Source of the DNA: a virus
Virus record (IMG/VR): IMGVR_UViG_3300046655_001274
Span: 1-38,963 of that record
Strand: one strand, 5' to 3'
Length of the DNA stretch: 38,963 bases
Shown in pieces: positions 1-38,963 of this stretch. The notes beneath the pieces were generated by a model, which ran no database searches, had not been told where the DNA came from, and saw only the letters and a list, made by a program, of their open reading frames with translations. Each line of letters starts with the position of its first letter. Position 1 is the first letter of the stretch. Position numbers and translations under genes: made by a program.

Positions 1-82
1 AACCTTTACCTAATATATATCATAGTTTTACACATATCGTCAACAATATAACGAATAAAATGTGTGTTTGGTTCGACTATTA

Positions 83-331
83 TTATAGCAGGTGTTTTTG
101 TATCAAATTTATCCAAACACCAATTGCGTCTACTACAACAAAATAAAAAGATAATGCACACAACCAATACATTTTTTGACGAATAAAAAATATCATACTT
201 AATAGATTGACGATTGTAAATACAACAAACCCCCAACCAATTAAATCAGGAAAAGGAAGAATTGCACCTCCCATCATCCCCAATACTGCTATTGCTATTT
301 CGAATTTTTTGTTGTGTTTGTCTTTTGCCAT
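83..331 (-). CDS. small three-helix membrane protein
   Basis: An 82-residue protein with three hydrophobic stretches (about residues 10-28, 32-50 and 55-76) separated by short polar turns such as IRQK. It is therefore probably an inner-membrane protein. The basic N-terminus (MAKDKHNKK) would stay in the cytoplasm. It begins inside the 3' end of the Ldh2-family dehydrogenase gene (37-base overlap), which implies cotranscription. The last helix (FYFVVVDAIGVWINL) loosely recalls small PnuC/YgjV-like proteins, but I would not assign transport on that basis. An alternative frame over the same DNA (6-236) is Cys- and Ile-rich and looks like a shadow. Function unknown. Confidence 0.7.
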   Translation of the reverse strand: MAKDKHNKKFEIAIAVLGMMGGAILPFPDLIGWGFVVFTIVNLLSMIFFIRQKMYWLCALSFYFVVVDAIGVWINLIQKHLL

Positions 332-1374
332 TTGGAAAATCCAAGAGTATTAAGTTCTTCAAGCAACTCATCGGATACTTCTATTCCTTTTTTGTGAACT
401 TTCAATGAAGTATTATACTCCAATTCACCTGGCACTAAAATTTCGTCTGTATCTTTAGCAGTTTTGCTTGATTTGATTTCACGCATTACATCCCCAACAT
501 TTTTCTTGAAAGTTTTTATATCTGTAAAGTTTTCAGGATCAATGCAAATAAAGAAATGTCCAATGTCATAATTAGGATTCTGAGTATCCCCTTCGTATAA
601 ACCACTTAATTGACTCATACAAGCACCACTTTGAAAAGCAGAACACATTAATTCAATTGCAATTGATAATCCAGAACCCTTATGCCCTCCAATTGGTGTT
701 AATGCGGCTATGCCCTTCTTTAACCACCTCAGTGATCTTTCAAATGTCAAATTTTCATTTTCTGAAACAATCGCACAATTTGGTACATAATTATCAGGTG
801 TTTTTCTTGCCATTACTTCCAAATCACCTCTTTGATAAACTGATGTTGCACAATCAATACTAAATGGATAGTTTTCATCAGACGGAAATGCTATTGCATA
901 TGGATTCGTACCCATCTTGGGTTCTACTCCACCATAAGGAGCAACTGCCGGACGAGCATTCGTAAAACTCATTCCTACCAAATTTTGGGTAGTTGCGTAT
1001 CGTGAATAGTAACTTGCAATTCCATAATGCGATGAATTTTTCACCGCAACACAACTTATACCATGTTGTTGTGTTTTGGTGATTGCCTGATTTATTGCAT
1101 ACTTACCGACAATTTGACCCAATGCATTATGACCATCAATTGTAACGCAAGATTTATTGTCACGAACTATTTCTGGTGTTGCATTCACATCTATTACTTT
1201 ATCTTTAATTCTTTTTATGTAATAACCAAGTCTACTTAATCCGTGGGTAGTGAAACCCAATTCATCTCCACTTAATAATACATCTGCACAAATATTTGAG
1301 TATTTTGAAGGCACACCATTTTTTTCAAATGCCCACTTCGCAAACTCGAATCCTTCTTTAAATTTAATATTCAT
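295..1374 (-). CDS. Ldh2/MDH2-family NAD(P)-dependent dehydrogenase (malate/lactate/ureidoglycolate dehydrogenase-like)
   Basis: A 359-residue member of the Ldh2/MDH2 oxidoreductase family (COG2055), close to the usual family length. Members reduce 2-oxoacids or cyclic imines, or oxidise 2-hydroxyacids, with NAD(P)H. Visible family signatures are T43-H44-G45 (the usual SHG motif with the catalytic His), SSHYGIASYY around H116, GTNP at 155-158, the SIDCATS block with D174, and GGHKGSG at 229-235 followed by E241. All core motifs are present, so an active enzyme is likely, but the substrate cannot be read from the sequence. Its ATG overlaps the stop of the upstream membrane gene by four bases (ATGA), so the two are probably translationally coupled. 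In a phage this is a candidate auxiliary metabolic gene acting in the host cytoplasm. Confidence 0.88.
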   Translation of the reverse strand: MNIKFKEGFEFAKWAFEKNGVPSKYSNICADVLLSGDELGFTTHGLSRLGYYIKRIKDKVIDVNATPEIVRDNKSCVTIDGHNALGQIVGKYAINQAITKTQQHGISCVAVKNSSHYGIASYYSRYATTQNLVGMSFTNARPAVAPYGGVEPKMGTNPYAIAFPSDENYPFSIDCATSVYQRGDLEVMARKTPDNYVPNCAIVSENENLTFERSLRWLKKGIAALTPIGGHKGSGLSIAIELMCSAFQSGACMSQLSGLYEGDTQNPNYDIGHFFICIDPENFTDIKTFKKNVGDVMREIKSSKTAKDTDEILVPGELEYNTSLKVHKKGIEVSDELLEELNTLGFSKWQKTNTTKNSK

Positions 1375-1772
1375 TTTGTTTTTCCAGATGCTTCTCGTTT
1401 CTCTCTTGCCTTTCTCACTTTTCTACGAACATATGGTTTTAAAAAATAATGACCTATGAATCCTTTGATTGTTGGTTTTCCGAGTTTTACCCTCATTTTA
1501 TTTTCGTACCGAGTCATTGGACAATCCAACACTCTCGAAAAAGAAATTAAAGCAATAAAAGAACATAATGGTAAACATACATACCACGGAAATCCATAAG
1601 GAGTAAATCCTTGAAATGCTAAAATAAAGAATGCACAAAAATTACCAATCACAACCATCCAATGCAATAAAACAACTATCAGTAGTTTTAAATGCTTCAA
1701 TGGATTTGTAGGCAAAAACTTTAGAAACCTTTTTTCGTCTGAGGGTTCTGTTATGTTTTCTTTTTGATCCAT
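1371..1772 (-). CDS. DUF2784-like membrane protein
   Basis: A 133-residue protein with two long hydrophobic segments (about 29-52 and 60-80). They are followed by the motif LDCPMTRYENKMR and then GFIGHYFLKP and a very basic C-terminus. The C-P-x-T-x-x-E-N block followed by a HY-containing segment resembles DUF2784, a family of small bacterial inner-membrane proteins of unknown function; this is recognition from memory. The start ATG has no Shine-Dalgarno sequence, but the 9-mer TATATTTAT sits five bases upstream, so the message may be leaderless. It overlaps the dehydrogenase gene by four bases. The DUF name carries no known function. Confidence 0.75.
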   Translation of the reverse strand: MDQKENITEPSDEKRFLKFLPTNPLKHLKLLIVVLLHWMVVIGNFCAFFILAFQGFTPYGFPWYVCLPLCSFIALISFSRVLDCPMTRYENKMRVKLGKPTIKGFIGHYFLKPYVRRKVRKAREKREASGKTK

Positions 1773-1777
1773 ATAAA

Positions 1778-1786
1778 ATAAATATA
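1778..1786 (-). promoter_or_regulatory. TATATTTAT motif, candidate -10 element
   Basis: An exact copy of the recurrent 9-mer, ending five bases before the ATG of the DUF2784-like gene, with no Shine-Dalgarno sequence in between. If it is a -10 box, transcription would start at or next to the ATG. Confidence 0.45.
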
Positions 1787-1800
1787 AAAACTATTTTATT

Positions 1801-2019
1801 TTATTTTTCTAAATTATCTAAATTTTGTTTGATCCAGTGAGAATGCCATTGGTTCTTATGATTCATGATCCACGAACGTCGTGCTTTATCAACTCCAATA
1901 TCAGTGCCTTCTTTTTCAGACTCTAACCATTTATGGACATTTATTTCTTCATTTTCGTCTACTACATGACGATAATACAAACTTTTTTCGTATAATTCCT
2001 TATCGTAATCCACATACAT
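1801..2019 (-). CDS. small acidic phage protein of unknown function
   Basis: A 72-residue protein from the first ATG (MYVDYDKELYEKSLYYRH). A longer reading would start at a TTG at 2049 inside nrdB (82 residues), but no ribosome binding site supports it. The sequence is charged and soluble, with a C-terminal W/H-rich segment (ARRSWIMNHKNQWHSHW) that may fold as a short helix. It follows the nrdB stop by 16 bases and probably shares its transcript. I do not recognise the family. The clean reading frame and its position in a packed operon are the reasons to call it. Confidence 0.65.
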   Translation of the reverse strand: MYVDYDKELYEKSLYYRHVVDENEEINVHKWLESEKEGTDIGVDKARRSWIMNHKNQWHSHWIKQNLDNLEK

Positions 2020-2035
2020 ATATATGTATCTATTA

Positions 2036-3043
2036 TCAAAAATCGTCAACTAATGCAGATTCATCCTGATAATCAATGACTCTAGTTTCAAAAAAGTTCT
2101 TTTGTTTGCGAATGTCAATAACCTCACTTAACCAAGGAAACGGATTATTGTCACTATCATAACGAAATTTCATATTAAGATTTTCCAATCTACGATTTGC
2201 GATAAACTGCATATACTCAACAAACATACTTGAATTCAGACCAAGAATTCCACGTGGAAGCACATCCTGTGCATATTGAATTTCAAGTTCAACTGCTTGC
2301 TTTAACACATCAGTCAATTCTTGTTCAAATGAGTCATCCATTATATCTGTATATTGCTCTCTTAGTTTATTAAGAAGATTCGTTCCAAATTTAATGTGAA
2401 TACTTTCATCACGAAGTGTGTATTGAATTTGTTCCGCAATTCCAGGTATTTTATCACTCAAAGCAAGAAGCATTGCAAATCCACTGAAAAAGAATGTTCC
2501 TTCGCACACAACCCAATATGTAAATGCAGCCTTGTATAATTCTCTTCGACCTTGTTTTGTTGATGTATCAATTTCAGCATCATTGAGTCCACCCGTTACT
2601 TTCATAAGAAAATCATCTTTTGCTTTAATAGAAGGCACGGTTTGATATGCTTCGTATACCTCACCAATATCTAAATCAAGACTATCGCAAATGTAAACTA
2701 CAGTATGATTGTGTAAACACTCTTCGTACATCTGCCTTGCCATATATTGACGGCACTCAGGGTCAGTAATGTACTTTGATAATGTCATCAAATTATTTGC
2801 TACCAAACTTTCACTACCTGCAAAGAAACCAAGACATCTCTTGATCACCAATCGTTCATCTTCACTCAAAGATGCTTCAGGAGCAGATTTCCAATTCTGC
2901 ACATCTTTTGTCATCGGCACATCAGTAGGAACCCAGTTATTTTTCACACCCTGTTCATACAGATCCCATGCCCATTTATGTTTATGAGGAAGAATTTGAT
3001 TTACTCCCTCTGTTTCATTACCTAATAATTCTCCAGTTTTCAT
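2036..3043 (-). CDS. nrdB: ribonucleotide reductase small subunit, class Ic-like (NrdB)
   Basis: A 335-residue R2-type protein that supplies the oxidising cofactor for NrdA in dNTP synthesis. Metal ligands inferred from the family are E78 (GSES), E108 and H111 (EECLH), E181 (CEGTFFFSG), and E213 and H216 (RDESIH). The first ligand is Glu where E. coli has Asp84. The position four residues after the first His, which is the radical Tyr122 in E. coli, is V115 here (HNHTVVYIC). This matches the arrangement of chlamydial class Ic R2 (Phe there), which uses a Mn/Fe cofactor instead of a tyrosyl radical. Y325 near the C-terminus (RVIDYQDESALVDDF) fits the electron-transfer tail. The gene lies about 2 kb downstream of nrdA. 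The nrdB identity is firm; the cofactor is inferred. Confidence 0.95.
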   Translation of the reverse strand: MKTGELLGNETEGVNQILPHKHKWAWDLYEQGVKNNWVPTDVPMTKDVQNWKSAPEASLSEDERLVIKRCLGFFAGSESLVANNLMTLSKYITDPECRQYMARQMYEECLHNHTVVYICDSLDLDIGEVYEAYQTVPSIKAKDDFLMKVTGGLNDAEIDTSTKQGRRELYKAAFTYWVVCEGTFFFSGFAMLLALSDKIPGIAEQIQYTLRDESIHIKFGTNLLNKLREQYTDIMDDSFEQELTDVLKQAVELEIQYAQDVLPRGILGLNSSMFVEYMQFIANRRLENLNMKFRYDSDNNPFPWLSEVIDIRKQKNFFETRVIDYQDESALVDDF

Positions 3044-3078
3044 ATCAATATATATAACGATTTAATTTCAAATAAAGT

Positions 3079-3396
3079 TTATAAAGAATTCATATTTTGT
3101 TTTTTCAAACGAAATACTAACATTGCAAGTATACCCAAAATAACAAACGGAATCAAATAAAAATAATAATTAGTTTCATCATCAACATCAGTTGATTGTT
3201 CTGTATATGTAGTTTCAATTACAGTTGTAGTTGGTATATTGGAAGTTTCTTTCTCTGTATCATTTAAAAGGAAGTCAGTTCTTTCAATGGTTTGTTTGGG
3301 AACTCCGAGTTCTCCTGAATTATTCCATTTTAATATTTTATTTTTTACTCCACATGATGATAATAGTAGAGTAGTTACAAGTATAATGTATTTCAT
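3079..3396 (-). CDS. candidate unimolecular spanin (lipoprotein with C-terminal membrane helix)
   Basis: A 105-residue protein with an N-terminal lipoprotein signal (MKYIILVTTLLLSSC; lipobox LSSC, lipidated Cys15). A polar Thr- and acid-rich middle follows, then one C-terminal transmembrane helix (about 77-95) ending in RLKKQ. An outer-membrane lipid anchor plus an inner-membrane helix in one short protein is the architecture of unimolecular spanins such as T1 gp11, which disrupt the outer membrane at the end of lysis. No sequence similarity is claimed, and no holin or endolysin is seen beside it. A strong Shine-Dalgarno (AAGGAG) precedes the ATG. It could instead be an unrelated anchored lipoprotein. 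Confidence 0.6.
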   Translation of the reverse strand: MKYIILVTTLLLSSCGVKNKILKWNNSGELGVPKQTIERTDFLLNDTEKETSNIPTTTVIETTYTEQSTDVDDETNYYFYLIPFVILGILAMLVFRLKKQNMNSL

Positions 3397-3459
3397 AATA
3401 TTTCTCCTTTAGTATAGAAGAAATATATCATATATAAGTTTTGTTGTAAAGTAATTAAA

Positions 3460-3561
3460 TTATTTTTTAGTGTGACATTTACAATCACATTTTTTGCTAT
3501 CATCACAACAAGAAATAAAAAAGCATTTTATTTTACACAATAGTTTTTTTAACAATTCCAT
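3460..3561 (-). CDS. 33-residue Cys-rich microprotein
   Basis: A short frame that begins MELLKKLLCKIKCFF and ends KKCDCKCHTKK, with seven cysteines (9, 13, 18, 19, 25, 27, 29), one His and ten lysines. The C-x-C-x-C-H end suggests metal binding or disulfides; the first half could form an amphipathic or membrane-contacting helix. It fills the space between the lipoprotein stop and the spanin-like gene. Its ATG is preceded, four bases away, by AATATTTAT, a one-mismatch copy of the promoter-like motif that precedes other genes. There is no Shine-Dalgarno sequence. It is too short to be certain from composition alone. Confidence 0.45.
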   Translation of the reverse strand: MELLKKLLCKIKCFFISCCDDSKKCDCKCHTKK

Positions 3562-3565
3562 TATA

Positions 3566-3574
3566 ATAAATATT
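3566..3574 (-). promoter_or_regulatory. AATATTTAT, near-match of the TATATTTAT motif
   Basis: One mismatch to the recurrent 9-mer, four bases before the ATG of the Cys-rich microprotein. It overlaps the stop codon of the upstream lipoprotein gene. Confidence 0.3.
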
Positions 3575-4031
3575 ATAGACTCCCAAATTTATTGACACCC
3601 GCACGAATAAAAGTGAGTTTAACAAACTCTTCAAAAAAGAAAACATATGCAGGGCCATCGTAATTTTCTCTTGCTATTTCAATTTCTTTCTCGTATATTT
3701 TCATCCACTTTGTACATTCATTGTATGTATATTGATCAACATCATTTTGTTTTAAATTAAAACGATGTATCAACATAGCAAGATTCAACTCATCTTTTGT
3801 TAATGTTCCATATCTGCGAATGTCTTTATTAAATTCCTCTTTTAACAATTTATTTTTTTGATATTCGTCATATGATTTTTGAAGAACAGGATTAATTAAA
3901 TTCTGCCAACCTTCAAATTTTTTATTCAGAGGTGGTGCTTTTATATACCCATCACCCTCGGCACATGAAGTAACCAAGGGTGATAATAAAATAAAATATG
4001 TAACAATTAAAAACCTAACAAAAAATTGCAT
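3573..4031 (-). CDS. putative lipoprotein of unknown function
   Basis: A 152-residue protein with an N-terminal hydrophobic signal ending in LVTSC, a lipobox predicting lipidation at Cys23. The mature part is rich in Lys, Glu, Tyr and Asn and looks mainly helical and soluble, so it should sit in the periplasm tethered to a membrane. Its ATG overlaps the stop of the secreted protease gene by one base (TAATG), which implies coupled translation and perhaps a shared task in the envelope, for example a partner or regulator of the protease. I do not recognise the family. Confidence 0.75.
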   Translation of the reverse strand: MQFFVRFLIVTYFILLSPLVTSCAEGDGYIKAPPLNKKFEGWQNLINPVLQKSYDEYQKNKLLKEEFNKDIRRYGTLTKDELNLAMLIHRFNLKQNDVDQYTYNECTKWMKIYEKEIEIARENYDGPAYVFFFEEFVKLTFIRAGVNKFGSL

Positions 4032-5059
4032 TATCTATGCTCAATTCTGTAAGGATTCATTCCGTCAAATGGCATAATCTTTAATTCTTTTTCAAACTCG
4101 TCAGATTTATCAAATCCATTTAACAATTTATCATCAAATTTATACTCAGTTTTAATTCTATAAGGAAATGTAGACTTTGCACCGTACTCATCCTCATCTT
4201 CATCTTCATCCTTGCGAATAACACCTGTATCTTCGATTTGCATACTTAAAATTTCTTCCATAGGAGGCATTTCAACTTTAGGATCAATTGCCCACATAAT
4301 ATCATTCTTTTCTGCCCAACGAATCATTCTACGCACAGGAACCATTAAATTAAATCCTTCACCCGCACCACGCACAATCATGCCAACATATTGTCCATTT
4401 TGCAAATAAACTCCACCACCAGAACTTCCTGGAAAAGCAGTAACGGTTGTTTGATCATATTCAAACTTATCAAGAGTTCTTCCGACTTGTGAAATAATTC
4501 CGGTTGTCATTGAATTTGCACCCATTTGACCAAGCAACGAACCAACATGAAATAAATCAGTTCCAATTGGAATGATTCTATCATTTTCTTCTTTAAGATA
4601 AAAATCAACCCCGTCTTTTGCATAATCCTTTGCACGAACCATTAGAAGTGCCAAATCATGACCATCTTCAGCATTTGAATACTTGATGATCTTAGCATCC
4701 ATTTTCATTTCACCAACTCTACGACCTTTTTCTACAAGTTCCTTCACAATTGATGCGTCATCAAACTCAACAATTTTTACAGGAGCACCACCTTCAATAA
4801 CACTACGAACTTTGCGAAGATTGTCTACAACGTGAGCAGCCGTCCAAACAAATGTAACTTTTTTTCCGTCAACTTCACGAATAATCATTGCACCAGAACC
4901 TTCTGAACTACTATATCGTGCTTTTGCTTTAATTGTAACAGAAACATCTTGCAAGTGATCCGCAACTTCCCTTAATTGTTTGTAATTTGGTGCTCCGAAA
5001 ATAACATTGACGGAAATTGCCATAAAGGCCACGATTGCGAAAATCTTGCTTGAATTCAT
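4031..5059 (-). CDS. secreted trypsin-like serine protease
   Basis: A 342-residue protein with a Sec signal peptide (hydrophobic residues 5-22, likely cut near FGA) and a chymotrypsin/DegP-like protease domain. The catalytic triad is visible: H76 in WTAAHVV, D135 in GHDLALL and S213 in PGSSGGG. The fold ends near residue 250. A tail follows with a run of Asp/Glu (about 284-291) and a basic/aromatic segment. No PDZ domain is evident. It should act in the periplasm or outside the cell. A strong Shine-Dalgarno (AGGAGGG) lies seven bases before the ATG. It heads a coupled pair with the lipoprotein and sits between nrdA and nrdB. Possible roles are host envelope remodelling, lysis timing or superinfection exclusion; none is shown. 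Confidence 0.88.
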   Translation of the reverse strand: MNSSKIFAIVAFMAISVNVIFGAPNYKQLREVADHLQDVSVTIKAKARYSSSEGSGAMIIREVDGKKVTFVWTAAHVVDNLRKVRSVIEGGAPVKIVEFDDASIVKELVEKGRRVGEMKMDAKIIKYSNAEDGHDLALLMVRAKDYAKDGVDFYLKEENDRIIPIGTDLFHVGSLLGQMGANSMTTGIISQVGRTLDKFEYDQTTVTAFPGSSGGGVYLQNGQYVGMIVRGAGEGFNLMVPVRRMIRWAEKNDIMWAIDPKVEMPPMEEILSMQIEDTGVIRKDEDEDEDEYGAKSTFPYRIKTEYKFDDKLLNGFDKSDEFEKELKIMPFDGMNPYRIEHR

Positions 5060-5141
5060 TTATTTACCCTCCTGGGTTGATTGATTAATAATATATCTAT
5101 ATATATTACCCCACCGAGGGTTTTTAGTCAATTACATTAAA

Positions 5142-7625
5142 TTATTGACAACTTTCGCAAACTTCACCACGCATTTTTGCTTCTAAACTGCACAATGATG
5201 CAGACGGTTCACCCTCAGTTTGCTCGGTAGGTTTTTCTGAACTATGTTCTTCTACATTGACCCCTGTACTTTTTTCAATAGCACTTGCAGCCAGATTACG
5301 AAGATAGTAAGTTGTTTTCAAACCACTTCTCCATGCGTGAAAATAAACGTCGTTAAGAAACTTCATGCTACTTTTGTCGTTGTAAAGATTTAGACTTTGT
5401 CCTTGGTCAATCCACTTTTGACGAGAAGCCGCACAATCAATAAGTTTGAATTGATCTTGTTGGAATGCAGTTTTATACTTCTCTTTGATCCAAGGTGGAA
5501 TTGCTCCATTTAGTTTCTGTAAATCTCCGTCTACACTTTTAACAAGATTACTAAGTTCTTTTGTCCACAATCCTTCTGCTTTCATATCATTTACAAAATA
5601 TTCATTCATCATTGTGAATTCACCACTTAATGTAGAGTATACGAAAATAACTCCGAAGTTTGGTTCAATGCTTTGTGAACATCCTGCAATGTAACTGATT
5701 GTTGCAGTCGGTGCGATTGCCATTGTATTAGAATTACGCATTCCTTGTTTAGCAACTTTCTTTTTGAGTTTGTCCCAATCTTTTCTAAGTTCAACTTCAT
5801 CAGAATTTCCACGAAGTTTCATAACTTGTTTCCAAGTATCAATTGGAAATGTTCCTTGACTCCAAAGACTTCCTGAATATGAACTATAAGTTTCACGATC
5901 AAGTGCCATATCAGAAGATGCTTCAATTGCGAAATAAGAAATGTTTTCGTAAATTTCATCTGAAATACGAATTGCATCATCACTTTCGTAATTGACATTA
6001 AATTCGTAAAACATATCATGCCAACCCATTGTTCCAAGACCAACAGGACGATGATTCATATTACTTTTACGTGACTCTTCGGTTGGATAATAATTAAGAT
6101 CAATAACATTATCCAACATACGCATTGCAGTTTTTACACTACTTCCAAGTTTCTTGTAATCAATAAATTTTTCTCCGTGTTTATTTACACCAACATGACG
6201 TTTCAAATTCACACTTGCCAAATTACAAGTTGCAGTTTCTCCGTATTCTTTTACTGAACGAGTTCCTTCGTTATCGTGAATAGTTGGTTTTGTGTGAAGA
6301 AGAATTTCTGTACACAGATTACTACTATGAACAGTTCCTTCGTGTTGATTGCTATAACGAATGTTACTTGGGTCTTTGAATGTAACCCACGGATGACCAG
6401 TTTCAAAAATACTTTTCAACATCTTCTTCCAAAGGTCTTTTGCTTTTACTTCACGAAAAACACTAAGTTCACCTTCTTGACCTTTTTTAACATATTCCCA
6501 ATATTTTGTTTCAAACTTTTCACCAAAAATTTCGTGCAACTCAGGTGTTTCATTTGGACTAAACAAATACCATGGTCCATCTGATTCAACTTGTTTCATA
6601 AACAAATCAGGAATCCAATTTGCCGTATTCATATCGTGACAACGCATTCTGTCATCACCTACAGTTTTTCTTAATGATAAAAAGTCTTCAATGTCTGCGT
6701 GCCAGGTTTCAAGATATGCACATCCTGCACCTTTTCTTTTACCACCTTGATTAACTGCAACAAGCATATCATTGTAAAGTTTCCAAAAGTAAACGGGTCC
6801 TTGGTTGATTCCGTTTGTTCCTTTAATGTAACTTCCTCTTGCACGGAAATTGGTAATATCAAATCCAAGACCACCTGCAAATTTACTTTTTCTTGCTTCT
6901 TGCCAAATGCCATCAAATATTCCATCAATAGAATCATCAAAAGTATTTAGATAACAACTACTTAATTGACTATGAGTTGTTCCACTATTAAACAAAGTTG
7001 GAGTGGAACTTACTACATCAAAGCAACTAAGTGTTTCATAAAACTTAATTGCGTATGCTTGACGTTCTTCGGGTTTCTCATTCAAAGCAAGACCCATAGC
7101 AATACGCATCCACATTGCTTGTGGTGTTTCCATTCTACGATTGTTTATATGAAGAAGATACCTATCGTATATCGTTTGAATACCAAGATACTTCCAATCT
7201 TTTTCTCGTTCAATATTTAGTTTGTCACTCAACTCACGCAAATCAAAACACTCAAGAAGTTGTTCGTCCAAAATTTCTTCACGGACTAATCTACGCATAT
7301 TCGTAATAAAACTTTTACGATACTGAAGTTCAAATGCATCACTATCTACTCCTTCTCCGAATACTTCTTTATAAATTGTATTCAAAAGCATTCTTGCAGC
7401 CATATAAGCATAATTCGGTTCAAATTCAATTTTAGACCTAGCACTCATAATAAGTGATTTGTCTATTTCTACCGTTGTAACTTTATCATACAACTTGATT
7501 TTGGCATCAATCAGAACTTCACTTGCACTAACGTTATCTAAATTTTTTGCGGCTCTCTCGGCACATTTGTTGATTTTATCAACATTAAATTCTTCTAGTC
7601 TGCCATTTCTTTTCTTTACTTTCAC
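5142..7625 (-). CDS. nrdA: class I ribonucleotide reductase large subunit (NrdA)
   Basis: An 827-residue catalytic subunit that reduces ribonucleoside diphosphates to make dNTPs for phage replication. An N-terminal ATP-cone (about residues 1-90, starting MKVKKRNGRLEEF) should give dATP/ATP activity control. Catalytic features are SSCYL (redox Cys near 224), NLCTE (Asn436, thiyl Cys438, Glu440), TATCNLASVNL (second redox Cys near 467), the paired tyrosines in TTYYLRN near 772, and the C-terminal CESC thiol pair for re-reduction by thioredoxin or glutaredoxin. All essential residues are present. Translation starts at GTG with AAAGG upstream. A TATATTTAT motif 47 bases ahead of the start may be its promoter. 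Its partner NrdB is encoded downstream after four unrelated genes. Confidence 0.97.
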   Translation of the reverse strand: MKVKKRNGRLEEFNVDKINKCAERAAKNLDNVSASEVLIDAKIKLYDKVTTVEIDKSLIMSARSKIEFEPNYAYMAARMLLNTIYKEVFGEGVDSDAFELQYRKSFITNMRRLVREEILDEQLLECFDLRELSDKLNIEREKDWKYLGIQTIYDRYLLHINNRRMETPQAMWMRIAMGLALNEKPEERQAYAIKFYETLSCFDVVSSTPTLFNSGTTHSQLSSCYLNTFDDSIDGIFDGIWQEARKSKFAGGLGFDITNFRARGSYIKGTNGINQGPVYFWKLYNDMLVAVNQGGKRKGAGCAYLETWHADIEDFLSLRKTVGDDRMRCHDMNTANWIPDLFMKQVESDGPWYLFSPNETPELHEIFGEKFETKYWEYVKKGQEGELSVFREVKAKDLWKKMLKSIFETGHPWVTFKDPSNIRYSNQHEGTVHSSNLCTEILLHTKPTIHDNEGTRSVKEYGETATCNLASVNLKRHVGVNKHGEKFIDYKKLGSSVKTAMRMLDNVIDLNYYPTEESRKSNMNHRPVGLGTMGWHDMFYEFNVNYESDDAIRISDEIYENISYFAIEASSDMALDRETYSSYSGSLWSQGTFPIDTWKQVMKLRGNSDEVELRKDWDKLKKKVAKQGMRNSNTMAIAPTATISYIAGCSQSIEPNFGVIFVYSTLSGEFTMMNEYFVNDMKAEGLWTKELSNLVKSVDGDLQKLNGAIPPWIKEKYKTAFQQDQFKLIDCAASRQKWIDQGQSLNLYNDKSSMKFLNDVYFHAWRSGLKTTYYLRNLAASAIEKSTGVNVEEHSSEKPTEQTEGEPSASLCSLEAKMRGEVCESCQ

Positions 7626-7672
7626 GTGTAACCTTTTGTTAGATTTTTATATTATCATTATAATTTAATTAT

Positions 7673-7681
7673 ATAAATATA
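7673..7681 (-). promoter_or_regulatory. TATATTTAT motif upstream of nrdA
   Basis: An exact copy of the recurrent 9-mer, 47 bases before the nrdA GTG. Transcription from it would give a leader of roughly 40 bases that includes the AAAGG ribosome binding site. Confidence 0.4.
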
Positions 7682-7727
7682 TTTACGATTTTTGTCGTAA
7701 ACATACATACTATATATACAGAATTTT

Positions 7728-9140
7728 TTAACCAATATCAACACTATCTTCGTTATTATATGAATTTTTATTGTTCATTTGGTCGTACTTAGATTTTAAA
7801 AGATTCTTTGCTCCATTATCAGAATCATTCATTTCCACCATTATTTCCGCACCCTTTGTACTTTGCTCATCATATATTTCAATAACACCCGAAGATGTGT
7901 CTACTCTACTTGGAAAAGTCATGCCATCTGCTCCAAAACGATTTTTGATAACATGAAATCTTCCTGTATTACTAACCTTGTCAGTTGCTTTTCTCGACAA
8001 ACTCATAACAAAGTCTGCCGTCATTATTTTACGATAACTATCGGCAACTTTTTGTGCTTCAATAATATTATCATCTAATGACGAACGACTTGCTTGAGAT
8101 GCAGTCCATACAGGTACTCCGAGTTCGCCCGCAAGGCCTCGTAAGTCCTCGTAAATACCACCTTGTTCTACATAGGTATTTGCATTATTAGACACTTTAC
8201 CCGGAGATAAAATATCTGCATAATCAATTACCACCATATCAACAGGATACCCCATTGTATTTGCTAAATTTGCGTGTGCAAGAATTGTACTAACTCCCAC
8301 ACTTTTTGTTGGATATTCTTTAATAAGAAGTTTTCCCTTGATAGTTGAAACTAAACTTTTAACTTTATCTTCATGTTCCATAATATCTTGGAAAGGGATA
8401 CCTGTGAAACAACTATCATAACGAAGTCCAACATAACACTCATTAAGTTCTAAAGTATAATGCAATACATTTTTACCACTTTGCATTGCTGATTTACCAA
8501 GTGATGCTAAACACCAACTTTTACCACCCCCCGCACTACTGATAATAACACCAAGTTCTCCGGGTCCTAATCCACCATTCGTTAAATCATCAATTACTTC
8601 CCAACCAGTATTAATTGTATCACGGGCAGTTTCAGACATTCTTAAATCAATGTCACGTGCATAATCGTGACCAATATCACGTTCTGTTCCTGCTTTTAGT
8701 GCATCATCTACAATTCGTTTAATGGAGTCGTATTGACCACCTTTAAGAAAGTCAACACTTTGCATAATTGCATTTTTAAGTTTTTGATTTTTACAAAAGT
8801 TCAAAAACTCATTTTTAACAAACTCCGCATCATTTGTGTCAACTTGTGTAAATATACTTCTAAGTTGGTCAACGATTGCGGCCTTTAATGAATCAATGTT
8901 TACATCATCACACTTAATTTTAAATACATCAAGTGTAGTTGTTCTTTTATACTTATCGTAGTGCGTTAAAATTTCATCTACAATCCATTTATGTGCTTCA
9001 CTTTCCCAATATTCAGTTTCAATGATATCGTGAGTTCTTTCCAAGAACTTTTTATCGTCAATTAAAGCACGAATGGTTTTACTTTGAAATGCAGTACCGA
9101 ACTTTTGTAGAGTATCTACATTATTATTTGTCTCCGTCAT
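7728..9140 (-). CDS. replicative DNA helicase, DnaB/T4 gp41-like
   Basis: A 470-residue RecA-fold hexameric helicase. The N-terminal helical domain (about 1-160) is followed by the linker motif NTGWEVIDDLTNGGLGPGEL. Walker A is SSAGGGKS (201-208), Walker B is VVIDYADIL (303-311), and sensor/arginine-finger segments follow (TASQASR, then SYRKIMTADFVMSLSR and VIKNRFGADG). The acidic, Asn-rich tail is typical of gp41-type enzymes. It should unwind the fork for the phage polymerase with a primase not seen in this window. It follows the 5' nuclease after a 56-base gap that contains a palindrome. The ATG has no clear Shine-Dalgarno sequence. Confidence 0.92.
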   Translation of the reverse strand: MTETNNNVDTLQKFGTAFQSKTIRALIDDKKFLERTHDIIETEYWESEAHKWIVDEILTHYDKYKRTTTLDVFKIKCDDVNIDSLKAAIVDQLRSIFTQVDTNDAEFVKNEFLNFCKNQKLKNAIMQSVDFLKGGQYDSIKRIVDDALKAGTERDIGHDYARDIDLRMSETARDTINTGWEVIDDLTNGGLGPGELGVIISSAGGGKSWCLASLGKSAMQSGKNVLHYTLELNECYVGLRYDSCFTGIPFQDIMEHEDKVKSLVSTIKGKLLIKEYPTKSVGVSTILAHANLANTMGYPVDMVVIDYADILSPGKVSNNANTYVEQGGIYEDLRGLAGELGVPVWTASQASRSSLDDNIIEAQKVADSYRKIMTADFVMSLSRKATDKVSNTGRFHVIKNRFGADGMTFPSRVDTSSGVIEIYDEQSTKGAEIMVEMNDSDNGAKNLLKSKYDQMNNKNSYNNEDSVDIG

Positions 9141-9161
9141 ATATTAAAATAGATTATCAAA

Positions 9162-9178
9162 TGATTGGAATCCAATCA
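9162..9178. promoter_or_regulatory. perfect 8-bp-arm palindrome, possible operator
   Basis: TGATTGGA and TCCAATCA flank a single central base, in the gap between the 5' nuclease and helicase genes. The one-base centre makes an RNA hairpin unlikely, so a dimeric DNA-binding protein site is the better guess. Function unproven. Confidence 0.3.
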
Positions 9179-9196
9179 AGACTTTTTTTAAAAAAA

Positions 9197-10276
9197 TTAC
9201 GATTGTGAAGAAATCGCATAGTTATTCAGAATTGTCCACGTTTCCATTAACCAAGTGTGGTGATTTGGAAATGCGGCCCACAATTGATCTTCGGCAAATT
9301 TTTTACTAAATTCAAACTTGTTTAATTCTGTTACCGGTGAATCGACATGGTCGAATATTTTTGTCTGCATACTCGCAGGAAGAATAGAATCTACCAATTG
9401 CATCAAATCATAATTTCGTTTCAACAAACTTTGATTTTCTTCTTTAAGAAAATTTTTATACAATGGCATTTCTTTTTTCTTTTCTTCGGAAATTTTTAGT
9501 AAATCATCAACTGATAATTTTGCTTCTGTTGATAATTCAGGAAATGCAGTTTTTAGTTTTTTCTCACCGACACCTTTCATTCCCTCTATATTATCACCCC
9601 GGTCTCCATCTATTGTTCTGTACAATAAAAAGTTATTAGGATGTATTCCGTATTCAAGTGATACTTTTTCGGGAGTGTAAACCGTTCTTTTAGTAGGACT
9701 ATAAACCGTTACGTCTTCGTCTACAAGTTGGAGGAAATCCTTATCGGTACTCATTATAGTACACTGTTTGCCAAGTCCACTAAAATAAGAACGAGCAAGT
9801 AATGCTATAACGTCATCTGCTTCTACATTATCCATGCATATAGTAGTAACAGGAAGCATATTCAAGTATTGTATCAATTTAACTATCTGAAACTTCATTG
9901 AACTTGATTCTTCGGTTTGATCCAAGTCTAAACTCAATGCACGATTTACCCGAAACCGAACATTCTTTTTCATTTTATAGTCGGAAAAAATTTTGCGTCT
10001 TCTTGCACTTCCACCCTTTCCATCAAATATAACAATACATCGTGTGGGTTTACGTAAACGAATTGCGTGTCCTATGCTTTTGAGGAAACCAGTGTAACCA
10101 CCTATGTGATCACCATTGTCGTTAGTGGTTGGATACATACTCCAAACACGCATAAATGTATTCATACCATCAATTAAAAGGGTATCAGAATTTATATTCC
10201 GGTCTACATCCAGTTCTTCTTTTTGTTCCTGAGAGAATTCTTGAAATAAACTAAATATCTTTTTTTTATCACTCAT
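9197..10276 (-). CDS. 5'-3' exonuclease / flap endonuclease (T4 RNase H-like)
   Basis: A 359-residue FEN/PIN-domain nuclease that would remove RNA primers and flaps during lagging-strand synthesis. The acidic active-site blocks are visible in order: LLIDGMN near the N-terminus, IVIFDGKGGSARRR, NVEADDVIALLAR, MSTDKDFLQLVD, and TIDGDRGDNIEGMKGVGEKK, which joins the metal site to the helix-3-turn-helix DNA-binding motif. It is longer than T4 Rnh (about 305 residues), with the extra length in the C-terminal part. Its start overlaps the uvsX stop by eight bases (ATGAGTGA), so it is probably translationally coupled to the recombinase. Confidence 0.93.
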   Translation of the reverse strand: MSDKKKIFSLFQEFSQEQKEELDVDRNINSDTLLIDGMNTFMRVWSMYPTTNDNGDHIGGYTGFLKSIGHAIRLRKPTRCIVIFDGKGGSARRRKIFSDYKMKKNVRFRVNRALSLDLDQTEESSSMKFQIVKLIQYLNMLPVTTICMDNVEADDVIALLARSYFSGLGKQCTIMSTDKDFLQLVDEDVTVYSPTKRTVYTPEKVSLEYGIHPNNFLLYRTIDGDRGDNIEGMKGVGEKKLKTAFPELSTEAKLSVDDLLKISEEKKKEMPLYKNFLKEENQSLLKRNYDLMQLVDSILPASMQTKIFDHVDSPVTELNKFEFSKKFAEDQLWAAFPNHHTWLMETWTILNNYAISSQS

Positions 10277-11423
10277 TTGAAACAGATGCTAATTCTGCGT
10301 CTTCGATTTCTGCATTATCCGTGAATTCAACATCTTCATCTACTACACTGTTTGCTGATTCATATTCCATTATGATGTTATCGCATATATGTTGATATAA
10401 CTCTTTTTTGAGATTTTCATCCTTTAGCATTTCTGGAAATTCTTTTGCCATAAACTTATAGTCTTTTCCGTTGGAATCTGTAAATGAATAATACGCACCA
10501 CCTTGTTTTAAAACTTTGTATGTTTTCAATGTTGTTATCCAACTTCCGACATCATCAACACCACGATTAAAATAAATTTCAAACGATGCTTTTCGTTGTG
10601 GAGGACCCATTCTATTTTTTACAATAGTTGCTTCACACTTTCCACCGATGACTTCTGTGGTTGCACCTTTTTTAATTTGACCCATACTTTTCAAACGAAT
10701 ACGAACACTTGCGTGAAACGCAATTGCTTTACCACCACTCGTTGTCCACGGATCACCAAACATAACTCCCATCTTTTGACGGAGTTGGTTAGTGAATACC
10801 AATGCAATTTTTTGCCTTCCAATTGTTGAAGTTAACTTACGCATTGCCTTACTAATTAAAATTGCCTTGGTCGTTGCATATCCATCTTTTGCGTAATCTG
10901 CCGCCATTTCAATTTTAGTTGACGCAGCTGATACACTATCTGTTACAATCGTTACAAGTTTATCTTTGTTGCTTTTACGAATAGTTGCGATGATGTTGTC
11001 AATCGTTGCAAAAATGTCTTCTACCGTGTCAACATGGACATACAATAACTTTTCGGTATCAACACCAATTGCTTTTAGATACTCAACGGACACACTTGTC
11101 TCGGTATCTATTAATACCGCAACACCCCCTTTCTTTTGAGTTTCCGCAAGAATGTGTCCAGATACTAAACTTTTTCCACTTTGTTCAAGTCCAGTTAGTT
11201 CTGTGATTCTTCCTGTTGGAATTCCACCATTCGGACGATTTGAAATTGCCAAATCAAGTAAACTACTACCTGTTGGAATCCAATCGGAAATTAAAGAAGG
11301 ATCATCTCCTTCATTTAAAAAGAATGCTACTTTACCTTCATCCTTATACGCAGAGTTTAGACTTTCTGCAAGTACAGATGCTAAATCTTCTGATTTTGTT
11401 TTTTCTTCTTTTTTTCTTGCCAT
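10269..11423 (-). CDS. uvsX: UvsX/RecA-like recombinase
   Basis: A 384-residue strand-exchange ATPase that forms filaments on single-stranded DNA for recombination-dependent replication and repair. Visible features are Walker A GLEQSGKS (78-85), LVTIVTDSVSA as the Walker B region, loop-2-type FTNQLRQKMGVMFGDPWTTSGG, and an acidic C-terminal tail. I start it at the ATG of MARKKEEK. A longer frame from a GTG at 11465 would place the first 14 codons inside the gp32 terminator hairpin and is rejected. It lies directly downstream of the SSB gene and overlaps the 5' nuclease gene, an arrangement that keeps recombination and replication functions together. Confidence 0.94.
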   Translation of the reverse strand: MARKKEEKTKSEDLASVLAESLNSAYKDEGKVAFFLNEGDDPSLISDWIPTGSSLLDLAISNRPNGGIPTGRITELTGLEQSGKSLVSGHILAETQKKGGVAVLIDTETSVSVEYLKAIGVDTEKLLYVHVDTVEDIFATIDNIIATIRKSNKDKLVTIVTDSVSAASTKIEMAADYAKDGYATTKAILISKAMRKLTSTIGRQKIALVFTNQLRQKMGVMFGDPWTTSGGKAIAFHASVRIRLKSMGQIKKGATTEVIGGKCEATIVKNRMGPPQRKASFEIYFNRGVDDVGSWITTLKTYKVLKQGGAYYSFTDSNGKDYKFMAKEFPEMLKDENLKKELYQHICDNIIMEYESANSVVDEDVEFTDNAEIEDAELASVSNE

Positions 11424-11439
11424 AAAAATTAAATGTTTA

Positions 11440-11470
11440 AAAGGGTGAGGGATTTTGCCCCTCACCCTTT
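11440..11470 (-). terminator. hairpin terminator after the SSB gene
   Basis: Twelve-base arms (AAAGGGTGAGGG and its complement) enclose a seven-base loop, beginning a few bases after the SSB stop codon. On the minus strand the stem is followed by TTTTAAACATTT. It may limit read-through from the abundantly needed SSB gene into uvsX. Confidence 0.75.
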
Positions 11471-11474
11471 ATTA

Positions 11475-12311
11475 TTACTGCTTGAATAACTCTTCAAACG
11501 CAGCCTCTACATCTTCAGTAGATGTTGCATTTGGTTTACTCTTTTCAGAAGTCGGACTTGCCTTGACTTCTGTTTGTGTTTCTTCAACAACAACTTGCTT
11601 ATTGGAATTGGAAGATTGGTCATCTACCGATTCAGGTGGAGGTGCATCTTCTTCTGATTCACCACTAACCCATTTTTCAAGAGCATCTTTCAATTCATCG
11701 TAACTAAGTTCTTGATAAATCTCTGTGATTTCTGCTTGATTATTAGCAACTCCGTCAACAATATTTTTGTTTTCGGATATTGGGGATGTGTTGGGTTTAA
11801 CACGGATGTTTGTTTTTGGAAATGATCTTCCGGCTTCTTCTGCTGAAAGAAATTCTATTGTAATGTCTCTTCCATTAGTTGCATCGGTAATGTCTCCATA
11901 ATCGGGGTCTGCGATTACACCGAGAAGTTCTTGATAAACTTCTTTACCAAAACCCCAAAACCGAACTCCTTCTGCTTCTTCACCACGAACGATAACAGGA
12001 ACAAAAGTTCTCATCTTTGGCATCAAAGAACGCCCCATACGATAATCATCTTTATCTCCACTGCGAGTCAACTTTTCTGCAAACTCCACAATTGGATCAG
12101 GACGACCAAAAGACTTGGGAGAAAGATAAGTCCGATTGTTGATTCCGTAGTGGAAAAACAACTCGATAAAAGGATTATCCGGTTGATGCTTGTAAGGTAC
12201 GATGCGAACCTGTTGCTTACCAGGTTGAGGTTTCCATTGATAATTCTTACGATTATTTGTCTGTGACAAATTATTTAATTTTGCTTTGATTTTATCTAGG
12301 TCAATTGCCAT
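11475..12311 (-). CDS. single-stranded DNA-binding protein, T4 gp32-like
   Basis: A 278-residue protein that coats single-stranded DNA at forks and recombination intermediates. The layout is gp32-like: a basic N-terminal segment (KLNNLSQTNNRKNYQWKP), a core with FFHYGINNRTYLSPKSFGRPDPIVEFAEKL and GVRFWGFGKEVYQELL, then a long Pro/Ser/Glu-rich acidic tail ending DVEAAFEELFKQ, the region used for partner contacts. T4 gp32 holds a zinc ion through three Cys and one His; this protein has no cysteine at all, so the zinc site is lost. AAGGA precedes the ATG. A strong hairpin terminator follows the stop, and uvsX lies just beyond. Confidence 0.88.
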   Translation of the reverse strand: MAIDLDKIKAKLNNLSQTNNRKNYQWKPQPGKQQVRIVPYKHQPDNPFIELFFHYGINNRTYLSPKSFGRPDPIVEFAEKLTRSGDKDDYRMGRSLMPKMRTFVPVIVRGEEAEGVRFWGFGKEVYQELLGVIADPDYGDITDATNGRDITIEFLSAEEAGRSFPKTNIRVKPNTSPISENKNIVDGVANNQAEITEIYQELSYDELKDALEKWVSGESEEDAPPPESVDDQSSNSNKQVVVEETQTEVKASPTSEKSKPNATSTEDVEAAFEELFKQ

Positions 12312-12397
12312 TTTTTATTCCTTAATTTAGTATTTGTTATTATTATTCTTAATATAATACAACTCAATTTGAATTTCGTCAATCAGAATGATATTAA

Positions 12398-12628
12398 TTA
12401 AGAAGATTTTCCGCCATTTTCAACGAAATTGTAAAAGTCAGAAGCAATTTCTAATACTTCACGTGTGGTTGGAATTGGTGGTATTTCCAGGGGAGTATTT
12501 TCAAAAGTGGCACGACTTTCCAACTCTTCTTTTTCCATGTGCCATGCTTCCCATACCATCTCTTTTGCACTTTTTAATACTTGCAATCGAATGCCGTAGG
12601 CATCGTATTTTTCATTTTCATTATCCAT
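12398..12628 (-). CDS. small phage protein of unknown function
   Basis: A 76-residue soluble, acidic protein. A first helix carries many aromatic and charged residues (YDAYGIRLQVLKSAKEMVWE). A Pro-rich turn (PLEIPPIPTTRE) and a second helix (VLEIASDFYNFV) follow. It sits between the methyltransferase and SSB genes. A TATATTTAT motif lies 37 bases before the ATG, and no Shine-Dalgarno is seen. It looks like the small helical proteins found near gp32 in other T4-like marine phages, but I cannot name a function. Confidence 0.65.
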   Translation of the reverse strand: MDNENEKYDAYGIRLQVLKSAKEMVWEAWHMEKEELESRATFENTPLEIPPIPTTREVLEIASDFYNFVENGGKSS

Positions 12629-12665
12629 TTTTCAATTATTATTTAATCAGTTTTATTTACTATAT

Positions 12666-12674
12666 ATAAATATA
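12666..12674 (-). promoter_or_regulatory. TATATTTAT motif upstream of the 76-aa gene
   Basis: An exact copy of the recurrent 9-mer, 37 bases before the ATG of the small protein, in the 84-base gap after the methyltransferase gene. Confidence 0.4.
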
Positions 12675-12712
12675 TTTTACTTGAATTTTAAGCACATTTC
12701 AAGGTAAAAAAA

Positions 12713-13471
12713 TTAACTTTTTTTGCTCAATCTTTGTTTGGAAATTTTGACTGCATTTGGGTTAATGTCACATCCTAAGTAACACCGATTTAGACTCTTA
12801 GCAACATCTAATGTTGTACCACTTCCGCAGTAGAAATCAGCAACCAAATCACCTTCATTACTACTTGCTTTAATAATTCGTTCAAGTATCTTTGGATGTT
12901 TTTCTGAATAATAATCTGTTTGCTTTTTTACTTTAAGTCCAGATGGAATGTCATCCCATATATTAGTTGGGATTGTACCAAGGGCAAGTTTTTCTGGTGT
13001 AATGTTAGGTCTATCTTGCTTTTTACTTACTACTGATTTATATGGCACACGGATATCTTTATCATTAAATACGAAATCATCTGTTTTTGTATAGACAATT
13101 ATATAGTCATGTTTTTTTGCAAACTCACGTTTACCACGACCACCTATATTGAATTTTATTACAATTTGATTTCTAAAATTTTCATAACCAAATATATTGT
13201 CCATCAATATCCGTATCCAATGCACAATTCGCAAATCCATTTGTAGATAGATTGTTCCAGTTTTTGAGAGTACTCGTTTCATTTCGTACAAACGAGGAAT
13301 ATAATGAGAATCTATTTCGGAACGAACTGGTTGTAGATCGTCATAATCCTTAAATTTTTTTCCAGTTCCGTATAATATATCGCAATATATTAAATTGATT
13401 GACTCTGAATCTAATTTTTTTAGAAGTGATAAATTATCACAATGATAAATTTGGTTACCCGAAGGTTTCAC
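12713..13471 (-). CDS. DNA adenine/cytosine-N4 methyltransferase
   Basis: A 252-residue amino-methyltransferase with motif IV before motif I, the beta-type order (N6-adenine or N4-cytosine class). The catalytic motif, usually D-P-P-Y, is D31-I-L-Y34 in IYCDILYGTG. The AdoMet-binding motif is ADFYCGSGTT (211-220), followed by CYLGCDINPNAV. HPKILERIIKASS just before motif I is also typical. The start is GTG, only four bases after the spoVR stop, so it is very likely the last gene of the prkA-yeaH-spoVR transcript. No restriction enzyme is nearby, so it is an orphan enzyme that may protect phage DNA or alter expression. Recognition sequence unknown. Confidence 0.9.
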   Translation of the reverse strand: MKPSGNQIYHCDNLSLLKKLDSESINLIYCDILYGTGKKFKDYDDLQPVRSEIDSHYIPRLYEMKRVLSKTGTIYLQMDLRIVHWIRILMDNIFGYENFRNQIVIKFNIGGRGKREFAKKHDYIIVYTKTDDFVFNDKDIRVPYKSVVSKKQDRPNITPEKLALGTIPTNIWDDIPSGLKVKKQTDYYSEKHPKILERIIKASSNEGDLVADFYCGSGTTLDVAKSLNRCYLGCDINPNAVKISKQRLSKKS

Positions 13472-13475
13472 TTAC

Positions 13476-15041
13476 TTAAATCTTACTGCCTTCAAATCTT
13501 TTCATTTCTCCGTTATTGTATCGATAACGGACTTCAACTTCAACAATTTCTTTTGAAGAACCATATCCTTCTTCTTCAACATCGTATGTTAACAGATTTA
13601 TGGGTCTCTTCATTATTTCATGTAAATAGGCCATTGTACCAGTTGCATACTTAATATCTAAGGGTCTGCCTTCGAAGTCGTGTCTTAATAAAATCTCTGT
13701 GTTCTTATATTTCATATTTTCCATATAAATTACAGGTCTTCCCATATTGATATGACGATTGATAAGTTTTTCTTTTATCTTTTTGTAATCTTTGCTAACA
13801 ACAACATACTTGTTTTTTGATTTATCTAATGCATATTCAAAGTATTCATGTTTTTCGCAAAAATCTTTTGTAAAAAACTCATTGAGAAATGTAACATCAT
13901 TATAGTTCTCACGAACTTCATAAAGTTTTTCACGACCAAGATTTAAGTTCTTATTCCAATATCTTTTTTCATCACCATTGTCACACATTTCATATTCTTT
14001 ACCGAATCTTCCTTTGTTCCAACGGTCTTCAATATCACGCAACAATGTATTTCCGAGTTTATATGGATTGTTCATATTGTATTTTCCACCTAAAACTCCT
14101 GCATGGTGTTTTGCATAATCAAATATCCCATCGTCTCCTGCAAAATTACAAGTTGCCATAATATAAGAATCCCAATAACTTGCCCAACCTTCGTTAAGAA
14201 CCTTTGTCATTCCCTGTGGACGATAATAAATTGCTTCGTCACGGATCATACTTAGTATGTTTTGTTGCCAAGGTTCTAACCGACAATGATTTATGATCAT
14301 TAACATAATATCACGTTCAGGTTGCAATGGAAATTTATTTTCTGCTAACTTTTGTCGTTCTTCACGTTCCCTTCTTTGCTTTTCAATATAATGAGAAGGA
14401 TTCACATACTTGTCCATATATTCTTTTGTATCAAGACGAGTTACGTGTTCACGTGGTTGACGATCTTCAAAGTTGAATTTAGTTGCTTTCTTTAAATTAC
14501 TTTCACGATAACAAAGTGATGGATCAATTAAATCATCAATAGCAAGAGCCGCATTCAAAAAGTCTTTTACTTTTTTACGACCAAATCTATCCATGTACAT
14601 ACGAATCTTATCACTATGATTTGCCATAACATTCATCATGTTACGATTAGTATGCTTGAACATAATATTGTTCTTAAAGAAATCACTATGTGCAGTTGCG
14701 TGTGCAACAACAGTTAGATTATCAACGATAGGATTGTTTCGTTGTAGGTACATATATGTTGGATCAGTATTTACAACCATTTCATAAATCTTACCCATAC
14801 CATGATGATACTGATAATGAAGTTGTTCAAATTGTTGCCCGAAATTAAAATGAGGATAACGAACTGGAAATCCACCATACGCCGCAATCTCAACTATTTC
14901 ATCTGCATCAAATTCTTCAATACACAAAGGGTATGGATCGAGTCCATTATCGTAACAAGCCTGTAAACACTCAGGTATAAGAGCAGCCAACTCTGGACAA
15001 ACTCCTTCATTTAAACTATGACTTTCCCATGCAATTCCCAT
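13476..15041 (-). CDS. spoVR: SpoVR/YcgB family protein
   Basis: A 521-residue protein of the SpoVR family, close to E. coli YcgB in length (about 510). Recognisable blocks are the N-terminal DPYPLCIEEFDADEIVEIAAYGGFP region, FGQQFEQLHYQYHHGMGKIYEMVVNTDPTYMYL, the His/Asp-rich AHATAHSDFFKNNIMF and the NEGWASYWDSYIM block. Family members affect spore cortex formation in Bacillus and stationary-phase or stress physiology elsewhere; the biochemical role is unknown. It overlaps the YeaH-like gene by one base (TAATG) and has a strong Shine-Dalgarno (AGGAGGT) at good spacing. The presence of SpoVR does not mean the host sporulates. Confidence 0.94.
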   Translation of the reverse strand: MGIAWESHSLNEGVCPELAALIPECLQACYDNGLDPYPLCIEEFDADEIVEIAAYGGFPVRYPHFNFGQQFEQLHYQYHHGMGKIYEMVVNTDPTYMYLQRNNPIVDNLTVVAHATAHSDFFKNNIMFKHTNRNMMNVMANHSDKIRMYMDRFGRKKVKDFLNAALAIDDLIDPSLCYRESNLKKATKFNFEDRQPREHVTRLDTKEYMDKYVNPSHYIEKQRREREERQKLAENKFPLQPERDIMLMIINHCRLEPWQQNILSMIRDEAIYYRPQGMTKVLNEGWASYWDSYIMATCNFAGDDGIFDYAKHHAGVLGGKYNMNNPYKLGNTLLRDIEDRWNKGRFGKEYEMCDNGDEKRYWNKNLNLGREKLYEVRENYNDVTFLNEFFTKDFCEKHEYFEYALDKSKNKYVVVSKDYKKIKEKLINRHINMGRPVIYMENMKYKNTEILLRHDFEGRPLDIKYATGTMAYLHEIMKRPINLLTYDVEEEGYGSSKEIVEVEVRYRYNNGEMKRFEGSKI

Positions 15042-16198
15042 TAGAACGGTACCTCCTCTTCAGCAGGTGTTAATAATTTTTGAAGTGTTTTAAATACATC
15101 GGATGCTGAATCCATTGATGCAGTAACAATTGTTTTTGGATCAAGATCACCAGTTGATAATTGTGCTTGAATTGCTGGTATAAATGTTGCCCAACTTCTG
15201 ATTGCTTTAACCTCTGTAATTCCTATTAAATTTGCATATGTTTGCATTTTTTTCAAATACTCAACACATAAATCATTATCAGAACCAAAGTTTTCTCCGT
15301 CACTTAGATAAAATACATAAATGTTCCACTCGTTTAATGGAAATGCTTTTTCTACTACATCATTGACTAAATGAAACGCACTACTTATTTGAGTACCACC
15401 ACCACTTTTATATTTATAGAACTTTTCTTGATCTACTTCTTGTGCGTGGTGATCATGAACAATATACTTAACTTGAGTTTCTTGATAAAATCTACGAACC
15501 CAATTGTCTAAGTACCAACACAACTCACGAACCAAACCTCGTTTTTCGTCGTCCATACTCGCAGAAATGTCGGACACGAAAAATATGGCCGCATTAGTAT
15601 CAGGTACTTCAACTGAACTCCAACTTCTGAATTCTTTGTCGTCTTTAATAGGATAAAAATTAGATAAATCTTCAGGATTGTAGTCTTCGGAAGAAATCAA
15701 ACGTTTAAACGCATTTTTCAGAGTTTTGCGTTTGTGAAGCAAACTATTGTTTCCAACTTTTGCAATACGATTCCATTTGATTTTTTCTTTTACCATTTCT
15801 CCATTATCCTTTGGTTTTAGATTTGGTAATTGAAGTTCTTCTCCTATCATATCAAAATAAGCATCCATGCTAATTCCGACATCAATTTCGTGACCATCTC
15901 CTTCACCCTCACCCCCTTCACCAGGTTGACCACCTTGACCACTACCTTGTTGTTGGGGTCCTTCACCGACTTCGTCACCAACACCGGCTTCTCCGTTGCC
16001 GATTCCACTTCCATCGGCAGGTTGTCCGTAACGAAAACTTGGAAGTTCTACATGAGGAACTCGCACCACAACGAAATCTTTCCCACGTCGTGATATTCTT
16101 TGACCACTCTTAATGTGTTTTTTAAGTTTATCATCAACATTTCCCTTGACGATATCCCTATACTCACCGTGATCTTCTCTTATTCTGCGTGATGGCAT
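15041..16198 (-). CDS. yeaH: YeaH/DUF444 family protein with von Willebrand A-like domain
   Basis: A 385-residue DUF444 protein. The N-terminus carries the family segment RREDH-like (RRIREDHGEYRDIVKGN) and a Gly/Glu/Gln-rich linker (61-105). The C-terminal half is a VWA-like domain with a complete MIDAS metal site: D210-x-S212-x-S214, T269 in GGGTQ, and D300 in LSDGEN. In enterobacteria YeaH works with the kinase YeaG (PrkA) during nitrogen starvation and stationary phase; its molecular role is unsettled. The gene lies 17 bases downstream of prkA and overlaps spoVR by one base, so the three are one operon. The length fits the family (E. coli YeaH is about 430 residues), slightly short. Confidence 0.93.
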   Translation of the reverse strand: MPSRRIREDHGEYRDIVKGNVDDKLKKHIKSGQRISRRGKDFVVVRVPHVELPSFRYGQPADGSGIGNGEAGVGDEVGEGPQQQGSGQGGQPGEGGEGEGDGHEIDVGISMDAYFDMIGEELQLPNLKPKDNGEMVKEKIKWNRIAKVGNNSLLHKRKTLKNAFKRLISSEDYNPEDLSNFYPIKDDKEFRSWSSVEVPDTNAAIFFVSDISASMDDEKRGLVRELCWYLDNWVRRFYQETQVKYIVHDHHAQEVDQEKFYKYKSGGGTQISSAFHLVNDVVEKAFPLNEWNIYVFYLSDGENFGSDNDLCVEYLKKMQTYANLIGITEVKAIRSWATFIPAIQAQLSTGDLDPKTIVTASMDSASDVFKTLQKLLTPAEEEVPF

Positions 16199-16215
16199 AA
16201 CTAAGTCCGTTGAGA

Positions 16216-18306
16216 TTACTCTTCGTCATCGTCTGCGTCACCACGTGCGAATATACTTCCAACATAAGTAAGAACATCTGACGCACTATCTTCATCGTAT
16301 CCAAACGAAACAATAAGACGTTGCTTCAATGCGTCTATCTTTTCAAGAAGTTCCTTATCAACTACAGTTGCAGTATCTTGTGCAAGAGCAGACAACTTGA
16401 TACTATCTTTAGTATCTTCGAACAACTTCTTTTCAAGTGCTTTGTAAAGTTGCTCGTTTGAGTCATACTTAAACTCTTTACCCTTGGCGGCAAGTCCACC
16501 CATATAGTTCATAATTTCTCTACGAAAATCATCTTTCATTCCAGTAGAAATACCAATTTTTTCTTCAATACTACGCATCAAAGTTTCGTTTGCAGTTTCT
16601 TCTTTTCCAGTTACAGGATTTGTAACTTTTTCATCTTGAATATATGCAACGATGTTATCAATGTAGTTGGTGCAAAGTGCTTTTATTGCTTCTTCACTAC
16701 TACTAAGTGCTTGTTGTACTTCTCGTTTCACAATTCTATCATATTCCTTTTCTACAAGTTCAAGACGTTCAAACATAGACTTTTTATCATCTTCGTTTAA
16801 GAACCCACTATAACTTTTAAGTCCTTCACGAATTTGTGCAAACAACATAAATGGATTTAAACTTTTAGCACCCATTCTTGGATTAACGATTGCATTGGAA
16901 AACTGATTTTGAATGAAACGAGCAGATACTCCACCATACAATCCTTCTTTTGGAGATTCTTCTTGCATTTCTTTTACGTGTTCATCTGTGAATCCATGTA
17001 CACTCTGACCATTGTAAAGTTTTGCTTTTTGAATAATGCTCATGTCTTGCTTTGAACTTTCTTCTAAACGACTTACTACTGCGAACAATGCAGCCAAGTA
17101 TGTTGTGTGAGGTGCAATGTGTTTGTTTACGGTACTTGTATTATAGAAGTGATCATAAATTTTCTTTTCTTCAGAAATTTTAAGAAGATAAGGAATATCG
17201 ATTTTGATAGTTCTATCACGCAGTGCTTCCATGAATTTATTATTGGTTAATTTTTCAAACTCAGCATTATTAGTATGCCCAAGAATAACCTCATCAATTG
17301 GTACTTGGTTAAAACGACGTGGTTTTACACGATGCTCTTGAGTTGCTCCAAGTAGATCATACAAGAATTCTGTTTGAAGTTTAAGAATTTCTTGGAACTC
17401 AATAAGACCACGATTAGAGACTAAAAATTCTCCGTCAAAATCAAATGCACGGGGATCACTTTCACTACCATACTCTGCTAACTTACGATAATTAATATCA
17501 CCGGTTAACTCGGTTGCATCTTGTGATTTTTCATCCTTGGGTTGAAATGTTCCGATTCCCACACGGTTCTTTTCTGATAAAACGACTCTTCTAACAACGA
17601 CATGGTCTAGAACCCTGCGGTAATCACCCCCGTGCATTTCCATTAGTTGATTATAGTAATACTCGTTTACAGGATTCAATGCTCCATCAAGTTTTAACTT
17701 ATAATCATCACTGGAAATATTTTTATTTAAATTACTAATTACTTCATTACGGACTTTAGTAGGAAGTAATTTTAATGGTTCTTCGTTCATTGGACATGGA
17801 ACTAATTGCTCTTCACCATTTTTATCTGCGATTTTCCAACTAAAAGAATACAACGCACCATCTTCTGTTGTTGTATACTCTTCAAGTCCTTTTTTGAGTG
17901 CAGTTACAATTGTTGATTTACTACTACCAACTGGTCCGTGTAGTAATATCACTCTTCGTTCTGGACCATAGTGTCTACTTGCACTTTTTAAAATGTCCAT
18001 AAATTCCATCAAGTTTTCTTCAAGACCATAAATAGAGATGTCACCAAGACCTTGAAAAAACTTATATTTAACATATTGCCTTTTGCAATATTTAAATTCT
18101 TCTGTTCCATGTGACATTACCATATCATAAAGTCTTTGATATGAATTTCTTGCAACACGTGGACTTTCTTCAATCATCTGCAAATAATCCCAAAATGATC
18201 CTGTCCAATTAAGAGACTTGTATGTTTTTACCGAATCGTCATTTTCTGATCTGATTAAAGATTCAAGTGAATTTGTTTTTTCTTTTTGTCGTTTTTTATT
18301 TTCCAT
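16216..18306 (-). CDS. prkA: PrkA/YeaG serine protein kinase (AAA+ ATPase)
   Basis: About 696 residues. An N-terminal PrkA AAA+ domain holds Walker A GPVGSSKST (near 126-134) and the family block NRGLIEFQEILK (near 305-315). The C-terminal PrkA domain follows. The family has been reported as a serine kinase and as an ATP-dependent protease-like protein. In E. coli YeaG acts in nitrogen starvation and stationary-phase regulation. Two ATGs are possible: 18312 is only two bases from AAGG, while 18306 is eight bases away, so I prefer the latter. It heads the prkA-yeaH-spoVR-methyltransferase run. It is somewhat longer than E. coli YeaG (about 644), with insertions in the AAA+ part. Confidence 0.94.
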   Translation of the reverse strand: MENKKRQKEKTNSLESLIRSENDDSVKTYKSLNWTGSFWDYLQMIEESPRVARNSYQRLYDMVMSHGTEEFKYCKRQYVKYKFFQGLGDISIYGLEENLMEFMDILKSASRHYGPERRVILLHGPVGSSKSTIVTALKKGLEEYTTTEDGALYSFSWKIADKNGEEQLVPCPMNEEPLKLLPTKVRNEVISNLNKNISSDDYKLKLDGALNPVNEYYYNQLMEMHGGDYRRVLDHVVVRRVVLSEKNRVGIGTFQPKDEKSQDATELTGDINYRKLAEYGSESDPRAFDFDGEFLVSNRGLIEFQEILKLQTEFLYDLLGATQEHRVKPRRFNQVPIDEVILGHTNNAEFEKLTNNKFMEALRDRTIKIDIPYLLKISEEKKIYDHFYNTSTVNKHIAPHTTYLAALFAVVSRLEESSKQDMSIIQKAKLYNGQSVHGFTDEHVKEMQEESPKEGLYGGVSARFIQNQFSNAIVNPRMGAKSLNPFMLFAQIREGLKSYSGFLNEDDKKSMFERLELVEKEYDRIVKREVQQALSSSEEAIKALCTNYIDNIVAYIQDEKVTNPVTGKEETANETLMRSIEEKIGISTGMKDDFRREIMNYMGGLAAKGKEFKYDSNEQLYKALEKKLFEDTKDSIKLSALAQDTATVVDKELLEKIDALKQRLIVSFGYDEDSASDVLTYVGSIFARGDADDDEE

Positions 18307-18350
18307 AACCATTACCTTATATTTTTTTTGTTAGTGAGTCAAATATTAAA

Positions 18351-18749
18351 TTAGATGTTAAGTATTTTAAATAACTTTGTTGAAATTAACTTAACATCGG
18401 AATTACCGTCAGTCAACATAATTGAGTTAGAATAATCGTTCCAGTTGATTGCATATGATTTATCAAGGACTCCATTGTTTAAGTGTTTAATTAATGTATT
18501 CATAGAATTTATTGTATAGATTGAGTTAGAATCTTTTTTTCTGTGAACACTAATTGTGTTTTTGTAAAATCCATCTTCCCTTATATTATTGGAATTTACA
18601 TTATATGTCAAATATATCTGGTCTAAATTATCTAAATTTTGCAAACAATATATTTTTCCAAAAACAACCGTGTAAAAATGACAGATACTTTTAATTTCTC
18701 TTTCATAATTGAGAATGTCCGTAAATGTGCATAGCAGTTGTGTATTCAT
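18351..18749 (-). CDS. unknown AT-rich protein
   Basis: A 132-residue protein rich in Asn, Ser, Ile, Tyr and Leu (for example YLTYNVNSNNIRED and SNSIMLTDGNSDVKL), without a signal peptide or membrane helix. The composition, like that of the polymerase-like gene upstream, is more Asn- and AT-codon-rich than the flanking replication and prkA genes. It has AAAGG before the ATG and an exact TATATTTAT motif 21 bases ahead of the start. The position between a polymerase-like gene and prkA suggests an early or middle phage protein. I do not recognise a family, and it does not resemble T4 RegA. Confidence 0.6.
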   Translation of the reverse strand: MNTQLLCTFTDILNYEREIKSICHFYTVVFGKIYCLQNLDNLDQIYLTYNVNSNNIREDGFYKNTISVHRKKDSNSIYTINSMNTLIKHLNNGVLDKSYAINWNDYSNSIMLTDGNSDVKLISTKLFKILNI

Positions 18750-18770
18750 ATTGTATATAACCTTTTACAG

Positions 18771-18779
18771 ATAAATATA
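18771..18779 (-). promoter_or_regulatory. TATATTTAT motif upstream of the 132-aa gene
   Basis: An exact copy of the recurrent 9-mer. Initiation about seven bases downstream would leave a short leader that keeps the AAAGG ribosome binding site. Confidence 0.4.
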
Positions 18780-18787
18780 CATTAATT

Positions 18788-20089
18788 TTAGCAAACACTT
18801 AACTTAGACATATCTCCATAATTTTTACCGACATATACTCTCAGTGGAAATTTGTTATTATCTGTAAGTTTTTCAATAATTTTTTTGGTATGTGAAATTT
18901 CAGACTTATGTAAATCAACTATAAATGCATCATAATGATATAAAATTACTTTGCTTTTTAATTTTGAAAATTCGCCATTAAGATATAATGCTAATTTTGT
19001 ATTTCTTTCAGTTTCTGCACTTTGTAGTAAGTAATTAAAAAGTTTATATGAATTCATTGAATCATAGTTTTTTTTGTATAATTTACGATTGTATAACCAA
19101 GTTTCAATGTATTCGTTTTTATTAAATGATGCCCAACACGATTCTACATATTTTACAACCTCGGCCATAAAGGGGATGTGTTCTTTTACATCATCAGAGA
19201 TTCCACCGTAAATTAAGTTAAATGTAATTTTTTTGGACATCTCGTATTCTTCTTCAGTTAACTCTTCTTTATCGTAATAAAACTTTCCAAAATATTCATG
19301 CAAAGAAGATTCAGGTAATGAAAAGTTTATATGGTTAGCAAACAATCTCAAGTGATAACTTTCATAATCAACCATAAACAAAATACCATCTTCACCAAAT
19401 CTACTCTCAATGGAATCTTTTTCATTTTTCTTTGAATTCAAAGCCGCAAAGTTTATTTTTCCAAATCTATTACTTGGACGAGTAGTTGGAGTATAATAGT
19501 TATATTGACTATACACACATCCGTTATCGTGAATTAAATCAGTTGATCCTAAATTATATACTTCATGATTTATATAAATTCCATTCTTTTCAATTTCATA
19601 AAATGCTTTACATAAATCACTCGAAAAGTTGCAATTTTCGTATGTGTTTAAATGAGGTTTTAAAAGTTTCAAGGTATCGTTGAAACTTTTTTTAATTAAC
19701 ATTATTGGTATTGAACGAATATCAGAATTATTAAGTGGTAATTTGTATTCAAATAAATTACCTGTCTTACAATACATTTCAAATAATAAATCAGTATACG
19801 AACTGACATCACTGACATACATTGAATCTTTTTTATTTAGTATGTATTTTTTACAATTACTATTATTGATATAGTTTAATATGTTTTTATCCATTAAAAC
19901 TACATCGGGATGACTAAACGAAATCAAAAAAAGAGAATCAGTCTCTAAATGGTAAATGAACACAACACAAACCTTCTTAGTAACAGGATGATAGTTTGGT
20001 TCAAACAAATAATAAAAAAGTGCAGTCCCACTTTTTAAAGTATTACTCAATAACTTTACATCCTCTTTTGTTTCAATACACAAAAACAT
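18788..20089 (-). CDS. reduced, divergent family A DNA polymerase-like protein
   Basis: A 433-residue protein whose second half carries family A polymerase motifs. These are a palm entry AFYEIEKNGIYI (162-173), TTRPSNRFGKINFAALN matching the TGR...NLQNIP block, motif A DYESYHLR (241-248), motif B SKKITFNLIYGG (285-296), LLQSAETERNTKLAL, and motif C as HYDAF (385-389) where HDE is usual. The Glu of DYSQIELR is His and the Arg that precedes the motif B lysine is missing, so the active site is altered. The first 160 residues are too short and divergent to show a proofreading domain. T4-like phages normally use family B gp43, which is not in this window. It could be the replicative enzyme, an accessory polymerase or a degenerate copy. 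Confidence 0.78.
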   Translation of the reverse strand: MFLCIETKEDVKLLSNTLKSGTALFYYLFEPNYHPVTKKVCVVFIYHLETDSLFLISFSHPDVVLMDKNILNYINNSNCKKYILNKKDSMYVSDVSSYTDLLFEMYCKTGNLFEYKLPLNNSDIRSIPIMLIKKSFNDTLKLLKPHLNTYENCNFSSDLCKAFYEIEKNGIYINHEVYNLGSTDLIHDNGCVYSQYNYYTPTTRPSNRFGKINFAALNSKKNEKDSIESRFGEDGILFMVDYESYHLRLFANHINFSLPESSLHEYFGKFYYDKEELTEEEYEMSKKITFNLIYGGISDDVKEHIPFMAEVVKYVESCWASFNKNEYIETWLYNRKLYKKNYDSMNSYKLFNYLLQSAETERNTKLALYLNGEFSKLKSKVILYHYDAFIVDLHKSEISHTKKIIEKLTDNNKFPLRVYVGKNYGDMSKLSVC

Positions 20090-20124
20090 CTTGAAAAATA
20101 TAATATAATAATATTTTCAATTTG

Positions 20125-20544
20125 TCAATTTGCTTTATAAAATTCTGTAAGACTTTTTATTTTATTTTGTACATCTGGCATTTTTTTGCGAAGACGATTA
20201 AATGCCTTTTCATTAAAATCTACTACACCCTCTTCTATCATAATGCCATTATCATACTCACTTCTATACACACCTGAGATTTTCCAACGCAAAAGTTCGC
20301 ATCTATAAAAGGGATTTTTTTTAAGTTCATTATACTTTGCTACATCTACTTCAAAAATTACCCCATTTTTATCACTTGCTTTTATTACGAAGTAACGAGT
20401 AAAGTATTTATTCTTGTAGTCATCTACTTCTGGTTTTATTTTGATCTGCTCAGGAAACTCACTAAAAGTGGCTGCCTTCAATGAACCTTTTCTTGATAAG
20501 AGATCAGTATATATTTTTTTATTAAGATATTCGTCCGTGTCCAT
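20125..20544 (-). CDS. baseplate-associated protein of unknown function
   Basis: A 139-residue soluble protein without signal or membrane segments. The central part (YFTRYFVIKASDKNGVIFEVDVAKYNELKKNPFYR, then LLRWKISG) looks like a small beta-rich domain, and the C-terminus is helical and basic. Its ATG overlaps the stop of the 987-residue hub-like gene by one base (TAATG), so it is translated with the tail genes and is probably a small virion or assembly protein. I recognise the general look from other T4-like phages but cannot name a function. Confidence 0.65.
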   Translation of the reverse strand: MDTDEYLNKKIYTDLLSRKGSLKAATFSEFPEQIKIKPEVDDYKNKYFTRYFVIKASDKNGVIFEVDVAKYNELKKNPFYRCELLRWKISGVYRSEYDNGIMIEEGVVDFNEKAFNRLRKKMPDVQNKIKSLTEFYKAN

Positions 20545-23507
20545 TATTCACTACCGTTTACACTAGGTATATATTCCGAACCAATTGTTGTTATCCAATT
20601 ATTATCAGATATATCATGTGCAACAGATTGTATTCTCCAATGACCATTAATAAAATAGTGTGTTGGTACACCTGTACACGCAAACACATCTAACAGACGA
20701 AGACCTTCAATTCCATCAAGTTCCATTGTGAGTTCACATCCATCCAATGGCATATTGTTTTTTACGCAATTTAACTTATGATCATCAAGTTTCATACTTT
20801 TTAATACACGATTTTTATTTGGATCGACCATTTCAATATCATAATCAAATGCACTCCAATCATTATCAGCCGCAACTATAAACTTTTCTTCAGATTCTAT
20901 TTCGTCTTCTTCATCTTCTGCTTCACCCGTCGGACTTGACGGTTCACCTTTTAATACAACCGGCTTTGCATCTTTAAGCAACCTATCTTCACGTCCTCTT
21001 GCATAAAATGCGGCCTGTGAATTATCTTTTGCGTCCTTTTCACCAAACAAAACCATACCTTGCACTTCACTTGAACACGATACATCAAGTGATAAACTTT
21101 TTACTATACTATTTTTTGTATGAGATTTAAATCTATATGCTTGATCTTCTCGTTGTACATCATACGCAGTTACTAATCCAGGATATCTTCTATCAACTAT
21201 TTGTACATTGGTATCATTTGAAACCGATGTATTTGGTCCAACTAAATCAAAATCCCAAATACCTCCGGCTGCTTCTGAAACTTTCTTTAGAATATCTTTT
21301 AGCATTTCTGTAATATTTGATCCATTTAATACTGCATCTTTTACCACATTATAGTTCACATATAGATCTTGCAATCTACCACTATATCCCTCGGTTTTAA
21401 CTCCACCAGATAAAGTTGCAAAATCAGGAAAAGGCTTTACTGCATCCGGGTATTCAGCTGGAACATATCCTGATAAAATTTCATATAAATTATCACGTGG
21501 TGATTGTTTCAAGGCAGTATTTATATTTGTTAATTTTCTTCCAAGTTCGGAATTTATAACTGCTAATACAGCAGAGGCATTGTCAGAATTTCCAAGTTGT
21601 AAATCTTTTCGTATTTGAGTTACTACTTGATCAGTAGTTCCACTGTTTCTTTCACTTATTTTTTGATTTCTTCTTGGAGACATTGCATTGGGTATCAATA
21701 ATACTTTACCATCGGTAGATTTAATATTTGGATGTGCAACACAACGTGAATTATCAACTTTAAACTCAAACAAACCTATATTAGTCTCCTCGGTTTTTTT
21801 GGTAAAAAATTTATTTACTATATCTACTAAATAACCTATTGTTATATATGCATCTTCTTTATCTGAATGATATGTTTCTTTACCCGATGCACTTTGATCA
21901 AATTGAAAAAATCTTCCTTTAGATACACTCATCGCACCCACTTCTCCACTTATTTCTGCAATAGAATCTTCACCCATATCATACCATTCGTGGGGGTCTT
22001 CATCCCCTCCCAAAATTTCATCCAGTTTTGTTTCCACAAATAATTTAAAATCTTTAACTCTTGTGTCTGGGTTGTCATCATCACCTGTTTTTTCTTTTGT
22101 TGCTTGATTATCAAGAGATGCTGAAATTTTTGATGTTGTTGATATTTTGATTTCACAATCATATCCACCGTCCTCTCTTAAATTGTAACTATAATTATTT
22201 ATAATTCCAATGGCAAACGAATAATTTCCTTTTCCTTTTTTTAAATGATTGTTAGAAAGAACCGGATCGGTAAAATACCCTACCATACCTTCTCCAGGAC
22301 CGAATCTGTATTTTGCACTCTCGTCTATATCTTCATCAGATAATGGGTCTTTTCCTTCATCTGCTCTTAAATTATTTACTTTGTTTAATCTCTGTGGGTT
22401 TCCTTTTATATAATCACCTTTGGCAATTTTAATAGGTTTACCTAAATTTGTAGAATCAATTAAACATTCTCTCGGATAAGTATTCCAACCCCACTCAACT
22501 ATACATGATATACCTAGTTTAAAAAAATAATCATCCATGTAATCTAATTGATCACGACTATGAACCACAAATGTAACCGTAGTTTCTCTAAAATTTCGTC
22601 CAGGTTCCTTATCTTCTGATTTAATCGATGTAATTCCAGGAGACGGACGATGTTTAAAATCTTCTTCTTCTATTGTATGATCAACGGATGGTGGTGTAAA
22701 TTTATCACTTCCTTCTCCACTCCAACCTCTTCCCAAATATGTTTTACCACCCCCCTGACCGGTGGTTGGATCAAATCCATATTGCTCATGGAATCCATTT
22801 TTGTAATTCCCATCTTCATCTTTTCTATTAAAACCATGCATTTCAAATCCATAGATTGGTAAACTTGTTTCTGGATTTTCCCCAATCGCATTGGATATGA
22901 CACGCATCCAAGGTGCTTTTGGACCTCTATAAATAGTTTCACTATACTCATCATCAAAGGTAGCATCATTGCTCATTTGTATGGAGGTATCATTTGCAAA
23001 TTCTCCTCCTGTTGTATAATACATTCCAAAGTTTTTTTCACGTCGTGTAAACTCATTTCTGACCCAGGGACGAACGTGGGTTGTACCAAAAGCACTTGAT
23101 TCACCAATACTAGATGTCTCGTCCATGAAAGAACCTTTTGGTGGAGGTTTTGCGTCCTTAGTTTTTAAATCGTTTTTAGCAGCTTCTTTTGACTCAAATA
23201 ATGGTTTTTCTTTTCCAGTTGCTGATGTAGTATCCTTCAATGCATCTGCTATTTCATTTCCACCAGAACCTCCATCTCCACCAGGAGGAAATCCACCTCC
23301 CAACAAACCTCCTAAACCACCCGATAACGGATTACCACCACCAGCACCTCCGTCCGACGAGTTTCCAAACATACCAGCAAGTTTACCACCAAGACCACCT
23401 CCCGAGTTTGAATTACCTCCTAGAAAACTATCTATATTTTTTTTACCTGTATTTTTTTCTGGAAATAATCCTTTTGCTTTATTGATTAAATCGTCACCTA
23501 TTGCCAT
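20544..23507 (-). CDS. large baseplate hub-like structural protein
   Basis: A 987-residue protein. The first 100 residues are Gly/Ser/Asn-rich and low in complexity. Next come folded segments including VTFVVHSRDQLDYMDDYFFK and CIVEWGWNTYP. The C-terminus (GIEGLRLLDVFACTGVPTHYF, then GHWRIQSVAHDISDNNWITTIG) resembles the end of gp27/late-control-D-type hub proteins, where a beta domain closes the tail tube and contacts the spike. It sits between the gp53-like wedge gene and a small coupled gene, as expected for a baseplate cluster. The match to gp27 is by layout and C-terminal pattern only. Confidence 0.7.
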   Translation of the reverse strand: MAIGDDLINKAKGLFPEKNTGKKNIDSFLGGNSNSGGGLGGKLAGMFGNSSDGGAGGGNPLSGGLGGLLGGGFPPGGDGGSGGNEIADALKDTTSATGKEKPLFESKEAAKNDLKTKDAKPPPKGSFMDETSSIGESSAFGTTHVRPWVRNEFTRREKNFGMYYTTGGEFANDTSIQMSNDATFDDEYSETIYRGPKAPWMRVISNAIGENPETSLPIYGFEMHGFNRKDEDGNYKNGFHEQYGFDPTTGQGGGKTYLGRGWSGEGSDKFTPPSVDHTIEEEDFKHRPSPGITSIKSEDKEPGRNFRETTVTFVVHSRDQLDYMDDYFFKLGISCIVEWGWNTYPRECLIDSTNLGKPIKIAKGDYIKGNPQRLNKVNNLRADEGKDPLSDEDIDESAKYRFGPGEGMVGYFTDPVLSNNHLKKGKGNYSFAIGIINNYSYNLREDGGYDCEIKISTTSKISASLDNQATKEKTGDDDNPDTRVKDFKLFVETKLDEILGGDEDPHEWYDMGEDSIAEISGEVGAMSVSKGRFFQFDQSASGKETYHSDKEDAYITIGYLVDIVNKFFTKKTEETNIGLFEFKVDNSRCVAHPNIKSTDGKVLLIPNAMSPRRNQKISERNSGTTDQVVTQIRKDLQLGNSDNASAVLAVINSELGRKLTNINTALKQSPRDNLYEILSGYVPAEYPDAVKPFPDFATLSGGVKTEGYSGRLQDLYVNYNVVKDAVLNGSNITEMLKDILKKVSEAAGGIWDFDLVGPNTSVSNDTNVQIVDRRYPGLVTAYDVQREDQAYRFKSHTKNSIVKSLSLDVSCSSEVQGMVLFGEKDAKDNSQAAFYARGREDRLLKDAKPVVLKGEPSSPTGEAEDEEDEIESEEKFIVAADNDWSAFDYDIEMVDPNKNRVLKSMKLDDHKLNCVKNNMPLDGCELTMELDGIEGLRLLDVFACTGVPTHYFINGHWRIQSVAHDISDNNWITTIGSEYIPSVNGSE

Positions 23508-23521
23508 TGAATTACTTTCTA

Positions 23522-23812
23522 CTATGTATTAATTTTAATATGATCCTGAATTACCTCACTTATATTTTTTGGAATTCTTAATTGCATACCAGGATCTGCG
23601 TACATTTTTCCCGCAATTCCGTTTGCCGATGCAATTACCCACCAATATGTTGGATTGTCGTAAAACTTGTATGCAAGGTGATCAAGTCTTGTTTTTTCTA
23701 CTACTCTAATAAATGAATCGTTTGGTCTTGGTTTTACACGATTTAATAGTGTGGTAGTTACAATTTTTTTTTCGTCTCCGTTTTTAGTTTTTTTGGTATA
23801 TGAATATCTCAT
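23522..23812 (-). CDS. baseplate wedge gp53-like protein with LysM-type fold
   Basis: A 96-residue protein. The core VVEKTRLDHLAYKFYDNPTYWWVIASANGI, then MYADPGMQLRIPKNI, is the pattern of LysM-like tail proteins (P2 gpX, T4 gp53): a helix pair around YKFY..P.YWW.IA..N and a closing PG..LRIP strand. Such proteins join the baseplate wedge or hub to the tube. It lies immediately downstream of the 796-residue gene and upstream of the hub-like gene, with no room between them, so all three are coexpressed. Confidence 0.8.
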   Translation of the reverse strand: MRYSYTKKTKNGDEKKIVTTTLLNRVKPRPNDSFIRVVEKTRLDHLAYKFYDNPTYWWVIASANGIAGKMYADPGMQLRIPKNISEVIQDHIKINT

Positions 23813-23813
23813 T

Positions 23814-26204
23814 TTATACTTTACTTAGATTTTTGTTAAATTCCGCAGGTTTTGTTTCATCATTTGAATTTTTTACAAGTGTTCCAAAATGATTTTGAAT
23901 TGTTTCTGGAGTTTGTTTTTCCAATACCTTCATAGATACACTCATTGTACACATAGTCGGATAACGTGCAACTTTTACTCCTTCTTTTTTAATAACTCCG
24001 TTTGCAAACATATACTGATTCTTTTTATATGAACCATAATTTTTGTCCGCATTTAAAAGTTCCCAAGTTGCTTCTTGTGGAATTGTAGTGGAAACTGATG
24101 TAATTGTTACAGGTTGGTTTCTATAAATGTCTCCTAAATTAAATTTTACTAAGGGTGGTATAATGAATCCATTATCTGTATACTTTGCAGGTTTTGTTAA
24201 TCCTGTCATGTAGTTAATTCTTTGCCACATTGGTAATAACTCTTCTATACTAAATGCAACAACATTAAAATCAATAGACATTGTTCGTGTAAAACCATTA
24301 TATACTGATACTTCATCCGCACGACCTAAATAACGAGTATTTGTCCACTCTGCATCTGATTGATCTGATAACGAGTTTATAAACGAACGAAATGGAACAT
24401 ATTTTTTGTTTACTAGATCATGAAAATACAAAGGAACAAAATCTTCTTTTGCCCACTCGGGCATTGAACCGTCATTGGTTGCATCGGCTGCATCAAGAAC
24501 TCCTTTTAAGTTAAATGCATCAGCACGTGGATTGTCATTACCCACTTCAACTGATCCGGGTAAATTATAGTTTGGTACTTTTTTTCTTCCTAATTTAAAT
24601 GGGTTATCTTTAAATAATTGTTCATATGTTAACTCACCTGATTTAGGGTCCGCACCTATTGATCTTTTTCCGGGTGTGGTTAGACCATCTTCTGCTAATT
24701 TTGATAATAAATTATAGTTTTTAATATTCTTGATTGCTTTATTATCAGAATCTGCTCCTATGTTTTTTAAAGACGTTGTATAGGATTCATCGTACTTAGT
24801 TGTTGAATCACGATGTCGTGCCAATTCTATATTTGCATCATCGTTGGCATCTTCCTTTACATTCTTAATACCCAATCTATCCATTATAGTATTTTTTGGA
24901 TGAATTTGAGTTCCCTGAAACCTCTCGTCAGATTCGGGTAATTTACCCTTATTGTGGTATCTAGAATCTATTCTGCGATCAATGTTTGCATTAGTTCCGT
25001 CTGTTGTAAATGCTTGATCACTTTGTGCATCAACAGAGAAATCACTTCCTCCACTTAATGTTTCTGCACGTCTATATCGTGTTTCATCTATGCTTGCTTG
25101 ATTTACATCAAACGTTATAGACGGTGGATCGTAAACAAACTTTCTTCTATTGAATAATGTTTTTTTGTATGATCTGTCTGAAAAAATTAAATGAGAATGA
25201 TCATTTGAAATATCTTTAAGTTCTTTTCCATCTCCGTCTTGATAAATACTGCTGAATAAAGATGATCGTTGTCCTTGATCAGATTCTCCTGTTGAGTTTT
25301 GGGATACATTTGATAATGCTTCAAAAGATTCACTGAATCTTAGAAATTTTCCATCAACTGGATTTGCACTATTTGGTAAACTACCACCTTGAGGTAATTC
25401 TCCACGTGGTTTATATATAATTTGGTGTTTATCAGTTAAATATTTTTTAAGAAATAAATCTTTTTCGGTTTCATTTGATGGCAATCTGCGTGGAACTTGT
25501 GCAAGTGGGTCTGGATTGGAGTCTGAATACCCTGATGTTAATGTATCTTTGTTGTTTCCTGTTATAGTTGGATCGTTATTTGTTCGTTTGGGGTCACCTG
25601 CATTTATTTGTGTAATTTTATCTTGAACTTTTTTTGACTCCCGACCAAATGCAATTTCTGCACCAAGTGTTGTATATGATACAACATTAGTTCCACCACC
25701 TTTTGGTCCAATAATATTTGTAGCATACATTGCTCCGTAACGATCTGTTTCTAAATTGTTTCTGTAAAACGAACCATCTGAAGCAGCTGATGTATCACCC
25801 AATCCGTAATCTGATTCGGACATTTGTTTTTTAAATGTTCTAAAACCACTTACTTTAACTTGTCCAGTTGCGTTTTTATTTGTATCAATTTTAACACCAT
25901 CTGTACTAAATCTATTTTGATTAGTTGTGTTCCCATACCCAAAGAAATTTACACCCTGGCCATTATCCGTATCCATTGAGTTCGACCATGTAGTCGGAGT
26001 CTTTTTATGTTGTTCATCTATACCAGGTGCCGAACCAGCAATAGGTGCAGGCATTGCAGTACGATAAGCACTATTATCAAACAACCATCTTTTTTCGAGT
26101 GGTTTTCTTTTTTGCCTATCTGCTCCTGTTTTGAACTCAGCAAAATCAGTTGAGTCACCTTTGTCAAATAACCCACCGAACATATCTGTTATCCACGATG
26201 CCAT
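23814..26204 (-). CDS. large baseplate/tail structural protein
   Basis: A 796-residue protein. Residues 1-560 are polar and Asp/Asn/Thr/Ser-rich, with few hydrophobic stretches (many DxDxxG-like turns), suggesting an extended or beta-rich virion protein. The last 230 residues hold a compact domain: FHDLVNKKYVPFRSFINSL, NGFTRTMSIDFNVVAFSIEELLPMWQRINYMTGL, then IIPPLVKFNLGDIYRNQPVTITSVSTTIP. This pattern resembles tube-fold domains of baseplate proteins that start tube growth (gp48/gp54 type), although I cannot confirm it. The ATG lacks a Shine-Dalgarno sequence and has TATATTTAT seven bases upstream. Confidence 0.7.
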   Translation of the reverse strand: MASWITDMFGGLFDKGDSTDFAEFKTGADRQKRKPLEKRWLFDNSAYRTAMPAPIAGSAPGIDEQHKKTPTTWSNSMDTDNGQGVNFFGYGNTTNQNRFSTDGVKIDTNKNATGQVKVSGFRTFKKQMSESDYGLGDTSAASDGSFYRNNLETDRYGAMYATNIIGPKGGGTNVVSYTTLGAEIAFGRESKKVQDKITQINAGDPKRTNNDPTITGNNKDTLTSGYSDSNPDPLAQVPRRLPSNETEKDLFLKKYLTDKHQIIYKPRGELPQGGSLPNSANPVDGKFLRFSESFEALSNVSQNSTGESDQGQRSSLFSSIYQDGDGKELKDISNDHSHLIFSDRSYKKTLFNRRKFVYDPPSITFDVNQASIDETRYRRAETLSGGSDFSVDAQSDQAFTTDGTNANIDRRIDSRYHNKGKLPESDERFQGTQIHPKNTIMDRLGIKNVKEDANDDANIELARHRDSTTKYDESYTTSLKNIGADSDNKAIKNIKNYNLLSKLAEDGLTTPGKRSIGADPKSGELTYEQLFKDNPFKLGRKKVPNYNLPGSVEVGNDNPRADAFNLKGVLDAADATNDGSMPEWAKEDFVPLYFHDLVNKKYVPFRSFINSLSDQSDAEWTNTRYLGRADEVSVYNGFTRTMSIDFNVVAFSIEELLPMWQRINYMTGLTKPAKYTDNGFIIPPLVKFNLGDIYRNQPVTITSVSTTIPQEATWELLNADKNYGSYKKNQYMFANGVIKKEGVKVARYPTMCTMSVSMKVLEKQTPETIQNHFGTLVKNSNDETKPAEFNKNLSKV

Positions 26205-26211
26205 GCAAAAT

Positions 26212-26220
26212 ATAAATATA
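26212..26220 (-). promoter_or_regulatory. TATATTTAT motif, candidate -10 element
   Basis: An exact copy ending seven bases before the ATG of the 796-residue baseplate gene, in a 37-base gap after the tape measure stop. No Shine-Dalgarno sequence lies between. Confidence 0.45.
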
Positions 26221-26241
26221 CAAATATATTTTTTTTGAAGA

Positions 26242-29200
26242 TTATGGTGCTACTCTTGCAAGTTGTTGTTCAACTTTTCTTCCATCCATGTATACACCGA
26301 TTTTACCTGACTTCATTAGACCAATGAGTTCATCAAGTTTTGCTTCGACTCCTGAATTATCACCACCCCCACTATCACCAGCTGCATTGTTTTGGGTAGG
26401 TGCATTTACTATTTGTGCAATAATCTCTGCTAGTGCAGAATCACCACCCCCACCTTCCACTCCACCTGGCATATCAAGTTGTTCCTGTGGAGATTCACCC
26501 CCACCACCTTCTGACATCACTATTGCCTTCTGAGTTTGAATTACGGTTGATGCCTCGGAGGTTTTGTCTTCTGCACCAAAAATCCCATCAAATAGACCTC
26601 CAAGAAAACCCCCACCTCCACCACCAGCACCATCCGTTGTTGGTGAAACCGATGTACCAACTGAATTAGCACCAAGTCCACTTGCAGGAGGTGTTACAGA
26701 TGAACCAACTGACCCCCCTCCGGATTCTGCCCCACCACCAATTCCACCAGATGAACTCAAATCTACTAATAATTGCATAGGTGCAGTCGGTAACTGACCC
26801 AACGCAGATGCTAAATATATTATTGCATCACCGAGTAAATAAATACCTGATAAAAATGAATCATCAACTAAAGAGGTCAATGCTTCTGAAAATGTTCCTA
26901 TATCCAAATCCTTAGCACCTTTACCTATATTTGCCATTGCCTCTCCGAGTGTTGCCAGGATAGAAACATCATCCTCGTCCAAGAAAAATAACCCAACTGC
27001 AAGTGCAGCCAATGATGCACCCACTGCCATTATACCAGCAGCCGCTCCTAATAATAATGGTGCTACTAACGCAAGACCCATTAACGAAGCAATTACGGCT
27101 GCTCCTTGTTCACCAATCGCGGTAATTGCAACAGACAATAAATTAAACGACACAGCCAACGCACCTACACCTACACTTGCTACCAATGATGCCATTCCGA
27201 ATAGAACCAGAGGTCCTGTTATTGCTAATAAACCGATTCCGGCAGCTACAAGTAAAGGTGCAGAAGCCGCAAGTAATAATAATTGACCAACAAATCCAAC
27301 TAAATCAACTTTAGATGTTGATTTTCCTATTGCTTCTATTGCACCTGCAATTCCTATTAGTATTGATGCTGATTTATCACTTATAAACAACATTCCAATC
27401 CCCAATGCTAACATTGATGCAGATAATGCTAATATACCAGCAGCCGCAACAAACAACATTGGTGAAAAAACGGCAAGTACGCCAAGTGCTATTATAGTTG
27501 CCATTGCAGTTTCTCCCATAGAAGATAATGCAGTTGCAAGTAAACTAAATGCTCCCGATAACATTACAACTCCAGGGGCAGCTATGCCAGCTGCCATTCC
27601 AAATAATAAAGTTGGAATTGCCAATGCAGCCATACCCGCAGCGGCTACGAATAATAATGGACTTATCAAACCAAGTAAAGTTAATCCTGCTATTGCAGGC
27701 ATCGCAGTTTTTGCTATATGTTCAAGTGATAATGCCAAAATAACCATACCCTTTGCTAAAATATCTATAGATGGAGCAACAATTGCGGCTGCAATTCCAA
27801 ACGCACCCAAACCTATTGCAAATACCGCAAGTGCCAACGAAGCAAGTATTGCAAACGGTGCCATTGCTCCCAAGAACATCATTGCTACCCCAATACCTAG
27901 TAAAGATAATACAGACTCTGCGGTTATTTTAGTTAGTGAATTTGCAAGTATTTCAAATGCCGATGCAAACATATATAAACCGACTCCGGCAACCGCCGCA
28001 GCTACTGCAAGTGGTATCATTGCAGATGCCATTATACCCATTGCAATTGCACCAAGTATTATCAGTGGAATCATAGCACCAACAATTGCAAATGTAAACA
28101 CAAGTCCTAGTAATTTTCCTACATCCATTTTTTCAAGTGCCGATGCCATCAAATTCATACCTACACCCACTGCCATAAGACCTACACCTGCAATCATGGC
28201 AGCCACTCCAAGTGGTATTAAAGCAGTTGCCAATATTACCATAGCAATTGCACCTAATATAATTAATGGAAGCATTGCACCTACCATGCTTACTGCTATC
28301 GCAAACCCAATTAAATAAACTGAATTTGCTCCAAGTTTTTCCAAAGCACTTGCAGTCAAATTCAAGCCAATACCAAATAACATCATTCCAATTCCAGCAA
28401 CCGCAACTGCAATACTGAATGGTATTAATACAGCCGTGAGGACTGCCAGTACAGCTGCACCTATTGTAATGAACGGTGCCATCATTGCAATAAATGACAT
28501 TGCAAATCCTAACTCAATTAACATTCCGGCTGCATTTGAGTCTCTAAGCATCTGAAATCCAAGTCCAAGTAAAGCAATACCTGCTCCTAAAATTACCATA
28601 CTCACCGCAAGTGGAAGCATTGCCACTCCCAAAAATAACAATGCACCAGCAGTTAATAAAATTAATGGTGTAAGTGGTGCAAGCATTGCAATTGCCATCG
28701 CAAATACAAATAAACCTCCAGCAGCGGCTGGTAATTCTTTTAATGTTTCGTTTACTAAACTTAATGCAAATCCAAAAATCATAACACCGACACCTGCCAA
28801 TGCCAAGGCTGCGGAGAATACAAGCATACTGAATCCTGCCACTAACACAACAGGTGACAATAAAGCAAATGCTAATATAGCACCTGCCAGTCCATATAGC
28901 ATTAATATATGACCCATAGTTAATTGATCAAGACCCGTAACCATCAATTGTATTCCAAATCCTATTAATGCCATTCCTGCACCTGCAAGTATGGCCGCAA
29001 TCCCAAATGGAATTAATGAAAGACCCAATGCACCGATTGCAATAGCACCTGCGATAATTAAAGGTGCTACACTTCCCATGAAAGCAGCCGCAACTGCTAA
29101 AACACCGATTGCAAGAATTCCAAGGAACACACTTCCCCAATTAACTGCACCGAATAAATTAAATGCAATAGCCGCAGGTATTAATGCCACTCCTAAAACT

Positions 29201-32200
29201 GCTAATGCAACGGAACCTGCTATTATATAAGGTGCAACATAACCAAGTACCGCAGCCATTACTGCAAAACCAGCAATCGCAATACCTGCTAGTAAAACAG
29301 AAACAAAATCAATTGACCCCATTAAATTAAACGCATATGCAGCTGGTATCAAGGCCGCACCCATAATTAGCAACGCAGCTGCTCCTTTAATTAACGAACT
29401 TTTTGCTTTATCCAAAACTTGTGACAATGCATATAATCCACCTATTAATATTCCCAATGCAAGAGTTCCTTTTACCAGTGAACTCCACTCTACCGTATTA
29501 AATTCATTTAATGCCTTTGCGGTTACATAAAGTGCGGCTGATAATATTACTAAAGCTGCGGCTGCTTTAATAACTTGTGTCATATCTATTTGATTAAATT
29601 TTTCTATAAAGTCCTTGAATTTATCACCCTTTTTAGGATCAACATCAGGTACAACATCGTCTGATATATCTGGTACTCCAGGTTTCAATGCTTCTTTATT
29701 TGCTTTGAAACGCATATCAGGTGTGCCATCTTTCTTTAAAGGTCCTGGTACATCCGGTTTTGCTCCACCAAACATACCTTTTACTTTGTCTTTCATTTTA
29801 CCGAAAAATCCGTCAGATGCACCCTCCGCATCTCCGAACATACCACTTATTCCATCTTTAAAAGGATCAAATAAATGTTTTTTCATAAAACCAGTTGAAC
29901 TTTCAAAAACTTTTTTAAGACCCCCTCCAATTAAAGGTATCTTCCCAAGAACACCCGAGATCAAACCTTGATTAAAAATTGCAAGTGTTCCTAATATAAT
30001 TCCACCGATTGCGAATAACGAAGCACCTACACCATCAAATTGTTTTTTCAGTCCCTCTGTGTCACCTGTAATTGCACTTATAATATTCCCTATAAAAATA
30101 AATGGTTGCATTAAAAATTCAACTACCTTCAATAATTTTGCGAATCCAGAAATCAATGTAGAAACAATTGGAACGAGAATATTCATTGCAGATTCAACCA
30201 CCGGTAACAATACACTTCCAAGTTCTGTTACCAATTCATTGAATGCGGCTGCCATTCTTGTACGAACATTTTCTGCTTGTTGTTGTTTTAAAATTTCCAT
30301 GCCTTGCTCTGCAAGACTTTTTGTTTCTCCTGCCAAGGCCGCATTTCTTTGTTTTTGGTATTCCGCAAGTGCTTTTCTTTGTTCCGCAGTTCCGTTTTCT
30401 AATGCAGCCAATGCTTTGGTTTGAGTTTGCATTTTCATCAATTCACCAACTTCCATGCCCATAGCAGCTGCGATTGATTTTCTTTGATACATATTCATCT
30501 CCGACAGATCACCAATATCTGCCATGACTTTTTGTTGTTCTGCCAGATATCTTGTTTGGTCTCCTGCAAAAGCTGCTTCCCTCATAGCATTCATATTTAT
30601 ATGCCTACCCAACATACTTGCCATTTTCATTTCGTTGGTAATACTGCTTTCAAAATCAAGTTGTTGTTCCATTGCACTTGAAATGCTTTCAATGTTAGTT
30701 CCCAAACGACGTGCCTCGATGGCCGCAACTGCCATTTCAACACCAGTTCCACGAGACATAGAATATACAGTCTCGGAAGCATTTGCAATGTCACCCATTA
30801 CCTGATCCAATGGTACTCCCGCAGCCGTACTTAATGCAACAGTTGTTAAACTTAAATTCTTTGCAACCTCAGATGAACCACCACTTAGATTTTTAAATAC
30901 CTCATAAACTCCAACTGCACTTTCGGCAGATATTCCAAGTCCAGCATTCATCATTGAAACCATCTTTATTTGCTCTTGAGTGACAAGCATTGTAGAACCA
31001 AGTTCACTTGTTAACGCATTTGCAGCTTCGTATGCGTGATCAAGAGTTACACCAAATCCTGCCAATTCTCGGTTTACATCAGCAGCTGCTGATTCTATAT
31101 CTTTCGTGGACGATGCAGCCAATCCAAGTTCTTGACGAAATTCAAGAGATTTTGCTTCCAAATCCATGAATCGTTTTACTGCCATTCCAATTAATAACAA
31201 TATACTACCAATTAACAACACAGGACCAGAGAAAGCAGCTTTCAAAGCCGCACCTGCGTCTTTGATTGCTTTACCCATATGACCAAAACCGGCAGTCATT
31301 GCATCTGTCACCGTACCTTTGTCTGCTATAACTTGTGTAAATGCCTTAAATCCTTCTCCCAATCCAAGTGTTATTTCTTTAGATGCAGCTTCAAATGGTC
31401 CTCTTAAATTGTTTTCTATAAGTCCACCAAATATTGGAATACTACCAGCAATACCTAATATGCTTTCTTTTGCGGAATCTATTCCTTTTGCAGCTGAATC
31501 AAATGTAGGACCTAGTTCTTTAACAAGTTTACGATATTGCTCTCCATATTGATCTAGTTTATCTTGAGATTGTTGTAGTTCGTTTTGATAATTACTCGTC
31601 TCAGAAATTAAATCAGATGTATTTCCTTTTATTTCTTCAATACCAGATGCAATATCATCTGCATTTGCCAAAGACATGAATTGTTGATTAAGATACTCTT
31701 CTCCGAAACGTGTAACCTCTGCTAATTCTGCTTGTTGGGATTTTACCGCATTAACTGCACGGATGTGGGTTGATTCCACCTCTTCCATTCGTGCTTTTTG
31801 TGTTTCGTATGCTAATGTTCCTGCGGGTAAAGCATCAAGTCTTGCTTTTTCAATTTCAAGTGCTTTGCTTGCAGTATCTACATTGGCCTTTTGTGTTGGC
31901 ATAGCAGCGGTAATTTCACTTATTCTTTGGTTTGCAATTTTTCTAGCATCTTCAATTTTAGAAAGTGCCTCACTTTCTGTTGATACTCCTATTAAACTTT
32001 TACGAAAATCTTGTGCGGCGTCTGAAAGTGCAGTTGCTCCATTTTGTGCGGCTGCTAAATCTCCTTTTAATTTTGCAATTTCATTATCACCTGTTATTTC
32101 CAGGTTTGCCATAATATTACCACCCGCCACATTGCCCTCAATTTCTTTTATTTTTTCCGAAGCATTGGCCAATGAACTTGTATCTACCACTGGATTAAAT

Positions 32201-32835
32201 GAAATTGTTTTTGAACTCATATCATTTACAGCTGATTCTATGCGACTCAATTCTTCGTGTAATGCATTTACTTTTTCAAGTGATGTAGATTGAGTATCTA
32301 TAAAGTCTATCATAGAACCATACGCAACATTTATAGCATCATCTAAATTACTTGTCGCAGATACCGATGATTCTAACGATTTAAGAAATTTTTCAACTTC
32401 ACTAAATTGAGCAAGTTTTGCTTGTATTTCATCGACTTTATTTGCCGTAAGTCCTGTATTTGTAGTTAATTCATTTTGTAAATCAACTTTTTGTTGTTGA
32501 AACTGATTTCCTGCATCCTGAATACTTGTAAGCATTTCTGCTGTATCAGAAGCATTCATTAGATTTTCTGTAAATTCAGTTGCTAGTGGAATTGTATTCG
32601 CAAGTATTGTTTGTGAATTCCCAAGCATTCTTTGCATTGTATCAAATGTAGTATTTTCAACAGTAAATGTTTGACCTGTTTCGTAGGCATCGGATAACGC
32701 ACCTTGAATTTCTCTTACTTTGTCATCGACTCCACCCAAGGAAGTTTCTACGTCACCTGCCATGACACCAGAAATCATTTTGGATATATCTACTACATCC
32801 TTTAAATCATCCTTGATGTCATCTAAATCTGCCAC
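26242..32835 (-). CDS. tail tape measure protein with a long hydrophobic repeat domain
   Basis: A 2,197-residue protein, far longer than T4 gp29 (590 residues). Residues 1 to about 480 are helical and coiled-coil-like. A first hydrophobic segment lies near 540-560, followed by an Ala-rich helical region. From about 1085 to 1975 the protein consists of repeated, very hydrophobic Ala/Gly/Ile/Leu units with a recurring IP-x-x-x-A core (ALIPAAYAF, ALIPAAIAF, ALIPLGVAA, AMIPLAVAA). The two first units are 56 residues apart and a later pair 67. The C-terminus (about 2000-2160) is Gly/Ser-rich and ends in EAKLDELIGLMKSG. The start is GTG with a weak ribosome binding site. It measures tail length and is delivered with the DNA. 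Confidence 0.9.
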   Translation of the reverse strand: MADLDDIKDDLKDVVDISKMISGVMAGDVETSLGGVDDKVREIQGALSDAYETGQTFTVENTTFDTMQRMLGNSQTILANTIPLATEFTENLMNASDTAEMLTSIQDAGNQFQQQKVDLQNELTTNTGLTANKVDEIQAKLAQFSEVEKFLKSLESSVSATSNLDDAINVAYGSMIDFIDTQSTSLEKVNALHEELSRIESAVNDMSSKTISFNPVVDTSSLANASEKIKEIEGNVAGGNIMANLEITGDNEIAKLKGDLAAAQNGATALSDAAQDFRKSLIGVSTESEALSKIEDARKIANQRISEITAAMPTQKANVDTASKALEIEKARLDALPAGTLAYETQKARMEEVESTHIRAVNAVKSQQAELAEVTRFGEEYLNQQFMSLANADDIASGIEEIKGNTSDLISETSNYQNELQQSQDKLDQYGEQYRKLVKELGPTFDSAAKGIDSAKESILGIAGSIPIFGGLIENNLRGPFEAASKEITLGLGEGFKAFTQVIADKGTVTDAMTAGFGHMGKAIKDAGAALKAAFSGPVLLIGSILLLIGMAVKRFMDLEAKSLEFRQELGLAASSTKDIESAAADVNRELAGFGVTLDHAYEAANALTSELGSTMLVTQEQIKMVSMMNAGLGISAESAVGVYEVFKNLSGGSSEVAKNLSLTTVALSTAAGVPLDQVMGDIANASETVYSMSRGTGVEMAVAAIEARRLGTNIESISSAMEQQLDFESSITNEMKMASMLGRHINMNAMREAAFAGDQTRYLAEQQKVMADIGDLSEMNMYQRKSIAAAMGMEVGELMKMQTQTKALAALENGTAEQRKALAEYQKQRNAALAGETKSLAEQGMEILKQQQAENVRTRMAAAFNELVTELGSVLLPVVESAMNILVPIVSTLISGFAKLLKVVEFLMQPFIFIGNIISAITGDTEGLKKQFDGVGASLFAIGGIILGTLAIFNQGLISGVLGKIPLIGGGLKKVFESSTGFMKKHLFDPFKDGISGMFGDAEGASDGFFGKMKDKVKGMFGGAKPDVPGPLKKDGTPDMRFKANKEALKPGVPDISDDVVPDVDPKKGDKFKDFIEKFNQIDMTQVIKAAAALVILSAALYVTAKALNEFNTVEWSSLVKGTLALGILIGGLYALSQVLDKAKSSLIKGAAALLIMGAALIPAAYAFNLMGSIDFVSVLLAGIAIAGFAVMAAVLGYVAPYIIAGSVALAVLGVALIPAAIAFNLFGAVNWGSVFLGILAIGVLAVAAAFMGSVAPLIIAGAIAIGALGLSLIPFGIAAILAGAGMALIGFGIQLMVTGLDQLTMGHILMLYGLAGAILAFALLSPVVLVAGFSMLVFSAALALAGVGVMIFGFALSLVNETLKELPAAAGGLFVFAMAIAMLAPLTPLILLTAGALLFLGVAMLPLAVSMVILGAGIALLGLGFQMLRDSNAAGMLIELGFAMSFIAMMAPFITIGAAVLAVLTAVLIPFSIAVAVAGIGMMLFGIGLNLTASALEKLGANSVYLIGFAIAVSMVGAMLPLIILGAIAMVILATALIPLGVAAMIAGVGLMAVGVGMNLMASALEKMDVGKLLGLVFTFAIVGAMIPLIILGAIAMGIMASAMIPLAVAAAVAGVGLYMFASAFEILANSLTKITAESVLSLLGIGVAMMFLGAMAPFAILASLALAVFAIGLGAFGIAAAIVAPSIDILAKGMVILALSLEHIAKTAMPAIAGLTLLGLISPLLFVAAAGMAALAIPTLLFGMAAGIAAPGVVMLSGAFSLLATALSSMGETAMATIIALGVLAVFSPMLFVAAAGILALSASMLALGIGMLFISDKSASILIGIAGAIEAIGKSTSKVDLVGFVGQLLLLAASAPLLVAAGIGLLAITGPLVLFGMASLVASVGVGALAVSFNLLSVAITAIGEQGAAVIASLMGLALVAPLLLGAAAGIMAVGASLAALAVGLFFLDEDDVSILATLGEAMANIGKGAKDLDIGTFSEALTSLVDDSFLSGIYLLGDAIIYLASALGQLPTAPMQLLVDLSSSGGIGGGAESGGGSVGSSVTPPASGLGANSVGTSVSPTTDGAGGGGGGFLGGLFDGIFGAEDKTSEASTVIQTQKAIVMSEGGGGESPQEQLDMPGGVEGGGGDSALAEIIAQIVNAPTQNNAAGDSGGGDNSGVEAKLDELIGLMKSGKIGVYMDGRKVEQQLARVAP
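26910..29580 (-). repeat. region encoding tandem hydrophobic repeats inside the tape measure gene
   Basis: DNA for about residues 1085-1975 of the tape measure. Diverged units of roughly 56-67 residues recur, each with a V/I-PLII-type hydrophobic stretch and an IP-x-x-x-A turn. The boundaries are approximate and were set by eye. Confidence 0.65.
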
Positions 32836-32852
32836 AACTTAATTACTTTAAA

Positions 32853-33155
32853 TTAGTCAAGACCAAGTTCTCGTCTTATTCTTTTTCGTGCATCTCTTGG
32901 GTCTTCTATATTTTGAATATTTGGATCTTTATTAACGGCAGCTATCAAATCCTCTGAACTACTTACTCCTAATTTTTTCATTCTCGCACGGAAATCTTCA
33001 AGGTCTTTTTTATATTGTGATAAGGCATTATAAATTTTTGGATTGTTTTTTGTTGCTTTTACAATTTTTTCTGCTTTCTTGGTAAACATTGCGGCTGCAA
33101 TTTTTCCAACAAATTCATTTAATTGTTGCTCTTCTATCAGGTGTTTCTTTTTCAT
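32853..33155 (-). CDS. small basic protein with a QLNEF cleavage-like motif
   Basis: A 100-residue, strongly basic, helical protein. The N-terminus MKKKHLIEEQQLNEF has L12-N13-E14, which fits the (L/I)-x-E consensus of T4 gp21 prohead protease, with cleavage expected after E14. The same QLNEF occurs in the 234-residue protein at 35.5-36.2 kb. T4 internal head proteins carry such an N-terminal targeting peptide that is cut off in the prohead, so this could be a head-packaged, injected protein. It sits just upstream of the tape measure gene, so a tail-assembly role is the alternative. A hairpin terminator lies 27 bases upstream of its ATG. Confidence 0.65.
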   Translation of the reverse strand: MKKKHLIEEQQLNEFVGKIAAAMFTKKAEKIVKATKNNPKIYNALSQYKKDLEDFRARMKKLGVSSSEDLIAAVNKDPNIQNIEDPRDARKRIRRELGLD

Positions 33156-33181
33156 AATAATTTAAATGTAGGTTATAAATA

Positions 33182-33215
33182 CAAAAAGTCGTATATATTG
33201 ATAAATATACGACTT
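33182..33215 (-). terminator. hairpin terminator before the 100-aa gene
   Basis: Eleven-base arms (AAGTCGTATAT and its complement) with an eight-base loop, followed on the minus strand by TTTTTG. It lies after the gp51-position frame and before the 100-residue gene, and contains an exact TATATTTAT copy. Confidence 0.65.
33201..33209 (-). promoter_or_regulatory. TATATTTAT motif within the terminator hairpin
   Basis: An exact copy of the recurrent 9-mer, 45 bases before the ATG of the 100-residue gene and overlapping the terminator stem-loop. It may be a promoter that restarts transcription, or coincidence in AT-rich DNA. Confidence 0.25.
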
Positions 33216-33242
33216 CTGTAATTTAAGTTAGTTTATGGAAGA

Positions 33243-33524
33243 CTATCTATAAGTTCTTTTACTTGGCATACTTGGTTTTGAAACGGTGGGTCTTGATGGA
33301 GTTTTTGCTCCAGATTTTGCCTTTGCCTGTGCTTTTTCTGCTTCTTCGTTTTCTTTCTTACGAACGTCAACAAGTTTTCGTAAGTAGAATCTTCTCAAGT
33401 AGACAGGAAGGTTGTACGCAATATCTTGGGTAAAACCACCTTGACTATAATATGCAAGGTTAAAAATTTCTTCGTGTAGTTGAATTTTGTAATCAGTTGG
33501 AAGGGTAAAAAAAGTCGACCCCAA
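33243..33524 (-). CDS. gp51-position tail assembly protein, possibly made by frameshift
   Basis: A 93-residue frame (from a TTG) with a conserved-looking core, LHEEIFNLAYYSQGGFTQDIAYNLPVYLRRFYLRKLVDV, and a basic Lys/Ala/Pro-rich tail. It overlaps the end of the gp26-family gene by 32 bases in the +1 frame. No ATG is available before residue 86, and the only start is a TTG with poorly placed AAGGA. A run of seven T on the coding strand (33507-33513) lies in the short shared window, so it may be expressed by +1 slippage as a fusion to the upstream protein. In position it corresponds to the small chaperone encoded before the tape measure in many tailed phages. Confidence 0.65.
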   Translation of the reverse strand: MGSTFFTLPTDYKIQLHEEIFNLAYYSQGGFTQDIAYNLPVYLRRFYLRKLVDVRKKENEEAEKAQAKAKSGAKTPSRPTVSKPSMPSKRTYR

Positions 33525-34410
33525 GTGGGATCGTCATCCTTTCAGTATATCCAGTATCTTCAGATTCAAAATTAAATGTCATATCTAAGTCCGGAGTGTT
33601 TTCCTTGATATGCTCACGAAATGCCAAACTATCACGTGCAAGGAGTTGACGATCAACAAAACTTTTAATTTTTGCTCTGTCTTCTTCTCCATCAATTGCT
33701 TTTATGACATACTTTAAACGAGTAGTGACCTCGGCAGTTTCATTTTTATTCTTGGTAAATTTCTTAAGACTTTTTAGTTCTGCATCAATGTTTTGCTCAT
33801 CTTGATGAGTGAGAAGACTCCAATGGATATTCTTCTTGCTAAACGGAAGTTCAAAACTAAATAAATTACTACCTCTTTCGTATTTATCAAAGTCAAATTC
33901 TTTTGGTTCAACTTGTGATAAATCTATTGTGTCCTCAACATCTTCGTTATTTGATGGGTCTTTAAACTTAATCTTATAATCTTTTCCATAAGCAAGAATC
34001 CGTGAAGCCACAAATATCGCATTTTTATCTCCGACTAAGATTTCATCCAGTTTAACACCAGGTGTTATGATAAGTGCTTCAAGCAACTTATCCAAAACTA
34101 CACCCTTTTTAATCAAATTCTGACTTGTTAAAATATCTTCCTCTTTTGCAGTCATGTATTTGATGTCTATCTTACCAGATGCAAGTGGAGATGTCGGATC
34201 ATAGAAGTGACCTTGACTTGGTAAATCAACTACTTCACTTGGGTATTCAAACTTTTGTGCTTGGTCAGATTGCTGAGTAAACACAGGACCCGATTGTCTA
34301 GGTATAGCAGTTTCTTGCGTTGTTTGTGTTGCAGTCTTTTTATCTGCATCCCGTTTGAGAGCCTGCTTGACCTCATCGGGCATATCTATTGATTTGTTGT
34401 CTTCTTCCAT
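33493..34410 (-). CDS. T4 gp26-family baseplate protein
   Basis: A 305-residue protein. After a polar 60-residue N-terminus it has VDLPSQGHFYDPTSPLASGKIDIKYMTAKEEDIL, then KKGVVLDKLLEALI, VGDKNAIFVASRILAYGKDY and later DQ-rich and helical segments. This is the pattern of the T4 baseplate gp26 family (Pfam T4_baseplate). In T4-like phages members act in hub assembly and sit near the tape measure gene. The ATG has AAAGG at good spacing. The C-terminal 12 codons overlap a second open frame (see the 93-residue entry) across a run of seven T, so a longer fusion of about 388 residues could also be made. Confidence 0.85.
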   Translation of the reverse strand: MEEDNKSIDMPDEVKQALKRDADKKTATQTTQETAIPRQSGPVFTQQSDQAQKFEYPSEVVDLPSQGHFYDPTSPLASGKIDIKYMTAKEEDILTSQNLIKKGVVLDKLLEALIITPGVKLDEILVGDKNAIFVASRILAYGKDYKIKFKDPSNNEDVEDTIDLSQVEPKEFDFDKYERGSNLFSFELPFSKKNIHWSLLTHQDEQNIDAELKSLKKFTKNKNETAEVTTRLKYVIKAIDGEEDRAKIKSFVDRQLLARDSLAFREHIKENTPDLDMTFNFESEDTGYTERMTIPLGVDFFYPSN

Positions 34411-34432
34411 ATTATAACCTTTATTTAATTAC

Positions 34433-34448
34433 ATCAGTATAAACTGAT
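34433..34448. promoter_or_regulatory. short inverted repeat upstream of the gp26-family gene
   Basis: ATCAGT and ACTGAT flank four bases (ATAA), in the 79-base gap before the gp26-family gene. It is small and could be an operator or chance. Confidence 0.2.
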
Positions 34449-34489
34449 ATATATACATATACAAGAATTAAATTTTTTGACTTTTTTTA

Positions 34490-34831
34490 TTAGATATCCG
34501 CAAGAGAAAATTTTAAAATTCCCTTGTGATCTTTATAGTCAAAGAATCCAGCATCTTTTTTTCCTTTCCAGGTTTTATTAGCAGTAACACCCAATTTCAT
34601 ATCATTGAATACTATTTTTTTACCACTACCCGTCTGAAACACCATTCTTCCTGCATTTGTATCAATATCATAATTTCTTAGGAACTTACCTGCTTTTACT
34701 TGTTGCATTAAATATTTTGCAAGTTTTGCATACGCAGCGGACAATCCTTCTAATTGTAGTTCAGATTGGGTTTCTTGTTTTATTTCCTCAAAGATGGAAA
34801 GAATTTGTGTTTTTAATTTATCAGACTTCAT
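34490..34831 (-). CDS. small tail-module protein of unknown function
   Basis: A 113-residue soluble protein, starting MKSDKLKTQILSIFEEIKQE. A longer in-frame extension to 34891 runs through the tail-tube terminator and is rejected. The first 50 residues are helical; the second half (GRMVFQTGSGKKIVFNDMKLGV...GILKFSLADI) looks beta-rich. The ATG has no Shine-Dalgarno sequence, but TATATTTAT lies six bases ahead of it, right after the terminator of the tube gene, so it may have its own promoter and a leaderless message. It lies between the tube and gp26-family genes. Not recognised. Confidence 0.65.
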   Translation of the reverse strand: MKSDKLKTQILSIFEEIKQETQSELQLEGLSAAYAKLAKYLMQQVKAGKFLRNYDIDTNAGRMVFQTGSGKKIVFNDMKLGVTANKTWKGKKDAGFFDYKDHKGILKFSLADI

Positions 34832-34837
34832 GTAAGA

Positions 34838-34846
34838 ATAAATATA
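34838..34846 (-). promoter_or_regulatory. TATATTTAT motif, candidate -10 element
   Basis: An exact copy ending six bases before the ATG of the 113-residue gene, just downstream of a terminator. Confidence 0.45.
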
Positions 34847-34854
34847 TATAAGCA

Positions 34855-34886
34855 AAAAAAAAAACTTCCTTTCGGAAGTTTTTTTT
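34855..34886 (-). terminator. terminator after the tail tube gene, bidirectional
   Basis: CTTCC and GGAAG arms extended by A and T tracts close on a four-base loop that reads GAAA on the minus strand (a GNRA-type tetraloop). There are T runs on both strands, so it could stop transcription in either direction. Confidence 0.85.
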
Positions 34887-34916
34887 AACATTAAACTGAA
34901 TGTTTTGGTTATACAA

Positions 34917-35408
34917 TTAGAATTGAAGAATTGCGTAATCGTAAGATATTGTCAATTCAACGGTCAATTTGTCACCGGTTTCCCAATCAAGTGTACCAAA
35001 GTTTGTTGAGTTACAGAATGCACCTTTGATTGTCCATTCTTCAACAAGGTCACCCACAGGACCCAAAGTGTTAATAACAAGGTCTTTTTTATAGAAGTCG
35101 GCATAACCATTTCTTCCGGTTACAGATTCGTGAGAAAGACGAATCCATTCCATTGCAGTCTGAGCCGCACTAGGAACTACTGGATCATAAAGTGTCATTG
35201 TGATGTCTTGCCATTCTGCCTTACCAGCTCTTAACTTTCTTTTGATATTGATGTGGTCCATTGTTTGTACATCAATAGTAAGGTTGGGACGAGTAACACT
35301 CTTAATAAGATAAGCAGGAACTCCGTCCATATACATGATAAAACGATTTGCTGTTTTCGGTTCAAATGCCGTAAAAAACATTTCTTCGGTTGAAATAACT
35401 TGTGCCAT
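34917..35408 (-). CDS. tail tube protein, T4 gp19-like
   Basis: A 163-residue tube subunit, exactly the T4 gp19 size. Features are FEPKTANRFIMYMDGVPAYLIKSVTRPNLTID, the ITMTLYDPVVPSAAQ segment, the GPVGDLVEEWTIKGAFC block and the final LTVELTISYDYAILQF strand, all characteristic of the contractile-tail tube fold. Stacked hexamers of this protein form the inner tube, around which the sheath contracts. GGAG lies ten bases before the ATG. A near-copy of the TATATTTAT motif is 36 bases upstream, and a strong terminator follows. High copy number is expected, which fits its own promoter and terminator. Confidence 0.93.
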   Translation of the reverse strand: MAQVISTEEMFFTAFEPKTANRFIMYMDGVPAYLIKSVTRPNLTIDVQTMDHINIKRKLRAGKAEWQDITMTLYDPVVPSAAQTAMEWIRLSHESVTGRNGYADFYKKDLVINTLGPVGDLVEEWTIKGAFCNSTNFGTLDWETGDKLTVELTISYDYAILQF

Positions 35409-35444
35409 TTTTTTTGTTCTCCAGTTTAATGATTAACTTTTAGT

Positions 35445-35453
35445 ATAAATATT
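35445..35453 (-). promoter_or_regulatory. AATATTTAT, near-match upstream of the tail tube gene
   Basis: One mismatch to the recurrent 9-mer, 36 bases before the tube ATG. Initiation there would include the GGAG ribosome binding site in the leader. Confidence 0.35.
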
Positions 35454-35525
35454 GATCAAAAATCTGAAAATTCATTTTTTCAACCAACTAATATAAATAG
35501 TGTGTAAATTAAAAAATATATTTAT

Positions 35526-36230
35526 TTATGTTTTGTCCTTTGTTAGTTTTTGTCCCACTAATTTTGCAGAACCATATACAACTGCACCAATAAATTGTAG
35601 GTGTTGTGGTCCGGGCCAAGGAAATGATAGTCCAATGACACCAGTTGCAAATAATGTCAACAAAGCCATGCCCTCTGGTCCTGCAAATAATGTTGATAAT
35701 GTAAAACCCCCACCAAGTGCCATAATCATATCTCCCATATCAAAGTCGTAATCTGCATTACCCGTAAATGTCATATTTAACCAAATGTAAATCAAAATAC
35801 CCGCAACTGCCAATCCTGCAATTCTTTTTGTTTTAGGATGCTTTGCTAGAAACGCATCTAAGTCTTTTAGTTTATCCTCAGTCCAACGACCAACCTTGGT
35901 GCTTGCTATATACTCACCTATTGCCTTTATTACTTGTTTGTATGCTTTAAATCCTTTTTTAACAAGATTAAATAAGTAACTTAAACTGAATTTAATTTTT
36001 GCGAAAAACTTAAATACAACTTTGTTTAAAAACAATTTTACTAAGTCTTTCAATTTGACTTTTATTATATCTTTTAGTTCCGTCAAAAAAGACCAAATCT
36101 TTTTAAGTTTTCCTGGAATAGCAAATTCATTCAGTTGGTTTTCATCTGCATCGAGTTTATTTTCTTTTACAAATTTACAAAACTCTTTGTATTGAAGTTC
36201 GTGAAGAATTTCTGTTAATGACATATCCAT
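35526..36230 (-). CDS. membrane-active candidate head or virion protein with a QLNEF cleavage-like motif
   Basis: A 234-residue protein. An N-terminal acidic/helical stretch ends in ENQLNEF (L33-N34-E35), the same motif as in the 100-residue protein upstream of the tape measure, fitting a gp21-type cleavage after E35. The next 100 residues are basic and amphipathic (KLKKIWSFLTELKDIIKVKLKDL...). Hydrophobic segments follow near 135-152, 168-186 and 188-205, so it may insert into a membrane. It sits between the sheath and tube genes behind a terminator, with no Shine-Dalgarno sequence and TATATTTAT five bases before the ATG. It could be an injected protein; function unknown. Confidence 0.65.
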   Translation of the reverse strand: MDMSLTEILHELQYKEFCKFVKENKLDADENQLNEFAIPGKLKKIWSFLTELKDIIKVKLKDLVKLFLNKVVFKFFAKIKFSLSYLFNLVKKGFKAYKQVIKAIGEYIASTKVGRWTEDKLKDLDAFLAKHPKTKRIAGLAVAGILIYIWLNMTFTGNADYDFDMGDMIMALGGGFTLSTLFAGPEGMALLTLFATGVIGLSFPWPGPQHLQFIGAVVYGSAKLVGQKLTKDKT

Positions 36231-36235
36231 TTCTA

Positions 36236-36244
36236 ATAAATATA
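36236..36244 (-). promoter_or_regulatory. TATATTTAT motif, candidate -10 element
   Basis: An exact copy ending five bases before the ATG of the 234-residue gene, downstream of the sheath terminator. Confidence 0.45.
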
Positions 36245-36254
36245 TATCTACACA

Positions 36255-36286
36255 AAAAAAACCCCTCTGCGAACAGAGGGGTTTTT
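36255..36286 (-). terminator. terminator after the tail sheath gene, bidirectional
   Basis: ACCCCTCTG and its complement close on a loop reading TTCG on the minus strand, flanked by A and T tracts on both sides. It is a strong hairpin 22 bases after the sheath stop. Confidence 0.9.
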
Positions 36287-36308
36287 AAATTTTAGAATTT
36301 TATTATTC

Positions 36309-38963
36309 TTATGCTTCGAAACTTGCACCAGTTGGTGTAAGGTTGAAGTCAAGGATAACAAACTCAACTGCACGTGCAGGTTGCAAGAATATCTGTCCGT
36401 AGAGGATATTTCTGTCAATAAGGTCAGGTGTGTTGTTTGACTCGTCCATGATAACACGGAAGGCATACAAACCATGACGTTGTTGAACATTTTCCAAGAA
36501 CGGATTAACAATATTCAAGAAACGGTTGCGTGTAGATGCTACATTTTGCTCGAAAAGTAGGAATCTTGAAGAACTTGCAATGAATTTCTTAAGATTGATA
36601 AGCAAACGACGAACGTTAACTCTGTCCAATGCACTTGCACGACGTTGTAGAGTCTTTTGACCGAAAGCAACAATTCCTTGACCAGGAAACGCAGCGATTG
36701 GATTAACCTTACCTTCGTAAAGTTGATCTCTTTCAGCAAAGTTAAGACGATCCATAACAGTAACCGCAGCTTCGATACCACCACGATTTAAACCGGCAGG
36801 TGCAAACCACTCAGCAGCCGACTTATCGTTTGAAGCATAAACAGACATCATAAGTGCTGATGGTGGATATGGTTGCAATACGTTAGTTGCTGGATCAATG
36901 ATTTTAACCCAAGGGTAATATGTTGCACAATAGTTACTATCGATTGTTGATACTTGTTGAACTGCATCGTCAACACGACCTGGTTGGTTGTGAGCACTTA
37001 CGCAGTCAAGGATGTAAAAACAATCTTCACGACTTTCACATAAATCAACACCACGATTGATTACAGTTCTGTGAAGATCAAGACTCAATCCAGGTGTTAC
37101 AAGCAAGTTAATATCAAACTCGTCTTGGTTGCTCAATGCAGCGAATGCACGAACATATCCCTTTGTTCCACTTGAGAATCGTTTACTACAATCTAAACCT
37201 TGTACGTTATTTTCTGTTATGTGTTTACCTAAGTAAATTGGATGATTTGGTGCTTTTCCGTCAAATCCACCTTGGAAACCTACCAAGAACCTTCTCAACT
37301 TAGCAGTTGCTAATTCGTCAACTGCGGGAGGATTAACAGGAATTGAATCAACAGCATATGAAGTTGTTTCTCCGTCAACTTCTTCTTCTACTTGACCAGG
37401 TTCATCCATGTAATAACCCATTCCGGCATCGTCAGACAAATAAGGAAGTGGTGCAAACAATTCAGAAGTGTCACGTGCAGTACGTGGAAGTTCTAAAATT
37501 CCATCAGGACTGCTTTGGTTAAACACTGCTCCATTGAAGTATCTTCCAGGTTGTCTTTCGTACTGAGAAGCATGAGAGTATTGGATTGGTGGAGTTTCGT
37601 ATCCAGCAATTGGTGTGAAGTATGATCCGTGACCATATGGCATTGCATTTGGTGGAGGAGTACTATCAGATGGCATTTCAATGCGAATCCAATTACTGAG
37701 ATTGATGTAATCACCATAGTCGATTAATTTACCTTTGTTATTGATGGTTGTGAAACGATCACCAATAACACGTGGTAAGTATCTAGGACTAAGTGGGTCT
37801 AAAGTAACTGCATCATAATTCTCAACAACGTTTTGACCACGATCAGAATCGTTGAACGCACGAACGATCAAACTAAATGTTCCGTAGTCCGAGTCTTGAA
37901 TTGATCCAGGTGTTCTTACATTGTAAACACCAATTTTGATTTCACGATTAGCAGATGAACCCATGTTACGTGTCCAAACTTTGAACAAGTTGTAACGTCT
38001 TCCACTAATTTTTTGTGATTGAATCCAGGGAGTTTCCGCAGGACGACAACTAAATGAAACTGCTCCTGGTTGCCAAGGATCATCTAAAATTTCTTCAGTC
38101 TTTGAATCTTCGTATTCAAATACGATTGCTTCGTTTGATGTTTCAACTTCAACTTTATACTTAACACCATTCATGATGTTATTGAAAATTCGTTCTTGTG
38201 CATTTTCAAAGTATGAATAGAAGTATGCTGGTTCAATATTTTTCTTTGGTGCTCTACCGAAAATGTTTTGAAGACTATCAGGTGCTTTTGGATCAATGCT
38301 GAAAACATAGTCAGAATCATAATTTGATTTTAAACTTTGAATACTTTCAATAACCTCACCTGTATCTTCGTCAACGGTACGAACGGTTCTTCTAAGATAA
38401 AGTGTTGATTCAAAATTACCAACAACGACTTCGTTTCCTTCGTCATCAATAATTTCACCTTCATAAAACATTAAGGAAGTTTCTTTGTCAACCGTTGTAT
38501 TTTCAAATCCATCACGAATTGCGTCTACTGCTGGTTGACCATTGTCTGCCCATAATGTGTTTGCCAATACACCGATAACAATTTCGTCACCTTCTTCTGG
38601 TGTATCAAGTGATCCTGTAAGTGAACCACTAAGTGTTCCACTATAATCTGTGGTGTCAGTTACAACTGCTTTAATAATCAAAGCATTTTCTTGACGATAA
38701 CCACCTAGATCACCAACACGAACGATGGTTACAACACCTTGATGCTTTAAATATTCACGTGCGGTGAATGGTTGATAATATTTTCCTTCGGGAATCCCAA
38801 ACAAATCTTCCAATTCTGCTATGGTTCTAACAATTGTGGGTGAGTATGCAGGTCCTCTTGAGAAGGGTCCTACAACCGCACCACCAATTTGTGAGATACC
38901 TTGTGTCAAAAAAGTTTGATCGATTTCTTTGGTGAATACTGCTGGACTTACTGTTCTTTCTGC
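36309..38963 (-). CDS. tail sheath protein, T4 gp18-like (5' end outside window)
   Basis: At least 884 residues, open to the right edge. The visible start reads TVSPAVFTKEIDQTFLTQG, typical of the sheath N-terminal arm, so only a few residues are missing. The C-terminal domain (VNRGVDLCESREDCFYILDC, later FPGQGIVAFGQKTL, RRLLINLKKFI and FVILDFNLTPTG) is the conserved sheath core that interlocks subunits. T4 gp18 is 659 residues, so about 225 more lie in the central, surface-exposed part (about 100-480). An apparent start at 38909 is a TTG inside the gene and should be ignored. A strong terminator follows the stop. Confidence 0.95.
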   Translation of the reverse strand, partial: AERTVSPAVFTKEIDQTFLTQGISQIGGAVVGPFSRGPAYSPTIVRTIAELEDLFGIPEGKYYQPFTAREYLKHQGVVTIVRVGDLGGYRQENALIIKAVVTDTTDYSGTLSGSLTGSLDTPEEGDEIVIGVLANTLWADNGQPAVDAIRDGFENTTVDKETSLMFYEGEIIDDEGNEVVVGNFESTLYLRRTVRTVDEDTGEVIESIQSLKSNYDSDYVFSIDPKAPDSLQNIFGRAPKKNIEPAYFYSYFENAQERIFNNIMNGVKYKVEVETSNEAIVFEYEDSKTEEILDDPWQPGAVSFSCRPAETPWIQSQKISGRRYNLFKVWTRNMGSSANREIKIGVYNVRTPGSIQDSDYGTFSLIVRAFNDSDRGQNVVENYDAVTLDPLSPRYLPRVIGDRFTTINNKGKLIDYGDYINLSNWIRIEMPSDSTPPPNAMPYGHGSYFTPIAGYETPPIQYSHASQYERQPGRYFNGAVFNQSSPDGILELPRTARDTSELFAPLPYLSDDAGMGYYMDEPGQVEEEVDGETTSYAVDSIPVNPPAVDELATAKLRRFLVGFQGGFDGKAPNHPIYLGKHITENNVQGLDCSKRFSSGTKGYVRAFAALSNQDEFDINLLVTPGLSLDLHRTVINRGVDLCESREDCFYILDCVSAHNQPGRVDDAVQQVSTIDSNYCATYYPWVKIIDPATNVLQPYPPSALMMSVYASNDKSAAEWFAPAGLNRGGIEAAVTVMDRLNFAERDQLYEGKVNPIAAFPGQGIVAFGQKTLQRRASALDRVNVRRLLINLKKFIASSSRFLLFEQNVASTRNRFLNIVNPFLENVQQRHGLYAFRVIMDESNNTPDLIDRNILYGQIFLQPARAVEFVILDFNLTPTGASFEA

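What the first reader, a model, noticed from the sequence alone, without database searches (positions are those of the whole stretch)
13476..18312. Phage operon prkA-yeaH-spoVR, a bacterial stress/stationary-phase trio
Seen: three complete genes with intact motifs (PrkA Walker A, YeaH MIDAS, SpoVR His/Asp blocks), spaced 17 bases and one base apart, between phage polymerase and SSB genes. Known: in bacteria PrkA/YeaG and YeaH act together in nitrogen starvation and stationary phase, and SpoVR/YcgB co-occurs with them. Inference: the phage may use the set to push or hold the host in a particular physiological state, or to act on phosphorylation or proteolysis during infection. Carrying all three rather than one suggests they work as a unit.
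Basis: partly seen in the sequence, partly recalled or inferred. Interest (0 to 1): 0.85.

Follow-up and report, generated by a model that had tools for sequence, protein, structure and literature searches.

The report
Phage-borne bacterial stress operon (prkA-yeaH-spoVR)
A large uncultured phage carries an intact, strongly selected copy of a three-gene bacterial stress-response operon; the same trio was captured by viruses on at least two and probably three or more separate occasions, so it is a real and recurrent viral tool whose exact job is still untested.

Summary
Three complete minus-strand genes (SpoVR 13476-15041, YeaH/DUF444 15041-16198, PrkA 16216-18312) lie in a genuine phage replication block, not in a chimera: the block recurs in about 30 independent IMG/VR contigs. 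The trio is intact in 32 of 33 complete close relatives and under purifying selection (dN/dS mostly 0.03-0.08) like phage ssb, exo and dnaB. All 34 large PrkA-bearing records tested also carry SpoVR.

Three phage classes carry the trio: the window's class (an old clade, nearest to Myxococcota/Planctomycetota-type operons), Thermus phages (different gene order), and an E. coli-YeaG-type class in ~640-kb phages. A syntenic Microcystis phage lacks the trio in the same slot.

The 'kinase' reading is weakened: the lysine needed in E. coli YeaG is Asp/Asn/Ser/Glu in the window's lineage, while AAA+ and MIDAS residues are kept. SpoVR has no solved fold match; inteins in phage relatives sit beside two of its most conserved motifs.

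Best explanation: an AAA+ ATPase with vWA partner and SpoVR effector, encoded with replication genes, remodelling host complexes and slowing host physiology. The unit is well supported; its target is inferred. Gene-by-gene annotations existed in Thermus and Ralstonia phages; the breadth and repeated capture appear undescribed.

The parts
16216..18312 (-). PrkA/YeaG-type AAA+ ATPase, 698 aa, first gene of the trio
   Evidence: Pfam PF08298 8.8e-86 and PF06798 3.5e-70; solved relative 9xip E=1e-211
17911..17937 (-). PrkA Walker A GPVGSSKST (K132 = E. coli YeaG K116)
   Evidence: Lys and Ser invariant in all 71 aligned PrkA representatives
15041..16198 (-). YeaH/DUF444 protein with von Willebrand A domain, 385 aa
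   Evidence: Pfam PF04285 2e-65; AlphaFold model matches solved vWA domains, best E=1.1e-8
15557..15571 (-). YeaH MIDAS motif D210-I-S212-A-S214
   Evidence: D210, S212, S214, T269, D300 invariant in 58 sequences
13476..15041 (-). SpoVR/YcgB family protein, 521 aa; shares one base with YeaH (TAATG)
   Evidence: Pfam PF04293 1e-106; junction; AlphaFold mean pLDDT 86
14688..14702 (-). SpoVR H114-x-x-x-H118 motif on a predicted helix
   Evidence: Both His invariant in 71 sequences; helix 105-124
14178..14195 (-). SpoVR NEGWAS motif with E284
   Evidence: E284, G285, A287 invariant in 71 sequences; intein insertion site in phage relatives
12713..13471 (-). DNA methyltransferase directly downstream of the trio in the window's close clade (slot partner, not part of the trio)
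   Evidence: Pfam N6_N4_Mtase 1.7e-43; same place in the close relatives

Best explanation
The phage carries a complete prkA-yeaH-spoVR operon, anciently captured from a bacterium and kept as one functional unit. Most likely mechanism: PrkA is an AAA+ ATPase that remodels protein complexes; YeaH is its vWA/MIDAS partner that chooses or holds the target (as vWA partners do for MoxR-type ATPases); SpoVR is the effector, acting on RNA or through its conserved His/Glu site. Encoded together with the replication genes, the complex slows or redirects host metabolism so that resources go to phage DNA synthesis, mimicking the bacterial starvation 'metabolic brake'. Shown: intact phage genes, co-retention, purifying selection, separate captures, conserved AAA+, MIDAS and SpoVR residues. 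Inferred: physical complex, timing, target and effect on the host.
For: Intact genes and families. Same cassette in about 30 contigs. 32 of 33 complete close-clade loci intact. dN/dS mostly 0.03-0.08, like ssb, exo and dnaB. Trio found together in 77/82 class I, 8/8 Thermus-type and 67/83 class III loci; SpoVR present in 34/34 large PrkA-bearing records, even about 245 kb away in one 642-kb phage. Trees of the three genes agree on the main clades. Replication and nucleotide-metabolism surroundings in both class I clades. Comparative slot: Microcystis phage Mel-JY01 has the same core order without the trio. AAA+ lysine and MIDAS conserved; vWA fold of YeaH. Literature: YeaG and YeaH act together as a metabolic brake in N-starved E. 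coli (PMC10954441, PMC4664914); SpoVR crosslinks RNA in sporulating B. subtilis (PMC12456014).
Against: No expression, binding or phenotype data for any phage copy. The brake phenotype is known only for the E. coli-type YeaGH, which differs from the window's subtype, including at K426 and (in many class I phages) R232. E. coli ycgB is not adjacent to yeaGH. SpoVR's biochemical role is unknown and its model matched no solved fold. Whether the host already has the trio is unknown, since the host is unidentified.
Confidence: 0.45

Rival explanations
1. The complex serves the phage's own machinery: the AAA+ ATPase and vWA partner assemble, load or disassemble phage replication, packaging or particle complexes, with no aim at host physiology.
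For: The window's trio lies inside the replication block and evolves like it; in Thermus phages it lies near terminase, portal or nucleotide genes. AAA+/vWA proteins such as Rea1/Mdn1 remodel large complexes, and the YeaH model also matches Rea1/MDN1 MIDAS domains.
Against: Syntenic relatives with the same core (Mel-JY01, immuto) lack it, so it is not needed by that machinery; bacterial homologues act in starvation and sporulation without phage machinery.
Confidence: 0.25
2. Counter-defence or host take-over: the cassette disables a bacterial defence or stress-triggered shutdown, as other genes in the same slot may do.
For: In Mel-JY01 the slot holds a SAM-lyase-family gene, a kind known to block restriction (general knowledge), and in the window the trio is followed by a DNA methyltransferase.
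Against: Slot sharing is only context; deeper relatives (L029, L032, L035) carry the trio without these neighbours. No defence assay exists.
Confidence: 0.15
3. PrkA acts as a Ser/Thr kinase (or ATP-dependent protease) that changes host proteins by phosphorylation or cleavage.
For: E. coli YeaG kinase-domain K426A and a C-terminal truncation abolish function (PMC4664914); a limited protease activity was reported for B. subtilis PrkA (cited in PMC13001217).
Against: K426 is Asn in the window, Asp/Asn/Ser in all 30 class I representatives and Asp/Glu in bacterial relatives; purified B. anthracis PrkA showed no detectable kinase or protease activity (PMC13001217).
Confidence: 0.12
4. Assembly artefact, host contamination or passenger genes without function.
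For: Window is a 38,963-base fragment; at least one deposited 'phage' hit, LAU1, looks like host yeaGH at a record end.
Against: Same junctions in about 30 contigs, strong purifying selection, trio in cultured Thermus phage genomes.
Confidence: 0.01

Closest known systems
Bacterial prkA-yeaH-spoVR operon (Myxococcota, Planctomycetota, Calditrichota type)
   Same: Same three families in the same order; PrkA 52-56% (best tblastn segment), YeaH about 40%, SpoVR about 45%.
   Different: Phage copies form their own clades in the three trees, with different neighbours.
Thermus phages phiYS40, TMA, MN1, Lalka and phiLo: SpoVR, serine kinase and conserved protein genes
   Same: Cultured phages with all three families clustered.
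   Different: Order yeaH-spoVR-prkA; PrkA only about 31% identical to the window; separate clade.
Ralstonia jumbo phage RsoM2USA ORF28 (SpoVR) and ORF30 (PrkA)
   Same: Cultured jumbo phage annotated with SpoVR and PrkA close together (PMC8504454).
   Different: Best matches are bacterial (Vibrio, Alcanivorax); record not in the collection, so ORF29 and its class could not be checked.
Huge phage LR756511 (595 kb) and LR745206, LR756502, LR756504 (about 640 kb)
   Same: Carry the trio.
   Different: LR756511 is class I clade Ib (49% PrkA); the other three are E. coli-YeaG-type (62-65% to E. coli).
E. coli YeaG, YeaH and YcgB
   Same: Same families; AAA+ lysine conserved.
   Different: YcgB is elsewhere on the chromosome; YeaG has K426, absent in the window's class.
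MoxR-type AAA+ with vWA partner (RavA-ViaA, NorQ-NorD, CbbQ-CbbO)
   Same: Works-like analogy: AAA+ ATPase encoded with a MIDAS/vWA partner.
   Different: PrkA is its own Pfam family; a weak CbbQ-type hit (E=0.26) is not evidence of membership.

Membership tests
PrkA/YeaG family | AAA_PrkA domain plus PrkA C-terminal domain | tested here: met
   PF08298 and PF06798 far above cut-off
PrkA/YeaG family | Walker A lysine | tested here: met
   K132; Lys in every aligned representative
Ser/Thr protein kinase (as PrkA is often named) | Lysine equivalent to E. coli YeaG K426 | tested here: not met
   Asn469 in window; Asp/Asn/Ser in class I, Asp/Glu in related bacteria, Lys only in class III
Ser/Thr protein kinase | Phosphate transfer activity | not testable with these tools
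   Needs purified protein
YeaH/DUF444 | DUF444 profile match | tested here: met
   2e-65
YeaH/DUF444 | vWA fold with complete MIDAS | tested here: met
   MIDAS residues invariant; fold match E=1.1e-8
SpoVR/YcgB | SpoVR profile match and invariant His/Glu residues | tested here: met
   1e-106
Gluzincin metallopeptidase (considered for SpoVR) | HExxH motif | tested here: not met
   HxxxH without the Glu: Ala/Val mostly at that place
Gluzincin metallopeptidase (considered for SpoVR) | Shared fold with solved members | tested here: not met
   No PDB match at E<=0.001
MoxR AAA+/vWA system (considered) | MoxR-type AAA+ domain | tested here: not met
   PrkA-specific AAA family only
MoxR AAA+/vWA system (considered) | Physical AAA+-vWA complex | not testable with these tools
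   No complex prediction or binding data
Phage auxiliary/host-takeover gene | Bacterial homologue, intact in phage, under selection, accessory to the phage lineage | tested here: met
Phage auxiliary/host-takeover gene | Changes host physiology during infection | not testable with these tools
   Needs infection experiments

The most novel reading that the evidence does not exclude
Large phages from unrelated lineages have repeatedly captured a whole AAA+/vWA/SpoVR machine and use it as a dedicated infection-time 'metabolic brake' or RNA-remodelling complex, with SpoVR as a new type of enzyme whose conserved motifs are marked by two intein insertion sites.
Probability: 0.25. Interest if true: 0.85.

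Novelty: new variant of a known kind. Interest (0 to 1): 0.62.

Why it matters
PrkA, YeaH and SpoVR are widespread bacterial proteins tied to starvation and sporulation, but their joint mechanism is unknown. Viruses that repeatedly kept the same three genes together give independent evidence that they are one machine, and supply small cultured systems (Thermus phages) in which its function can be tested directly. The conserved and varied residues also argue that the usual 'protein kinase' label is doubtful for much of the family.

Tried and rejected
Chimera or contamination: rejected. Recent acquisition: rejected; phage class I forms deep clades. Gluzincin metallopeptidase for SpoVR, suggested by HxxxH plus LNEGWAS: not supported by HExxH or fold search; a metal site remains possible. 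Kinase by K426 equivalence: not met. Promoter scan: 49 promoter-like sites against 47 expected by shuffling, so uninformative. Rfam: nothing. The apparently non-coding 400 bases between methyltransferase and SSB hold a conserved 76-aa ORF. Enterobacter phage LAU1 yeaGH (98%/93% to E. coli at the record start) set aside as probable host DNA.

Full report
Observation. The window is a 38,963-base IMG/VR virus fragment with tail, baseplate, SSB, RecA, helicase and ribonucleotide reductase genes. The three ORFs are complete on the minus strand and match SpoVR, DUF444 and PrkA profiles far beyond chance.

Is it really phage? An IMG/VR scan with PrkA gave 161 relatives, 80 kept. In about 30 contigs the trio sits between the same phage genes as in the window. 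Terminase occurs in 23 of 42 records searched, including 8 of the 11 from the window's clade. The fragment is therefore not a chimera.

Selection. Against the window, PrkA, YeaH and SpoVR of close relatives are mostly 84-95% identical with near-saturating silent change and dN/dS mostly 0.03-0.08, as for ssb, exo and dnaB; the upstream polymerase-like gene and its neighbour are only about 45-70% identical in most relatives. Of 33 complete close-clade loci, 32 have intact genes; L016 is frameshifted.

A unit. Full trios were found in 77 of 82 class I loci (the other five are cut by the contig end just there), 8 of 8 Thermus-type and 67 of 83 class III loci. All 34 large PrkA-bearing records tested also hold SpoVR; in LR756502 it lies about 245 kb from prkA. 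In deeper relatives L029, L032 and L035 the trio stays together while none of the window's other genes is found nearby.

Origins. The nearest bacterial operons, in Myxococcota, Planctomycetota, Calditrichota and others, have the same order prkA-yeaH-spoVR. In quick trees, class I phages fall into two well-supported clades: the window's (support 100 in all three genes) and a second that includes the 595-kb LR756511 (99 for PrkA, 100 for YeaH and SpoVR). The two join in YeaH (98) and SpoVR (85) but are unresolved in PrkA; one lineage (L073) lies apart. Thermus phages form a separate clade with order yeaH-spoVR-prkA. A third class is close to E. coli YeaG. Class I/Thermus-type and E. coli-type copies are very distant, so at least two captures are secure and three or more are likely. 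Limits: the bacterial sample was chosen by closeness to the phage query, so a bacterial lineage breaking up the phage clade cannot be excluded; trees used short searches; some class III contigs lack a detected terminase and could be misclassified, though the ~640-kb genomes are deposited phage records.

Slot. The Microcystis phage Mel-JY01 keeps the order polymerase-like gene, h18351 homologue, SSB, RecA, exonuclease, helicase, but between h18351 and SSB has two other genes instead of the trio and methyltransferase; one matches the S-AdoMet lyase family. Flavobacterium phage immuto has two unnamed genes between polymerase and SSB. The trio is thus accessory to this phage lineage but fixed in the sampled members of the window's clade.

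Residues and folds. The Walker A lysine (K132) is universal; the lysine equivalent to E. coli YeaG K426, needed for function there (PMC4664914), is Asn469 in the window and Asp/Asn/Ser/Glu in class I, bacterial relatives and Thermus phages, and Lys only in class III. Purified B. anthracis PrkA had no detectable kinase or protease activity (PMC13001217). A close PrkA relative, named 'serine protein kinase' by its depositors, has been solved (9xip, 9xiq, 9xir). The YeaH model has a vWA domain matching solved ones (E=1.1e-8) and an invariant MIDAS. The SpoVR model is confident (pLDDT 86) but matched nothing in the PDB at E<=0.001. Its invariant residues include H64, E87, H114, H118 and E284; a metal or catalytic site there is inference.

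Inteins. Eleven class I SpoVR ORFs carry inserts of about 400 aa at two points, VN|TNP and NEGWA|S, two ORFs (L058, L059) having both; Pfam confirms intein-splicing and LAGLIDADG domains in the three tested. Inteins commonly sit at conserved sites of important proteins (general knowledge), so this points to these motifs as functionally central.

Mechanism. YeaG and YeaH cooperate to quiesce metabolism in nitrogen-starved E. coli (PMC10954441), and SpoVR binds RNA in vivo in B. subtilis (PMC12456014). Combined with the anatomy, the most likely reading is an AAA+ ATPase with a vWA partner and SpoVR effector, encoded with replication genes and acting on host complexes to slow or redirect host physiology. 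The complex, timing and target are inferred, not shown. The main rivals are a role in the phage's own complexes and a counter-defence role.

Novelty. Gene-by-gene annotations exist for Thermus phages and RsoM2USA (PMC8504454, not in the collection). No paper found in the searches treats the trio as a recurrent phage module; the library misses most subscription journals, so this is not proof of novelty.

Noticed in passing
L046, L047, L050, L054, L055, L056, L058, L059, L063, L070, L076 (SpoVR ORFs): Inteins with LAGLIDADG endonuclease domains interrupt phage SpoVR at two conserved sites (VN|TNP and NEGWA|S); L058/L059 have both.
   Followed up: partly
window 12398-12628 (-): Conserved 76-aa ORF in the apparently non-coding gap between the methyltransferase and SSB; the same stretch aligns in 15 relatives.
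   Followed up: partly
L292 7566-8849 (Mel-JY01): SAM-lyase-family gene occupies the slot where the window has the trio and methyltransferase.
   Followed up: partly
window 295-1772 (-): Malate/L-lactate dehydrogenase-like gene (Ldh_2, 4.6e-102) beside a DUF2784 protein at the fragment's end, a possible metabolic cargo gene.
   Followed up: no
window 4031-5059 (-): Trypsin-like peptidase gene between the two ribonucleotide reductase genes; a relative also lies near the trio in L030.
   Followed up: no
L051 15128-15829 and 9 other class I-b loci: ClpP-family protease gene recurs 5-10 kb downstream of the prkA start.
   Followed up: no
window 18350 boundary: Sharp drop in identity to relatives upstream of PrkA (about 90% to about 55%), suggesting a recombination boundary at the start of the conserved block.
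   Followed up: partly
L206 1-3308 (Enterobacter phage LAU1): yeaGH almost identical to E. coli at the very start of a lambda-like phage record, probably flanking host DNA.
   Followed up: no
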